DNA of 64,000 nucleotides from Myrmaecium sp. VS I D KN 1 (lineage: Eukaryota > Ascomycota > Dothideomycetes > Valsariales > Valsariaceae): the NCBI GenBank assembly GCA_019775845.1, contig JADQAV010000002.1, forward strand, positions 62,001-126,000, in the 5' to 3' direction. The stretch's first letter is position 1. Every line of letters begins with the position of its first letter. A program made the translations under genes and the position numbers. The notes under the pieces were generated by a model. The model had not been told where the DNA came from. It searched no databases and saw only the letters and a program-made list of their open reading frames with translations. Shown here piece after piece: positions 1 to 64,000 of the stretch.

Positions 1-1934
1 GGCATCAGGTCATCCCAAAAATCACATAAGCAAGGCGCATCGGGATTAAGGCGGCCGCGGGAACGGGTGATGCCGCGAGCTCACTGCACCTAGCAGTAGC
101 TACCTTGAGGCAAGCATCGAATGAAACGCAGAACGGGAGATCCTCGCGCCACCATTCCTTGGCTGTGCTGAGTAATGCGAGGGGTCTGCATAAGCATGAT
201 AGGGTATTCACGTTGAATTGCCGTGTACTCCGTGTACGCAATAGGCAGCTCTCTTGCTGTCTTTCTCGCAGCTCCAGGAGGAGGGCAGGCGAGCATAGAG
301 CAAACAAACAACCGTCCGCCTCACTCTTCTTTGTACTATACAGGAGAATACGACAACCTCACTGCCGTCCTGCAACTGCCGTGGTCTCCACCCACTATAA
401 GGTATGTACCCAGCTGGAATAAGAGGGAGGATCCCCTGCACAAGCAGGCAGATTTGCTTCCATCCACCCCCTGGCCCCACCCCTTATCTCTTTCTTCTTC
501 TCCCCCCTGGTCCCCACTCTACGTATCCGACCGCACCGCACCCACTCTTCAGCGCTCACCTCATCTTCTTGCTGGGTTGGTCGGTCGGTCGGGCACCCTT
601 CATGCCGGGTTCTCAAAGACTCCAAACCTGACAGACAGGAAACAAGAGAGACGAGAAACAAGCGAAGAAAAGTAACAACAAGTATGACAAGATTGGGAAG
701 ACAGAAGAAACAAAAGATGAGAAATCAACACAGTAGTGCCTGGGACATCGATCAACGCACCACTTTGAAAGAGAGAAGCGGGAAAACAGAAAGAGGGAAA
801 GTATGGTACGCTCACTCCACCCACCCACCCACCTACCACTACCCCACTTTCACCCAAACAAAATGCGCGATGTCACCGTTTCCCCAGCGCGCGTGCTGAG
901 GTTGCGCTGCGCGTTGCTGAGAGCGGTTTGTATGTGTTGTTGATGAGGTGAGTGAGTGAGTGAGTGCGCGTGTGATCTTGCTGTCTCGGTGTCCTTCTTT
1001 CTCTCTTTCTCTCGTCAGCATGCTCGAGTAGTAGACAGTCAAGATGAACGAGAGCAGAGCAGTAAAGAGCGAACGTAGACGGAAAGAAAAAAGCAGAGCA
1101 GGATGGGGGGGTTTGACGGTTGGTTATATGCGACCGAAAGCAACAGCAAAGGTACAGCGTCCAAGGTACTGTGTATACTTTCTCCATCTCCCTCTTCTTC
1201 CCCGGTTACTCTCCCTCCTCATCGTACATACTGCACGCAAGGATGTCGTGATGTGATGGAGGATCATCATCTCTTTTTCGTCTCGTTATCTGTCTGTCTG
1301 TCGGCCTGTTCTTCGGACCGCGTCAATCCTCCATCCGTGAGTCTCTCCTCTCCATGAGAGGAGTTTCTCCGAGCGTGGTTTTTTCTGTTGTTTGCCTCAG
1401 GTTCTTCGCTTTTGATTCTTCCTCTTTTTCGTTTTTGACCGAGGATGACTGTCGCATACGGTACCAGGTGTTGCGGTTTCCATGCCTCCTTTCTTTTTGG
1501 AAGATTCCATCTGCTTTACTTTTCTTCAACGCGCGCATTCACCTTCTCTCTCCCTACTTTCTACAACAATGCAACAATGCATCAACCACCGCAAACAAAT
1601 CACACAAAACAAAACAAAAAACACAAACAAACCTCTCCACTCTCCTCCACACCCCACACATCCCACCGCATGGTAAACACAAAACGAAAGCGCCGAAGCT
1701 TCTCCGTCATCCACAACAACATCAACTCGGGCCTTCTCCCCCAAACCCCCAAACCCCCCAACCTCCCGTCCCAAAACCAAAAGAAAAGGGGGGAAATACG
1801 CATAGCTACCACAACGTGTGTCCCAAATCAAAGCAAAAAGAGACGGTCCCCACTCACCCCACCCCCCGCGCACGCACACCCACGGCCATAACTTCCACAT
1901 CCGTGCTAGAACCCCATCTCCGCCATCCCAGCCA
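1..1934. other. Gene-poor, low-complexity region
   Basis: No reading frame here has coding character. The sequence alternates between pyrimidine-rich tracts on the plus strand (about 1180-1560) and A/C-rich tracts (1570-1890), with short TGAG and CCCA/CCAC runs around 815-960. Overlapping frames on both strands are open only because of the biased base composition. It could be the long leader or intergenic space of a gene lying left of the window, but nothing in the sequence decides this. Confidence 0.55.
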
Positions 1935-2169
1935 CAGTGGGTGACAAAAATGAGGGAATTGGTGCCTTACCACCTCTACCCAGACCGTGCCAGACCAAGC
2001 TCTAAATACCAGCATCCCTCTATCAGATAGTATTATTCCTATATCTAGATAATCTGGAGTGCTGTGAAAAGCAGTAAGAAGATATAAAAGTCAGGTATTC
2101 TCAGCGATAGTTGGCGTTTTCCGGTGAGTCTCTCATAAGGCATGATTCCCTCACTTTTGTCACCCACGT
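1935..2169. mobile_element. MITE-like element with terminal inverted repeats
   Basis: The left end (1937-1968) begins GTGGGTGACAAAAATGAGGG and runs on to a GTGCCTTA block. The right end (2136-2167) is its inverse, ending CCCTCACTTTTGTCACCCAC, with a TAAGGCAT block on its inner side. The arms match over roughly 30 bases with a few differences and enclose about 165 bases that are AT-richer than the flanks and contain no reading frame. A short non-coding body between long inverted repeats is the structure of a miniature inverted-repeat transposable element. The arms start with CAGTG/CACGTG-like bases, reminiscent of Tc1-mariner/pogo ends, but no clear TA target duplication is visible, so the superfamily is not assigned. 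Confidence 0.7.
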
Positions 2170-5100
2170 GCAGCGGTAAGATTGCATCCAGGCAGGTCCC
2201 CCCCCCCATATCCGCATTTCCCACCCCCCAAACCCCCTAATAATGATCCGGGGCAAACTCGCTTTCCATGCTTCTTCCCCCAAGCGAAAGCGACACGCGC
2301 CTCTCCACCACACACGGCGTTACCTCGCTCGCTCGCTCGTTGCATCGCATCCCCCGTGCCCCTTTCGTCTGCGCTGCGCTTGCGGAGGGATCGGGCGCGA
2401 CGAGACGAGACGATGGGGTGCATGATGGGGGACGGGGGACGGGGGCCATGCATGGGGAGAGCAGCCAGCAGACAGCTCCTCCTCCTCCTCCCCCCAGGGG
2501 GAAGAATCGGGATCGATCGTACCACACTTTCTCTCTTTCCTCCCCCCCCCCCCTTTTCCTCGTTCTTGCGTGCTTTTCGCGTTCTCCGGTATTTCCCCCA
2601 TACCCCCATCCCCCATCTCTCCCCTCATCCCACTCCCCCCATCCCCATCCCACTCTATCAGGAGAGCCTTGCTTGCTGTCTGTCTGTCTGGATCCGAGCC
2701 TTGTTTTTCCCCCAACTTTTCCGCTCCCTCCCTCCCCCCTCCCCCCGGAGAGTATGGAGGTGGAGGGAGGTGGAGGGAGGGAGGGAAGGGGGGGCACGTG
2801 GCCTTTTTTTCCCACACCATCGCCCTCGTGCCCTCGTGCCCTGTTTCTTTTTTTTTTTTTTTTTTTTTTTGCCTGTCTTTGGATCACCCCATCTTTTCTG
2901 TCTGTCTCTGTCTTTCCCCGTTGTCCGTCCCCCCCCGTTTCTGCGTCGTTTCCAGGTTCCCCGGAGAATAACTCCATGATTTTCATTTTGTTTTTGTTCT
3001 GCGGGCTTGCTTGCTTGCCTTCCTACCCTACCTGCCTAACTCAGCTCTTCTCTGCCTCGTCGTGAAACCTCGCCGGCACAAAAGCCGGATAAGAAGGCCA
3101 AGGGGGGTTGAACTCTATTCTTCTGTTGTTCTCCCTCTCTTCTTCTCAATTTCGATTTCATCGCGCAAGGCTAGAAGCATAGAATTCTCAAAAATAGGAA
3201 AAAACAAAGAGAAAATCAAACCATATGTTTCCTCTCGCTTTCTTTCTCTCTCGTCTTGTTCGCAGGGCTTAACGTGAAAACGCTTTATGTATCACTATTA
3301 TCGTTGTTTTAGATCTTTTTGAGCGCAGTGTATCTCTCTCCTTTCCTATATTCTCTTTCTCTGTGCCTTCGTCCTTGCATTTTTCTCATCTCTTCATTCC
3401 TTTTCCGTCTTTCTACGTCGTGTTGTTTTTGTTTTCCTCATCGACTATTACCCATCCCATGCATAATCTCGCGCCTTTCAAATAGCCCAAGAGAGAAGAA
3501 AAAAGGAAAAGAGGGGAGGATGAATTCCCGAAACGACTCCGAAAAAGACAATGAAAAGACCATAAATCCCATAACCACCCCCCAACCCAAAAGCCATCCT
3601 TCCCTCCCCAGCTCGCGCATGTTGACCTCTATACGCCCCCCTCCCTCTTCTAGTCCCCTTCTTTCCCCTTCTCTCTTTTCACTTCTCTCCCCTTACTTCC
3701 CTTCCTGTGGCGGGTGGATGGAATGTCAAGATAGAGTCTGTGGTGGGGTGGGGTGGCAGGTGGGGTGAGGTGAGGTTGGACGAGGCTGAGGACGGTGGGG
3801 TGTATGTGGGAGGTTATAGATCCGGTGGGCGGCGAGTGGGAGGATGAGGTGTGGGAGGAGGTGGGTGGTGGAGGTGAATGTCCGGTGGGCGGCCATGGGA
3901 TGGGGGCTTCTGCTAGGGGAGACGAGAGGGTGGCCGAATGTATGGCTGATATTGGATGTATTGGATTTTTTTTGCTTTTGGAGGAGAATATTTTTGTGTG
4001 TCTGTCTTGTCTGTAGGGGAGAAAATGATGGTGTTGTGTATTTACGTTAAAGCGCATCAACCATTCAGGTATGATGTTTTTCAAAGAAAGTGAAATCAAA
4101 TATATTCTACGGCATCCAAAATGACTTCTACTCCGCACCACCGCTTCGAATCCCTTGGAACTTGCCAATCTGGCTGCTTTAGGAGGTTCATTTTTATAGT
4201 CTATCACAAGATTTCTATAAAGCTTATGCGGTGCATAGAAAGAGGAAAGAAGAGGAAGAACAAGACCAGCCGGAAGATAGTGGAGAGCCTAAGGCAGAAA
4301 AACGTTCGCCGAAAAGTCCACGAGTATTCGGCGCATACGGAGGGTGAACGCAACACACCTATTCACTACCTTACGCGTGAATTGTGACTCTTTAGCTTCT
4401 TTGTCTCTACGTGGATATCGATCGCCGTAACCTGCGCCTTTATCCGAAGGCGAGCGCTCATGGAAGCGACGGTCGCGGGCCTCAGGCATCAAATCGAAGC
4501 GCGATCGCACGTGACGATCCATATCCGATCCTACCCGGTCGCGCGTCTCACGATCCTCCTCTTCCCTCTTCTCGTTCTCTCTACATCGTACCCTCACCTC
4601 GCTCGCAACCCTCACAAAACCCTCTTCTACCATCTCGCGCCGACCACCCGTCCTGTACCTCGTCGAAAGATCCCGCCAGCCGCTCTCGCTCCGGTGTCAC
4701 GGTTCGACTCTCGCTCCGCCCCGGTAGCCGCTACGGGCGGTAGGCGGAAATGACCGCGTTTTCCGAGCGGTACCCGTCTTGCATACCGTCCCACTTTGTG
4801 AGGATGGCTGGCGGGAGGTCGGTCGACGTTGATATAGCGGACGGGAACGGAGGGGAAGGGAGGCGGTTAGGGGACGGAGAGATGCCTGACGACATTCGGA
4901 CTGGACACGCTTCGGCTCTCTTTGTTGGCAGGTGTGGATGACATGGATGTCTTCCATATCCTGGCCGCTCTCATGCCGAGGGCTGGAAAATGGAGGATAC
5001 GGGATATTGATGAAGTTGGCGGTCGCTCGCGCTGCATGCGTTAAGGCTATGACTGGCCCTGATGGTGCGGGTTACTCAGATGACACTCCACACGCATGAT

Positions 5101-5383
5101 TCGGGGTAATGTCACGCTGCGTAAGAAGTCGCGTTGAGACTCGAGAAGTTCGGTGGAGGGGTAGACGATACTAAGGGAATGGTTCACGATGATTTCCCAA
5201 ACAATGAAAGGTAGGTGTGTGGTAAGGTTTGCCATGCCATTGCTGTTTTCATTCCTCTGTCTGCCATATGTCTTTCTTCTCGTCCATTTTTCATTCTCAA
5301 AGCCACTTCTGTCCTTGTATCGGAGACAGATGATTGCCATTTCAGCCGTCATCACAAAATCATACGCATCTCTAGCCTATACT
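2170..5383. other. Gene-poor region with simple-sequence tracts
   Basis: C-rich, CT-rich and GGGA-rich tracts dominate 2190-3780, including a poly-T run near 2848-2870. Long frames open on both strands between 2180 and 3070 are composed of Pro/Ser/Phe or Gly/Glu/Arg low complexity and overlap each other, so they are not accepted as genes. From 3950 to 5380 the composition is more balanced. A weak coding relic at 4290-4957 is listed separately. No tRNA or other RNA gene was seen. Confidence 0.5.
4290..4957 (-). pseudogene. Possible relic of an Arg/Asp/Glu-rich coding sequence
   Basis: On the minus strand two adjoining frames (about 4957-4697 and 4680-4290) read as hydrophilic protein. The second is rich in Arg, Asp and Glu with RDR/ERD-type pairs, for example the string RFHERSPSDKGAGYGDRYPR. 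Such composition occurs in RS/RD-rich splicing proteins and in low-complexity linkers. No start, domain or conserved motif ties the two frames together, and the flanks hold no promoter-like or intron-like signals that I can support. It could be a decayed host gene, a small unrecognised gene or chance. Confidence 0.2.
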
Positions 5384-7248
5384 TCACTTCTCCCACTCCA
5401 AAGCGATGGCGTCCCACATGATCCCATGCCACTGGGTGGTCCTCGTTACTTCGAACACGAGGTCGTTCCAGCCCTGCTTCAACAGATCGTTTGCGATCTC
5501 AAACCCATATCGATGCCATTCGCCCGCGGTCGTGCCGGAACGATACACGCTCGGATCGCTGGGGATATCGCCGCTCGTCAAATTCCCGACCTGCTGGCCA
5601 TTCAGCAGCACCACCTCGCTCACACCCTTCGAATACCCGGCCAACGACAGCGTCAGCACAGCGCTCGCGTTCCGCAGCTCCGCCACCGCGAACCGCACCG
5701 TCCACCGGCCCAGCGCGTTTTGCGCAAAATACCACTCCTCCGTCGCGCTCTGCCCGACCGTGAAGGTCAAATTCGCCGGCGACCGGTCCACCAGCGCATG
5801 CTGGTACGGCGCGCCGCCGTAGCGGAAGCCCAGGGCCTTACGGTCGAAGTCACCGATGCGGAAGAGGGCCGTCCGGCCCTGCGTGGCCCAGTCCAGCGTC
5901 CCAAGGGCCGTCGCCTCGCCCTGCTGAACCACGACGCCCGCGCGTTGGAACACGGTGCTCACGTCGCCGATCGCGCCGCCGTCGGCCCAGGCGGACAGCG
6001 CGTAGGTGCCCGCTCGCACGCCGGTGAAGTTAAAGCGTCCCTCCGCGTCGGCGGTGGCGACGTAGTGATAACCGACGCCTTGGTCGAGCGTGGAGCGGTT
6101 GGTTTCGTTCTCGCCCAGAAAGACGGCGGCGCCGGCGCCGGGGCGGGCGTCGGAGAGACGCAACTGGCCAGACAGGTTCCCGCGGGCTTGGTAGGCACTG
6201 TTGTTGAACCAGGCGTAGGGCCAGGCTTGCTCCTCCGCGCCGAAGCGCTGGGCGACGTCGGTCTGGTTGCCGTCGTTCTGGCGCGTGGACCCGTTAGTGA
6301 GATCCAACCCGAGCGAGGATAACGAGGATAGTCGAGAAGGGTAAAAGAGAACGTTAGAGAGTAAGAACTGACCAGATACCACAGCCATGGCCCCCAAACT
6401 CTGCCCGTCTCGAACGAGTCATCCGCTTCGGCCATAAAGTGACTGCCGTGCACGACGTTGAGCTGAACCGCATCACCGGAGCTGCTTTCCCGATGAACCG
6501 TGAGCTCCTGCTTAAGCGCGTCGCCATTCAGCCACTCGCGGCCGCCGGGGCGGAGATACCAGCTTCCCAGGCCAGCCTCCGGGCCATAGACGCCATACCA
6601 ACCCAGGCCGCGGACGAAATCGCTCCAGTCGTACTTGGTGATATAACCCGACCCGTTCGCGCGCCGCCAGGTCTCATCCTGGACCTTAGTACCGGCGCGG
6701 ATGTCAGCGAGCGGGGGCAGCGCGGCATCCTTGATGTTCGTATGGCCGTGGGTGAAGGTGCCGTTGTCGAGCCGGAGTAGGGTGCGCAGCACGCTGACCG
6801 TCGGCAGCGCCCGGTTGACGATGTACTGGTACGCCCCCGGCAGCGTCGCCGTCAGCACCCAGTGCAGCTCCACCTCCGGACTGACCAGCGCGATGTCGGT
6901 GTATCCTCCGCTCTGTGAGACCACCCGCGCGCTTGTGTAGACGAAGTTGTTCTCGCCGTCTGCGTGGAGATGATGTGAGCTGGAGGTGTTCGTATTGATG
7001 GCAATGGGACGCCGTCAGCCGAACTTACCGTATCCGCTGTAGTGGCCCTCCGCTGAGCCGACCAGGTCGCGGTTCTGGAAGTAGAGCTTCGTGCCGTACG
7101 TCGGGCCGAGCGTGATGTTCCACAGCCCGTTGCCGATGATCCAGCTGCTGTTGGACGTCTGCAGTAGGAAGGGCTGGGTGTGGTTTCCTATCGCGGCGGC
7201 GGCGATGCCGCTCATTGCGGTGAGGAGTAGAGAGAAGGAGATACGCAT
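5384..7248 (-). CDS. Rhamnogalacturonan lyase, polysaccharide lyase family 4
   Basis: Secreted enzyme expected to cleave the rhamnose-galacturonate backbone of pectin by beta-elimination. Three exons: 7248-7029, 6959-6373 and 6277-5384, giving 566 residues. Intron 1 is GTAAGT...CGCAG (phase 1). Intron 2 starts with the weak donor GTCAGT and ends GCGCCAG after an ACTAAC branch site (phase 0). The joins restore WGPWLWYL-NDGN, as in the family. Residues 1-19 form a signal peptide (MRISFSLLLTAMSGIAAAA). The catalytic domain holds LPGAYQYIVNRALP, KVQDETW, ITKYDWSDF and VHGSHF; by family analogy the Lys and His of the last two are candidate catalytic residues. A fibronectin-like domain (GTYALSAWADGG) and a carbohydrate-binding-like C-terminal domain (YRSGTTAGEWHRY, TQWHGIMWDAI) follow. 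Many Asn-x-Ser/Thr sites fit secretion. The family call is firm; activity is inferred. Confidence 0.93.
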
Positions 7249-7321
7249 TTTGTTTCTGTTGTCGCTTTACGTACCTGTCTTCCTCTCATCTAATCTCCAC
7301 CGATGGCAATGTTCCCGATGC

Positions 7322-7333
7322 AATATATATAAA
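7322..7333 (-). promoter_or_regulatory. TATA-like element upstream of the lyase gene
   Basis: Read on the minus strand the sequence is TTTATATATATT, about 75-85 bases upstream of the lyase start at 7248, a usual TATA-to-ATG distance in filamentous fungi. A little closer to the gene, 7296-7304 reads TCCACCGAT on the plus strand, one base away from the TCCNCCAAT site described for the galacturonate regulator GaaR in Aspergillus. With one mismatch this is only suggestive. Confidence 0.35.
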
Positions 7334-8357
7334 CAAATAACAGACCCGTGCACAAGCCCTCTCTTTCCCTTTCCCCCTCCCCTCCCCCCTCCACGCCTTT
7401 GACGCCATACAACGCAGTAATGGCGACAATAGAGAATGAAAAAAAAGTAAGCGATCATCAGTCATCGTTCCTCTTGCACGCCCACGACGGAGGGCCGAAA
7501 CCGGGTTCGTGGAATCACATCAAGCCATTTCACACACGGTGCACGCCCCCACACATACAGCAGCGCGAGATCAAGCACGCAAGGCCACCACGAAAACGAC
7601 AAAGAACCCCGGAATCGGACGACTTCACACCGCCCAAAAAAAGATAAAAAAAAAAAAAATCGCATCCACCACTCTCGCCTGCACATCACGGCTCCTGCCT
7701 TTCCCGGCCTGGCTCGAGAAGTATGAAGCCATCCGCACGTGCCAAGTCGTCATGACCAGGATAAAGGCGGGGGGAGGGCGGACACGCAGTGCAGGGTGCA
7801 GCGAACGGCGGGAGGTCCGGTGCTATACGTAGATGTATGTAGGTACTGTACCTGCAGGGGCCGGACATGACGGAACGAAGGTAAGGGTCGTGAATGGACG
7901 GAAGAAATTTCGCGGTCACATAGCGGAAGTGGGGGTGAAGAAGGCCGGGCGGTGGGGGCGAATAGATGGGGAGGGAAAGGGGGTAGGCTTTCGTATCTTT
8001 CTTTTTCGGTTTCTTCTGGGCTTCGATGGGTTTTTTGCGCGTGTAAGGTAGATGGGGGAGGGGGAAGGGTGTCCGAGCGAAATGTGTTGTATGGTGGTGG
8101 GAGAAATTCCTACGTGATATGGAGATGAACAGGAACGGGGTGGCGGGGAAAAGGACTTCCGCAAATTTCTATCATTCCCATACTTGGAAAAGCCACTCGA
8201 GCGTATCAACCTGGAAAGACTTTGGCAAAGCCATTATTCATTTCCCATCGTATGGGCTACAAGCATCAGGAGCAGCGATCGCAAACCGTGATACGAAGCC
8301 CAAGTCCCCATATCGCCACCTCCACAAAGCACCCACAATCCAATCACCCCCTCAAAC
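7334..8357. other. Intergenic region
   Basis: About 1 kb between the lyase promoter and the 3' end of the next minus-strand gene. It contains an A-rich run near 7650, purine-rich stretches and only short frames without coding character. No RNA gene or repeat was recognised. Confidence 0.5.
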
Positions 8358-9572
8358 TCAACCCCGAAACCGCCCAACCTCCAGCCCCTCCGTCTGCGGC
8401 AGCACCTCCAGCTCATCCCCATAAAAGTACAGCAGCTGCCCACCACTCTTCCGCTTACACAACACCGCCGGCTCCGCCGTCGCGGTGGAGGAGGAGGAGG
8501 ACGACGACGACGACAACGACGACGCCCGATGCACCACCTGCACCACCTCACCCACCCGGACATTCGCCGCATTATCCGGGTTGCGCAGCCGCACCACCCG
8601 ATGGAGCGGGTACGTCGGGCCCAGTTCGTCCGCGCTCAGGTGGTCCTGGCGGCCGTCACGGAGGCGGGTGCAGAGCCAGGTGGGCGTGGTGCCACCACCG
8701 CCGGTGCCTCGCGGCGGTCCGGGGCCAAGCACGTCGACGATGTCGCCGCGGGTGAAGGGCTGGGGGCGCTTGTTCTTCTTGGGATGCTGATGCTGGTTCG
8801 CGTTCGGATGCTGAATCTGAATCTCGTCCTTCGCCTCGTCGGAGGCGGCGGCGAAGTCGACGAGCAATTGCATCTTCCGGCCGCTGAGGTCCTCGTCTGG
8901 TTCCCTCTTCAGCGCCGACGCGAATTCGACGCGCTTGCGCAACATGCGTAGCTCCGGGGACTCGAAGTCACTCCTGTCCGATTTGCGCTTCTTTCCTAAA
9001 GGTGCGGACGTGCTTCCTGAAGGAGCGGCCGTGCTCTCATCGGCAGCCTCCTGCGGATGTTCGAAAAGGTTCTTGGTGCGCCGGGTCCAGTCATGATTCC
9101 TAGGGGATCTCCGCAGCGTCTGACCGGGGTTCGGCGGAACCGTAGACGGGTTCATTCCAGTCATAACCGGATGCTGCATCGCTGCTTGCTCTCTGCCGGT
9201 AGCCGTGGTGGAAGTTGACGCGGTATTTGTAGAAGCGTTGGGGAGCAAAGAAGCCATGCAGATCCGTCGATGCATCCAAGCCCGGACTTGTTCGCTCGTG
9301 TCGCTCATGCATCCCTGGCAGTGGAACAGCAGAGGACAGTAGAGCCAGTAGTCCAACTCTTCCGCGGGCATCGTGTAGGTTTTGCTGCTGGCTTCTGTCG
9401 GCACGGATCCGCCGACGGCGATGATGCGGCGGTGGGTGTCCGAGCGCACTTCGGGGGAGGATGACGTCTTGCATGCCTCGCAGACTGTGATGAGCGGACA
9501 GTCGAGGATGCTGTTGGTCGGCATGCTCGAGGACGTCAGAATGGTGGCGGGAATAGGCTCGACACGGGACAT
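8358..9572 (-). CDS. Unknown protein with two C-x5-C-x2-C-x12-H modules
   Basis: Single-exon frame of 404 residues starting at ATG 9572. I do not recognise a named family. The N-terminal third has two copies of the same cysteine/histidine pattern: CPLITVCEAC followed 12 residues later by THRR, and CPLLFHCQGC followed 12 residues later by MHRR (about 9255-9506). Both fit C-P-x4-C-x2-C-x12-H, which looks like a metal-binding CCCH site. The same spacing recurs in the gene at 55.5-58.3 kb. The middle is basic and disordered (KKRKSDRSDFESPE, LRKRVEFASALKREP), suggesting nuclear localisation. The last 130 residues (FTRGDIVDVLGPGP, RVGEVVQVVHRASS, LYFYGDELEVLP) look beta-rich with a poly-Ser insert. 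Function is unknown; a DNA- or chromatin-related role is only a guess. Confidence 0.75.
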   Translation of the reverse strand: MSRVEPIPATILTSSSMPTNSILDCPLITVCEACKTSSSPEVRSDTHRRIIAVGGSVPTEASSKTYTMPAEELDYWLYCPLLFHCQGCMSDTSEQVRAWMHRRICMASLLPNASTNTASTSTTATGREQAAMQHPVMTGMNPSTVPPNPGQTLRRSPRNHDWTRRTKNLFEHPQEAADESTAAPSGSTSAPLGKKRKSDRSDFESPELRMLRKRVEFASALKREPDEDLSGRKMQLLVDFAAASDEAKDEIQIQHPNANQHQHPKKNKRPQPFTRGDIVDVLGPGPPRGTGGGGTTPTWLCTRLRDGRQDHLSADELGPTYPLHRVVRLRNPDNAANVRVGEVVQVVHRASSLSSSSSSSSSTATAEPAVLCKRKSGGQLLYFYGDELEVLPQTEGLEVGRFRG

Positions 9573-11517
9573 GGTGACGTCTGGAGCTGGAGTTAGCTAT
9601 CATGAGTGCATAGTGCGTACGTCGGTGCAACTTGGAGGGAAGAGTCAATCATACCGTGTCCTGGAGAGCTCGCCATATCTCCAATTTCCCCGCAAGTGGT
9701 GCAGGATGTAGAGAAGTTCGCCAGATTCGCGTCGCAGCAGAAAGAAAGTTGGTTCGGGTTGAAGCCTGGATAAGTAGGCTCGGGACGGACCGTAAGTTCT
9801 CCCGTGATGACTTCTGGATGACGAACCTTAAACTAGGAATCTCCTCAGGACTACCTTGAAAGCGCGGGTATATATAGTATTGGAGAAGCGAAAAAAGAGG
9901 TAGCACAAAGAGCTGCATGAAAACGGGACTATAACGCTTCCATTCAACTTGAGACTGTGAAGGCTTATCCGCCCGAAATGACTATTCAAAGCAATAAAAA
10001 AAAGGACATCAGAAGTTGCATCCATGGGAAGTGATCTTTTCACAAGAAAATTGCAGTGTCAACTGTGAAGGACTCCGTCAACAGCAAAAAAATGACGTTC
10101 CTTGGTTCTGATTTTGAAAATGAAATCAAGAGATTCTGAAATCTACTGAACCTACCTTCACCCGCCTACAAGTTCCGTAAAAAAAGATTTGACTCACATC
10201 CTTTGTTCTTAAAACATGCCTTTCATCTACGGTCAACACATTCACCCTCCAATGACACAGCCCCGATGCCCGCCTCGCTGCCCAGCGCGTCTGGGGGGCG
10301 GGAGACAGTGGCGTTACCTCACCTCTGCAGGGAAACCATCCGCAACCGCCATGAAGACGCCGCAACCTACCGCTATCTCACACCAAAGCTCCAACGCAGT
10401 CAAGCTCCCCTTCACCGTAACATCACAATTGTAGACCACGTAGCCATATCCAAGAGTTCCTGGCTGTACGGGCCGGCGACTAACCCTCACTCAGCCTCCT
10501 CACATCCATCTCGAGGTGCGATCACAGGAGCTCAATCCTCCTAGCCCAACACGCACTCGGCCACAATTCAGCCCTCACACCCATGAATGCCGGACCAGCA
10601 GGCTTGGGGATGAGATCCGGTAAGCCCGCTGCTTTTTCATCGACCATTGTGACATTCGCAGTATTATTCATTTGCTCCGCGAAGCAGCACGCGTGATGCG
10701 AATACGGATATGGAAGCGGTGGGCAGCGACGCCAGATAGCGATGAAAGCTACACTCGCTTATTTTTGGACAGAGCGCAGTGGCGAGTGTATAGGCATGGT
10801 GATCGTGTTCCTGGTCGTTGGCTTCAGGGCAGGAGAAGGCATCGGACGTGTCGTAGACGCGTGGATGGAGCTGGAGTCTCAGCGCGTCATGGTGAGTGGG
10901 AGGGGTGGTGGATGAGGAGGTCATCGTCGGAAGGTCAGGTTCGCTACATGCTTAGCAAGTAAGTCGTCGAGCCGCAGGTGGTGGGTATTCGAACGAGCGA
11001 ACCAGCATGTCGTGCTGACGCTTGTGTGTGAGAGAGGAGAGACGTCGGTTGTCGTTGGCGGGTCTTCCTTGATGATGCAACTCGGGGCAGAAACCGACCG
11101 CCTTTGAGTCAGTCATGTAGGGGTCCACGGAATAAATATTTTGTTCAATCAAGCTGATGCACAGTAACGTTGCACGGAGTGTCGGATTTTCTCAGTCGTC
11201 CCGGTATAGCTTCATGATGGCTGAACATCGCTATAGCTTGCCCTCATCAGGCACTTCAAGCTCTCTTCAAAGTCGATGAGATGTCGTTCGGTTCCCATCT
11301 GCCCCTCCCTCTGCCGGCGAGCGAGCGGGGTATGGCATGGCGTGTTCTGCCCCGCGCCCTCCGCAATACAGCCAGCCCCACCTCACCTCCTCTAGGTACA
11401 TATATCCGATCGGCTTTCGAGGAGATATATAAAGTATCACCATCCGCGCGCAGAAACGGAAGCCCGTGAATCTATCACACACCGAGGCCGAACAACAGCG
11501 ATCTCTACACCACCACA
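9573..11517. other. Intergenic region upstream of the NmrA-like gene
   Basis: About 1.9 kb without a convincing gene. Frames at 10126-10365 (minus), 10203-10544 (plus) and 10664-10962 (both strands) overlap one another and have no recognisable motif or splice-supported extension. The last 150 bases contain a TATATAAA box and serve as promoter of the next gene. Confidence 0.45.
11423..11433 (+). promoter_or_regulatory. TATA box of the NmrA-like gene
   Basis: The sequence GATATATAAAG lies about 90 bases upstream of the ATG at 11518, a plausible TATA box distance for a fungal promoter. Confidence 0.5.
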
Positions 11518-12642
11518 ATGTCCTCCCCACCGCCAAAGAACATCCTCATCCACGGCGCAACCGGCGTAATCGGCAAGCACATCACCGTAGCCCTCGCCGA
11601 GGCTCTGCAAGCCGGCACCTTCTCGCGCGTCGCCATCTTCACCTCTCAAAAGACAGTAGACACCAAGGCGAGCGAGCTGGACAAGTTCCGCGCAGCAGGC
11701 GTCGAAGTGATCGTCGGCGACATCGAGAACGAGGAGCAAGTGCTAGAGGCATACAAAGGTACAGTACCATCAAAAAGCGCAGCCCTCACTCCAATCCCCC
11801 AACCACCCTCACTAACCCCCCAACCACCCCCCAGACTTCGACACCATCATCTCCGCCCTCGGGCGCCGGGTCATCGACAGGCAAACCACGCTGCTCCAGC
11901 TCGCCGAACGCAGTCCCACCACGCATCACTTCTACCCCTCCGAATACGGCACCGACATCGCCTACCACGCGCAAAGCGCGCACGAAAAACCGCACCAAGC
12001 CAAGCTGCGCGTGCGGCGCTTCATCAGCACCCACATTCACCGGCTCCGCATCACCTACCTCGTCACCGGACCGTTCGCGGATCTCTACCTCGGCCCGCCG
12101 ATCCCCGGCCACGAGGCCGCCGGCGGCTGGGACGTGAAGGCCCGGAAGGCGCACCTGCTCGGTACGGGGGAGGAGCGCATCAGCCTCACGACCATGCACG
12201 AGTAAGTCCCTCCCCCCACCCCCCCCCCCCCCCCCCATTCCCCGCCTGCGCAGCAACTCCCCCACTAACCCCTCGCAGCGTGGGGCGCCTCCTCCTCGCC
12301 TCCCTCCAACACCCCCCGCCCAACCGGGACCGCATCCTCACCCTAAAGGTCAACTCCTACACCACCACCCCGCACGCCATCACCGCGGAGTACGAGCGGC
12401 AGACCGGCGGCGGCGCATGGGCGAAGGAATATACGTCCCTGGACACCCTCCGCCGGCTGGAGGCGGAGCAGTGGGAGCGTGGGAGTCCCGTGGCGACGCT
12501 GTATACGCTCCGTCGCATTTGGACGGAGGGCGGCACGTTGTATGAGGGTAGGGATAATGGGAGGGTGGGGTTTGAGGGGCGGGAGGAGGGGTTGGAGGAG
12601 GGGGTGAGGGGGTGGGTTGAGAGGGCGGGGAAGGCGGAGTAG
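11518..12642 (+). CDS. NmrA/isoflavone-reductase-like NAD(P)-binding protein
   Basis: Atypical short-chain-dehydrogenase-type protein of 323 residues, expected in the cytosol. Exons are 11518-11758, 11835-12201 and 12279-12642. Intron 1 (GTACAG...CCCAG, phase 1) and intron 2 (GTAAGT, branch CACTAACC, acceptor CGCAG, phase 2) restore a continuous frame. The start is followed by ILIHGATGVIGKHI, the GxxGxxG dinucleotide-binding loop, and a beta-strand VAIFTSQKTV. HFYPSEYGTDIAY matches the PSEFG-type motif of isoflavone-reductase-like and NmrA-like proteins. Members act either as NADPH-dependent reductases on small aromatic compounds or as redox sensors of transcription; the sequence does not decide between these. 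No biosynthetic cluster surrounds it. The 3' end is strongly G-rich compared with the C-rich 5' half. Confidence 0.87.
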   Translation: MSSPPPKNILIHGATGVIGKHITVALAEALQAGTFSRVAIFTSQKTVDTKASELDKFRAAGVEVIVGDIENEEQVLEAYKGTVPSKSAALTPIPQPPSLTPQPPPRLRHHHLRPRAPGHRQANHAAPARRTQSHHASLLPLRIRHRHRLPRAKRARKTAPSQAARAALHQHPHSPAPHHLPRHRTVRGSLPRPADPRPRGRRRLGREGPEGAPARYGGGAHQPHDHARVSPSPHPPPPPPFPACAATPPLTPRSVGRLLLASLQHPPPNRDRILTLKVNSYTTTPHAITAEYERQTGGGAWAKEYTSLDTLRRLEAEQWERGSPVATLYTLRRIWTEGGTLYEGRDNGRVGFEGREEGLEEGVRGWVERAGKAE

Positions 12643-14931
12643 GGCGAGGTGGAAGTCTTACTTTGGTATACTGTATATATTGTTGTTGTTCTTACCCGCT
12701 TGATCGGTGCCTGATTGTCTTCGGAGACTTTTGCTGGGATGATGGGCTTGCCTGAGGCTGCTGCCGCCGCATGGCGTTGCTGCCGATCGAGTTGACTTTT
12801 TCGGCGTTAAAACGGAGATGCAAGGCTGTCTCGTTCGCGCTTCGGATGGTGGGGCCCCTCAACCGAAAGTCTCGCCGCTTCAAACGTCGCCTCTTCCCTT
12901 TCCTTTCGTTCTCCGCTGCTTTGATTCGATGTACGTCTACGATGTATAGAAGGTATGTGCTTGGTCTTGATTCTTACTGCGTCTCGCTACACTGTACTGT
13001 ATAGTGCCTCCACACACCAACCATCCACCCCTCCATCACTGCACCATCGGATCAGATCCCAGCGAGCATCTACCAAGAAATTATGTACGGGAGGGAACAC
13101 AACGCTCTAGTCGAACGAACTAACCATTAGCATTATGCCTTTGTAAAATTCCCGCTATATGTAGGTGTACAGTACTATATGTACCGTATATGTGTACCCT
13201 TGTCCGAACCGAATCCATCCATCTGCCCCTATCCGGAACGAAGAATGCCCATCGGAGAAGATAAGAGCTAGGATTATAAGGAGGCGGGGAGGCGGGCAGT
13301 TTAAGCTTCGCCACCGCATGGCTTGTCCTGCATGGCAGCGGCGGTGTTCGCATGAGGTGTTTTCTTAGGCGGGTGGAGGCACGTGGGTGATGCAAGATGA
13401 TGGAATTGCGCGGGCTGAAATTGGTTTAAATGGATATTCTCCTTTACTATTACTTATTCTGGGCAAGGATAGGGGCCAGATACTTAGCCTTGCATACTTA
13501 GTAGGAGAACTCGAAGTGTGGTAGGGGTAGTCTTGCATAAGTAGTAGGAGCCGTCATCATCCACGATCGGAGGAGATGGGACTTGAGGCTTGGGATTATG
13601 GCTGGGGCTCGGGCGAAGGGGGCACGTGGACGATTCAAAACGATGGATTACACGGGCTGAATCAGATCCAAAGGGATATTTCTTATTTATTATTGCTTGT
13701 TCTGGACGATGATATAAATCAGGTAGTCTTCTTGCATGGTAGAAGAACTCGAAGTAGTTCTGCATGGTTGGAGCATTTCTCACCTGCGCTGAGAGGAGAG
13801 GAGGCTTGGCCTTGAGGCTTGGGCGAAGGAGGCACGTGGACGATGCGATCCGATGCATTGCATTTGCATTGCATGGCATGGCATGCGCAATATTCCGTGG
13901 AACGGGAAGAAGAAACAATAGGTCGGGCTGGGGGGGAGGGCGAGAAAGACTGCCCGCGGGGCTGAACGGCTCGCTTTTCTTTCCTCTCTTTCTTTTAGGG
14001 TATTTGGCTTTTGTTTATTATGATTTTTCCTTTCTTCCAAGTGGAAAGTAAGACATTATTACTGGTCGCGTTTGATTTGATAGCTTTGTCTGTTGTGGCA
14101 TCGGGTGACAATGGAGTAGATGATGATTTCGTGAAACGACTGTCGGTTATAGATTGCTTGAGGCGACTCTGCCACCATTGGTAACATGAACTGGTGTTTG
14201 GTGACAGTTTGCGTCCATGGAATTTATTATCTCAGGTTTGACCCGTGTCGGCAGTATTGGTTTCAGGTTGCGATGTTTGGTCATGAATGCGGTGCATGTC
14301 GGGGTTGGTAACTCTAGTGACTGTGTGCTTCCTTCGCACATTGCTACACGATCGTCTATGTCTAAAATTCAATAGGAAAGCATAGAAGACCTCTTCCACA
14401 AGTGAAACAGGTTTAATGAAGTTACGCTAGCACAGAAATGGTTTTGGAGAAAGAGATTTATCTAGGTGACAGCGCGAAAGGATTGTCCAATCGATTCACA
14501 GTTTCACTTGGGACCACACCGCTGAAAAGTAGGTCTCCTGCAACAGTCACAGTCCCAATAAGTCCGCTAGCCAAGCCGCGCTATAGAGAAATATCTCCCC
14601 GCGTCAAACGTCACACTGCTGTTTGTGTTTCTTCAACCATTTCTCTCGCCTACCTACCGACGCGTTCTCGCTTCTTCACCCGGTAGCACTTCCACTCACC
14701 TACAAACCACCCGTTCGCAGAAACACAACCTGCTTGCACACCCGACAACAACCCCCAAGTACTTCGGTTTCTTCGAGCTTTGTGCGTCGTGCTTCTTTCT
14801 GTGCTTCGTTACACTTCCCCAACGCACGCCATCTGCAGCGACCACACGCAGGCTCAGGCGACACGACATCTCGTACCTGTGCACCAACCCGCCAGCGAAC
14901 ATATCAGGCGAACGTTCCTGAGTCCGCGGCG
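12643..14931. other. Long non-coding stretch containing a diverged tandem repeat
   Basis: About 2.3 kb between the NmrA-like gene and the giant repeat gene. Short frames lack coding character. It includes the three-copy tandem repeat at 13377-13900 (listed separately), a run of CATGG/GCATT short repeats near 13855-13885, and the leader of the next gene. A frame continuous with the repeat protein opens at 14623, but its first 103 codons look like untranslated leader. Confidence 0.5.
13377..13900. repeat. Diverged tandem repeat, three copies of about 210-240 bases
   Basis: Three copies begin at about 13377, 13619 and 13828, each with a GGCACGTGG block followed by GATG-type bases. Copies 1 and 2 share a longer order of blocks: CACGTGG, a GGGCTGAA block, a GGATATT block, TTATT(G/C)TTATTC or similar, TTGCAT, and AGAACTCGAAGT. 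Copies 2 and 3 are each preceded by CTTGAGGCTTGGG. Copy 3 is truncated and passes into CATGG-rich simple sequence. A short stretch at 37630-37670 shares an ATGCAAGAT...GCGCGGG...GGCTGAAATTG order with copy 1, so the unit may be dispersed. No frame runs through it. Confidence 0.6.
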
Positions 14932-17900
14932 ATGGCGGCCGACTCCCCCACGCGTCGTCTGGCGAAGTCGCTGCGAGGGTTCCGCTGCAGTTCCGTTCTT
15001 CTCGTCAGCATTGCGTCGCTGTTGACGGTGACCACCGCCGCCGCCGCGTCGGTGGCCGTTCCCGAACCGCTTCTGCAGAATCATCACGCCCTCAACATTC
15101 ACGGTAATGTCACTTCTCACGGCGCGACGTTCGAGGCGCTGCCGCTTCTGCCTTTGCAACAGGCGCCTGCTCCCGTCAATGGGACTGGTGCTCGTCAACT
15201 GCAAGCGAGGGCGGGCAACACTGACCGTGACGACGAACCGAAAGCGACTGACGAAGTCTGGAACGAGGTGTTGGACCGTGGCAAGCAGCTTTTCTGCCTG
15301 ATCGAAGCGGACGCTGATGAGGCTGCCAACATTCTCAAGCATACCAGCGTTGAATCCCAGTGGAAGTATAAAGACCTCGAAGCTCAAGGCTGGGTCAACG
15401 CTCCCGCCAAGGACGGAGTGAACTTCCTGACCGAATCCAAGATATCCGAAGTCTTGAAGTTCCTCAAAGTGACTGCCGAACCGACCCTCGTCAAGTGGGA
15501 GCACACTACCAAATCCGCTGACTCCAAGTACGCGCCGAACTATGGTAATTTCGAGAACTTCTACAACCCCAAGGATGGCTACATTGCCGCATACGACGTC
15601 TATTCTCCCAGTCAAGCTATCAAGACATGGCACAATGGTCCGGTTCCTGTACTTCCTCCGCTCAAACGGTGGTCGGATGTTTCCTTTCTGGAATACGTTC
15701 ACCAGGCCGAGCAAGCAAAGCAAGATGTCAACAAGCTCAAGTACATTCTCCATATCAACATTGTCAACTCCGTCACCAACGCGGTTTCCAAGCGCGCTCT
15801 GGGCAATGAAGAACGCAAGCGGTTCCCTGGCGAGCTCTTTACTTTCGATGACCATAACCCCGAGGAGAAAGAGAAGGCACTTGCTCTCTTGGGCACTCCA
15901 AACGGTGCTGGTGCAGCGTGGCTATTGATTAACCATAAGAAAGAGCTTCACGGTAAAACGCTGAACTACATCCTGGTGTTCAACAACGATGTCGACACTC
16001 CTTCCGCTCCAGATGGAGTGCCGTGCATGTTGATCGCGTTCAAAGATGAGTTTTCCGAAATTGCTACCGTCGGCGAATCAAACGGCGAGGTCGAGAAGAC
16101 TGCCCTTCGTCGCCGTGACTGGGCTGTGAATACCGCCCCAGCTGATGCCAGTCAATTCGAAACAGCTCGGCAATCAGGACAGAAGCTGATGTGCCTTGTC
16201 AACGCCGATGAAGAGGAAGCAACTGCCATGCTCAAGCAACCAGCCCAGGTCACATTCACCTTCGACGACCTTCATGAATGGGGCTGGTCAAATCCCAAAG
16301 AGGCGTACGAGTACGATTGGGGACTGATCAAGATGGACTCGCTCATCACGGGGCTGAAGTTCGCCGAGCCCCCCGGGATGACAGGCATCCACACGTGGTG
16401 GGTTCACCGACAAGCCGTCACGAAGAACAACCGCGCCTACGAGGCCACCTTCGGCGACTACAGCCAGCTCATGGACGTCGAAGACGGCGCCATCTTCGCG
16501 CTCAACATCAGAAGCCCAGACGAGATGCAGCGGCGTCGGCGGGACCAGGGACGTCCGATGGAAAACATGATCCCCCTCCGCCGCTGGTCCGACGTCACGT
16601 TTCTGGAGTACGAGCGCCTGGCAGTCGACTTCGACGAACCCGTCACCAAGCTGAAGTATGTCATCCATGACAACGTTGTCAACCTTGAAACCCGCAAGAT
16701 TGTCGTTGCGGCCCTGCAGGCCCGGCTTGGTGGTGATGCTCGCACCCTCCAGCTCCCGCGCTGGCCGGGCGTGACTTTCACGATGGACTCGCCGGAAGGT
16801 CTTGCGCTGCTTGGCTCTCCGAACGGCAAGGGAGCGGCGTGGTTGTTAATCAATCACAAGAAGCAATTGCCCGATAAGACGATTCACTCGATCACGTTGT
16901 TTGCGAGCGATGGCGGCGAGGACATTTATGACGGCGACCATTTGTGCATGCTCATTCAGTATGGAGACAGCAGTGCTTCCGCGCAGGTGGAAGAACGAGA
17001 TGAAGGCTATGTTTCTGGCAGCATGCTCCAGGGTAACGCCCTTGATGTTCGACAACCTGGGCATCTTTCTCTTAGTCCACGAATGCATGGAACAACCCCT
17101 CGGCCTTCTCGCCTGGTTTCACGGACTGAAGATGACACCCCTGCAAGTAACCAAGTCTGGGACGATGCAGTCAGTCGCGGTAAGCAGCTTCTTCGCTTGA
17201 TCAACATGTCGGAGAAAGCTGCGGATCAGAAGTTGGATGGTCACTCCCAGAGCGAATGGACTTACGATGACCTCGATAAGAACGGCTGGGTTAAGGACAC
17301 GACGGCGAAGCAATCGGGAACGATATTCGATCGGATCCAGCTGCAAAAGGGTTTCGAGGCGCTCAAGTTGCCGCTTACTGCCGATGCCAAAGCAACCCAA
17401 TTGAACAGATACACACATGATAAGAACTCTCAAGATGGGAAGTACGAGGCAACCTGGGGTTACTATGAGAACGGTTACGACGTCAAATCTGGTTGGATTG
17501 CCGCCCTCGATGTTTACTCTCCATATTCAATGCTGGTTGAGAACGATGAGCCAGCATCGGATGCGCCACCGCTGAACACATGGTCCGACGTCTCCTTTCT
17601 TCAGTACCAGAAGCAGGCCACCGACGTACACGCGGACATCGCCAAACTGGAATACGTCTTCTCAATCCAGATCATCAACAAAGTGACCAACTCCATCACG
17701 AGGCGTGCTCTGAACAATCGTGGCGAGAAAGGACGACCGCGATGGCCCGGCGTGACGTTCAAGATGGATGGGAGCGACGAGAATGCCATGGCTCTGCTAG
17801 GCTCTCCGAACGTCTATGGCACTGCGTGGATGCTAATCAACCACAAGAAAGCGTTTCCAAACCATCGCATCACCTCCATCGCGGTGGTTAACAATGATGC

Positions 17901-20900
17901 CACTTCGACGTCCCAGCCCAATGGGAAGAAATGCATTGTTATTCAGATGGACCCTAACGGTGGCAAGTCTACATCATCCACAGCTCTAACTTCACGAGCG
18001 ACGCGCTCACGTCGCTCGTCTGTCGGCGGAACCAATGACTACGACGATGTTAAACCGGCTTCTGATAAGGACTGGGACAAGCTGGTCACCAAAGGCCGCA
18101 ATCTACTCTGCCGAATGAAGGAGACCGAGGCGGAAGCATATCAGCGCCTCGGTACCGCAGCACAATCCACATTCGTGTATGCAGATCTGGAAAAGTATGG
18201 CTGGACCAAGGCGGGAGAGTACACCGAGGACGATTACGACTTCAGCGATATGAAAAACTATCTTCCACAGCTGGGGTTTTCGATGGAGCCAGGAGAGTTT
18301 GTCAAAAACGTGCCATATCTGCATTCAACAGACACGGAAGTGGACGAGGTAGAGTATGAACATACCCAAGCGCTCTTCTCTAACGTCTACGACCTTCAAA
18401 ACGGTGCCATCTTCGCTTGCAACAGCAGGAGTCCGCAGGGCGTCAATGATGAGCTGAAGAGCGAAGGTCAGGAGATTATTACTCCTCTCCCGCCACTGCA
18501 GCGCTGGTCCGATGTGAGCTTCCTGGCCTGGAAAAGCCTCGCGCAAACAGCACTGCAACCCATCGACAAACTGACCTACGTCATGCGTGTCAATGTCATC
18601 AACGAGGTCACCCTTAGTACCATCAAGCGGGCCATGAAAGAGAAAACCGGCAAGGTGAAGCTACAACCAATGGGGACGACCTTCGATTTGAACAGTGATG
18701 AAGGACTGGCTCTGCTTGCGACTCCCAATGTTCTTGGTGTTGCCTGGATGCTGATTAACCACAAGCGGGAATTTCCTGGAAAGATTGTCTCCACGATCAC
18801 CGTCCTCGAACTCACCGGTGAAGATTCATGGTTCGGCGAACCGATGGTGGGCGTGGTGATCCGTTTGGACCAACAGCAGGGACGAGCCTCTTCCGGGAGA
18901 ATTATCGCCTTGAGAGATACGGACCATGTACGTCGCGAGCAAGAGGATGGAATCCCCCTAGCGAGCGACAGCCAGTGGAAGACCTCCGTTCAGAGGGGCA
19001 ACGAATTGATGTGCCTCATTTCGGCTACTGAAGAAGACGGCAGTAAGCAGTTTGGCTCTCCCTTGCAAGCGACCTTTACCAGTGATCAGCTCAAGACCTA
19101 TGGATGGAGAATCGGTTCCACAAAGCCAGTCAACAGCTGGTGGTTCTGCGATCTTGACGAGGCTCTGACCAAGATGGGTTTCCCGGCCAAACCGGATGCA
19201 GACAGAGTCTCCAGAATCGTCATCAACCACAACACTACCGTTGATGCAGATGGTAAGCACTATGAAGCTACGGAGGCTACTTACGACTGCGTGTACGATC
19301 CGGTGGACGGCATTCTTTTTGCAAACGACATCCACAGTCCCGTTGCTAAGTCGGCAGATCTTGTTGCATGGGGAAAACCACCGATTGATCCCCTCCCACC
19401 CCTTGGTCGCTGGTCCGATGTCGCGTTCCTTCTGTACAATCAGCAAGCAGAGAAGACCAAACAGTCTCTGGCGAATCTGAAGTATGTCATCCACCACAGT
19501 GTTGCTAACGTTGAAACCATCTCGATGTGGAAGACGGCACTCAAGAATACTGGTAAAACGCTGCAACGATGGCCAGGAGCAAAATTCGAGTCGGGCTCGG
19601 ACGAGTTCCTGGCGCTTCTTGGTACTCCCAATGGCAGAGGAGCGGCATGGCTGCTTGCAACTCACAAGAAGGAATTCCCGAACAAAACGGTCAAGTCCAT
19701 CACTGTCCTCCTTGACGCTGGTGGTGGCGATGGCAGCAATCCGGATCTGGTGGATCAGCCGTGCCTCATCATAGAGTTTGCGGACAAAGTAAAAAACCCC
19801 GAGAGCAAGGATCCTACATCTTCACTGGATAAGCGTCATGAACCCACCCAGAGCTGGAATGGGCCAGTGGCTCTGCAACGCCGTACTGATCCTTGGGAGA
19901 TGTATCCCGCTGCCGACGACGAAGACTGGGCCGATGCTATCGAGACTGGCAATAAGCTACTTTGCCTAATAGCCGCCGATGAGAACGCCGCTTCCCGGTT
20001 GCTCAATACGCCCGCTCAATCCACATGGACGTTTGATGATCTTGCCCGATGGGGTTGGGTGCGGCGAAACGAGGCACTTCTCTCAAGTTGGTCGCAGGTC
20101 AACGATATCTCCAATGCTCTCCAGTCTCTTGAATTCCACCCATCGCCCCCGCCAATTACCGTCAAGGTGAACTATGGTCATGATCACACGGTACGAGGCT
20201 CGAACGGGGTCATATACCCTGAGACGGAGGGACAATACGTCAATATATATGACCCGATTGATGGTGCTATCTTCTGCCTGTTCACATTCAGTCCTGCAGC
20301 CATGGCAATGAGTGAAATTCCGCCGATCACTAATGTTGTGCCATTGTCACGGCTCTCGGACGTTGCCTTTGTTGTTTATCGCGAGTACGCCGAGCAAGCC
20401 CGAGTTGACGTTTCCAATTTGCGATACATATTCCGTCACTCCATCATGAATATGAAGACCATCGCCGTCATGAAACGGGCCTGGGAACAGCGAACAGGTC
20501 AGAAGAAGTTCTGGGGATGGCCCGGTGAATCGTTCACGCCAGATACGGAAGAAGGACAAGCCCTGCTCGGGACGCCGAATGCGAAGGCCGCATCGTGGAT
20601 TTTAATCAACCACAAGCGCGAGCTGCCTCGCCACCGAATCTCGCATGTCACCATCTGGGCTTCGACTCCGCAAAATACGGCTGATTATCAAATGCTTATT
20701 GAGTTCTCGGGCACTTCGCAGCATGTGAAGCGTGATGTCGCTCGGGAACACGCCTTTCTACAACGCCATGCGCCACACGTGCTTCCTCGTAACGGTCACA
20801 TGAATCAATCAAGTGAGTTGGTTGTCCCGCCTTCAGAGACTGGTCCAATCAAACGCCATCGTCTGCGTCGCCGAAACCTCTCTCCAGCGGATGACAAAAT

Positions 20901-22977
20901 CTGGGCAGCGGCTATTGACGAAGGTACACAATTCAAGTGCCTGGTGAACGCGAGCGAAGCAGATGCCGACCAGATGCTCAAGAGCAGCGGCAAAGGTCCA
21001 GCCCAGTCCGCTTGGACTTACGATCAGCTCAAAGAGTATGGCTGGGAAATCGAGCGTGAAGACCAAGTGGACGATTACTTGGTTCTGAACATCTCGAAAG
21101 CATTGAAGGGCATGGGCTTCCCGGACAAACCTACCAAGAACTCCCTTCGGGTTTACTACGACCATACCAAGCAGAGCACTGTCAACGGCGTCACGTATCC
21201 AAGCATCTTCGGCCGCTACAGGAACTACTTCTTCCTTGACCAAGGCACGATCGTTTCAACGGCTAGTCAGAGCCCACTGTATACCGCACAGCAGAACTCT
21301 CCGCCTCTTGGTCCAGTCGTCCCATTAGGAACGTGGTCTGAAATCACCTTTCAAGAGTACAAACAGCGTTGCGGAAAGGCCGGTGTACCGGTCACTCAAC
21401 TCAAACGGGTAATTCGACACTACATCACGGACCTTGAAACCGAACAGGTTCTCCGGCGTGCTCTGGTCAATAAGAACGGCAATCCGAACGAGCAGGAGTG
21501 GCCTGGCGATTATTTCGATATCACGTCCGATGAAGGTCTTGCGCTCTTGGGCGCCCCCAGTGGTAGCGGAGAAGCGTGGTTCCTTATCAACCACAAGAAA
21601 GAGTTGCCTAATCACCAGATCGTTGGTTTCCGCATATTCAAGACAGAGACGGATTCGAATGACATGTCGGGCGCCGCACCCGGTCTTGCTATCTCGATTG
21701 AATTCGAACAGACGTCTGCAACGAAAGCTCGCAGCCTGGCCAGGCATGATTCTTTTGACCTGTTGACCGACCTGCTATTGCTCGAGGGAACTCCCGAGAA
21801 AGCTCCTGTATCTCCATTCATTGACCATTTCCATCGCCGGCAGAGTTTCTCAGCTACTTCGGACGACGATTGGAACAAGCTTGTCTGCAAAGGCAAGCAG
21901 CTTCTCGACTTGATCTCCATGACCGAAGACGAGGCAACCAAGGCAATGGACGCTCCCTCACAGAGCACCTGGACGTTCTCGGATCTCGAAAAGTACGGTT
22001 GGACCTACGAGTACTCATGGAACAAAGCGCTCTACTCCCGACGCGACCTCGAGTCCGCACTGAAAGAGCTGAACATCCTCCCATTCACGTCCCCCTCCGA
22101 CGATTCAACCGAGCTCAACTACTGGAGACACCTGAAAGCCAGCACCATCGACGGCACCCACTATCCCGCAACCGCAGGTTTCTACACCAACACGTACGAT
22201 CCCGCTCATGGTCTAATCATCGCCGAAGGCGCCTTCAGCTGTGAGCACATGGCCGAGAAGCAAGGAATCAGCGGGCCAATGCCTCCGATGAGACGGTGGT
22301 CCGACGTCAGCTATCTAGAGTACCAACACGAAGCGAGCAAGCTGAACGTGCCGCTCGGCAACCTGCGCTCCTTCTTCTCCATCGGCATCATCAACGAGAC
22401 ATCCAACCACGCCGCCGAACGCGCGCTCCAGAACATCGGGCAGACCCGCGCCGTGTGGCCGGGTCACACCTTTTCCATGGACACGAACGAGGGCAAAGCG
22501 CTGCTCGGCACGCCGAACTCCCTTGGTCTCGCGTGGATGCTCATTCAGCACAAGAAGGAATTTCCTAACAAGCGGATCGCCAATATCACCGTGTTCAAGG
22601 ACGAGACTGCCGGTCAGCCGGCGATCTTCATTCGTCTACAAGATGGGGACAGCGCAAGCACGACGGGAAAACCGGCCGTTGCTCCCAAACCGTCTTCGCT
22701 CAAGGGTAGCCCGGTTACGGTTGGCTCTCCCATTGTTGTTCTCAGCCCTCGGGCTCCGCCGAAGCCTACTTCGCTGAAGGGTAATGCGGTTACTACATCC
22801 ACTTTGGCTGCGTTGGAAGATGTCTCCGTCTTGACATCTACTGAACTGCCATCGCCTACGAGACCGGAGGTTCCTCCTAAGCTTTCTTCTCTGCAGACTC
22901 GCCAATTGAACCCGCTGCTTTCTGTGCCTTCTGCATCTTCTTTGGCGCATACGCCGTTGGTTTTGTCGGTGGCATGA
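14932..22977 (+). CDS. Giant secreted-type protein of eight tandem units with dibasic linkers
   Basis: Intronless frame. I chose ATG 14932 (2681 residues) rather than the upstream ATG 14623 because it is followed by a basic stretch and a hydrophobic core (SSVLLVSIASLLTVTTAAAA), as in a signal peptide or signal anchor. Eight diverged units start near residues 104, 396, 733, 1041, 1342, 1658, 1984 and 2304. Each follows the same order: an acidic Asp-x-x-Trp entry, G-x-x-L-x-CLI, W-x-(Y/F)-x-DL-x-x-x-GW, RWSDV-(S/T/A)-FLEY, a (K/R)RAL helix, WPG-x-x-F and the core ALLGTPNG-x-GAAWLLINHKKE. Dibasic sites (RRR393, RR1027, RR1334, KR1634/RR1650, KR1933/RRR near 1980, RR2302) lie in the linkers before units 2 and 4-8. 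Units 1 and 3 have only single Arg. The tail has three KPxSLKG-like minirepeats. I know no named family for the unit. Kex2 processing in the secretory pathway is inferred. A single-unit paralogue lies directly downstream. Confidence 0.88.
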   Translation: MAADSPTRRLAKSLRGFRCSSVLLVSIASLLTVTTAAAASVAVPEPLLQNHHALNIHGNVTSHGATFEALPLLPLQQAPAPVNGTGARQLQARAGNTDRDDEPKATDEVWNEVLDRGKQLFCLIEADADEAANILKHTSVESQWKYKDLEAQGWVNAPAKDGVNFLTESKISEVLKFLKVTAEPTLVKWEHTTKSADSKYAPNYGNFENFYNPKDGYIAAYDVYSPSQAIKTWHNGPVPVLPPLKRWSDVSFLEYVHQAEQAKQDVNKLKYILHINIVNSVTNAVSKRALGNEERKRFPGELFTFDDHNPEEKEKALALLGTPNGAGAAWLLINHKKELHGKTLNYILVFNNDVDTPSAPDGVPCMLIAFKDEFSEIATVGESNGEVEKTALRRRDWAVNTAPADASQFETARQSGQKLMCLVNADEEEATAMLKQPAQVTFTFDDLHEWGWSNPKEAYEYDWGLIKMDSLITGLKFAEPPGMTGIHTWWVHRQAVTKNNRAYEATFGDYSQLMDVEDGAIFALNIRSPDEMQRRRRDQGRPMENMIPLRRWSDVTFLEYERLAVDFDEPVTKLKYVIHDNVVNLETRKIVVAALQARLGGDARTLQLPRWPGVTFTMDSPEGLALLGSPNGKGAAWLLINHKKQLPDKTIHSITLFASDGGEDIYDGDHLCMLIQYGDSSASAQVEERDEGYVSGSMLQGNALDVRQPGHLSLSPRMHGTTPRPSRLVSRTEDDTPASNQVWDDAVSRGKQLLRLINMSEKAADQKLDGHSQSEWTYDDLDKNGWVKDTTAKQSGTIFDRIQLQKGFEALKLPLTADAKATQLNRYTHDKNSQDGKYEATWGYYENGYDVKSGWIAALDVYSPYSMLVENDEPASDAPPLNTWSDVSFLQYQKQATDVHADIAKLEYVFSIQIINKVTNSITRRALNNRGEKGRPRWPGVTFKMDGSDENAMALLGSPNVYGTAWMLINHKKAFPNHRITSIAVVNNDATSTSQPNGKKCIVIQMDPNGGKSTSSTALTSRATRSRRSSVGGTNDYDDVKPASDKDWDKLVTKGRNLLCRMKETEAEAYQRLGTAAQSTFVYADLEKYGWTKAGEYTEDDYDFSDMKNYLPQLGFSMEPGEFVKNVPYLHSTDTEVDEVEYEHTQALFSNVYDLQNGAIFACNSRSPQGVNDELKSEGQEIITPLPPLQRWSDVSFLAWKSLAQTALQPIDKLTYVMRVNVINEVTLSTIKRAMKEKTGKVKLQPMGTTFDLNSDEGLALLATPNVLGVAWMLINHKREFPGKIVSTITVLELTGEDSWFGEPMVGVVIRLDQQQGRASSGRIIALRDTDHVRREQEDGIPLASDSQWKTSVQRGNELMCLISATEEDGSKQFGSPLQATFTSDQLKTYGWRIGSTKPVNSWWFCDLDEALTKMGFPAKPDADRVSRIVINHNTTVDADGKHYEATEATYDCVYDPVDGILFANDIHSPVAKSADLVAWGKPPIDPLPPLGRWSDVAFLLYNQQAEKTKQSLANLKYVIHHSVANVETISMWKTALKNTGKTLQRWPGAKFESGSDEFLALLGTPNGRGAAWLLATHKKEFPNKTVKSITVLLDAGGGDGSNPDLVDQPCLIIEFADKVKNPESKDPTSSLDKRHEPTQSWNGPVALQRRTDPWEMYPAADDEDWADAIETGNKLLCLIAADENAASRLLNTPAQSTWTFDDLARWGWVRRNEALLSSWSQVNDISNALQSLEFHPSPPPITVKVNYGHDHTVRGSNGVIYPETEGQYVNIYDPIDGAIFCLFTFSPAAMAMSEIPPITNVVPLSRLSDVAFVVYREYAEQARVDVSNLRYIFRHSIMNMKTIAVMKRAWEQRTGQKKFWGWPGESFTPDTEEGQALLGTPNAKAASWILINHKRELPRHRISHVTIWASTPQNTADYQMLIEFSGTSQHVKRDVAREHAFLQRHAPHVLPRNGHMNQSSELVVPPSETGPIKRHRLRRRNLSPADDKIWAAAIDEGTQFKCLVNASEADADQMLKSSGKGPAQSAWTYDQLKEYGWEIEREDQVDDYLVLNISKALKGMGFPDKPTKNSLRVYYDHTKQSTVNGVTYPSIFGRYRNYFFLDQGTIVSTASQSPLYTAQQNSPPLGPVVPLGTWSEITFQEYKQRCGKAGVPVTQLKRVIRHYITDLETEQVLRRALVNKNGNPNEQEWPGDYFDITSDEGLALLGAPSGSGEAWFLINHKKELPNHQIVGFRIFKTETDSNDMSGAAPGLAISIEFEQTSATKARSLARHDSFDLLTDLLLLEGTPEKAPVSPFIDHFHRRQSFSATSDDDWNKLVCKGKQLLDLISMTEDEATKAMDAPSQSTWTFSDLEKYGWTYEYSWNKALYSRRDLESALKELNILPFTSPSDDSTELNYWRHLKASTIDGTHYPATAGFYTNTYDPAHGLIIAEGAFSCEHMAEKQGISGPMPPMRRWSDVSYLEYQHEASKLNVPLGNLRSFFSIGIINETSNHAAERALQNIGQTRAVWPGHTFSMDTNEGKALLGTPNSLGLAWMLIQHKKEFPNKRIANITVFKDETAGQPAIFIRLQDGDSASTTGKPAVAPKPSSLKGSPVTVGSPIVVLSPRAPPKPTSLKGNAVTTSTLAALEDVSVLTSTELPSPTRPEVPPKLSSLQTRQLNPLLSVPSASSLAHTPLVLSVA

Positions 22978-23432
22978 TTTCTCTTTTGTGCTTTTCTTGA
23001 TTGGGGTCCAGTGCTTGGTAGTGCAGATTTCTTCTGGGCTCAGGCCTCTTTTTTTAGTAGACTCTCAATTGGGGTGGGAATTGGGGTTGTTCTTTTCTGG
23101 TGCTAGGCAAGGAAAAATCAAGAATCAAGTGTAGACATGTATTATTAGAGATCCCTTTGCGACAAGATACAGAGCGAGGAGTTACCAGGAGCTCAAGAGA
23201 TGAATCATCATTACAAAGTATATGAGTGCGAAATGCGACTTGTAATTGAATTGGTCTTCAGTTTCCAAAGTGGAATAATGTGATTGATGTGAATTCCTAA
23301 TGACTCGGTGTCGAGTTCTATACTCAAATCCCTCTAGTTCCAGCAGCCAAAGGGAAGAACTATGAGCTATGATCGGGGAGTCGGCTCCCTATAAGCAAAG
23401 GATATGCCTCCACAGAACACCTTCAAAAAAAG
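22978..23432. other. Tail-to-tail intergenic region
   Basis: 455 bases separate the stop codons of two convergent genes that share the same repeat unit. The sequence is AT-richer than both genes, as expected for two facing 3' untranslated regions, and has no frame of interest. Confidence 0.6.
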
Positions 23433-24559
23433 CTACGCCTGCGTCGGCAGCAACATGCCCGCCTCCGGCTCACCAATCTCAAACAGCACATTCACATTCC
23501 CCATCCCCTTATCATCCTGAAAAACCGTCGCCTTCGTCACCACAAGGCCAGCAAACGCCTCCTTCCAACCAACCAGCATCCACGCAACACCAACACCATT
23601 CGGGGTCGCCAGCAGCGCCTGGCCCTCCTGGGAATCCATCGGGACAGTGATACCCGGCCACGCGGGCAGGCTATCCAAGCCCTCCATCCAGATCTCATCG
23701 ATGACGTCGAGGGTGACTTGGTTCTTGATGCCGAGGCGGAAGATGTAGCGGGGCGGCGCGGGGGCCGCGGTGGAGGGCAGGACGAGGTCCTGCGGCGAAT
23801 GCATGTAGGCCAGGTAACTCACGTCAGACCACCGGCTTAGCTTGGGCCAGACGCCGTGCGGGTCCCGCTGCTGGATGGCGGCGCGGGGGGAGGTGTTGTC
23901 GACGCACATTATGGCGTGGTAGGCGGGGACGTAGTAGTTGTAGTATTGGCCGTGGGTTGCCTGTGAAGGGGAGTAAGGTTAGTATGGATTAGTGTGTGGA
24001 GGAGGGAAGGGAGTGTCTGTTTTACCGGATAGGTTTTGCCATCTTGAGTGAAGTCACGGTACTGGAACCACTGGGTCTTGTAGAATGCCTTGTCGTCCTG
24101 GGGAATGCCGGCGTAGTCCATGGCCTTCTTGATGGGCAGGCGAATGGGAAAGTCGAGCTCAGTTGTGATTGGGCCTTCGTCCCAGCCATACTTGGTCAAG
24201 TCGTCGAACACCCACTTGCTCTGCGTATCCTGACCGCCTTGAAGCTTGTTGACTTCCTCTGCAGAAATGGTCATGTAATGAAGTAACTTCTCGCCTTTGC
24301 AGACCAACTGGTTCCAGTCCGTGTCCGGAACGGCGCGACGGTGAGGCTGAGGCCAGTGTACCTTAGGGACGACCGAGTCAGTCGGGTGGGCATTGTATCC
24401 TTGGTGTACGACCTCGCCTGTGGGCTGGAACGGCGCCTTGTTGAAGTTTGGAACGGGTTCCCAATGAACGGGAGGCGTCGGGGAGTCTTTCAGTGCGAGG
24501 ATCAGAGCTGGCATGGTTACCAGGGCCCCAAGGACCGGCAGAAATCCCTTCAATTGCAT
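23433..24559 (-). CDS. Single-unit paralogue of the giant repeat protein
   Basis: Two exons, 24559-24026 and 23960-23433, joined by a phase-0 intron (GTAAAA...TTCACAG), give 353 residues. ATG 24559 is the first ATG in frame and starts a signal peptide (QLKGFLPVLGALVTMPALIL). After a proline-rich propeptide-like segment comes HRR, then AVPDTDW, the same dibasic-then-Asp-x-x-Trp entry seen in the giant protein. One unit follows: KGEKLLHYM, SKWVFDDLTKYGW, RWSDVSYLAY, WPGITVPMDSQEG and ALLATPNGVGVAWMLVGWKE. The INHKKE core is changed to VGWKE and the (K/R)RAL dibasic is lost. The gene is convergent with the giant gene and probably shares ancestry with one of its units. Function is unknown; secretion and Kex2 maturation are inferred. 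Confidence 0.85.
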
Positions 24560-24959
24560 CGCCACCTGACTTCTAAAGTGCGGTGTTCTGATGTGTGCAG
24601 GTTATGGGTGTGTGCAGGTTGAGTGTGTGTGTGCAGGTAGAAAAAGTAGTTGGTTGGACGTGAACTCGTTGAAATGACACACAGACGGATCGGAACGTCG
24701 CGAACTTGACCTCGCGGTGTGACAGTGAGTTAGGTACACGCCTATTGGTGCACTGCACTGTCTTTACCTACTAAGAAAAACATTGTACTACAGCTTTCTA
24801 TCTTGTCACAGTCCATCACCTTGCCTACTTATACCTTGCGCAACCCGTAGCACTTGGTTTTTCGTTACTCGACTTTCGACCTCGTCGCGTTTCTTCGAAC
24901 AATCAACTTCAATAGTAGAACCGAGTGCAAAGTCAGCTCTACTGACTCAGTGTAGCATC

Positions 24960-25984
24960 ATGTCCTTAGCTATGCAAGGTCCAACAGCCGATATCGAGAC
25001 CCGGCACGTGAAAGCACAGTGCATATCGCGACGCCTTAACTTCCAACAAACTCTCCCCTTTGTATACCATGGACCGGCTGACCCTGTCAAGGATGATACG
25101 GAACCGGATTTGAAGCAGCTCCCGGACTACGGCTCTATCCCGCCGATTTCCAATCTAACTGCCTACCCTAAACTTGAGCCTTGCCTGGCGATCCTTCCCG
25201 AGACATTCGAGTCCTTTCGTCAGTTTGACATGGAGTCGGATATGCATCCCGCGGTGGTGAAGTACCCTAAGCTCGCCGTCAAGATCCTCAACGACGTGGA
25301 TGGCTCCACGTCTTACCACTGTGTGGAGAAGAAGTGGTTCCGCAAGATGAACGCAAGTACCACCATCCCGCGACATCACTGGCGACTTTCATCAAAGCGA
25401 ACACCCGCTAACTTTTCATCTAGAAATTTATGCAATTAGTCGGTCACCTTTGCGGAGGCAATGATTGGCAATTCACCCCAATGGCTTTCAAGCCAGGTTT
25501 CATCGGACCCATCAGGGGGTGTCGTTGGAATAAGTTCCTCTTCCACTGCGTCTCGGTCTTCGTCCGGATGAGACCATTTTACCCGCTGCCTCTGCCCATC
25601 CTCGGGCCGTCGGGAAAGTTCATCGACACTGTCTTCATTGCGACGAGCGGCATGGCCTCCGGCCCTGCAGAGGCCTTCCAGTTCCAGATCGACTCTCACG
25701 AACTACAAGTTCTGCGAGCCGAGGCGGTCCGTGTGATGGGCGACGAGGGTGTCCGCCTGGGTATCACCCTCCCCAAGAACGGCAAGTTCGTCGAGACGGC
25801 GGCCGAGGACGGAATGCTGTTCCTGTATGGCCCGGGCCCGAACCCCGATAGGAAGCCTTTCTGCCAAGTCACCTGGGTAGTTGGCCCTAAGGAGATTACT
25901 GGTAAGCACTTCGTGCTTAAGCTCTCTTCGAAGTGCCCCGCAGCCCTACTGGAGAGCGTAGATCAACAACCGGCTCAGAAGTAA
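24960..25984 (+). CDS. Unknown protein with a GC-AG intron
   Basis: Two exons, 24960-25352 and 25424-25984, encode 317 residues. The frame is kept only if the intron starts at GCAAGT (AAC|GCAAGT) and ends at CATCTAG, with a CGCTAAC branch site: a 71-base GC-AG intron in phase 0. The nearby GT at 25357 would give an early stop. There is no signal peptide or membrane segment in the chosen model. Segments such as YHCVEKKWFRKMNKFMQLVGH, split by the intron, and GITLPKNGKFVETAAEDGML suggest a folded cytosolic protein, but I recognise no family. A longer frame opens at ATG 24783 with a Ser/Cys-rich start that looks untranslated. The gene is divergent from the single-unit paralogue, sharing about 400 bases of promoter. 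Confidence 0.72.
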
Positions 25985-26647
25985 AAACAGCTCGACAGCA
26001 TCCAGTCGCCTCTCTTAGAATACGGGTCGACTGTGCGGTATCTGGCTGACTGTATATTCCACCTCACTTTTTCGGGCAATAGTTGGGAGGCTTGATGGAT
26101 GGACGGGCAACCAACATCACGGGTCATCGTCATCAGACCGCTCAAAGTTTTCTTGTACCTATTGATAACTCACCGATTATCTCGGACTCTTCAAACATAC
26201 ATAGGACGTAGTCAAATCAAGCACAATGCATCATGTCCGAATCGGGATTCCCTGGTGAGATGCCGAGCCTTTTCCCCGCAGCTTGTCCCACACAGACAAC
26301 GTGCCTCCCAGGATGCGAGCATGTGGCCAGCCAATGCTGTCGAGTATGACTCGGCTACCATGACTCCTTCCGGACGGTTCCCTCGCTTCGAATACGGGGA
26401 GCTGAACGGCATCCCTCGTACTCCCAGGGACGAGGCTGACCGGTGTTGTCTTATATTCAGCTCAAACAGGAGGCAGTTCACGATATAGAAAGGCAGCATG
26501 AACTCCCTCTCCCAAGCCATCATCTGAATCCACCACCAGCAAAATCATCAAATCCTCCCACCTCACCACAAAGTACCCTCCCCTGTCCCCTCTATATCAC
26601 CGAACAAAACCCTCAACCCCCCAGACACCCTTCTCAAACCCAATCCA
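25985..26647. other. Intergenic region
   Basis: About 660 bases with only overlapping short frames on both strands. The last 150 bases are C-rich and form the probable promoter and leader of the small secreted protein gene. Confidence 0.5.
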
Positions 26648-27067
26648 ATGCACACCTCCCTCCTCCCCCTTCTCCTTCTCCCGGTCCTCCTCCCCCCCAC
26701 CCACGCCTCCCGAATAATCTTCTACCACCCCACCCTGACCCCAATCACCTCCCTCACCTGGCTGCGTCTCAGCACCAGCACCAACCTCACCAGCAACCCC
26801 GTGGCGCCCACCTACCACCTCAACGGCTTCCTCGGGCCGCGCGACCGCGTGCTCAGCGCGACCGGCTGCAACGACGTGCCCACGGACTGGGACGGGGTGT
26901 GTGTGGATTTCGTCATGGATAGGCAGGCGATTCAGTGTTATACGGAGGCGGGGTGTAAGGGCCAGGTGTTGTTGACGCTTTGGAGGGATTGGGAGATAAG
27001 GGATGTGCAGCATTTGGAGTGTGGGTGGGAGACGCAGGGGATGAGGAGTTGTTTGATTGGGGGTTGA
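26648..27067 (+). CDS. Small secreted cysteine-rich protein
   Basis: Single exon, 139 residues. The N-terminus HTSLLPLLLLPVLLPPTHA is a clear signal peptide with a likely cut after THA. The mature part of about 119 residues has six cysteines (SATGC, DGVC, AIQC, EAGC, HLEC, MRSC), an even number that could form three disulfides, and ends shortly after the last Cys. Size, secretion signal and cysteine content are those of fungal small secreted proteins, some of which are effectors or antimicrobial. No named family is recognised. It lies next to other secreted-type genes of the window. The coding strand changes from C-rich at the 5' end to G-rich at the 3' end. Confidence 0.72.
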   Translation: MHTSLLPLLLLPVLLPPTHASRIIFYHPTLTPITSLTWLRLSTSTNLTSNPVAPTYHLNGFLGPRDRVLSATGCNDVPTDWDGVCVDFVMDRQAIQCYTEAGCKGQVLLTLWRDWEIRDVQHLECGWETQGMRSCLIGG

Positions 27068-30000
27068 GGGGATGTTGGGCGGGCGGGCGGAGGTGGTGCT
27101 GGTGCTGGTGCTGGTGCTGGTGCTGGTGGATGCGATGGAAAGAGGAATCGATGAGGATGTCTTAATGGATGGAAGTTTGTAATCCGTATGGATGGTATCT
27201 TGCAGCTCATTGTACTTCAACATCAGATATATTATCTTTTCGAACAAACGGTCTCATTGTTCCCCAAGCCGCGAAACGAGTCGTACAGTCGAAGGCGTGA
27301 GAATTTGAACTTACCGACGGATGATTCAATCAATCCATTACTCGTGCTCGCTCCATACCCACCTCCATTGTCCATTGCAACGATTCCTCATGCCATATAC
27401 ACAATACAAATCCTCCCCACGATCCCATTCACCGGTGTCCCCTCCAAGTCTTTCTGAGAAACAGTCGCGACGACAGACCGCACTCCTCGCTCCGACCCAA
27501 CGTTAGGGAACCCGTTCCCAGCGCCCTCCGGGGAAAATTATGATAACAAGAAAATATCATGTAGCACTTGCCATGCAGTGTATGCCATCGCAGCGACACG
27601 GCAGGAGTTTGTTTGTTGGTTGCGGTTGTGGAGTAGGTCCAAGTCGCTACGCTGGAGAATATAGACTCTCCGCAGTGCGTTTCGCGCGGCTTCGGAAGTG
27701 GCGAGCTTTACCTATTGGCTATGGGTCATCGGAGTAGCTGGTAGCTTCACGGTCTTACCGATGTTGGAAGAAAGCTGTACTTGATTCTGTGTTGATGTAG
27801 TTGCTGCGGATATGGAGATACTCCGCCTGCGCAGGTAGCGCATGGGTATATAGACGGACTGTTTCCCCTATGAAGTGCCTGTCAACATTGACCAGAATCC
27901 TTAGCCTGCTGTTTGACAGTGTGTATGTTTTGTACTCTTGGGTATTTCCGTTTTCTGACCGTCAGAAATTGATCGGAATGATCCAGTGTCGCTTGATCGG
28001 TAGCAGCCGCTTTCCAGTCGTTCTTGACTGACACACGACGAGCCCTGCTCCAGTCGACGTCGAACCGCGACGAACGCCCGGGTGTCAATGTAAATTGTAG
28101 GGTACGATGAAGCGTTCGATCGCTTGCGAGATGTAGGAGGAAATTTTTGTCGCTGATAGATGTCAGTAAAACCTGTGCTTCGCTCCGGTTGCTGCGGTTG
28201 GAATTCACGAACTTCACCTCCGACCACTGTTTGTTTCGCGTCGTTTGCACGGGTAGACCACCGTTGGAGTCAGTTGCATCAAGCCGTGGTCTTCTGAATC
28301 CCCCGGAACTGTATGTAGGGTCATTGTCCAAGTTAGACGGCGCGATGAAAGTCGACGTGGCAATCCGTGGGCGAACGCGCGAGGTCATCTTGCAAACCAT
28401 GCCCTCAACGAACGAGTCTCTCACATGCCAGCCGTCCCAGCACCCGCATCTCCCCATGCCAGGCAAACACAACAGCACCGAATCCGTTGGTTTGCTTCAT
28501 TCGCTTGCGACTGCCAAGCAATTCGTTTGTCGCTCGCGTATAAAAGCCCGTCTCTCTTCCTCTTCTTCTTCCTTTCTTCCTGTCCTTTCCTCCTCATGAG
28601 CAACCGCAACGATATCCGGCCTACACCGTGTGGGAAGTGGTATTCGCTGGTGGTTGCAGTTGTCTCATCGCACTCGCAGCTACGGGCACCGGCTGCAAGA
28701 CGTTTCTGGAGAGGCGCGTTCGAAAGGCTCTCACGACTGTCCTACACCAGTCGTGCCGACGTTCGCGCTTCCACCCAGCTCGTCTAACCCCCAACGAATC
28801 CGAAACATCCACCCCCAAGGGCATCACTGCCCTCCGTCTGCGCGAGCGTCGCCCTTCGGGGCTGACCGCGGGACGCCAGCAAGAGGGCGACAACACTTGC
28901 TCCCTCACCCGGAATGCATACACTCGAGCCCGGCTGGCAGCTAGCGGTTTTGGACGCGCGACCGACCATGCGGACCTTGTTCATATGTTGACTTCGTAGT
29001 GGTCGGGACCGCGCGCACCCTTCGTCCGTCTTGTTGCTGTCGGCGCTCTTGGTTGCCTCTCCCACCTTCTGTCTCGCTGACGGGGAAGCCCTTTTGGGCG
29101 ACCTCGTCGGTCTCGCACGTATGGAATTCGTACGGCGTTGAGACGATGCTACCAGCGCCGTTGCAAATGAGCGGCAGGGGAACCCATGGTGTCGCCTCCC
29201 ATTCAGTGGGAACTAGTCATCATGGCTACGGCGCTGGTAGCGAACTCGACCTTATTCCGGAGATTTCTCCACGCCAGTGAAGCTTCGACCTCACGAGAGG
29301 CGAAGATGGAGGCCGGGGGGAGTATGGGATCGTCGGCGCTGACAACTTCGAGTCCTGTACGCCTTGGAACACTGTTCTACGCGGACAGGGCTCGTTGCTT
29401 TCCGTCAGACAGCTTGTCGGTGTGTGTGTGGTCCTAGTGGCTGCATGCTTGTCCCGCACCTTTGCTCTTAAGGCTCTGGTGGTCACCGACGCGGCGGTCC
29501 TTCGAGCCCGGATCGGCGGGATGCGTCGATTGGGACGGTATGGGTTTCAGAAGTACCACATTCGTGTGGGACTTGCCCTACCGCCCTCGTCGATCTGCAT
29601 ACGCTGGAGAAGGTGGTGGTGAGTGTTGTCGAACTACGCTGGGAGCTCACGCGAGAGCCTCTGCTTCGGCGGAGGTCGGGACAAGCTCACACAAGTTGAG
29701 GTCCCCCTCGCTTTCCCTCTGGCGGATCCTGTCTTGCTTCGGCGAGACTCTTCTGTCAGAGGCCTTACCGCCGGAGACGGTTCACCGTTTCCACCAAGGT
29801 CGGCGACCTGGCCTCTCTGCCCCTTTTTCCCTACACCGCCGGAGATGGCTCACCATCTCCCTCAAGGCCGGCGGATCCTCTTTACCCACTTCTCTTCATG
29901 AAGCTTCAGTTGTAGTCCTTTATTTATTTCGCGGTTATCCTTCTCTTTCTCCGATTTTGCTTTCACTTGTGGTCTTCCATTTGTATGCAAAAACCAGACA

Positions 30001-30835
30001 GACTGGGGGAGAAATGTAGACAGAATGAGAAGCAGGAGGCAGCATCTAGGCATGTACATACCATAGCACCTACTACAACACGCTTAATAGATCTCCTCAT
30101 ATCCAATCTTCTTCTTCTTCTTCTTTTTACCTACTTGAAACTCCATACGTTCATGACCGTAGATCCATCATAAGCTTCGAATAACAATCAACAGGAGACA
30201 AAGCCTCTTAAGATTGTTCTCTCGGTCAGCTTTTGTCGCTATCTTGCCTTCACCGCAAAAATCCCCTCATTCTTGATGCTCTTGATCGAGGCAGAAGTTA
30301 TTTCGGGCTCTTAACGGCGATGGTATTCGAGAGAGGTAACTTCGGAATTGCGGGTGTGCGAAGGACTTGACTTGCTGCGTGATACGCACTTCATCTAAAG
30401 ATCACTATGTGAACGCAAGTATTGTATGTGAAAGATCCTACCATTGTCCCAGATATGTTCTTGCTTGAAGTGTAAGTGAAGTGCACATCTTTTGTATCCC
30501 CTAAGATCTGGGACCGATGATACGAAGGGCCGGAAATACGGTGAAATAACGAGTATGACCTCCTATCACAATAACATTAGCACATAACCGTACAACCTAT
30601 CAAGACCAAGCGACAGGTAACCTTCAAAGTGCAACCGTAACATAGTCGACACGTGAGTCGCACGCGAGCCGGTTCTCTGACACCGCCGCAATAAGAGCCC
30701 ATCGTCACCGCCGTCACGCTGACAAGAAAGAAACAGCAAGAAGTCGCACGCACCTTCCCACGTTCTACCACCTCAGCCGCAACAACAGAACCGCAGCCAG
30801 TCAACATACCTATCCCGCCCTGGGCAAAATCCATC
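27068..30835. other. 3.7-kb stretch without a supported gene
   Basis: Just after the small secreted protein lies a (GGTGCT)n run (27095-27128). The longest frame, 28478-27882 on the minus strand (198 codons), has mixed composition but no motif. A TATAAAAG box at about 28539 on the plus strand is followed by an ATG at 28596 opening only 63 codons. Around 29770-29865 a block of about 45 bases is tandemly duplicated. A 9-base inverted repeat (GTCCCAGAT...ATCTGGGAC) spans 30447-30514. I see no terminal repeats or conserved enzyme motifs that would make it a transposon. Confidence 0.45.
29768..29867. repeat. Short tandem duplication with ACCGCCGGAGA units
   Basis: Two adjacent copies of about 45 bases each begin ACCGCCGGAGA(C/T)GG and continue with TCACC, TCC, CAAGG and GGCG blocks. 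They differ at several bases. The block lies inside an otherwise featureless region and has no coding frame that I can support. Confidence 0.5.
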
Positions 30836-31914
30836 ATGCATCGTTTCCTCTCCGCCGCCAGCATCCGCAGCAGAAAGTCCGGCGACTCCGACCGCTCCAA
30901 GTCCGACCGCTCCGAGCCCGACGCCGGCGCTCTATCCTTATCCTTATCCCCCACGCACGGCAGCATGGAGCGCAGCCTCGCGACGTCGACGGAGCCGATG
31001 GGAAGCATCGACGCGCTCGCCAGCGCGCTGCCCGCCGGTACCCTCGACCAGCAGCAGCCCGCGTCCGCATCGCCGCTCACCGGCATCCTCGAGATCGAAG
31101 TCGGCAACCACCTCAACGAGCTGCTGGTCTGCTTCATCGTGCCCAAGGTCGAGGTTGCCAGCTGGAAGGTCCGTACCACCCCCCTCTCCCCACCCATCCA
31201 CATCAGAAAAAGAAATGAAAAGAATCGTGCTAACCCAACCCCCCCCCCCCCCCCCAGACATTCACCGAACGCATCCTCCACTACCTCCCCAAACGCACCA
31301 CCCACCACATCGTCGCCAAGCAATCCCGGCGCGCCGACGGGCTCTCCAAACCCCCCTCCGGCGGCGAGATCCGCCCCGCCGACTGGTCCGCCTGCCTCCC
31401 GCACCTGCACAGCGTGACCGCCCGGCTCTACCCCCGGACCCTCATCCACGTCGAACCAACGCTGGACAACGCGCTCGCAGTGCGGCACCCGACGCTGCTC
31501 CCACCCACCGCCTCCGCCGCCGCCGCCGTGCTGGAAGCCTACACCCCGATCTCGGTCGCCAAGCTCACGGCGCTGGTGCGGGAGCAGTGGCGCTTGCCGG
31601 GGGACGTGGATATGGATTTGCTGCTGGTGATTGGCGGCGGCGGCGGGGGGGCGGAGCCGGGGGCGCGGCGAAGGCATAGTGGGAGTGGGAGTAGTGGCTC
31701 CGGGGTCCACGCTGGCGGGGAGAAGTATGGGAAGGGGAAGGGCGTTGCGGTGGGGTATGTGCCGTTGGCGGGATTTACGGGGACGTTGGAGTTTGGGAGT
31801 GAGCGCGGGAAGGCGGCGGTGCGGGTGCGGCCGGAGTATCGCGGCGTGGTGGGGGGTGAGAGGGTGATTGTTTGGTTGCATGTTAGGGGGAGGCCGGATC
31901 GGGTTTTTGAGTGA
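30836..31914 (+). CDS. Uncharacterised protein
   Basis: Two exons, 30836-31168 and 31258-31914, give 329 residues. The intron is phase 0 with donor GTCCGT, a GCTAACC branch site and an acceptor behind a C-run (CCCAG). Both frames join without a shift. The first 60 residues are Ser/Asp-rich and disordered. ILEIEVGNHLNELLVCFIVPKV is split off here as a hydrophobic, folded-looking segment just before the intron. Exon 2 has TERILHYLPKRTTHHIVAKQ, VREQWRLPGDVDMDLLLVIGG and a C-terminal beta-rich part (GYVPLAGFTGTLEFG, ERVIVWLHVRG), interrupted by a Gly/Ser-rich insert. There is no signal peptide. I do not recognise the family. Confidence 0.7.
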
Positions 31915-32482
31915 GGGGTGGGCTTTTTGCTTCTTCTTTCCTTTCTTGAGATTGGAGCGGGGAACGGAGTGCCTTGGATCCTGTTGGTTCTTGGGACCGG
32001 ATAGGGGAAAGAAGTGGATTGGATACTGACGGTTAGGCGGTGGGTTCTGTCATTGCTGGCATTGTTTCCTGGCCTGGGGATCTTCATGGTGGCTTATCCT
32101 GCTGAGTCTTGGGGTGAGATACATGAAGTTATAAGCACGCTTCTCAGCAGTTTGAGAGAAGCCATGAGTTGGATATCAGGTACACAGATACCGAGCGACT
32201 CGGGGTTGGGATCGAATAGCGCACGTCATCCAAGCACTTCTCTTTTCGAGTTCTCATGTTTGAGTTCCTTCGACCCGAGACATGAAGGTTCAGTACGTAC
32301 TGTAGTACCGAAAGCCAGAAGATGAAAGGTGAGCAAAGAACCAGAATCCCCGCCCGCCTTCCCTGGAGTGCCTGACAAAGCAGTTGACCCTCAAAACAAC
32401 ATGCTCAGTCAAACCAGTAAGTCACCTCTTGATAATGACCAAAAAAGGAAGCCCTTTCAACCAAGTTCTGTCAAACAGAAAA

Positions 32483-32577
32483 TCTTCCTTGGTCTAGTGG
32501 TCATGATTTCCGCTTGTCAATTCTGATTCGTCGGATAACGAGCGCGGGAGACCGGGGTTCGATTCCCCGAGGGAGAG
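32483..32577 (+). tRNA. tRNA-Asp (GTC), intron-containing
   Basis: The acceptor stem TCTTCCT/AGGGAGA pairs over seven positions with one G-T, and the discriminator is G. The D-arm GTCTAGTGGTCATGAT, anticodon stem TCCGC/GCGGG and T-arm CGGGG-TTCGATT-CCCCG all fold. The anticodon GTC is followed by A37 and an intron of about 23 bases, the standard position for fungal nuclear tRNA introns. A run of T follows shortly downstream as RNA polymerase III terminator. Confidence 0.93.
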
Positions 32578-32682
32578 TTCTTCTTTTTGCTTCCCTCACC
32601 TCCTCTGGGGGTTTATATTATTATTTTTTAACGCTTCTTTCTTTGTCCTTCTTTCTGCTTTATTCCTTCGCTCAGAGAGCGT

Positions 32683-32760
32683 GGGCTGGTAGGGCAGCTG
32701 CGCGCGAGGCCAGCGGAAGGCGATTAAACCACTCGGCTACCTTCTCAGCCTCAAGGATTT
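32683..32760 (-). pseudogene. Possible tRNA 5'-half relic
   Basis: On the minus strand the sequence GAGAAGGTAGCCGAGTGGTT followed by TAATCGCC looks like the acceptor and D-arm of a class II tRNA (Ser or Leu type). No T-arm with TTCGA and no complementary acceptor strand follows within 130 bases. It lies 106 bases downstream of the tRNA-Asp gene. It may be a truncated tRNA copy or a chance match. Confidence 0.3.
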
Positions 32761-33190
32761 GCAAGGAAGTATCGCAGTAATTTTGCAGAAATCTGACCTT
32801 ATAAAGAGGAGCATAGCAGGTAGCCTGAACATCTCGCTTTCTCTCTTCTTTCTGCTAGGTGGGCAGTTACCGTCCGCTATGGATTCAGCCTTATTTCGCG
32901 TATATACTTGGACCCTGGGCTGTCTCTGTACCTAGTCATGATGAATCATTCTTGATCACATTACTTACTGGTTAGATCAAACATCTTCCCCGCATGCGGT
33001 GCAACTACCTGTAGATTCACAAGACCAGTAAGCCACTCTGGACGCGCTTTCAGGCTTACCTATTTAAACAAATAGACCTGCTGAATGTTCATCCTCCCAG
33101 CCTTCACATCTCGATCATTTCCTCTCCCTCAATCAACAACACCATCTCCACCCAACGCAGCCCAACATATCGCTCTCCAAACCATCCACC
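32761..33190. other. Intergenic region
   Basis: About 430 bases without a frame or RNA gene of note. It forms the promoter of the GST-like gene, with a TATTTAAAC stretch at 33060 about 130 bases before the ATG. Confidence 0.45.
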
Positions 33191-34096
33191 ATGTCACCAC
33201 CACCGCCGTCAACGACAGCAACAACAAAATCAACAACAAAACCAACAACCCCCCTAACCTTCTACGACATCGCCATGCGCCCTCCCCTCCACCTCACCGC
33301 CTGCTCCCCCAACCCCTGGAAAACCCGCCTCACCCTCAACCTCAGCCATCTCCCCTACACAACCACCTGGGTTTCCCTGCCGCAAATCCCCTGCATCCGC
33401 TCCTCCCTCGGCATCCCCCCAACCCGCCACTTCGCCAACGGCGCCCCCTTGCCCACCCTCCCCATCCTCCTCGACCCCTCCACCGACACCAAGCTCGGCG
33501 ACTCCTTCGCCATCGCGGTGTACCTAGCGCGCACCTACCTAGACGCCGCCGGGGAGGAGGGGGAGCTATTCCCGCACCCCCCGCCCCCGGGCGTGCTGGC
33601 GTATCGCTACGATACCCCGACGGAGCTTCTGGTCCCGCTGTCCGCGCAGCAGCAGCAGGAGCCAGGGGATGAAGGGCTTGCGGCGTACGCCCGCTTCAAC
33701 GCGCAGGTCGACGGGGCGTTCAGCGCGCACGTGTCGCTGTGCGTTGGCGGGCTGCCGCTGGAGGAAAGTAGTGCTGCGGCGGTGAAGAGGGAGTTCGCGC
33801 GCAGGGCGGGGGTGCGGCGGTTTGAGGAGCTGGTTGTAAAGGGGGAGGAGAGGGTGGGGATGGTGAGGTCGTTGGGGGAGATGTTAGGGGGGTTGGCGGG
33901 GGTTTTTGATGCTGATGGGGATGGGCCGTTTGTGAGGGGGGATAAGGTGTGTTATGCGGATTTGGTGGTCGGGGCGTGGTTGCGGTTTTTGAAGGTGACG
34001 TTGCCGCGGGAGGAGTGGGAGGTGGTGAGGATGTGTCATGGGGGTGTGTTCGGGAGGTTGGATGAGGCGTTGGGGGTGTATGCGGAGGTGAAGTAG
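33191..34096 (+). CDS. Glutathione S-transferase-like protein
   Basis: Single exon, 301 residues. After a Thr/Pro-rich N-terminus the segment TFYDIAMRPP, ACSPNPWKTRLTLNLSHLPY and GAPLPTLPILLDPSTDTKLG, ending in DSFAIAVYLARTYLD, has the beta-alpha-beta and proline order of the thioredoxin-like GST N-domain, including the cis-Pro strand and the Ser-containing glutathione-binding turn. The C-terminal half is helical, with FVRGDKVCYADLVVGAWLRF in the place of the GST C-domain motif. It resembles the group of fungal GST-domain proteins often annotated UstS-like, which act in detoxification or secondary metabolism; no biosynthetic cluster is present here. Enzyme activity is not shown by the sequence. 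The coding strand flips sharply from C-rich to G-rich at mid-gene. Confidence 0.82.
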   Translation: MSPPPPSTTATTKSTTKPTTPLTFYDIAMRPPLHLTACSPNPWKTRLTLNLSHLPYTTTWVSLPQIPCIRSSLGIPPTRHFANGAPLPTLPILLDPSTDTKLGDSFAIAVYLARTYLDAAGEEGELFPHPPPPGVLAYRYDTPTELLVPLSAQQQQEPGDEGLAAYARFNAQVDGAFSAHVSLCVGGLPLEESSAAAVKREFARRAGVRRFEELVVKGEERVGMVRSLGEMLGGLAGVFDADGDGPFVRGDKVCYADLVVGAWLRFLKVTLPREEWEVVRMCHGGVFGRLDEALGVYAEVK

Positions 34097-34615
34097 GGGA
34101 TTGGGATGGTGGATGTTGTGAGGACTTGAGTTCATCTCCGGGCGATATTCTCCACATGGTTCTTGTATAAAGGAAATGCCGTACATATAATCAACCCGTA
34201 ATTGGATAAAAGTACGGGTCTGAAATGAGTATTGACTGTGAATACTCTGAGAGCATATGCCTAAGAAGTATCAGAATCAAAATCTACGCTCGCATTCCTT
34301 TCAAGAGCTAAACCATCTCTCCCTGATCAATGAAACAGCCCTATAAGCCTATTCCAGCCTGGTAACAGCATATCGCATCCTGGAGTATCCATTCCTAGGT
34401 AATGAAAAACATAGGCGGATAAGGCTGAAGAAGTGAGCGACCGGAGATAACCGAGGAATCTTATCTCATCCCCGCCGATCCACCGCACGTCAAGCAGTAC
34501 AACGTCAGGGTCCAACCTTCGACTTTCATTCACCTTTCGCACCTCCACACCACCACAGAATCCTTCCTCATACCACCCAACAGCTGACGAAGACAACTCA
34601 CACAAATCTCCACCT
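34097..34615. other. Intergenic region
   Basis: About 520 bases, AT-richer than the genes on either side. No frame or RNA gene is supported. It contains the 3' region of the GST-like gene and the promoter of the G-patch gene. Confidence 0.5.
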
Positions 34616-35830
34616 ATGGCGCCGCTCAACCTGGGCTCCGACTCCGACTCCGACAGCGCGCCAGCACCTCCGCGCAAATCCGTCGTTCCGCCGCGCAAGA
34701 CGCTCGCGCGACAACAGCAACAGCAGCATGCGACGCGGCGACCGGGCCTTGGTCTGAGTCTCAGTCGCAGTCCGTCAAAGCAATCCGATGGTGCGGGCAC
34801 AGGTAAGAACAGCTCACCGTCAATCCTCACTCTCCTTCAATCTCCAGCATACTAACCCCTCCACCTCCCCACAGACGCCGCCGCCGCCACCACCTCCGCC
34901 GAAAACAACGCCGACGACGAAGTAGACGACTACCTCACCATGCCCCTCTCCAGCACCCCCACCACCGGCAGCACCAGCACCAGCACCCCAGAAACCAGCC
35001 TTCAACGACAAGCCCGGCTGCGACGCGAGCGCGCCCAACGGGCCCACATCCCCTCGCTCGCCGCGCGCGAAGCCGACGCCGCACGGCGCCGAGACGAGGC
35101 CCTCGCCCAAAGCGCGCTCGATCGAGAGAACCGCGGGTTCCGGATGATGGAGCGGCTGGGGTATCGGGGTGGGGGGTTGGGCAGGGATGGCGGGGGCGTG
35201 GCGGAGCCGATTGGGGTGCGGGTGAAGGTTGGGAGGGCGGGGGTGGGTGCTGCTGCCGCGGGGGAGGAGGGGACCCCTGGGAAGAGGGGGAGGGAGGGGG
35301 ATGGGGTAGGTGAGGAGGAGGTGGAGAGGAGGGTGAAGGGGTTTAGGGAGAGGGTGGGGAGGGAGAGGGAGGAGGGACGGTTGGAGAGGTTGATGGGTGC
35401 GGCGCAGAGGGTTGTGGAGGGCTTGGAGGGGGAGGGACCGACGGGGGAGGAGAGGGTGGGGAGGATGCCGGTTGGTAAGGTGCCGGTGGTGTGGCGGGGG
35501 TTGGTGGTGCGGAGGGTGGAGGCGGAGAGGGAGGCGAGGATGCGGAGGGAGATGTTGAGTCGGAGGGTGGGTGAGGGGGGGAGTAGTGGTAGTGATGGTG
35601 AGGAGGGTGGGGAGGAGGATGTGCGGCCTGGGACGGTGGAGACGGAGGATTATGAGTATGAGGGGGATGAGGAGTTGCAGGCGTGGGATGCGCGGCCGGT
35701 GGAGGAGCGGTTGGGTGAGGTGGTCAAGTATCTTCGGGACAAGTATCGGTATTGCTTTTGGTGCAAGTGTCGCTATCCGGATGAGAGCATGGATGGCTGT
35801 CCGGGATTGACGGAGGAGGATCATGAGTGA
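34616..35830 (+). CDS. G-patch and DUF4187 protein, GPATCH11-like
   Basis: Exons 34616-34802 and 34875-35830 (intron GTAAGA...CCCCACAG, phase 1) encode 380 residues. Two diagnostic parts are present. First, a G-patch: FRMMERLGYRGGGLGRDGGG, then AEPIGVRVKVGRAGVG, with the spaced glycines that contact DEAH helicases. Second, the C-terminal DUF4187 end: YLRDKYRYCFWCKCRYPDES and CPGLTEEDHE, with the C-x2-C and Cys-Pro-Gly residues. This pair defines GPATCH11/CENP-Y, a small nuclear protein linked to RNA processing. Between them lie Arg/Glu-rich coiled-coil segments. The N-terminus (SDSDSDSAPAPP) is acidic and phosphorylatable. Exon 2 is extremely G-rich toward its 3' end. Confidence in the family is high; cellular role is by analogy. 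Confidence 0.9.
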
Positions 35831-36084
35831 TGGGGATGGCTGGAGTACCTAGACGATGTCATCAGAGAGGATGGAGGAGGTATTCTCCTCATGTAGTAAC
35901 GGGGCCGCAACATCACGTCTGATACCGTGCCCCCCCGGCCTTCTCATCTGGCAGCCAAGCAAAATTGAGAAAGAAATTAAACAATCAAGAACAAAACCCT
36001 TTTACGAACCAGAGTACCTCCGCTATCCGTCCGCATCGCGAGATCATCATACCGTATAACTTTCACGTTCCCAACACTCTCCTC

Positions 36085-36977
36085 TCACCCCCACTTCGTC
36101 TTCAAATCCCCGGAGCTCTTAACCTGCATCTTCTCCTCGACCTCCCTCTCCTTCTCCTTCACCAGCTCCTCCGGCAACAACCTGCGCTCCAAACTAACCC
36201 TCAACACCCTCCTCCTCCTCTTCCCAGCCCCAGCCCCAGCCCCAGTCCCAGCCCCAGCAACACCCACCCCCCTCAACCCATCATCCTCCCGATCATAATA
36301 CACCGCCCACCGCAACCCATCCGCGCGCGGTCCCTCATCCACCACCACAAAGCCCTCCCACCCCTCCAACGTCAACCCCTGCTCGTCCCCCTCCGTCCAG
36401 TCCCACGGCCCGACCCGATGCCGGATGCTCTGCGTGCGGTTGCCGTATCGCAGCTCCCCCGTCGTCCCCTCGGCGTAGATCCAATTCAGCATCGGCGGGT
36501 CGTCGCTGATGGTGCTGACGAGCCCGCGCTCGGGCGGGCTGCGCGCGTCGTCCGGGTAGGGGAGGTAGAAGCCCGTGAAGGGGTGTGGTGGTGGTTGGTT
36601 GGGTTGCGTGGGCTGCGGGAGCCCCGTGGTGGGGTCTTTGGGGACGGCCCAGACCTGGTCGGAGTGTTAGAATGAAGGACGAGAGAATGAAATTGTGATC
36701 GAACTGGAAGAGGAAAGAAGGGAGGAGCAGAAAGGAGAAGCAGCGGGGAAACGAATAAAGTCCAACCCACCTTCCCATCCGCCAACGCAACCACGGACCC
36801 ATCCACCGCCGCATCGCCCTCGCAATAGACGTCCAGGTAAAACTTCCGCATCCGCGTCTCGTTAGCCGCCTCCTCGTTCGCTTTCTTCTGGTGGGAGACG
36901 CCCTCGGCCACGCCCGTCACCACCGGGATCCCCGTGATCACCCCGCCGTAGAAGATGCCTAGGGGGAGGAAGGCCAT
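36085..36977 (-). CDS. Conserved fungal protein of unknown function
   Basis: Exons 36977-36771 and 36654-36085 (intron GTGGGT...CGACCAG, 116 bases, phase 0) encode 258 residues. The N-terminus MAFLPLGIFYGGVITGIPVV is a short hydrophobic segment that could anchor to a membrane, followed by KANEEAANETRMRKFYLDVY. The middle has TGFYLPYPD, RSPPERGLVSTISDDPPMLN and WIYAEGTTGELRYGNRTQSI. VGPWDWTEGDEQGLTLEGWE precedes a Gly/Ala-rich insert and a basic RRVLRVSLERR end. I recognise this order as typical of a single-copy uncharacterised protein of filamentous ascomycetes, but know no function. Residues after the Trp-rich block carry a repeated (AG)n insert that probably varies between species. Confidence 0.8.
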
Positions 36978-37031
36978 CTTGTTCGTTTGTCTTTTCTTTT
37001 GATCTTCGTCTTCTAAATTTTCTGTTTTCTG

Positions 37032-37388
37032 TTATTCCTGCGGATTCACGCTCGCGCCCGCGGCGGGCGGGGCATAGAGCCCGAAGGGGGAAAATGAGAG
37101 ATTCTGTTTTCGGTCGGAGTACGTGTGGAAGAACAGGAGAGCCAGTATAACTTGAAATGATTGGATTTGGAGGTTATATGCTGTCTGCAATGCGGATATT
37201 CTTGGAGATGTACGGTAGAGGGTGATAGGGAACCGGACCGTCGTCGTTCGGGGAGGCTCCAGGTCGTCCAATGACGTCGATGTTTCCGAGTCCTCAGGCC
37301 GAAGCACGTGATAGTGCATATCCCTGTCCTCCACACGCACATAGAAAAACACTGTAGAAGAGACAAAGAAGAGCCTGGGATCCATCAC
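37032..37388 (-). CDS. Doubtful small hypothetical protein
   Basis: A 118-codon frame lies just upstream of the preceding minus-strand gene and downstream of the tRNA-Val gene. Its composition is ordinary (VRFPITLYRTSPRISALQ), but it has no motif, signal peptide or splice-supported extension. It overlaps the promoter region of the gene at 36085-36977. It is listed only as a possibility. Confidence 0.2.
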   Translation of the reverse strand: MMDPRLFFVSSTVFFYVRVEDRDMHYHVLRPEDSETSTSLDDLEPPRTTTVRFPITLYRTSPRISALQTAYNLQIQSFQVILALLFFHTYSDRKQNLSFSPFGLYAPPAAGASVNPQE

Positions 37389-37460
37389 CTATCCATACAA
37401 CAACTCGTACAAAAGAGAAGGAAGTCAGGTAATCAAAAAGAGCAAAAGAAAAGTAACCAA

Positions 37461-37586
37461 TACTCGGACCGAGACTTGAACTCAGGACCTTCAGTGCACA
37501 GCGGGATTGTGAATCCCTCGCCTTCCAGAAGAGATCTGGAGAGGCAACTGTTAGACTGACGTGATAACCAACTACACCATCCGAGC
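37461..37586 (-). tRNA. tRNA-Val (AAC), intron-containing
   Basis: Acceptor GCTCGGA pairs with TCCGAGT and the discriminator is A. The D-arm GTGTAGTTGGTTATCAC is characteristic of fungal tRNA-Val. The anticodon stem TCAGT/ACTGA encloses CTAACA, anticodon AAC. The intron after A37 is about 52 bases. The T-arm is CTGAG-TTCAAGT-CTCGG. Confidence 0.92.
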
Positions 37587-38248
37587 TGATTGGTTGCTTG
37601 TTGAAATCTTGCGCTTAAGCCTAGTACATAATGCAAGATCTTGCGCGGGTGGGTGCGGTGGGGCTGAAATTGTTTCTGGCGAAGTCCGTACTCCGTACGC
37701 CTCCTTTCCTACACCTACATCTACGCCTTCAACATGAATGGTTTCCAATGATTCTAACCAGGCCAGCAATAATGTAAAGAAAAAGGAGGAAGGAAAGGCG
37801 GTGGTCGAAGAAGGACGGACCCATCCATCCAACCAACTCATGTTCTTCCAGCGACCGGCCAACCGATCAACCGGTCAGGACCGACCAGCACGACGAGGTT
37901 CCTCTAATCGCGTCGACGCTGCTTAATTCAGTGGTGTCGACACTTCTTCCCTTCAATCAGGGAAAGTAATATGTAGGAGAGGAGAGCAATAATCAACGTG
38001 CCGGTTCTCGGCAACTCTTCATACTCCAATTTCCATGAGACAACAGGCATAGCAGAGGAATCCAACATGCTCATCCAGAGACTGGCTGACTGCTTTCATT
38101 CATCTAGCGACTCGAATCATAATCCCTTCCACTTGTGAATCCAGGAAAGACAAGCTAACCTCTTACCTAGATTCACATCCCCTCATCACAAAGACACAAC
38201 ACAGCCCAGGACCAACCCATCCCCACCAACTCAAGCCCATGCCACCGC
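37587..38248. other. Intergenic region
   Basis: About 660 bases with no supported gene. Bases 37630-37670 resemble part of the tandem repeat at 13.4 kb (ATGCAAGAT, GCGCGGG and GGCTGAAATTG in the same order). Confidence 0.45.
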
Positions 38249-39067
38249 CTACTTCCTACTCACAACCCTCCACTCCCTCTCCCTCGGATCCGGCATCCAC
38301 TCCTCCCCCTCATCCCCCTCATTCACCCCCTCATCCTCATCCCCAAGCACATCCACCCTCACCCACGGCAAGCGCCTCGGCCTCGTCGTCCCCCTCCAAA
38401 ACCGCTTCTTAGACCACCTCCACTCCGCCAGCAACGCCGGATCCACCCGGGCCCCCCACTTGCCATGCCAGCTGGGCGCCTCCCCCTCCGACGCCCACTG
38501 GACGAGGTAGTTCTTCTCATCCGCGTCGAGGCTGGCGACGGCGACGGCGCGGGGGACGGTGACGGCGCGGGAGGGTTTGGTGGGGGCGGAGGAGGTGCGC
38601 TGCTGCTTCTGCTTCTGCTTCCGCTCCATCTGCACACCCTCCATCTCCTCCGCCGCATCATCGTCAGCAGCAGCCTCAAAACTTAACCCCACAAACGCCC
38701 CCTCCGCCCCATCCAAACACTCCACCACCGCCGCCGCCGGCTCCCGCATCCCCTCCTCCACGCACCGCAGCCACTCCCCCTCCCCCTCCGCAGCCGCCGC
38801 TGCCACAACTGCCGCCCTCGCAACATCCTCCGCAACCTCCATGTAGTCGATCGGGAACGACGGGTCGACGTCGAGGGCGGGCACGGGGACGAAGTAGCGC
38901 GGACGACCGTTCGGGGCCGGCGGGGGCGGGGTCGCGGTGGGGTTGTGGGCGGAGGAGTGGAGGAAGGTGGTTGGGGTGGTGTAGAGGATGGATGGGCGGG
39001 TTTTGGGGTGGGTTGGTGGGGGGAGGGGAGGCAGGGGGAGGAGGGGGGGGAGGTGGTATGTTGACAT
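38249..39067 (-). CDS. Hypothetical protein
   Basis: Single exon, 272 residues, starting at ATG 39067. The first 55 residues are proline-rich. A short folded-looking part follows (RPRYFVPVPALDVDPSFPID, then YMEVAEDVARAAVVAAAAAE), then Ala/Glu and Gln/Lys low complexity. The C-terminal 90 residues contain several tryptophans (YLVQWASEGEAPSWHGKWGA, LAEWRWSKKRFWRG, WMPDPREREWRVVSRK). The Trp-rich end is the likely conserved part. No named domain, signal peptide or membrane segment is seen. Coding sequence passes from C-rich to G-rich along the gene, as in several neighbours. Confidence 0.6.
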   Translation of the reverse strand: MSTYHLPPLLPLPPLPPPTHPKTRPSILYTTPTTFLHSSAHNPTATPPPPAPNGRPRYFVPVPALDVDPSFPIDYMEVAEDVARAAVVAAAAAEGEGEWLRCVEEGMREPAAAVVECLDGAEGAFVGLSFEAAADDDAAEEMEGVQMERKQKQKQQRTSSAPTKPSRAVTVPRAVAVASLDADEKNYLVQWASEGEAPSWHGKWGARVDPALLAEWRWSKKRFWRGTTRPRRLPWVRVDVLGDEDEGVNEGDEGEEWMPDPREREWRVVSRK

Positions 39068-39817
39068 TTTTTTGGCTTTTGGTGGAGGTTGTTCTTTTCT
39101 TTGTCGTTCTTTTTTCGCGGTGTGGTCGATTGGTCGGCTGGTTCGATGTCAAAATTTGGATGTGTGTCGATCGATGGTGGATATGTAGAAGTCGAACTGA
39201 GAAGTGGATGGAGGATGTAGAGGAGCACTGCTTGGGGGTGTGATTTTATACCCCCCCAGCCACGAGGCCAGGATCAGATGCATTCACAAGTCCGCACGTA
39301 ACAATATAGTGTGACTCAAGGCCAGAGCACTTAGGCATGTTCACGCAATACGTTGGAACATCGAGAGGCTGTGAGAGGGAGGAACAACGCAGCTCATTGT
39401 TCCGATGGAGGTGGACGTGGTTTGAAAGGAGGAGGCTAATTGCTCCATGACTTTCATATGCGAGGGAATGGACTAGAGGCGCGAGTGTGTGGCGTATTTC
39501 TGTTAGTTAGAATCTCCATCTGATGGTATGGATGAGGTCTTCTTCCGGGCCTGGCTGAGAAGTCTTACTCGATGAGCGTGAATGACTTCAGAGATCGAGG
39601 GAGATAGAAGAGTCACGGATCGCAAAAAAAAGGGGAAAAACAGGCAAAAGAAAAAGAAAAGAAAAGGAAAGCCGATAAGACAAAACATAAGAGAATAAAA
39701 GAAACAACCAACGCAGCAGCCAAACAGAGCAAAAAGAGCCCTCGCAGCGTCCCATCCTCATACACAACCAGAACACCAAAAAAAGAAGCAAAAGAACCAA
39801 ACATCCTACGCATTGCG
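39068..39817. other. Intergenic region
   Basis: About 750 bases between a hypothetical gene and the tRNA-Met gene. Frames are low-complexity shadows; the A-rich run at 39624-39670 corresponds on the minus strand to the T-rich terminator region downstream of the tRNA. Confidence 0.45.
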
Positions 39818-39960
39818 TGCCTCGTACGAGAGTCGAACTCGTGGCCTTCGGATCGCTCCAGCCCTGCAGGACTGATCATATCATGAAAACCCACCCCTCA
39901 ATCGAGGGTAGAGGAAGAGAAATATGAGACCGACGTCATAACCAACTAGACCAACGAGAC
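39818..39960 (-). tRNA. Elongator tRNA-Met (CAT) with a long intron
   Basis: Acceptor GTCTCGT pairs with ACGAGGC and the discriminator is A. D-arm GTCTAGTTGGTTATGAC and T-arm ACGAG-TTCGACT-CTCGT fold. The anticodon arm TCGGT-CTCATA then, after the intron, TCCGA gives anticodon CAT with the T-T pair at the loop end that is usual for elongator tRNA-Met. The intron after A37 is about 70 bases, the longest of the tRNA introns here. Confidence 0.88.
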
Positions 39961-40724
39961 AGTGGCGGATGTTCGCTTGGTTGGGGATGGAAGAGGCGAC
40001 GGAGGGTAAAATTAATAACTCTGCACGAGGGGGTGGCGCGGGGTTTGCTCGGGGGTGTACGGGAGGCGGTTTGAGATCTTGGGGGGAGTGAGCATGTTCT
40101 GCCAGCGGAGTGGGTGGATGAGCAATGAGTCACGATGCCTCACTTGGTCTAGGTGAACGAGTGGCTCTTCAAGGGGCTACTACGGTAGATATGGATTCTC
40201 CAATCCAGAGGAGAAGCCGAAGAGCCCTCCTTCCTTCGGGGGAGCCTTACAGGAGCCCAGAGCATCACCGGACGAACATGTCAGGCAACGAGGCAAACAA
40301 AGCGAGGATCAAGAAGAAAAACAGTCTATGGTGTCGAAAAGGGGCTTCATGATGATTCAGCTTACACCTGCAAGCTCGAGTCGATGTACAGGCTCTCAGC
40401 GCTGGAAGAGCTCGAGCAGAGGCTTTTCCAACAATCCTGCGAGAGGCGAACAGGGCCCGCGATGTTTGAGTTTACCAATGCGTGTGCAGAGAGGCCGGAT
40501 GAACCTTTGCAAAAGATCGATAGCCAGGGCAAAAATAAGGAGGTGGGCGAAGCAGGATAGAGCCATCTCATCTTCGAACGGCTGTTCGCATCTTCACTAA
40601 ACGAGCTTCCTCAGCAAGCAAAAAGAAAGCAGCAAGAAAAGAAAAAAAAAGAGATAACCCCATGGCGGGTGCACATGCCCCTTCAAACCCAAAAAAGGAT
40701 GATAAAAAGTCAAAACCAAAGTAA
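39961..40724. other. Intergenic region
   Basis: About 760 bases between two tRNA genes. Short frames on both strands have no coding character and no further tRNA was found. Confidence 0.45.
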
Positions 40725-40820
40725 TGCCGACACTCAGGTTTGAACTGAGGATCTTCGCATGATCTTGCAACGCTGTTGGAGGTATACAAGTGCGACGCGT
40801 TACCACTGCGCCATGCCGGC
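40725..40820 (-). tRNA. tRNA-Thr (TGT), intron-containing
   Basis: Acceptor GCCGGCA pairs with TGTCGGC, discriminator A. D-arm GCGCAGTGGTAACGC. The anticodon stem TCGCA/TGCGA encloses CTTGTA, anticodon TGT. The intron after A37 is about 24 bases. T-arm CTCAG-TTCAAAC-CTGAG. Confidence 0.92.
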
Positions 40821-41265
40821 GGAGGGAAGATGGTTTTTCGGTTAAGCAGAAGCTGCGTCAGCAGGGTTCATGTACTCCTGGAGGCTGACCTGGCGGTCTG
40901 CGGCTCGTGGCAATGTCCACGGATGTCCTCCTCCTCTATCCATCCAGCCCTGCGACCGGCAAAAGGGTAGGTAAGAGGCAGTTGGAGGAAGCTGATGCTG
41001 CGAATTTCACATAATCCGCAAAGAATGTTTCGGCGACATCGTCTCCTGCATCCCGCCCTGCAAAAATCTTTCTTTGTGTATGTGCCCCCTCCATCAAAGC
41101 GAAGCGAACCAATACCTCTCTTTCCTCCCGCGCCCCTGATGCTAGCCGAAATGCCACACCCACCAGGGCAGCAAGCGCCAACATCACCCAAAACAAAAAG
41201 GCAGGGCCCTCCATCACCAGCCAAAAAGCAAAAGCCCTCAGTTCTGTTTCAGAGCTAAGCTGTCA
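40821..41265. other. Intergenic region
   Basis: About 445 bases between two tRNA-Thr genes, without supported features. Confidence 0.45.
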
Positions 41266-41399
41266 TGCTTCCACTGAGATTTGAACTCAGGACCTCGGCA
41301 TTATTTAGTTCCGACGCGCACATGTCACAACTCCGAAGTAAGAGGAGAAGGGGTATGCAAGGTACTAGTGCCGCGCTCTACCAACTGAGCCATAGAAGC
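41266..41399 (-). tRNA. tRNA-Thr (AGT) with a long intron
   Basis: Acceptor GCTTCTA pairs with TGGAAGC, discriminator A. D-arm GCTCAGTTGGTAGAGC. Anticodon stem CGGCA/TGCCG encloses CTAGTA, anticodon AGT. The intron after A37 is about 60 bases. T-arm CTGAG-TTCAAAT-CTCAG. The acceptor stem is the same as in the tRNA-Thr (CGT) gene 1.2 kb away, suggesting common origin. Confidence 0.92.
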
Positions 41400-41626
41400 T
41401 GGGGTTGCAGGAGATGCAAAGGGGATGAGCGGGAATTCGGGGGCATGGTTTATCAGGGGCGGAGAGGGATGGGAGAAGAGTGAGGGTGGGTGATCCAGGG
41501 GCAGGAGAACGAGGAAAAAGAGAGGGATTGAGAGGAGATTGATATGTCCTCCTGCAATGGTTCGGACGAGAGAGGAGACACTGCGAACCAAAAAATAAAG
41601 AAGGGAGCAAAAGAGAAAAGAATCAA

Positions 41627-41698
41627 TAGCTGAGAGTGGTTTCGATCCACTGTCCTCCGGGTTATGAGCCCGGCGCGCTTCCACTGCGCCACTCAGCT
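41627..41698 (-). tRNA. Initiator tRNA-Met (CAT), no intron
   Basis: The 72-base gene reads AGCTGAGTGGCGCAGTGGAA followed by GCGCGCCGGGCTCATAACCC and ends CAGCTA. It has the A1-T72 pair, the three G-C pairs (GGG/CCC) flanking the anticodon loop and the T-loop ATCGAAA that mark eukaryotic initiator tRNA. It has no intron, as usual for initiators. Confidence 0.95.
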
Positions 41699-42087
41699 GG
41701 TTGATGGAGAGAAACTGAGTCAGCAGCGTTGATAAAGTGCTGCACTGGAGCCGGTTGTTGCGTAAGGACGGAGCTCGAGGGTGTCACTCGAAAAGGAAGG
41801 ACGGTGGGCGCAGGTACGGGGTGATTGTACCCTGTTACACGGGGAATGGGATGGACGAATGTCCATCCTCAGGATGCTTCAGTAGACGAACATACATGCC
41901 TGCCTAAGTCTGATTCAAGTCAAAAAGTAAAGACTGAAGACGTGGAAAAGTCCACAGGCGCAAGCAGCCTCGGCCATACTCCTCAGGCCGCACCATTCCC
42001 CCACCAATCCAAAAAATATAGGGGGAGCGAGAAACCTCCCTATCCCGCCCTTCCACCCACCGCCCAGGGATCAAAAACAAATAACCT
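41699..42087. other. Intergenic region
   Basis: About 390 bases between tRNA genes, with no frame or RNA of note. Confidence 0.45.
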
Positions 42088-42213
42088 CGACGGAGACAAG
42101 ATTCGAACTTGCGAGGCCGAAGCCATATGATATCGAACGAAGGTGAGAAGAAAGAACAGAGTCTTTCCTCTCCGCATTCGAGTCATACCCATTAACCACT
42201 CTGGCACTCCGCC
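42088..42213 (-). tRNA. tRNA-Ser (CGA), intron-containing
   Basis: Class II tRNA. Acceptor GGCGGAG pairs with CTCCGTC and the discriminator is G, as expected for serine. The D-arm CCAGAGTGGTTAATGG, anticodon stem TATGA/TCATA and loop CTCGAA give anticodon CGA. The variable arm GGC-TTCG-GCC and T-arm GCAAG-TTCGAAT-CTTGT fold. The intron after A37 is about 43 bases. Confidence 0.9.
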
Positions 42214-42552
42214 TTTGAGGGGTTCGCCTTTCAGCATGAGAGGAGATTGAGGGCGGGGAGGTTGATAAAGGGGCGGACGCTTGAGATGATTCTGTGCGGC
42301 GGGGGAGGGGTTGGGGTAGCTCTTTTGTGGGATTTGTGCGTCCTCCTCTCCTGTGAGAGGGATGAGTGGATCTCGGGAGCACCGCAGCACTGTCCATTCC
42401 AGTTCCATTGAACCACCTGTTTCCTCTCCCCTCTTGTGCTCCCGCCATCCTCTCCCTCTCCCCAGTGCCCCCCTTCCCCCCTCTCTCACCAGCAAAACAT
42501 AACCTCCCATTCCCCCGCCAAGCCTCAACAACACCACAAACACACACACAAC
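42214..42552. other. Intergenic region between divergent tRNA genes
   Basis: About 340 bases between minus-strand tRNA-Ser and plus-strand tRNA-Thr, C-rich with a CACA run just upstream of tRNA-Thr. No other feature was seen. Confidence 0.45.
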
Positions 42553-42663
42553 GCTTCTATGGCCCAGGGGTAAGGCGTCTCACTCGTACATCCCTTCCTC
42601 CCTAACCAGGAGAAGGTGGAGAAGTGAATGAGAAGATCCCCGGTTCAAATCCGGGTGGAAGCA
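42553..42663 (+). tRNA. tRNA-Thr (CGT), intron-containing
   Basis: Acceptor GCTTCTA pairs with TGGAAGC, discriminator A. D-arm GCCCAGGGGTAAGGC. Anticodon stem TCTCA/TGAGA encloses CTCGTA, anticodon CGT. The intron after A37 is about 39 bases. T-arm CCCGG-TTCAAAT-CCGGG. Together with the TGT and AGT genes this completes the threonine isoacceptor set within 2 kb. Confidence 0.93.
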
Positions 42664-43746
42664 TCGCACCACTCTGATAGAGGTGCTTGCTTTTTGTGTT
42701 TCGCTTGGGGTTGTTTTTGTGGTGCGTGCGCGCGCTGCACTGGAAGTCGTGTCGCTCTCTTCTTTTGCATTTTTTTCTGGTTTTTGGAGAGGAAAGGGGG
42801 TGGGAGGGTAGAGCGATGCGAGACGGACCTGGAGAGGGTTTGAGGAGGGGGTTTGGATGTGTTGTGTGGGTGTTACGGCGATTTGTTCATATTTCTCTTT
42901 TTCTTGTTTGCTTTTTGTAGAGTTTGGAGATGCGCATGTATGGATACCCCTCGATCTTCCGGGGAACGTGTGCTGGAGGCGTGGAATCAGGAATGCGATG
43001 CAAGGGGAATTTTTGAGGGTGGTAAGATTGAAGAAAAGGGGTTTTGGAATGCGTTTGAGATGTTTGGTAAAGGAGCGAGTGCGTAGTTGCGCTGTTGTTA
43101 CCCTTTTTCTCCAGACAGCCTGCTCGCTTGGTTGGTTCGAGATGGGATGGGATGAATGAATGCATGGACCGTTGGGAGGGCCTCCACCCGATTCAGTTTC
43201 TCTCGTTCCCTTTCTTTTCATCGTCTGCTGGCTTGCGAGGTATGATTCGTTCTCCATTCTCTTCAATGACTGATTGTCTCTCCTGATTTCCGCTTTTGTT
43301 GCCTCAGGCCAGAGAAGTACATGTACCTTCGTCTTCTCTGCGCCATCCTTCCCCCCCGTCCTTGTGTCCTTTTGGAACCAGCGAGGACGATAGGGAGCAG
43401 CGCAATTGCACAAGAAGAAGGGTACATAGGTAACGGGTGAATCGAATTATTCAGAGGCCGTCTATTCGAGGTTCACTTATTCCCTCCGCTGTATACTCTC
43501 TGCCTATCATGCTTCGAGCTGTGCTGCAGAACTGTACACTGTCAATCGACCTCCGCCCGCCCCCTCCTTCCAACCACCTCTCTTCGATTCTCCGCCACCA
43601 TACATACCTCCTCACCATGCCCCTGCACCCCTTTTCTCTCTCCCAATCATCCCCTCTCCCTATAAGCAATCTCCCCCCACTTCCAACACCCACCCCCGTT
43701 CCCCTACATAACCTTCCACCAACCCCCATCTCCCATCACAAAAACA
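42664..43746. other. Intergenic region
   Basis: About 1.1 kb between tRNA-Thr and tRNA-Leu. A minus-strand frame of 277 codons (43413-42580) runs across it and over the tRNA gene, but its Lys/Thr/Ser composition and lack of motifs mark it as chance. No other RNA gene was found. Confidence 0.45.
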
Positions 43747-43854
43747 GGCAGAGTGGCCGAGTTGGTTATGGCGCCAGGTTAAGGTCTATCGCAACCTTAG
43801 CATCACTGATTCCTGGTGGAGAAATCCGCGCGAGTTCGAGTCTCGTCTCTGTCA
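43747..43854 (+). tRNA. tRNA-Leu (AAG), intron-containing
   Basis: Class II tRNA. Acceptor GGCAGAG pairs with CTCTGTC, discriminator A as expected for leucine. D-arm GCCGAGTTGGTTATGGC. Anticodon stem CCAGG/CCTGG encloses TTAAGG, anticodon AAG. The variable arm GGA-GAAA-TCC and T-arm GCGAG-TTCGAGT-CTCGT fold. The intron after G37 is about 26 bases. A TTTTTTT run downstream is the terminator. Confidence 0.92.
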
Positions 43855-44199
43855 CCATCTTTTTTTGCCCCTTCGCTCTCCTCTCCTCTCTGCGCGGGAG
43901 GGGGTTGGAGGGTGGAGTGCTTTTTTTGTGGTTTTTTTTTTTTTGTGTGGTGTGGGGTGGGGTGAGGGTGCGGGGTACAGTAGCCTGCCACGCTCTGGTA
44001 GGAGGAATCGGAGGGAGATACGAACGTGAGGATGTACTCTGCTTCGCTGCTCCTGCGATTGGGATATTATCTTTTCCTCCCTTGCTTCTCACTCGCCTGC
44101 CTCGGGTGTTGGACAGGTTGTATCCATCCATTCCTTCTGATCCTCGCCCAGACCGGCTCCCTATAATAACGCTACCACCGTTAAACTTCTCAAGAAACA
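43855..44199. other. Intergenic region
   Basis: About 345 bases between tRNA-Leu and tRNA-Ile, with T- and G-rich runs and no further feature. Confidence 0.45.
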
Positions 44200-44287
44200 G
44201 GTCGCTTAGCTCAGTTGGTTAGAGCGTGGTGCTAATATCTCCTCAATGTTAACGCCAAGGTCGCGAGTTCGACCCTCGTAGTGACCA
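44200..44287 (+). tRNA. tRNA-Ile (AAT), intron-containing
   Basis: Acceptor GGTCGCT pairs with AGTGACC, discriminator A. D-arm GCTCAGTTGGTTAGAGC. Anticodon stem TGGTG/CGCCA encloses CTAATA, anticodon AAT. A short intron of about 14 bases follows A37. T-arm GCGAG-TTCGACC-CTCGT. TTTT follows the gene. Confidence 0.93.
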
Positions 44288-44742
44288 TCCTTTTCACCTT
44301 TTTGCTTCTTCGCCGCCTGGCAAAGGGGTGTGTCATTCCTTTTTGCCTTTTCCTCGTTCTCCGTGGGCGTGGAACAGATGGCGGCGTGAGGTCTCTTCGG
44401 AATTCTTCCATACCTTGATGCCTGACAGCTTGCTTGTACGGTAGCTGACCGGTGCCAGCCACAGCCGTGCCTGAGGTGGCCTTGACCCACTCAATGCCAC
44501 TCACTCCTCCCGCCTTCCCCGCCTTCTCCTTTCCCTCTCCGCCTCTCCAGCTCGCCCTTGCCCCGGAATTCTCCCCGGCCGAGGTCCATCTGTCCATTCA
44601 TCCCTTCCCCTCCGCCTGTCAACCACAGAATTTATATCTCGTACGGAAACCCCCTCCTTTCCCTTCCTCCCTGTTCCCATAAATACTTACTTCCTTCACA
44701 CTCTGCCATTGCCGGCTGGCCGCCACGAATTGCTGTCTGACC
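44288..44742. other. Promoter region of the 2-methylcitrate dehydratase gene
   Basis: 455 bases between tRNA-Ile and the dehydratase start. A CATAAATACTTAC stretch at 44678 could serve as a TATA-like element about 60 bases before the ATG. No other feature was seen. Confidence 0.4.
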
Positions 44743-46735
44743 ATGTTGTCCACCTGCAGTCGCACCCTTGCCCTCGGCCGCACCCTGACCCGCTCCGCAT
44801 TCTCCGCCAGACGGCAAGCAGGTTCCGTCTGCCTCCCTCGGTCGATTGCCGCAGCAGCTGCGTCCCGAAGAAGTCCCGCAATCACTACTGGCATCTTCTG
44901 CCGCTCTTTTTCGTCCACCATGCCGACCAAGAGCGACACCGTCACGACCGAGCCCGCTGGGCCCCGCGAGTACGATCCGGAGATTGTTGATATGGCTAGC
45001 TATGTGCATAACTACAAGATCACTTCTGATCTCGCTGTGAGTAGCATCCGACGCCTGGCAGTTCCGTCAGCGACAACGCGCGTGCCGTAACGGTGTACGG
45101 CATACCAGGAACATACTGACGCCATTTCCAGTTCGACACCGCCCGCTGGGTTCTCTTCGACACGCTCGGGTGCGGGCTCGAAGGGCTCCGCTTCGAGCAA
45201 TGCGCGCGGCTGCTCGGGCCGACGGTCGCCGGGACGGTGGTGCCGCACGGAGCGCGGGTTCCGGGGACCGCCTACGAACTCGACCCCGTCACCGCCGCCT
45301 TCAACATCGGCGCCATGATCCGCTGGCTCGACTTCAACGACTGCTGGCTGGCGGCCGAGTGGGGCCATCCGTCGGACAACCTGGGCGCGATTTTGGCGGT
45401 CGCGGACTGGGCGGCGCGGACCAATCGGGCTGCGGCCGGGGACCATGGGAGGAGGGTGGTGGTGGTGGGGGATGGGAGGGTGTTGAAGGTGCGGGATGTG
45501 CTGGAGGCGATGATCAAGGCGCATGAGATTCAGGGGTGTTTGGCGCTGGAGAACTCGTTCAACAAGGTGGGCTTAGATCACGTGGTCCTGGTCAAGGTCG
45601 CGTCGACGGCGGTGGTGTCGAAGATGCTGGGTCTCAGCGAGGCGCAGACGCGGGATGCCATCTCGCAGGCGTGGGCGGATGGGCAGGCGCTCCGGACCTA
45701 CCGGCACTCGCCGAACACGATGTCGCGGAAGTCGTGGGCGGCGGGGGATGCGTGCCAGAAGGCGGTCAATTTGTGTCTGAAGGTGCTCCGCGGCGAGGGG
45801 GGCATGCCGACGGTGCTGTCGGCCCCGACGTGGGGGTTCTACGACGTGCTGTTCGGCGGGAAGCCGTTCCGGTTCCAGCGGCCGTACGGCTCGTATGTGA
45901 TGGAGAACGTGCTGTTCAAGGTGTCGTATCCAGGTAAGTAATAAGCACAGCAGGAGGAGCCTTTTTTTCAAAATCACGGAGAAAGAAAAAAAAAAAAAAA
46001 AAAAAAAAAAAACAGAAAATTCGCTGACAGGGATTCCGCAGCCGAATTCCACTCCCAAACCGCGATCGAGGCGGCCCAGCGCATCAATGGCATCCTCCGC
46101 GAGATGGGCAAGACGGCTGAGGATATCGAGAGCGTCACCAATCGCACCCATGAGGCCTGCATCCGCATCATCGACAAGCAGTTCAAGCCGATGGAGAACT
46201 TTGCCGATCGGGATCATTGCGTGCAGGTGCGTCGCCCTCCCCCATTAAACTCCCCTCCCCCCCCCAAAAACCACCCAGAAACCACTTAACTAACCCTCTG
46301 TAGTACATGGTCGCCACAATGCTCGCCTACAACCGCCTCTCCGCCACTGACTACCTGGACGACAGCCCCGCCGCGACCTCCCCCCTCGTCGAATCGCTGC
46401 GCCAACGCATCCGCTGCGTCGAGGACCCGCAGTTCACCCGCGACTACCACGACCCGGCCAAGCGGACAATTCCCAACGCGCTCACCGTGACGCTGACGGA
46501 TGGGACCGTGTTGCCGGAGGTCGTGGTCGAGGCCCCGTTGGGCCATCGGTGGCGCAGGGAGGAGGCTAAGCCGGTGCTGGTGAGCAAGTTGAGGACGCAT
46601 GTGGAGCGCCATTTTGGGGGGGAGAGGGTGGAGAGGTTGGTTGGGTTGCTTACTGGAGGTGAGGGGCGGGGGAAGGCGGAGCTGGAGGATATGGATGTGG
46701 ATCGGTTTGTGCAGCTTTGGGTTAAGGAGGAGTGA
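44743..46735 (+). CDS. 2-methylcitrate dehydratase, PrpD family, mitochondrial
   Basis: Dehydrates 2-methylcitrate to methylaconitate in the methylcitrate cycle, which disposes of propionyl-CoA. Exons 44743-45036, 45132-45933, 46042-46226 and 46304-46735 join in phases 0, 1 and 0 to give 570 residues. Donors are GTGAGT, GTAAGT and GTGCGT. Residues 1-60 are Arg/Ser/Ala-rich without acids, a mitochondrial presequence. The mature part follows the PrpD order: [69 protein letters not shown]-type helix, [30 protein letters not shown] and [16 protein letters not shown]. Near-complete length for the family. Intron 2 contains an A-run of nearly 30 bases. No methylcitrate synthase or methylisocitrate lyase gene lies in the window. 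Confidence 0.95.
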
Positions 46736-47127
46736 GAAGGATGGGTGGGGGTTGAGGGTGAAGGGGGGGATTGGTTGGTTCTGCCGTTTTTTTTTTTTTT
46801 GTTCATGGTGCTTTATAATGGATAAAAGAAATGTGCGTGTTTGTTGGGATCTTGAAGAAGGATTGTAGAGTTGAATGGAGATTTTTTTTGAGTGGGTAGG
46901 CTATTGGAGATTTGCTTTTGAGCACGTTCGCTGAGCTTGTTATGCTACCCGCCTTTCCTTTCCTTTCCATCCACCCATCCAGCTTGCTGACTTACTTACC
47001 TTGCACTTACCTCATACTTACCTTTCCCTCCCCAGTCCAAGTGATTCGCATTCCTATTCCATTCTCAATCCCATCATACATCTCATCCCATTCCATTCCC
47101 CCCTTCCCTCTTTATCACTCATCAAAC
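46736..47127. other. Tail-to-tail intergenic region
   Basis: About 390 bases between convergent genes, with a short T-run at 46788-46800. No gene is supported. Confidence 0.5.
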
Positions 47128-48966
47128 TCACAACCCCCACCCTTCCATATCCCCCAACCCATCATCACCAAGCCCATCCACCCCACCCAACCAATCCCAG
47201 CCCTCCATCTGCATCCCATCCATCCCCATCCCTCCCTCAGCAGGCCACGGTTCGAAATAACTCCCCAGCACCTCCGTCTCCACCTGCCGCGGTCCAGCGA
47301 GGTGGGAACTCCGCCGCCGCCCCACCGCCGCCGCAGCAGCCGCAGCAGCACCAGCAGCGCTACGCTTCCGCTGCGCCGACGCCTGTGCAAACGAAGCCGT
47401 CGACGGCGTGTTCAGCCGCGCGGAGCGGCGACGGCATTGTAGCTGCTGCTGAGCCACGGCGCTCGAGGAGATGCGGCGTTGCAAGGCGGAGGGACGGCGT
47501 TTATTTGTTTTGTTGGATTTCAAGGTGTGCTGGGACTGCGGCTGGGACTTTTGCAGGAGGTGCGGGGCGAGGGTTAGGACGATGGTGTCGTTTTCGATAT
47601 CCTGGGTTTGTGGAGGTGGGGGTGCTGCGGCGGTGGTGGGTTGAGGGGGCAGGTCGAGGAAGGTTTGGGCGAGGGTTGTGAAGTCTTGGGTTGCTTGGGT
47701 GGTTGTGGTGGGTGGCAGGGCGAAGGAGAGCGAGAGGGAGGGGAGGCGGAGGTGGGATGTTGGCTGCTCCTGGACGACAGGGTTGGTAGACTGCTGCGGA
47801 TGTTTCTGCTGCTTCTTGCTGACATACAGATCGTCGTCTGAAGAGTCCGCCTTGTCGAGTCCAGCGTACGAAGGTTTGCGGGTCGAGCGCGGCGGATTGC
47901 GGCGCCGTGGGGGCGGCGGCGACGAAGCATGAGCGCGTTTCGCCGGCGGCGCTGAAACCTCAACGTCGCTATCGCTCTCGCTCTCCGCATCCTCATCAGA
48001 CACCGAGGCGTCACGACGACGCTTGCGTCCCGCCGCGGTCGTCGTCGTCTTCTTATTCCTCCCGCTCGCACCACGCTGCTCCCGCTTCGCAGCCGCATAC
48101 ACATCCAAATCACCCAGATTGGCAGAGATCTGGGTGCCGCGCAGACCACGGCGCTGCAGCATCGCGCGCTGGGCCCGGGGACGAGCACGATCCTTCTCGA
48201 CATTCATGAGGTGGCACAGGGAGCCTTCATACCCACCTTCGCCGCGATGGCGCAGAAACGGGTAGTCCGGGAACGCCGCATCCAAGCGGCCCTCGCGACA
48301 CGCCTCGACGAAGCGTTTCGCGACGCGGGCCTCCTCGGTGCGCAAGCGGGGCGCAAACGCACCGTTAGGCTCCTTAATCAAGCCGCGGGTATCCGGTTCG
48401 ACGAGCAAGGTGGCGCACAGGAGGGGGAAATCGAGCAGCTTTTCCAAGCAAAAAAGGTGGACGTAACCCGCGACGACGAAGGGGTCGGTGCGGTCGCCGT
48501 GGCGGGCCCACTTCTCGTCCAGCGCGACGCGGAAGTGGCCCGGGTGGATGCTGTTGCCCCCCCGGAGCACGGCGCCGACGGGGCAGGCGCGGAAGCGGCA
48601 GCGGGAGCTGCAGAGGCGGGGGTCGCGTCGGCGCGAGTCGGCCGGGGATCGCTGGAGGAAGAGCGTTAGGGGTGGCGCGCCGGGGGGGCGGGCGAGCAGG
48701 AAGCGCCGGAGTGCCCGCGCCGAGTAGGTCGGCTCCCGCAGCTCCCCGTCGTCGTAGTAGGCGAAGCGGTCCCAGGAGGGCAGCACGTTGGGCACCGTTT
48801 GGTATTGCTCGGATGCCCGCCAGTTGTTGATCTTGCCCGTGCGGGAGGAGAGCCCTTGCGTGGTCGCGTTGGTGCGCACCCATGGCTTGCCCGGAGCGGT
48901 CTTGGGCTTTTCGGGCCGGAACTCGCCGCGGTAGTGGCGGTTGCTGCTGCTGCCGCGCTCGTCGCG

Positions 48967-49007
<41 letters not shown>

Positions 49008-49488
49008 TCAGGCGGCTGTCATCCAGGTCGCGACCGCTACGGTAGGACACCACCGCCCTGCTCTCCGGCACGACGAACCGCGTCGCGTTCAGCGAGCGCA
49101 GCCTCTCGCTCCGGCGGCGGGGGGCAGCGGTCGGGTATCCCAGGGCATCCTGCTGCTGATGCTGTTCGACAGGGACTGCCACGCCATCAATGCCCGTCGC
49201 ACTCTCCGGCGGTGAAAGTAGGAGCAACTGACCTGACGACAGAACCGGATTGACAGGGCCAATGCTCTGCTGTTGCTGCTGAAGCATATCCCACGCGCTC
49301 GCATCCGGCCAGGCGGCCATGTTGTACGGGTAGCTGGCCCCTTCCTGGTCCTCCTGCGGATCCGGGTAGTAGTACCCGCTGCTGCTGCTGTTATCGTTGC
49401 TGTTGTCGTACTCGAGGACCGGCCCCGAGTAGTCGTATGCGAAATGCGCGGCCTCGCCGCCGGATAGGTTGTCGTTGAAGTGGTACAT
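47128..49488 (-). CDS. Large nuclear-type protein with acidic tract and Cys/His-containing domain
   Basis: Single exon of 786 residues. I chose ATG 49488 (MYHFNDNLSGGEAAHFAYDY); the frame stays open upstream, but that part is Ser/Cys-rich leader. The N-terminus is Asn/Ser/Gln-rich. A run of Asp (about residues 160-173) comes from a CGT/GTC repeat at 48965-49008. The conserved-looking centre includes NVLPSWDRFAYYDDGELREP, a Cys/His region (CSSRCRFRACPVGAVLRGGN, HPGHFRVALDEKWARHG, YVHLFCLEKLLDFPLLC) and PNGAFAPRLRTEEARVAKRF. The C-x3-C...H-x-x-x-C spacing recalls PARP-type or related zinc-binding folds, but I cannot assign one. The C-terminal half has basic KRRR/RRRSARL patches, poly-Thr and poly-Ala: a nuclear, mostly disordered protein. 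Function is unknown. Confidence 0.75.
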
Positions 49489-51041
49489 GTTTGCGATTTC
49501 TCTTGCTATTCTTTTTCTTTGTTGTACCGGATGATCGTCGAAGGATCGTCGAAGAAGTACACAGTACTCCACGCGCGAACAAAGACAGCGAATCGATATC
49601 GAGAACGAGGATGTGCGAATAGCGAAGCCGAAGTCGAAGGATATCAAGAAGCCGATGCAGATGCGAATACCGATGCAGACGAACCAAAACACTAGACTGG
49701 ATGAATAAGAAAAGCAAAAAGAAACCCTCGAGGACGAAGCCAGGGGGTGGGTCGTTATATACCTCCCCTTTCCCTCTTCATCTCCACCTCCACCCATCCT
49801 TTGTTCGCCCTCGGAGCGAAATAGAGCGTAACAACGAGCGTCGAACCCTCGACATTGTGTGGTGGACAAAGAGGGGAGGACTCGAGGGAGGTTGACGTCA
49901 AAGAAAGGATGATGGGGGAACAAAGGGGGGTGGTGGATAAAGGGGGCTGAACTGTTTTGTTATGAGCGGGGGTTGACAATGGTTGGATGGAGGATTGTTG
50001 GAGAGGGGGTTGTAGGGATGTAGAGAGGATTTCGACGAGGTGTGTTTGCACAATGATACTGGTGCCGATATGTGTGAGTTGACATGCCAGATGTCGGGAG
50101 TTCCTAGAGCAGGATGGGAGGGTGCTCAGGCTGCGGGAGTTTTGTTGGACTTGAACAAAGAAAGGCCACGAGGGACGGGATGCGACGCCTCTTGGGTCTC
50201 CTGCGTACGGTAGGGGTAAGATTTCAACGTAGACGACTTTACTCACCGATGTAGCATCGCCCGCTATGACGGCAGCGTGGAGCTGGTTGTAGGGTAGCAG
50301 GATTGTCCGTGAATATGAACAGAGGCAATGAATGAAGAGCACTTAAGAGAGGAATAATTCCAGCAACGCCGGACTTTAAAGGTAGAAAACATAAAGACAA
50401 GCATGAGGGTTAAGGAAGACCTCGGAGCTTATTTATTTCGATAGATAGATAGAGATGGAGATGATGGAGATAGAGAAGAAGAAGAAGAAGAAGAAGAAGA
50501 AGAAGAAGAAGAAGAAGAAGAAAAAAGGAAAGGAAAGGAATAGTAGAGACGACTAAGAGAATAGAAAAGAAGAAAAGAGATTAGAAAATGCAGAATATTA
50601 TATGAGGTAAAGAAAACAATCTTTATAAGGAAACACTGGATGCTCTGGATAGCATCGCCATCGTCCACAAGACACCGAGGTAGGTATGTAGGTTCCGCTC
50701 TCCGGGCATACTTCGAGTCCTCTATGTTGTCAGACACGAGAAGTCCGGCACAGATCCTCTTCAATTACTCCTCTTTCCATTACTCTTTCTGCTTAAACAT
50801 CGTGCGCTGTTCTCGAGGGAAAGAAAGCGAGGAAGAGTGAAGGAGGAGGGAGAAGGCGACGGCGGTCGGTGGCTGGTGATCCGCAAAAACTCAGCTCGCA
50901 ACCCCCATCGGCCCCCCGCCACACACCACCTCAACACCCACAGACATCAAAAACCAAACCAACAACACAACAGTCTCATAGATCTCCACCCCGAAGGAGA
51001 AAAAGAGTAACCCACCCACACACGCAGGCAAAAGAGAATGA
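49489..51041. other. Long promoter/intergenic region with a GAA microsatellite
   Basis: About 1.55 kb upstream of the large acidic protein. It contains a perfect (GAA)n tract at 50478-50521 flanked by GATA and GGAAA repeats. No gene is supported; the minus-strand frame across the microsatellite encodes only poly-Ser. Confidence 0.5.
50478..50521. repeat. (GAA)n microsatellite
   Basis: About fourteen consecutive GAA units, preceded by ATAGATAGATAGAGATGGAG-type repeats and followed by AAAAGGAAAGGAAAGG. A simple-sequence tract likely to vary in length between isolates. Confidence 0.9.
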
Positions 51042-51159
51042 TGACAAGAGGGGGATTCGAACCCCCGCGGGCTAAGCCCATGAGAAACCTCGTCGCTCGC
51101 CTTCAGGCAAGCAAGCTGAACGCTTGAGTCACACGCCATAACCACTCGGCCATCTTGCC
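51042..51159 (-). tRNA. tRNA-Leu (CAA), intron-containing
   Basis: Class II tRNA. Acceptor GGCAAGA pairs with TCTTGTC and the discriminator is A, fitting leucine. D-arm GCCGAGTGGTTATGGC. The anticodon arm TGTGA-CTCAAG and, after an intron of about 36 bases, TCTCA gives anticodon CAA, with one T-T mismatch in the stem. The variable arm GGGC-TTA-GCCC and T-arm GGGGG-TTCGAAT-CCCCC fold. Confidence 0.88.
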
Positions 51160-52542
51160 ACTTTGATGAAAACCCAGGGGGGAGAGGTTGTTGATATAGG
51201 GGAGAAGTTGCGTGATCTGGGGGTGATGGGATTGAGGGGGATGGGCGGGGGCGGAGATCTTTCGGGGTGGGAAGGGTTGGGGCGGTCCAGCAGCAGCAGC
51301 AAGAACTGTGGATGGATTTGAGGGATCTCATTTGCGAATGTGATTATGGGAAGGTGATTACCCCTCATCCAAAAAAGACTGCATGTTTGACCGTATACCA
51401 CACGATTTCGGGCGCCCAACGGGGGCTATGTGTACGGAGTACTGTACGGATGCTGCTCCGTTACAAGGACCACATTCATGGTCGGCAAGCTGGCCACCTA
51501 CGGAGCATGGCTATCGGTCATCACAAAGAATATAGCCCTCAGGCAGGATAGTATCAGATAGGCCGTAGCAGAACACATCCAGCCCTGCGTATACACTGGC
51601 TGCTTGAGGGTTCCCGAGGTGTTTAGAGCTTATAACATGACGGCGTCCCAAAACTCCCATCCACGCAGACGGCAGTACTCTATGTGGGGTTGTGCATGGA
51701 CAGGCTGTTACGACAGCCTTGATCAAAGCTCAACCACCTCACAGCGTCGAAGATGAGCATCGGACACTCAGGCATGCCATATGGTTCCGCAAAGGAAGCT
51801 TCCCCTCTTCTCATTAATGTCTTGGTATTCGGTCCCAGACACATGAAGCGTCTGGAGACCTGCAGAAGCCTTTAGGGGTGCATTGTAACGGCTTGTCACG
51901 TCCATAGTGGATATGTAGTACGCTGTTCTAGTGGAGACATCTGCATTGTAGGATACTGATCTTGCGGCATACGGCCGGAAATGCAACCGGCACTTCAAAA
52001 GAGGTGTGTAGTCGACGATAGCTTGTCCGTCTGGTAGGCATAGAGCAGCCCAAGACTGTATCATCAGGCTGGTAGAAATGTAGAGATACGATTTCAAGTT
52101 AGAAAAAATCACTACCGGGTATGATAGAGGCATCCATCTCCCCTGTCCTGTCGGTCGGACCCGACGATGATCTCTGCCGGAAACGTTTCTCCGCTCCGAT
52201 TCTCCACAACGGCGCCGGGGCGGGCGGGCATTTCGGTTCCAACGAGATAGGGCTCCGTCATCCGCAAAACGGGGCGCCGAGGAGGAGCAACCGACCATGT
52301 CCCTCATGCCAACAATATACAGCAATCCGCCTCCAACCCTTCGTGTCGAAACCATCCCTTCGATCCATTGCTAGCCACCATCACACAGCGCGAACCTCAG
52401 ACCAACAAGACGAAGCGACCGGAGCACACCACCACGGCGGTTCGAACGCCGAACGAACGGTGCGACGGGGCCGGCCGGCGAGATTGCACAGGGGGCAGGA
52501 CGTTTCGCGATCGCATGTTGATCGATTGACGAGCAATCCACG
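51160..52542. other. Intergenic region
   Basis: About 1.4 kb. The longest frame, 195 codons on the minus strand (52355-51768), has no motif or biased codon use and is not accepted. The last 100 bases form the promoter of the roadblock-domain gene. Confidence 0.45.
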
Positions 52543-53269
52543 ATGCTGAACGTCAAGAGGCTCAGCGACCTCTTGGCCAAGAATGTCGATACCAAGCTGT
52601 ACCCGCGCATGTTGTAAGTCTTATCCTCCACCGCCCATATCATCCACGCAACCCAGCACTCATCAAATCAACCCCAGCATCATGTCGCCCAACGGCACCC
52701 TCCTCGCATACTCCACACCCGTCGACATCAAAGAACTCCGCGACCAAGCCGCTCTCATCTCCATGGCATGGAAAGAACACGAGACCGCGCTCAAGGCGCG
52801 GGGGACCGGCAAAGGAGGAGGAGGAAGCGGCAACGCAGACGGCCAAGGCGCCTCCTCGCCGCCCGCACAACCCCTGGAAACGCTCACCATCGAGTTCCAA
52901 AGCAACAACCTCCTCGTGCGCGCCATCCAACCCAAGCTCCTCCTCGTGCTCGTCGGCGGCGTACCACCCGGTCGCACGCGCTCGCTCAAAATGACCCCCG
53001 AAGCCGCCGGCGACGAGCGGTACCCCCCCGACGACGCGCAGGGCACGGAGACGGGGTCGCTTGCGGGAGACCAAGGAGCAGACCAGGCGGCGCACGTCGG
53101 GTCGCCGCAGGGCTCAGTAGCGGCGAGCCATATGAGTCAGCGGGAGAAGGATATTAAGCATGGTGTGCTGCATATTCAGCGGAAGAAGTTGGATCGCTTG
53201 ACGGCGGTGATTCGAGAGGATTTTAACGCGAAGGGGTTCGTTATGCCGGATGATTCTGCTTTTCCGTGA
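52543..53269 (+). CDS. Roadblock/LC7-domain protein, probable EGO/Ragulator subunit
   Basis: Exons 52543-52613 and 52678-53269 (donor GTAAGT, acceptor CCCCAG, phase 2) encode 220 residues. The N-terminus MLNVKRLSDLLAKNV followed by FIMSPNGTLLAYSTPVDIKE and LRDQAALISMAWKEH follows the LAMTOR2/roadblock order: first helix, GxLLAYS strand and helix 2. The second half of the fold is LETLTIEFQSNNLLVRAIQP and LLLVLVGGVPPG. A Gly-rich loop separates the two halves, and a long acidic, Gln/Gly-rich insert sits before a helical, basic end. In animals LAMTOR2, and in yeast Ego3-type proteins, help anchor Rag GTPases and TORC1 to the lysosome or vacuole. That role here is inferred from the fold; the family call is fairly firm. 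Confidence 0.8.
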
Positions 53270-53678
53270 TCTGAGGGCTGAGGCGTCATTGGCGTACGTG
53301 GGTTGTTTGTCAATGTGGTTGGATAACGGATGTTGTTTCTGTTTCTTATTCATCTCTTATCATTTCTTATTTGTTTTTTCTCGGTCTGCCGTGTCCTGTC
53401 CTGCGTTTCAGCGGCATAGAAGGAGGTGAGAAGCGGACGGTTGAGGCCATAGCCACCTGCAGAATCCTATGAAGAGAAATAAAAAAGTCCCATTTCTCCT
53501 TCTTGTCCTCCTATCGAAGTTATTTGAAGTGAAGCATCCACATTAATCACACGCATCCCGTTGGCTTGCGGATATTACCATTAAGCATACCTACTGCCTC
53601 TTCTCCCATCCTGTACTGCTGTAAGTTATTAGTGTTGCTTGCGGTTTACTGTTCATCAATTGGTTACAACATCACCAA
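53270..53678. other. Intergenic region
   Basis: About 400 bases between the roadblock gene and tRNA-Gly, AT-rich with a T-rich stretch at 53336-53380. No feature is supported. Confidence 0.45.
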
Positions 53679-53762
53679 GCGTTGGTGGTTTAGTGGTAAA
53701 ATCTGCCGTTGCCATTACTGGACAACATCGGCAGGCCCCGGGTTCGATTCCCGGCCGACGCA
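53679..53762 (+). tRNA. tRNA-Gly (GCC), intron-containing
   Basis: Acceptor GCGTTGG pairs with CCGACGC, discriminator A. D-arm GTTTAGTGGTAAAAT. Anticodon stem TGCCG/CGGCA encloses TTGCCA, anticodon GCC. A short intron of about 13 bases follows A37. T-arm CCGGG-TTCGATT-CCCGG. TTTTTG follows directly. Confidence 0.95.
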
Positions 53763-54263
53763 TTTTTGTTTTCCATCTCACATTCCCCTTGCTTATCTCT
53801 TTTGTCGGTCCCTCGTGGCTTGCTGGCTGGGGATGAAAACATCAATTATTTAAAAGTTCTTTTTTGAGATGTGGAGAGAAGAGGAGGGATGGGACATCGG
53901 TAGTTTTATATGGATTTTCATGCTGCCCTTACTTTGTTCCTTTCTCTTTTTCCTTCGCTGGACGATAAGATTTGTTTTGTTGAGCAATTCTCTGGGAGCG
54001 TCTCGAATTGCTTGCCCCTCTGCAGCTGTTTCTTCGTCCATGAAGTCGAGGGATCACACCAGGACGCGCTGAAGTAGAGCGGCTTCCTCTATCACGTAGG
54101 GAATCGTTCCTTTTACAAAGCGGTAGTTCTATTCATTCATCTTCCATCCCACACCCCTCTTCTCCGCTGATTTCGCTCCCACAACCTCTCTCCTCCCCGA
54201 GCAGAGGCGCCCTGCATTTTCCCTTCATGAATGCCACTGCCGACGCAATTCTTCCAATCAAGA
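53763..54263. other. Intergenic region
   Basis: 500 bases between tRNA-Gly and tRNA-Arg with only short chance frames. Confidence 0.45.
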
Positions 54264-54335
54264 GGCACCGTGGCCTAATGGTAAGGTATCACTTTCCGGT
54301 GGTGACGATTGTGGGTTCGAGTCCCATCGGTGTCG
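54264..54335 (+). tRNA. tRNA-Arg (CCG), no intron
   Basis: 72-base gene. Acceptor GGCACCG pairs with CGGTGTC, discriminator G. D-arm GCCTAATGGTAAGGT. Anticodon stem TCACT/GGTGA encloses TTCCGGT, anticodon CCG. T-arm TGGG-TTCGAGT-CCCA type. A T-rich run lies about 75 bases downstream. Confidence 0.93.
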
Positions 54336-55529
54336 CTTATCAACGCTACGGCGGGGCAGAGGAGAGCGGGGTGAGCCCTCTTCGAAGGGTTACCTGGCTC
54401 TGTTTCTATTTTTCTTTTTTTTCCTTCCACTTCGACAAGTTCTGTGCAGGTCGTGCTTGATATTTTTCTTCTCGTTTTTCTTATTCTTAGTGTCTTCTTC
54501 TTCACCTACTCCTAGCATAAACCGCTCACACATTGATACATCCCGTTCAAATGAACAGATGGAGGAAAGGAAAGGGAATGAAGAAGTCCTCCATTTCAGC
54601 CTCATTCACAGATGTATCTCCTACATTGACCCTCTCCCTCTCTTTCCTCTTGAGCATAGCATACTATGGTAAGCAAGCAAAGCCTTGGCATTGCGGTAGA
54701 GCTCAGGGAAGCTTATACTGTTTGATGACGACGGTAGTAATAGCATATCACCTTCTATTCATAAGTCTTAATTTCTCTTTCAATACTTCTGAGTTCTCTC
54801 CCGCCGATATCTTCCCCTCTTCTCAGTCTTCTTTCTAATTCCCATTTCTCGGCTTCCCCGACTATGGCAGACCTCAAAACCAGCACTCTCCATCTCTCTC
54901 ACAAACTCAAAGAAACGTTGCCCGTCCTCCTGGAACGCTACCATATACACACGTATACATAGCTTTACCCATCACTATCATAATAACAGCGCATATCACG
55001 GGACCCTCGATTCGGAGACTACTTACTTAATGTATCATCCTCGCCGAAAGAAGGAAGAAGGGAGGAAGAAGGAAAAAGAAAATCAGGAGTCTGGGAGTAG
55101 GGGAGGGAGTATCGGGAAAGTAGGGATATAGATTGAGCGCTCCCTCGATCACCTTAGCGAATCCATCTGGAGATTTCAAATGACATCGTACGTCCACCGA
55201 TTAACCAACCGCAGAAGAGCGCAGAGAAAAGAACCGTTGGATGTTAGAGAGGCAAAAGCAAAAAAAGAAAAGAAATTCAGCGGTTACTGTATATCTATCC
55301 AGCACGCTATATGCACCGTAAAACGCCATGTTCATGATCAATTCCCCGGACGGGTTATCTTTATACAATCTTTGCAAAGAAATCTATATACTCGACTGCC
55401 TCAGCATCCGCTCCTCTCCCTCCTTACTCATTGTACTAATTAGCCGCTGGAACATGCTATATGAAAAGTCAACTAAGCAACTGGTTTCCTAACCCACTGT
55501 CTTTGCGACAGTGGTGTCCTTCTGCTCCC
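54336..55529. other. Intergenic region
   Basis: About 1.2 kb, AT-rich, with AAGGAAG repeats near 55050-55090 and only short frames. No RNA gene was recognised. Confidence 0.45.
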
Positions 55530-58310
55530 CTAAGGAGTCGGCGGCCGCAGCATCTGGATGGAGGTCTTCTTTACCAAGCATCCCAAGCGAGACATCACTG
55601 AATCGCTGGTGTTGGGAGCGGGTTGGACCAACAGTTGCTGCTGGATGTTGGGTAGGAGCTCGTCATTCCTGCCGTGCTTGTTATGCTCCTTGTCGTTGTC
55701 CCCATCCTCCTCAATCCCCTTCGCCTTCCCGCCATCAGTCCCAGACCGCACCACCGCCTCTCCAAAAGCCCTCTTCTGCTCCACCAACACCCACCGGAAG
55801 CCCTCCGAGGCGCAGGTCCACGGGAGATCCATGTCGTCCTTGGACGTCAACGTGGAAACACCCGCTTCCGGCTTCGCTGCCGGCTTCACTCCCTCCAAAG
55901 CCGCGGACAATGCCGCAAACGCTTTCCACTCGCTCTTCCGTTCGCGCTGTTTCTTTTCGCGTGCGGCCATGCCGCCGCGGTTGCGCTTTTTCTTTCCGGC
56001 TGCGGGGAGAGGAGGGTTGGTTCCGTTGGTAGGAGCTGCATGGGGGCGGCGTATATATGGGCATGTCTCCAGGATCGGGGGTATGGAGGGCTGGATGCCG
56101 CTCGCTTGTGCCGACGAGTTGCTGGCGGTGGTGCTTTTGTGGCTGTAGTTGAGGGTTTGTCGTCGTTCGGAAGAGTAGTCTCCTTTGCGTCCATGGCTAC
56201 TGGGGTAGCTGTAGACTCATCGGGGACGTTGTCGCGCCTCGTGCTGTGGTTTTCTGCCTGATAGAGCCGGAATTCCTCTTCCACAGTCCCGAGCGTCCCA
56301 TCAGCACCCTCCACCGCACCGTGCTCAATCCAGAGCTGGCGATGAACCAGCTCTCTCGCAGCTAAGTCGCACCCTGCGCGGCAGGCCACACATCCCTTCT
56401 CCTGCAACAAGGGGCAGATGCTCAGATCGACGGTATCATTTGACCTCCGTGTGCTCCCTCCACTCGTGCATCGTTTTGTCTTATATAGGTGACCGGAGAT
56501 TATGGCGTCCTCCTGCTGGTGAGTGATCTGACATGAGGGAGGGGCGGCTGTGTTGATATACTCGCCGTCTGTGGAGGGGTCGGACGTGTATTCCGGGGGC
56601 GGGGTTACAGGTGTGACGGAATCTTTCTCTTTGGCAGGGTCGCTGGCATGAGACAGCTGTTCACCTTGTGGTTTGTCTTCCTCCTTGCTGTCCAGCTTCT
56701 CCTTTTCCATCTCCTTCCTCTTCCGTTCCAACGCCTCATACATCGCCGTATGCACATATAGGAGATGCTTCTCCGTTTGTCCGGAGCGACAACCACCACA
56801 TTTCCCCGGCTTGGGACAAACCGTGGGATCAAACGGCAGCAGGGAAGCCGTTCCAATATCCTTGCCGGACTGGTCCTGTAGTGCTGTCTGTACATCCTGT
56901 TCCGCATCGTTCGTCGTGGCCGGATTTGCTTGATGTCCCTCCACCACCTCCAAAGCCGCCAAAGCCGCCTTCCGCGCCTTGGTTGTCTTCTTCTTCCGCT
57001 GAAGGGCTTTCCACATCTCCGTGTGCATTTGGGCAACGTGCGATGGCGGGTGGCCGCTGGAGCATGCTTTGCACACCCCGGGGCGGGGACAGACGGTTGG
57101 GGCGTAGGCGGTGGGTTGGGTCGAGGCCGGTGAGGCGGGAGCGGGACTGGTGGCCTCTGCAGGGGCGGAAGAGGTGCTTGATGGGTCATGTTGTGTTGGA
57201 GATGGTGTGCTGTTTGCGGGTTTGTTGATAATGACTGGAGTGGAGGGTGCCGTCCGCTGTCCCGATGGTGTTGGACTTGCCTTCGGAGCTGGGTTTTCTG
57301 GTGTTGGTGGGCAAGCCTTTGGTGCTGGGATCACCTTGGGATCTGGGATTGCTTTTGGAGCTGTGTTTGCTTTTACGGGCAGGCTAGTGTTAGGAGCTTG
57401 ATTGACTGCTGGAGCTGGAATGGCTAAGGGGAGCTGGACCAGCTGTTACCGCTGGACTCGCATTCAATGCCGGGCCAAAATATGGCACTGAACTCTCTTT
57501 CGAAGCCACTTCAGTACCCTCCGCAGGCGTATCCTTCTCGGTAAACCCACTAACTAGTCCGGTTGTCGGGCGTTGTCCAAACTGGCGCTGCATCGTCGAA
57601 GCACCATAGGCTCGCCGTCCAGGAGCATGCCAGGTGAGCGAAGTGCGGGTCTGTCTGAGGGAGCCGGCGAGCGGTCTGCCCTGCGTGTTCGCCATTGGAG
57701 TTGCATTCCGGCATGTACTGGGCATGCTGCGTGGACCTGTTGGAGGGGTCGGCCCCAGGGGGGTGATTGAAGTCGGTACTGAGGTAGATGTAGCTGACCT
57801 GGGGGCTTGACGCTGGATCTTCGTGAGCGTGACTGGGGAGGAGGTCGGGCTCGTCGGTTAATCATGCTCTGGTCCTGGAGTAGGCTCCGCGAAGTAGTGA
57901 ATGAGCGGGGGCAGAGTGAATGCTAGACCAGGACGAGTACTGCTGTTACTCCGGTTGTCGGTATGGGTGACGCTCTGAACTGGCGTAAACGATGGCGTGT
58001 CGGATGAAGGCAAGCTAACAAGCTGCTGCATTGTTTCAGGTAGTCTGGAATGAACTTGGTTAGCGAATCGGTTCGTCAGACAGTGTATGCTTGCTGGGGC
58101 TGTTGTGAACACGGAAGAAGGGGATAGCATTGTACAAGGTGGTGAGTGTGATATTGATGTTCGACGACGGCTTGGAAGGATACAAAAGAAAGAAAGAGAA
58201 GGAGAGTCCACTTACCTGACTTGCGACCGTGATCGCTCACGGCCTTCATGTTGGGTCTGCCCCGAAGGGGACCTCTCGGACTTGTTGCGTGTCCAAGGAG
58301 TCGAAGTCAT
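55530..58310 (-). CDS. Unknown protein with three C-x5/7-C-x2-C-x12-H modules
   Basis: Multi-exon gene. Exon 1 is 58310-58216 (donor GTAAGT, phase 2) and exon 2 is 58044-57950. A phase-1 intron 57949-57833 (donor GTAACA, acceptor CTCCCCAG) removes an in-frame TAA. Exon 3 starts at 57832. A further frame change near 57.4-57.5 kb and another near 56.0-56.2 kb must be introns or frameshifts that I cannot place. The long central frame (about 57420-56100) carries three modules: CPRPGVCKAC then MHTEMW; CPKPGKCGGC then VHTAMY; CPLLQEKGCVAC then VHRQLW, each with 12 residues between the last Cys and the His. Ser/Pro/Ala-rich linkers separate them. The last exon (about 56006-55530) reads GKKKRNRGG, KKQRERKSEWKAF, WTCASEGFRWVLVEQKRAFG and ends RPPTP. 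Same module as the gene at 8.4-9.6 kb. Probably nuclear; function unknown. An alternative start at 58454 is in frame. Confidence 0.6.
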
Positions 58311-59380
58311 GTTGTCCGATAATCGAGAGTAATCAACAGTGGATACTGATCCAAAACGAGGGGTTCGAAGTGTGGGAGTCTGTCCACGAGGTAGAACTTG
58401 TCGGTAGGGCTTGTGTCCAGAGAAATGATGTAGAACAGATGGCGGAGAGTTCAAGTAGGTGTCGGCTTTATAGAAGCTGTCCGAGCAGGGCGATAGGGGC
58501 CTTTCCTGTGAATGGCCGACAGTGCAAATAACAAAACCAAGGGGTGCCAGGTATGCGAATCTGTCGACAGGGTAAAAGTGGTCGGTAGTGTCTATACTCA
58601 GAAAAAAGAGAAAGGAAAGACGAAGGAGAATCCGTGTAGAGGTTGGTTTTATATAGGCTGGTCATGAGCAGGGCGATGAAGCAGGACGCAGGAAGGGCCT
58701 GGTTATGTGAAGGGCCTTCTTATGTGAAGAGCGGACTGTGAAATAACCAAAGGATTGGCAAACATCCATCGCATGCTGTGAAGAGCTGAGACTGGGGACA
58801 TTCACAGTTGTGGAGGTGATTGTGAAAGTGAAGTGACAGTGAAAGTGACAGTGAAAGTGACAGCGACAGTGGAAGTGACAATGAAAGCGAACGTAAAAGC
58901 GAAAGTGACAGTGAAAGTGAAAGTAAATGTCAAATAAAACTCCACGCGTCCATACGAACTCTTCGCTGTCACACGGGCAGCAATTGTTCTGTTCATCCAC
59001 GCGGCCACCTCAGGTGCAGCAGCAATCTCCTTAACAATCCTTTGTTACAGGAGTCAGTTTGGACTCCACACACATACTTACCGGCCTGAAACCTTTCCTT
59101 TCTCTCTCTTCTTTTCTCTTTCCAACAGACATACACAATCCCACCTCAAGACGAAAGGACCACATACCTTGGACAAAACACCTCCACAATCACGTCCACA
59201 TCCACATCAACATCAACACCACTCAACCCAACCATAAAGAAAGGGGGAGAAACGGAAAAAGAACCACCACCACGCAACTCACCATTTAAAGCACAAAAAA
59301 AAAAAAAGAAAAAGAAAGAGAACGACAACCAGGAAAACTCACCACCCAAAGCAAAGAAAACAAAAGAAGAAAAAAACCCC
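58311..59380. other. Intergenic region with a GTGAAAGTGACA minisatellite
   Basis: About 1.07 kb between divergent genes. It holds the minisatellite at 58817-58926 (listed separately) and an A-rich leader at 59285-59380. Two stretches (58340-58510 and 58545-58700) share the order GTCTGTC or CTGTCGAC, GGTAAAAGT or GGTAGAACTT, GTCGGTAG, then CAGAGAAA/CAGAAAAA and TATATAG or TATAGAAG, and GAGCAGGGCGAT, so part of the region looks duplicated. Confidence 0.5.
58817..58926. repeat. Minisatellite of 6/12-base GTGAAA-GTGACA units
   Basis: About 110 bases made of variants of GTGAAAGTGACA in tandem, with substitutions such as GCGACA, GTGGAA, ATGAAA and AAAGCG. On the minus strand it reads as alternating Phe/Thr/Val/Ser triplets, giving long but meaningless frames. 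There are no spacers of constant length, so it is not CRISPR-like. Confidence 0.85.
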
Positions 59381-60508
59381 ATGGACCACCCCCAAACCAA
59401 AAAAATGCCCCTCGCAATCCCCACCTCCCCCTCAGCCATGCTCCACCTCGCCTCACAAACCCCCCACAACCAACCCCTCTACCGCATCGCCCATCAAGGT
59501 CTCCTCACCACCCAGTCCATCCCCGCAGGAACGCTCATCCTACACGAACCGCCCATCTACACGCACCGGCTCCCTTACCCCCTCTCCTCCTTCTCCGAAT
59601 CCCACTTCTACCGCACCCCCGCCTCCCAATTGGAGCTACTAGAAACCTACCTCGCGCTCCCCGCCGCGGAGGCCAAAGCCGTGGACGCGCTGGTGGGCTG
59701 GGACGGCAGCGGCGACGAGACGCTGGAGCAGGCGATCTTGCGCACGGTGAGGCGGGGTGGGTGGCCGTTCGAGGTCGAGGTGGGTACGACCTCGACCTCG
59801 ACCTCGACGTCTACCAGCGATGCCGGCGGGGCGGCGGCAGCAGCGGGAGGAAGGAAGAAGAGGAGGGTAAAATTCCCGCTCACCTACCCACCGAAGAAAA
59901 AGCCCACAGCCGAGCGTGACCGCGAGACCTGGATCCACCTCTACGCCCACATCTCGCGTCTCAAGCACAGCTGCGTGCCGAACGCGGCGGTGAACCTGAC
60001 ACAGACCTGCTCTTCCTTCCCCAAAGACCCCCAGGACCCGACGGTCCCGACGGTCCACGCAACCCTCCACGCCCTCCGCGCCATCCCCGCCGGCGAAGCG
60101 CTGACCATCGACTACATCCCCGAGCTCGCGCTGTGCGGCTCACGCACCCGCGCCCAGGCGCTGCGGAGGCGGTTCGGGATCGCGGGGTGTGGGTGCGGGT
60201 TGTGTGCGGCGTCGGCCCGGGAGGAGGGGGTGGTGGATGGGGTGAGGGAGCTTGCGAGGCGCTTACGGAGTGGGGTGCAGGGGGATGACGGCCTGGGGGA
60301 GGCGTGTGCGTGGGCGTATGTGGCGGTGTTGGAGGGGGGGTTGGGGGTCAGGGATTGGAGGGTGGGGGAGGGGTGGGAGGGGGTTTTGGGGGTGTTGAGG
60401 GGGAGGGTGGGAATGGAGGGAGATGGGGATGGGGATGGGGAGGAGTTGGTGGAGAAGGTGGAGCGGGTGGGGATGGAGGTGTGGTGGAGGGCGTGTGGGT
60501 GGGCGTGA
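59381..60508 (+). CDS. SET-domain protein with an altered NHSC motif
   Basis: Single exon, 375 residues. The SET N-part is RIAHQGLLTTQSIPAGTLIL followed by HEPPIY (about residues 35-60). A long variable insert (I-SET region) includes poly-Thr/Ser from an ACCTCG repeat, then Ala/Gly. The SET core is ISRLKHSCVPNAAVN (K195-H196-S197-C198) and AIPAGEALTIDYIPELALCG, with D244-Y245 before RRRFGIAGCGCGLC, a post-SET C-x-C-x2-C (C270, C272, C275). This order is that of SMYD/SET5-like lysine methyltransferases, acting on histones or other proteins. The canonical Asn of NHSC, which contacts the methyl donor, is Lys here, so activity is uncertain. No MYND finger is present. The 3' third is extremely G-rich. 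Domain call firm, substrate unknown. Confidence 0.85.
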   Translation: MDHPQTKKMPLAIPTSPSAMLHLASQTPHNQPLYRIAHQGLLTTQSIPAGTLILHEPPIYTHRLPYPLSSFSESHFYRTPASQLELLETYLALPAAEAKAVDALVGWDGSGDETLEQAILRTVRRGGWPFEVEVGTTSTSTSTSTSDAGGAAAAAGGRKKRRVKFPLTYPPKKKPTAERDRETWIHLYAHISRLKHSCVPNAAVNLTQTCSSFPKDPQDPTVPTVHATLHALRAIPAGEALTIDYIPELALCGSRTRAQALRRRFGIAGCGCGLCAASAREEGVVDGVRELARRLRSGVQGDDGLGEACAWAYVAVLEGGLGVRDWRVGEGWEGVLGVLRGRVGMEGDGDGDGEELVEKVERVGMEVWWRACGWA

Positions 60509-60835
60509 GGGGTGCTTCGGTGTTGGATTTCTGTATAGGCATTCACTCTGTTGGAGAGAGTCAGTTGGGTATAGATGTGAAGATAGGGTGGTGTGTGAAG
60601 GACTGACAGCGGTGAATGAAACGTGCTCTTCTAACCTTGCTTCAGGTTATCTCCCTTCATGTCGTCTTTCTTTGAGTTGTTTAGATGGAAAACAAATGAT
60701 GATGGTGATGGTGGTGGTGGTGATGATGGACTGTACAGCCTTAGATAAAAGTCCAGCCGAAAGATCTCGATATAAGCGAAGGGATATCAATGAACGAAAA
60801 AGGCAAAACCAAAAAGAAAAAAACCCATACCCAAA

Positions 60836-61933
60836 TCAACGCCGTGAACTCCCTCCCCCCTCCTCATCCTCCATCATCGCCCTCAAAGCCTCCTCCTCAT
60901 CCTCCCCCGGTTCCCACCGCGTCTCCGTCGCCTCCGCCGCATCCTCCGCAACCCTCGTCCCCGCCCTGCGTTCCGCATCCACCTCCCCCACAGCACCCAC
61001 CGCCGCAGCAGCAGCAGCAGGCGCAGACGCAGACGCATCTCCCACCGCCAGCTCAGGTCCAATCCCCAACCTAACCGCCACATCCGGATCCACGCGCCTG
61101 GGACCCTCCGCCTCCGCCTCCACCCTCCCCCTCGCCCTCGCCCTCCTGACCCGAAACGGCTCCCTCACCGCCTCCCGCCAGCGCCTGACCTTCGTCGCTC
61201 CCCACCCCGGCAACAACGCCAACTCCTCCGGCCCCGCCTTACACGCCGTGCGCACGCTGCCAAACCCCCCCACCAACGCCACCGCATCCGCGCGATTCAC
61301 GCCGCGCGGCACCGTCGCAAACTCCACCAGCCGATCCGAGTACGCCTGAGAGCGATGGCCTCTTAGCAGCGCCGTCGCCGCCGCCGAGGGGGTGCCGTTG
61401 GCGCTGCCGCCGTTTGCGCCCGCTGCAGCGGCATGGTACAACTCCAGATACCGTCCCGCCTCCGCGGCGCTCCAGCACAGCATCAGCGTGAGCTGGTAGA
61501 TGAGGGCGGTTTTGCAGAGTTCTTTCAGGGCGGCTTCGTGGTTGGGGATGTCGACCATGACGAGTAGGAGGCGGAGGCGGAAGGTGGTGCTCCCCCCGAG
61601 GGCCCGGATGCGGGTGTAGATGTATTCCGGGTGCAGCCGGTGGTATTTGAGGGAGAGGAAGAGGGCGCTGGTGCTGGGGTTGAGGAGGAAGTCGGCGGCG
61701 GCGGCGGCGGCGGTGGTGGTGGTGGTGGTGGAGGTGGAGCTGGGGGAGGTGGCGTCGATGTATTCCCAGGGGGTGCTGCGGATGTGTTGCAGGATCGGGT
61801 TGCCTTTTTGGCGGGGGGAGACGAGGATGCTGCGGGAGCTGGCGTTGGTGCGTGAGGGGAGGGCTTGAGGGGTTGGTTGGGTGACTTTGTTTGCTGGCGT
61901 CGTCGTCGGCGCCGTTGTTGTTGGCGCGTCCAT
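60836..61933 (-). CDS. rad10: ERCC1/Rad10/Swi10 DNA-repair endonuclease subunit
   Basis: Non-catalytic partner of XPF/Rad1 in the structure-specific nuclease of nucleotide-excision and interstrand-crosslink repair. Single exon, 365 residues, ATG 61933. The central domain reads SSRSILVSPRQKGNPILQHI, RSTPWEYID, ALFLSLKYHRLHPEYIYTRI, FRLRLLLVMVDIPNHEAALK, ELCKTALIYQLTLMLCWSAA and EAGRYLELYH, a textbook ERCC1 series. A poly-Thr/Ala insert interrupts it after PWEYIDATS. The tandem helix-hairpin-helix region that binds XPF follows: GVNRADAVALVGGFGSVRTA and GPEELALLPGWGATKVRRWR. A Gly/Ala/Ser insert separates the two domains. The C-terminal 90 residues are an Ala/Glu-rich tail. The gene is convergent with the SET gene. 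Confidence 0.95.
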   Translation of the reverse strand: MDAPTTTAPTTTPANKVTQPTPQALPSRTNASSRSILVSPRQKGNPILQHIRSTPWEYIDATSPSSTSTTTTTTAAAAAADFLLNPSTSALFLSLKYHRLHPEYIYTRIRALGGSTTFRLRLLLVMVDIPNHEAALKELCKTALIYQLTLMLCWSAAEAGRYLELYHAAAAGANGGSANGTPSAAATALLRGHRSQAYSDRLVEFATVPRGVNRADAVALVGGFGSVRTACKAGPEELALLPGWGATKVRRWREAVREPFRVRRARARGRVEAEAEGPRRVDPDVAVRLGIGPELAVGDASASAPAAAAAAVGAVGEVDAERRAGTRVAEDAAEATETRWEPGEDEEEALRAMMEDEEGGGSSRR

Positions 61934-62356
61934 TGGGGAGGAGGTGTTGATGTTGAGGTCGTGCGAGGGAATAGGAAGAAGACAGGTGAAAGGGACGGTG
62001 ACGTCGTGAGGAGGATGGGCGAGGCGGGTCTTGGCGGAGGCCAGACATTCCGCGGAACAACATTCATATCACTAAGGAATGAATATATACAGTTTTAGAA
62101 ATTAGTAACTGAGATATTCGATAGTCTATACAGATCACAATCATGATATCAAACCAAAGATTTCGAAAATGCTAGATCACTGCTTTTCCTTCAATAACTT
62201 CGCTCATATGCTGCGTATCTTCCTGATATAACCACGGCTCCTTAAGCACGTATATACATCCCACCATCCCCACGAAACAAAAGCATATCAAAACCAACAA
62301 AACCATGCAATGAGTACAGAAGAAAAAAAAAAGAAGAAGGATATCCCCTCTCCCCC
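61934..62356. other. Intergenic region
   Basis: About 420 bases between the transporter's 3' end and the ERCC1 start (both minus strand). The 62070-62300 part is AT-rich. A C-rich frame continuing upstream of the ERCC1 ATG is not accepted as coding. No RNA gene is seen. Confidence 0.5.
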
Positions 62357-64000
62357 TCAACCCTCCCCCTCCCCAAAATACCCCCCCTCAACCAACCTCC
62401 TCCGCACAACCGCAAACTCCCTCGCCTTCGCCCTCCTCTCAAAAAGCACATCCAACTCCCAGAAAGTCAACCCGCGCGGCTCCGGCAGCGCCCTCCAAAG
62501 CAGCACCCAACACGCCGCCGCCGCCGCCGCCCACAGCAGCGCCGCACGCGCACGCCAATCCCATCCCTCCGCCACGCCACTCCCACCTCCACCTCCCCCT
62601 CCACTTCCCCCTCCACTGCCACTGCCACTCCCACTCCCACCCCCACCCAGCAACCGACCCATCAGCACGTTCGTCGCGAGCGAGGTCGCATTATACGCCA
62701 GCCGCGCGAGGACCATGGTTTTGAGCCGGAGCCGAGTGCCGGGGAGCTCGGCGACGAGCGCGAAGCAGGTGGGGCCGATGGAGGCGTCGTAGGCGAAGGT
62801 GCAGGCGACGACGAGGGCGCCTTGGCTCCAAGCGATCGCCTCGGAGCCCTCCCCGTCATCCCCGGAGACGAACCCCAGCACCCCCAACCCCGCGAGGGCA
62901 AGCGCGCACACCGCCGTGCCCCAGAGATACAGCGTGCGCCGGCCCAAGCGACGCATGAGGAGGCAGCTGAGGGCGAAGCCGAGGAGGCCGGCGGCGTACA
63001 TGCCCACGGAGAGGGAGAAGCTGGCGCGGCTGGAGAGTCCCGCGCGGGTGTAGAAGTAGGTTGCGTAGCCCGTCATCGTGCCGCAGAGGGCTTGGGTGGT
63101 GAAGACGAGGGCGCAGAGGGCGGTGCGGCGGCGGTTGGCGCCGGTGAGGCAGGCGGTGTAGGAGAGGCTGCTGTTGTGGTGGGTGGAGGCGGAGGTGGAG
63201 AGGTGCTTTTCCAGGGCGTTGGTGTGCTGCATCAGGCTGATGGTTTCGTCGACGGTGGCGCGGGCTTGCGCGGCGGCGAGGTCGTCGTCGTTGTCGCCGT
63301 CGCCCTCTTTGTCGGGGCGGGAGCGAACGGCGCCGGAGGTGAGGCGTAGCAGGCTGCGTCGCGCCTCTTCCGGGCGGTCGTGGCGGATGAGCCACCAGGG
63401 GCTCTCGGGGACCAAGAGGACGCCGAGGAGGATGGGCACGACCCACACCCACTGAAGCGCGAATGGGACCCGATAGCTCCACGGGCCGGGCACGTTGATC
63501 ATGCCGCGGAGCAGGCCGACGCTGATTAGCTGGCCGACCAGCCAGCAGAGGTTGATGCCGCTGGTCAGGTAGCCCCGCAGGGCCACCGGCATACACTCCG
63601 CCGCGTACGAGGTGGCGAGCGTTTGGAAGACGCCCCATGGCAGCCCGATCAGCACTTGGAACGCGATCAGCATGGCCATGTTGGTCGCGAAGAAGGCGAG
63701 GAAGACGGTCAGGCTAAGGAAGCCGAGGGAGAGGGCGAGCGTCTTTCGGTTGCCCAGCTGGTCGACCAGCCAGCCGTTCAGCACGAGGCCGATGCACTCG
63801 CCCGCCAGCGCGCCGTTCGTCAGCGCGGACTGGTAGGTCGTCGGGATCGTGTAGCCGGCATCGGCGGTCGGGGTGCCGAAGCGGCGTTGGAAGCTGGGGA
63901 AGGCGAAGAAGGAGCTGATGAGCGTGATGCTGAAGCCTTCCATGGTGATGGAGAGGGAGAGGAGGATGGAGTAGAGGATGGCGCGGCGGTAGAGCCAGCA
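62357..64000 (-). CDS. MFS sugar transporter, alpha-glucoside-type, partial at the window edge
   Basis: Membrane H+ symporter of the sugar-porter family. The frame is open to the last base of the window (CWLYRRAILYSILLSLSIT upstream of the first Met in view), so the N-terminus lies outside. Visible signatures: MEGFSITLISSFFAFPSFQR, GWLVDQLGNRKTLALSLGF (loop 2-3), GVFQTLATSYAAECMPVALR, GYLTSGINLCWLVGQLISVG, PESPWWLIRHDRPEEAR and, after the central loop, LMRRLGRRTLYLWGT. These fit maltose/alpha-glucoside permeases. PEPRGLTFWELDVLFERRAK is the usual C-terminal end. A Gly/Ser-rich stretch of about 25 residues sits between the last transmembrane pairs, an unusual place. Ten or so membrane segments are visible. 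Neighbouring genes give no sugar-use cluster. Confidence 0.9.
   Translation of the reverse strand, partial: CWLYRRAILYSILLSLSITMEGFSITLISSFFAFPSFQRRFGTPTADAGYTIPTTYQSALTNGALAGECIGLVLNGWLVDQLGNRKTLALSLGFLSLTVFLAFFATNMAMLIAFQVLIGLPWGVFQTLATSYAAECMPVALRGYLTSGINLCWLVGQLISVGLLRGMINVPGPWSYRVPFALQWVWVVPILLGVLLVPESPWWLIRHDRPEEARRSLLRLTSGAVRSRPDKEGDGDNDDDLAAAQARATVDETISLMQHTNALEKHLSTSASTHHNSSLSYTACLTGANRRRTALCALVFTTQALCGTMTGYATYFYTRAGLSSRASFSLSVGMYAAGLLGFALSCLLMRRLGRRTLYLWGTAVCALALAGLGVLGFVSGDDGEGSEAIAWSQGALVVACTFAYDASIGPTCFALVAELPGTRLRLKTMVLARLAYNATSLATNVLMGRLLGGGGSGSGSGSGGGSGGGGGGGSGVAEGWDWRARAALLWAAAAAACWVLLWRALPEPRGLTFWELDVLFERRAKAREFAVVRRRLVEGGYFGEGEG
62576..62652 (-). repeat. Gly/Ser-coding simple repeat inside the transporter
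   Basis: On the plus strand the tract is built of CCACTCCCACCTCCACCTCC-like triplets. Read in the minus-strand transporter frame it encodes GGGGSGSGSGSGGGSG and a further run of Gly. It keeps the reading frame and lies in a loop between transmembrane segments near the C-terminus. Confidence 0.75.

Follow-up and report, generated by a model that had tools for sequence, protein, structure and literature searches.

The window, a stretch of 64,000 nucleotides covering positions 62001-126000 of contig C10 in a genome of 25.66 Mb and 66 contigs, contains a fungal gene that very likely encodes a tandemly repetitive polyprotein from which Kex2 releases eight secreted proteins of 33-41 kDa. We infer the cutting, its position and the export of the products from the cell. 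The precursor would enter the secretory pathway via its hydrophobic N-terminus, its eight units would each fold independently, and Kex2 of the late Golgi would cleave the flexible linkers behind the Arg of an Lx(K/R)R, RR or LxxR site. Besides one pro-segment, this would yield eight secreted proteins of 33-41 kDa, separate, diverged and equal in number.

An intronless gene with eight diverged units

The 8-kb intronless frame of the preliminary description was confirmed as one uninterrupted frame of 2,681 codons on the forward strand, with its ATG at 14932, its stop codon at 22975-22977 and no internal stop. Its parts, and a neighbouring gene considered further below, are the following.

14932..22977, + strand: intronless ORF, 2,681 aa, putative eight-unit polyprotein precursor (298 kDa)
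14932..15057, + strand: N-terminal basic region and hydrophobic stretch (aa 1-42), signal peptide or signal anchor by hydropathy
15058..15210, + strand: putative pro-segment preceding unit 1, LQAR at its end (15199-15210)
15211..16116, + strand: unit 1, domain aa 104-380, predicted product 33.9 kDa, terminal LRRR site 16105-16116
16117..17124, + strand: unit 2, domain aa 403-689, predicted product 37.8 kDa, terminal LVSR site 17113-17124
17125..18015, + strand: unit 3, domain aa 736-1021, predicted product 33.1 kDa, terminal RSRR site 18004-18015
18016..18936, + strand: unit 4, domain aa 1042-1322, predicted product 34.5 kDa, terminal HVRR site 18925-18936
18937..19884, + strand: unit 5, domain aa 1344-1635, predicted product 34.8 kDa, KR 19831-19836, LQRR 19873-19884; structure modelled
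19885..20874, + strand: unit 6, domain aa 1660-1936, predicted product 37.5 kDa, linker KR 20728-20733 and 20851-20856, LRRR 20863-20874
20875..21840, + strand: unit 7, domain aa 1985-2267, predicted product 36.0 kDa, terminal FHRR site 21829-21840
21841..22668, + strand: unit 8, domain aa 2308-2579, predicted product including the tail 41.2 kDa
22669..22974, + strand: C-terminal Pro/Ser-rich tail (aa 2580-2681), three PKxxSL-like motifs
23433..24559, - strand: single-unit relative, 353 aa, hydrophobic N-terminus, pro-segment, RR immediately before the unit

The signal-like segment noted earlier at the N-terminus proved to be hydrophobic, with a Kyte-Doolittle maximum of 2.51 over 11 residues. 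Its AAAASVA looks cleavable by eye, and the segment could be a membrane anchor instead of a cleaved signal; judged by hydropathy only, the array protein would be secreted. The neighbouring frames include ordinary genes (NmrA-like, glutathione S-transferase, MmgE/PrpD, SET domain, Rad10/ERCC1 and sugar transporter), and a Pfam scan of 20 frames of the window gave a match at E 0.001 for six.

A search of the array protein with the unit profile returned the eight diverged copies that had been described, each at E 3e-75 or better. They were 29-37% identical to unit 1, and 24 alignment columns were invariant across all eight. The string RWSDVSFLEY, listed earlier as a shared core, is exact in unit 1 and varies in the other units, and the products, put at about 30 kDa, are instead expected at 33-41 kDa. 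Of the 25 positions that at least 80% of family members conserve, each window unit kept 20-24, the median of 121 full units being 22 of 25, and none of the eight looks decayed by this sequence measure. Conserved residues were spread across the whole unit in the family alignment. The best-conserved polar positions were S151 (98%), D152 (97%), N182 (94%) and H236 (88%, with R in 17 of 170); no convincing catalytic triad was found among the conserved polar positions.

The unit defines an unnamed fungal family

Comparison of the array protein, its eight units and 56 family members with Pfam, NCBIfam and PDB sequences gave weak matches only, each in one member; by these sequence comparisons the family is unnamed and fits no family of the three collections. 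The profile search for relatives proposed in the preliminary description was carried out, and a search with an alignment showing the conserved blocks alone retrieved 564 proteins at E 10 or better. The best 120 of the 564 matches were all at E 5e-17 or better, and 120 of 120 also matched the unit profile. Querying with the whole protein or with an alignment of 11 rows returned one and four matches, respectively, a result limited by the short words drawn and not by a scarcity of relatives; for this reason the single match of the whole-protein search is no evidence that larger arrays, of more than three units, are missing elsewhere. No protein longer than 942 aa was present among the best 120 of 564, and longer arrays may exist in other fungi. 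Two or three units were carried by 31 relatives (nine with three and 22 with two, some of them partial) among the 125 proteins scanned, which comprised P0001-P0122 and three spliced copies.

The relatives named among the best 120 of 564 came from Xanthoria, Gyalolechia, Blastenia, Aspergillus, Penicillium, Alternaria, Pyrenophora, Vermiconidia, Elasticomyces, Coniosporium, Trichodelitschia and others, all of which we take to be Pezizomycotina; Xanthoria, Gyalolechia, Blastenia and their kin are presumably lichen fungi. A search for prokaryotic relatives with one pattern gave 14 matches in genome contigs, none of which was confirmed by tblastn.

P0078, P0081, P0087, P0098, P0099, P0107 and P0109 form one branch without a strongly hydrophobic N-terminus and without a cleavage site before the unit (P0107 has one LxxR), and because of these two features the domain seems to work inside cells as well. 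The unit is joined to PF00085 in the annotated protein P0043 (Alternaria), to PF22607/PF01494 in P0097 (Neocucurbitaria) and to PF23726/PF10433/PF03178 in P0002 (Seirophora); these domain combinations are probably gene-model fusions. A conserved tail with KR about 45 aa before the C-terminus was seen in P0004, P0007, P0008, P0009, P0013, P0015, P0017, P0032, P0036 and P0040. In most of these tails another KR stands ahead of about 15 C-terminal residues that look amphipathic (like TGDVVKNFWTGLRLF) and may be released as an additional peptide.

Kex2-type sites stand in the linkers and before the first units

The linkers held more dibasic sites than their shuffled counterparts. When the letters of each linker were shuffled, with the sequences treated as unrelated and their kinship ignored, KR or RR was found in 6 of the 7 window linkers against a shuffle mean of 2.76 (p 0.008), at nine sites in these seven linkers against 3.52 (p 0.003), and in 29 of the 38 linkers of the relatives against 15.34, a count as high being reached in 0 of 10,000 shuffles. 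The dibasic sites claimed ahead of six units were found before units 2, 4, 5, 6, 7 and 8. Units 1 and 3, described as preceded by a single Arg alone, indeed have no dibasic, but the LQAR and LVSR before them fit the extended Kex2 motif LxxR.

As given in the sections of PMC8528282 used here, the Kex2 motif has Leu or another aliphatic residue at P4, a preferred but variable Lys at P2 and Arg at P1, and Kex2 sites are searched for as KR, RR or LxxR. The two-unit alignment A5, whose rows are the seven window linkers and 14 hand-chosen members of the 31 multi-unit relatives, had Arg at P1 in 21 of 21 rows, Lys or Arg at P2 in 17 of 21 and Leu at P4 in 13 of 21; the count at P1 is an upper bound, since the aligner may favour the stacking of Arg. 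These three features agree with the motif in those sections. LxxR, a loose motif, also stood ahead of the unit in Aspergillus and Penicillium relatives (LATR, LAER, LAAR and LAIR).

The site was not restricted to linkers. In proteins with a hydrophobic N-terminus, the 30 aa ahead of the first unit contained KR, RR or LxxR in 28 of 31 cases (shuffle mean 11.1); in proteins without one the count, 4 of 14, was only at shuffle level (shuffle mean 4.3). A rough hydropathy threshold (2.0 over 11 residues) separated the two classes, and the second, control set is mixed and also contains fragments and probable fusion models. Several of these control proteins begin like MSDLDALYQYL and appear intracellular, and in P0002, a probable fusion model of the same set, the unit is preceded by LLKR. 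KR and RR were both missing from 9 of the 38 linkers of the relatives, and 6 of 42 internal linkers lacked KR/RR as well as LxxR within 30 aa. The genome has one match to the P_proprotein (Kex2-type) domain, at E 2.8e-30.

In the lichen relatives the last linkers were 33-128 aa long and their letters drift, with Lx(K/R)R at the end in 8 of 8; eleven named lichen relatives have two or three units, of which this count covers eight, and the last linkers of the remaining three relatives end in LGKR, LVKR and HVKR. The first linkers of the three-unit lichen relatives carry KR with other residues at P4. These linkers bear on the alternative that the array protein is an uncut giant whose eight units stay linked and act jointly, for example as a multivalent binder or a wall protein, like the polyhydrophobins of Claviceps. 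Although secreted fungal proteins with tandem folds are known for hydrophobins (passages of PMC12375992), and disordered linkers would equally suit beads on a string, flexible linkers alone leave the aligned P1 Arg and the frequent P4 Leu unexplained. Nor would they account for an Lx(K/R)R that is kept in 8 of 8 lichen linkers while other letters drift, or for the presence of the same site in single-unit relatives, where there is nothing to hold together. We consider an uncut giant rather unlikely.

Predicted structure of the unit and of the linker

The structure prediction proposed for a single unit was run on unit 5. AlphaFold, given 56 rows, predicted an alpha/beta domain with a mean pLDDT of 93.2 and a pTM of 0.90. 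The model of units 4 and 5 together had a mean pLDDT of 87.1 and a pTM of 0.52; 406 of its 605 residues reached a pLDDT of at least 90, and the order of helices and strands was closely similar in both units. The pLDDT fell below 50 in four stretches: both ends, residues 571-575 and the linker at 289-309, which has RR at 306-307. Given the well-predicted units and this low-confidence linker, the predicted model shows distinct domains joined by an exposed linker. Packing of the units as one solenoid with buried linkers, named beforehand as an outcome that would speak against cutting, was not seen in the two-unit model.

Fold searches with the unit model pointed to GNAT-type, p300 and Rtt109 acetyltransferases, none of them at E 0.001 or better, and the Foldseek query TM against acetyltransferases was up to 0.23 among the matches listed. 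A Pfam scan of 56 members found no acetyltransferase family, and hhalign gave the unit a probability of 0.06% against a small GNAT profile (12 of 18 GNAT matches from the same genome), the GNAT control reaching 97%. A weak structural likeness speaks for kinship with GNAT, and the comparison of sequence profiles lends it no support. No match at E 0.001 or better was obtained for the unit model in a library of viral structures.

Dibasic sites inside the units

The window units also contain KR or RR within their domains, 18 against 7.8 expected, and are thus enriched in them. The depletion of internal dibasics that exposure to Kex2 would lead one to expect in secreted members was not found: members with a hydrophobic N-terminus had 116 against 96.8 expected (ratio 1.20), and those without one 27 against 23.4 (ratio 1.15). 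An internal (K/R)RAL had been reported for most units; we found (K/R)RA(L/M/W) in five of the eight (units 1, 3, 4, 6 and 7), but the strict (K/R)RAL in three. When the 18 sites were mapped on the unit-5 model, which is a predicted structure of a homologous unit and not a measurement of burial, they fell in blocks with pLDDT 92 or more, 11 in helix or strand and seven in ordered coil, three of these seven directly ahead of the WSD helix. All five (K/R)RA(L/M/W) sites mapped, in this prediction, to residue 200, in the middle of helix 192-205.

The excess of internal sites over composition would suit a peptide precursor of the KEP type, in which Kex2 cuts within the units too and releases short peptides; were all 30 sites used, the fragments would be 1-374 aa long. 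The cuts would, however, fall at irregular places in a unit that is predicted with confidence as one domain and whose conserved residues run through its whole length, and five of them would be in the middle of a helix. We regard a peptide precursor as highly improbable.

Single-unit genes and the origin of the arrays

Single units were found at four further sites of the genome, which the preliminary description does not mention: next to the array (24559-23433, - strand) and on contigs C11, C24 and C64. The neighbour lies tail-to-tail with the polyprotein gene and has one phase-0 intron of 65 bp at 24025-23961. Three of the four single-unit genes were predicted in full, each with a hydrophobic N-terminus, a pro-segment and RR or KR preceding the unit (in the contexts PQPHRR, DIKR and HPQRR). 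A phase-0 intron at one common site was present in these three genes (the neighbour of the array and loci L002 and L005). The C64 gene seems to have a second intron. The C24 copy (L004/L007) has no intron at the common site and seems to carry one farther upstream. Since the intron common to the three single-unit genes is missing from 8 of 8 array units, the founder of the array was probably intronless.

A tree of 112 units placed the eight of the window in one group (99/97). The units of two-unit Vermiconidia proteins were sisters of each other, and so were the last two units of Trichodelitschia. The first and second units of the lichen proteins formed separate old clades, P0022 apart. Forcing all 60 units of multi-unit proteins into one clade was rejected (AU p 4e-6, a guide only, because the group was picked after the tree was seen), and parsimony counted 10 changes between single and multi. 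Array units are thus spread over more than one clade, and a repeated origin of arrays is the most likely reading of this tree.

Each unit probably descends from a single-unit protein that bore a site, and tandem duplication would copy that site. Linker sites of such descent would be expected if Kex2 removed the N-terminal pro-segment alone, as in K2PP effectors, and left the duplicated copies mostly unused. An unused site should nevertheless decay like the remaining linker, and the old lichen arrays, with first and second units in different clades (except in P0022), have retained the linker site. Removal of the pro-segment alone thus appears quite improbable to us.

The suggestion of the preliminary description, a Kex2-processed polyprotein that would release several folded proteins, is supported by linker sites in excess of shuffles in the window and in the relatives, by the P1 Arg aligned in all linkers of A5, by the site ahead of the first unit, frequent where the N-terminus is hydrophobic and at shuffle level where it is not, by a two-unit model in which both units are folded and the linker with the site has low confidence, and by the mid-helix position of the five internal (K/R)RA sites.

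Comparison with known systems

In the passages of PMC3079579 on which we rely, tandemly repetitive polyproteins are called rare, the best characterised being the filaggrins and the nematode polyprotein allergens (NPAs); they are described as large precursors of repeated, similarly folded units with protease sites between them, introns are very small or none across the array, and NPA unit sequences may be highly diverse. The array resembles NPAs (ABA-1) and filaggrins as so described, and we liken them by design. It has eight tandem units, two neighbouring ones modelled alike; its 2,681 codons are uninterrupted, the three single-unit copies having an intron; and its inter-unit sites are regularly spaced, with KR or RR in 6 of 7 linkers and LVSR in the other. 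NPA units, of about 130 aa, are smaller and bind lipids, whereas the array units are of about 300 aa and fungal, and their cutting is deduced from the sites.

In the portions of PMC6339444 and PMC7329392 used here, KEPs are secreted proteins with three or more repeats interspaced by KR, RR or KK sites, the motifs being identical or nearly identical and peptides being released; the survey in PMC7329392 excluded proteins with separated sequences of more than 100 aa. The array is likewise a fungal precursor, secretory by hydropathy, with three or more repeats between KR or RR, but its units are folded, of about 300 aa and only 29-37% identical to unit 1, and fall outside the size and identity of KEPs so defined. 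K2PP effectors, which include SnTox3, ToxA and SIX1/4/6, give one mature protein each in the description consulted (PMC8528282). Digestion of Avr1 with Kex2 in vitro is reported in PMC10942635 to give additional bands. Single-unit relatives are like them by plan alone, with a pro-segment, KR, RR or LxxR and a folded secreted protein; the site in the first half, followed by a folded domain, was found in the neighbour and two copies, the fold being taken from the unit-5 model. The array repeats this plan eight times and as a whole lies outside the K2PP layout. The polyhydrophobins CFTH1 and CPPH1 of Claviceps have three to five tandem folded domains and, in the excerpts of PMC12375992 considered, are described as functional self-assembling multi-domain proteins. 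The array is similar to them as a fungal, putatively secreted protein with tandem folded domains and differs in that theirs have the hydrophobin fold and Gly/Asp-rich linkers and function as multi-domain proteins.

Implications

Because the units are only 29-37% identical to unit 1, our working guess is that the array is a one-gene route to a mixture of variants and not to the bulk of one protein, and a further working guess is that the units act outside the cell toward other organisms. A broader reading, to which we would give somewhat less than an even chance, is that a widespread, unnamed family of fungal secreted proteins turned more than once, independently, into Kex2-cut polyproteins, one gene giving an equimolar set of folded proteins, eight here, that differ in function and are directed at partners or competitors, and that the unit may be a new fold or a far-diverged GNAT-like one.

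By title, no fungal precursor with large folded units was found in the open-access literature searched, with narrow terms, on Kex2 repeat proteins, Kex2-cut polyproteins and multi-domain effectors. Such a class would escape the Kex2-repeat surveys, since, in the sections cited, these sought repeated peptides and one excluded sequences of more than 100 aa. The family is unannotated in Pfam, yet it is found in lichen fungi, moulds and others, Aspergillus niger among them. A single gene here probably gives a mixture of separate secreted proteins, and nematodes and skin offer the best-known examples of such a design. A fungal case, its units about 300 residues long and its family at least 120 members strong, would allow the origin of arrays, the loss of introns and the retention of sites to be compared across lineages.
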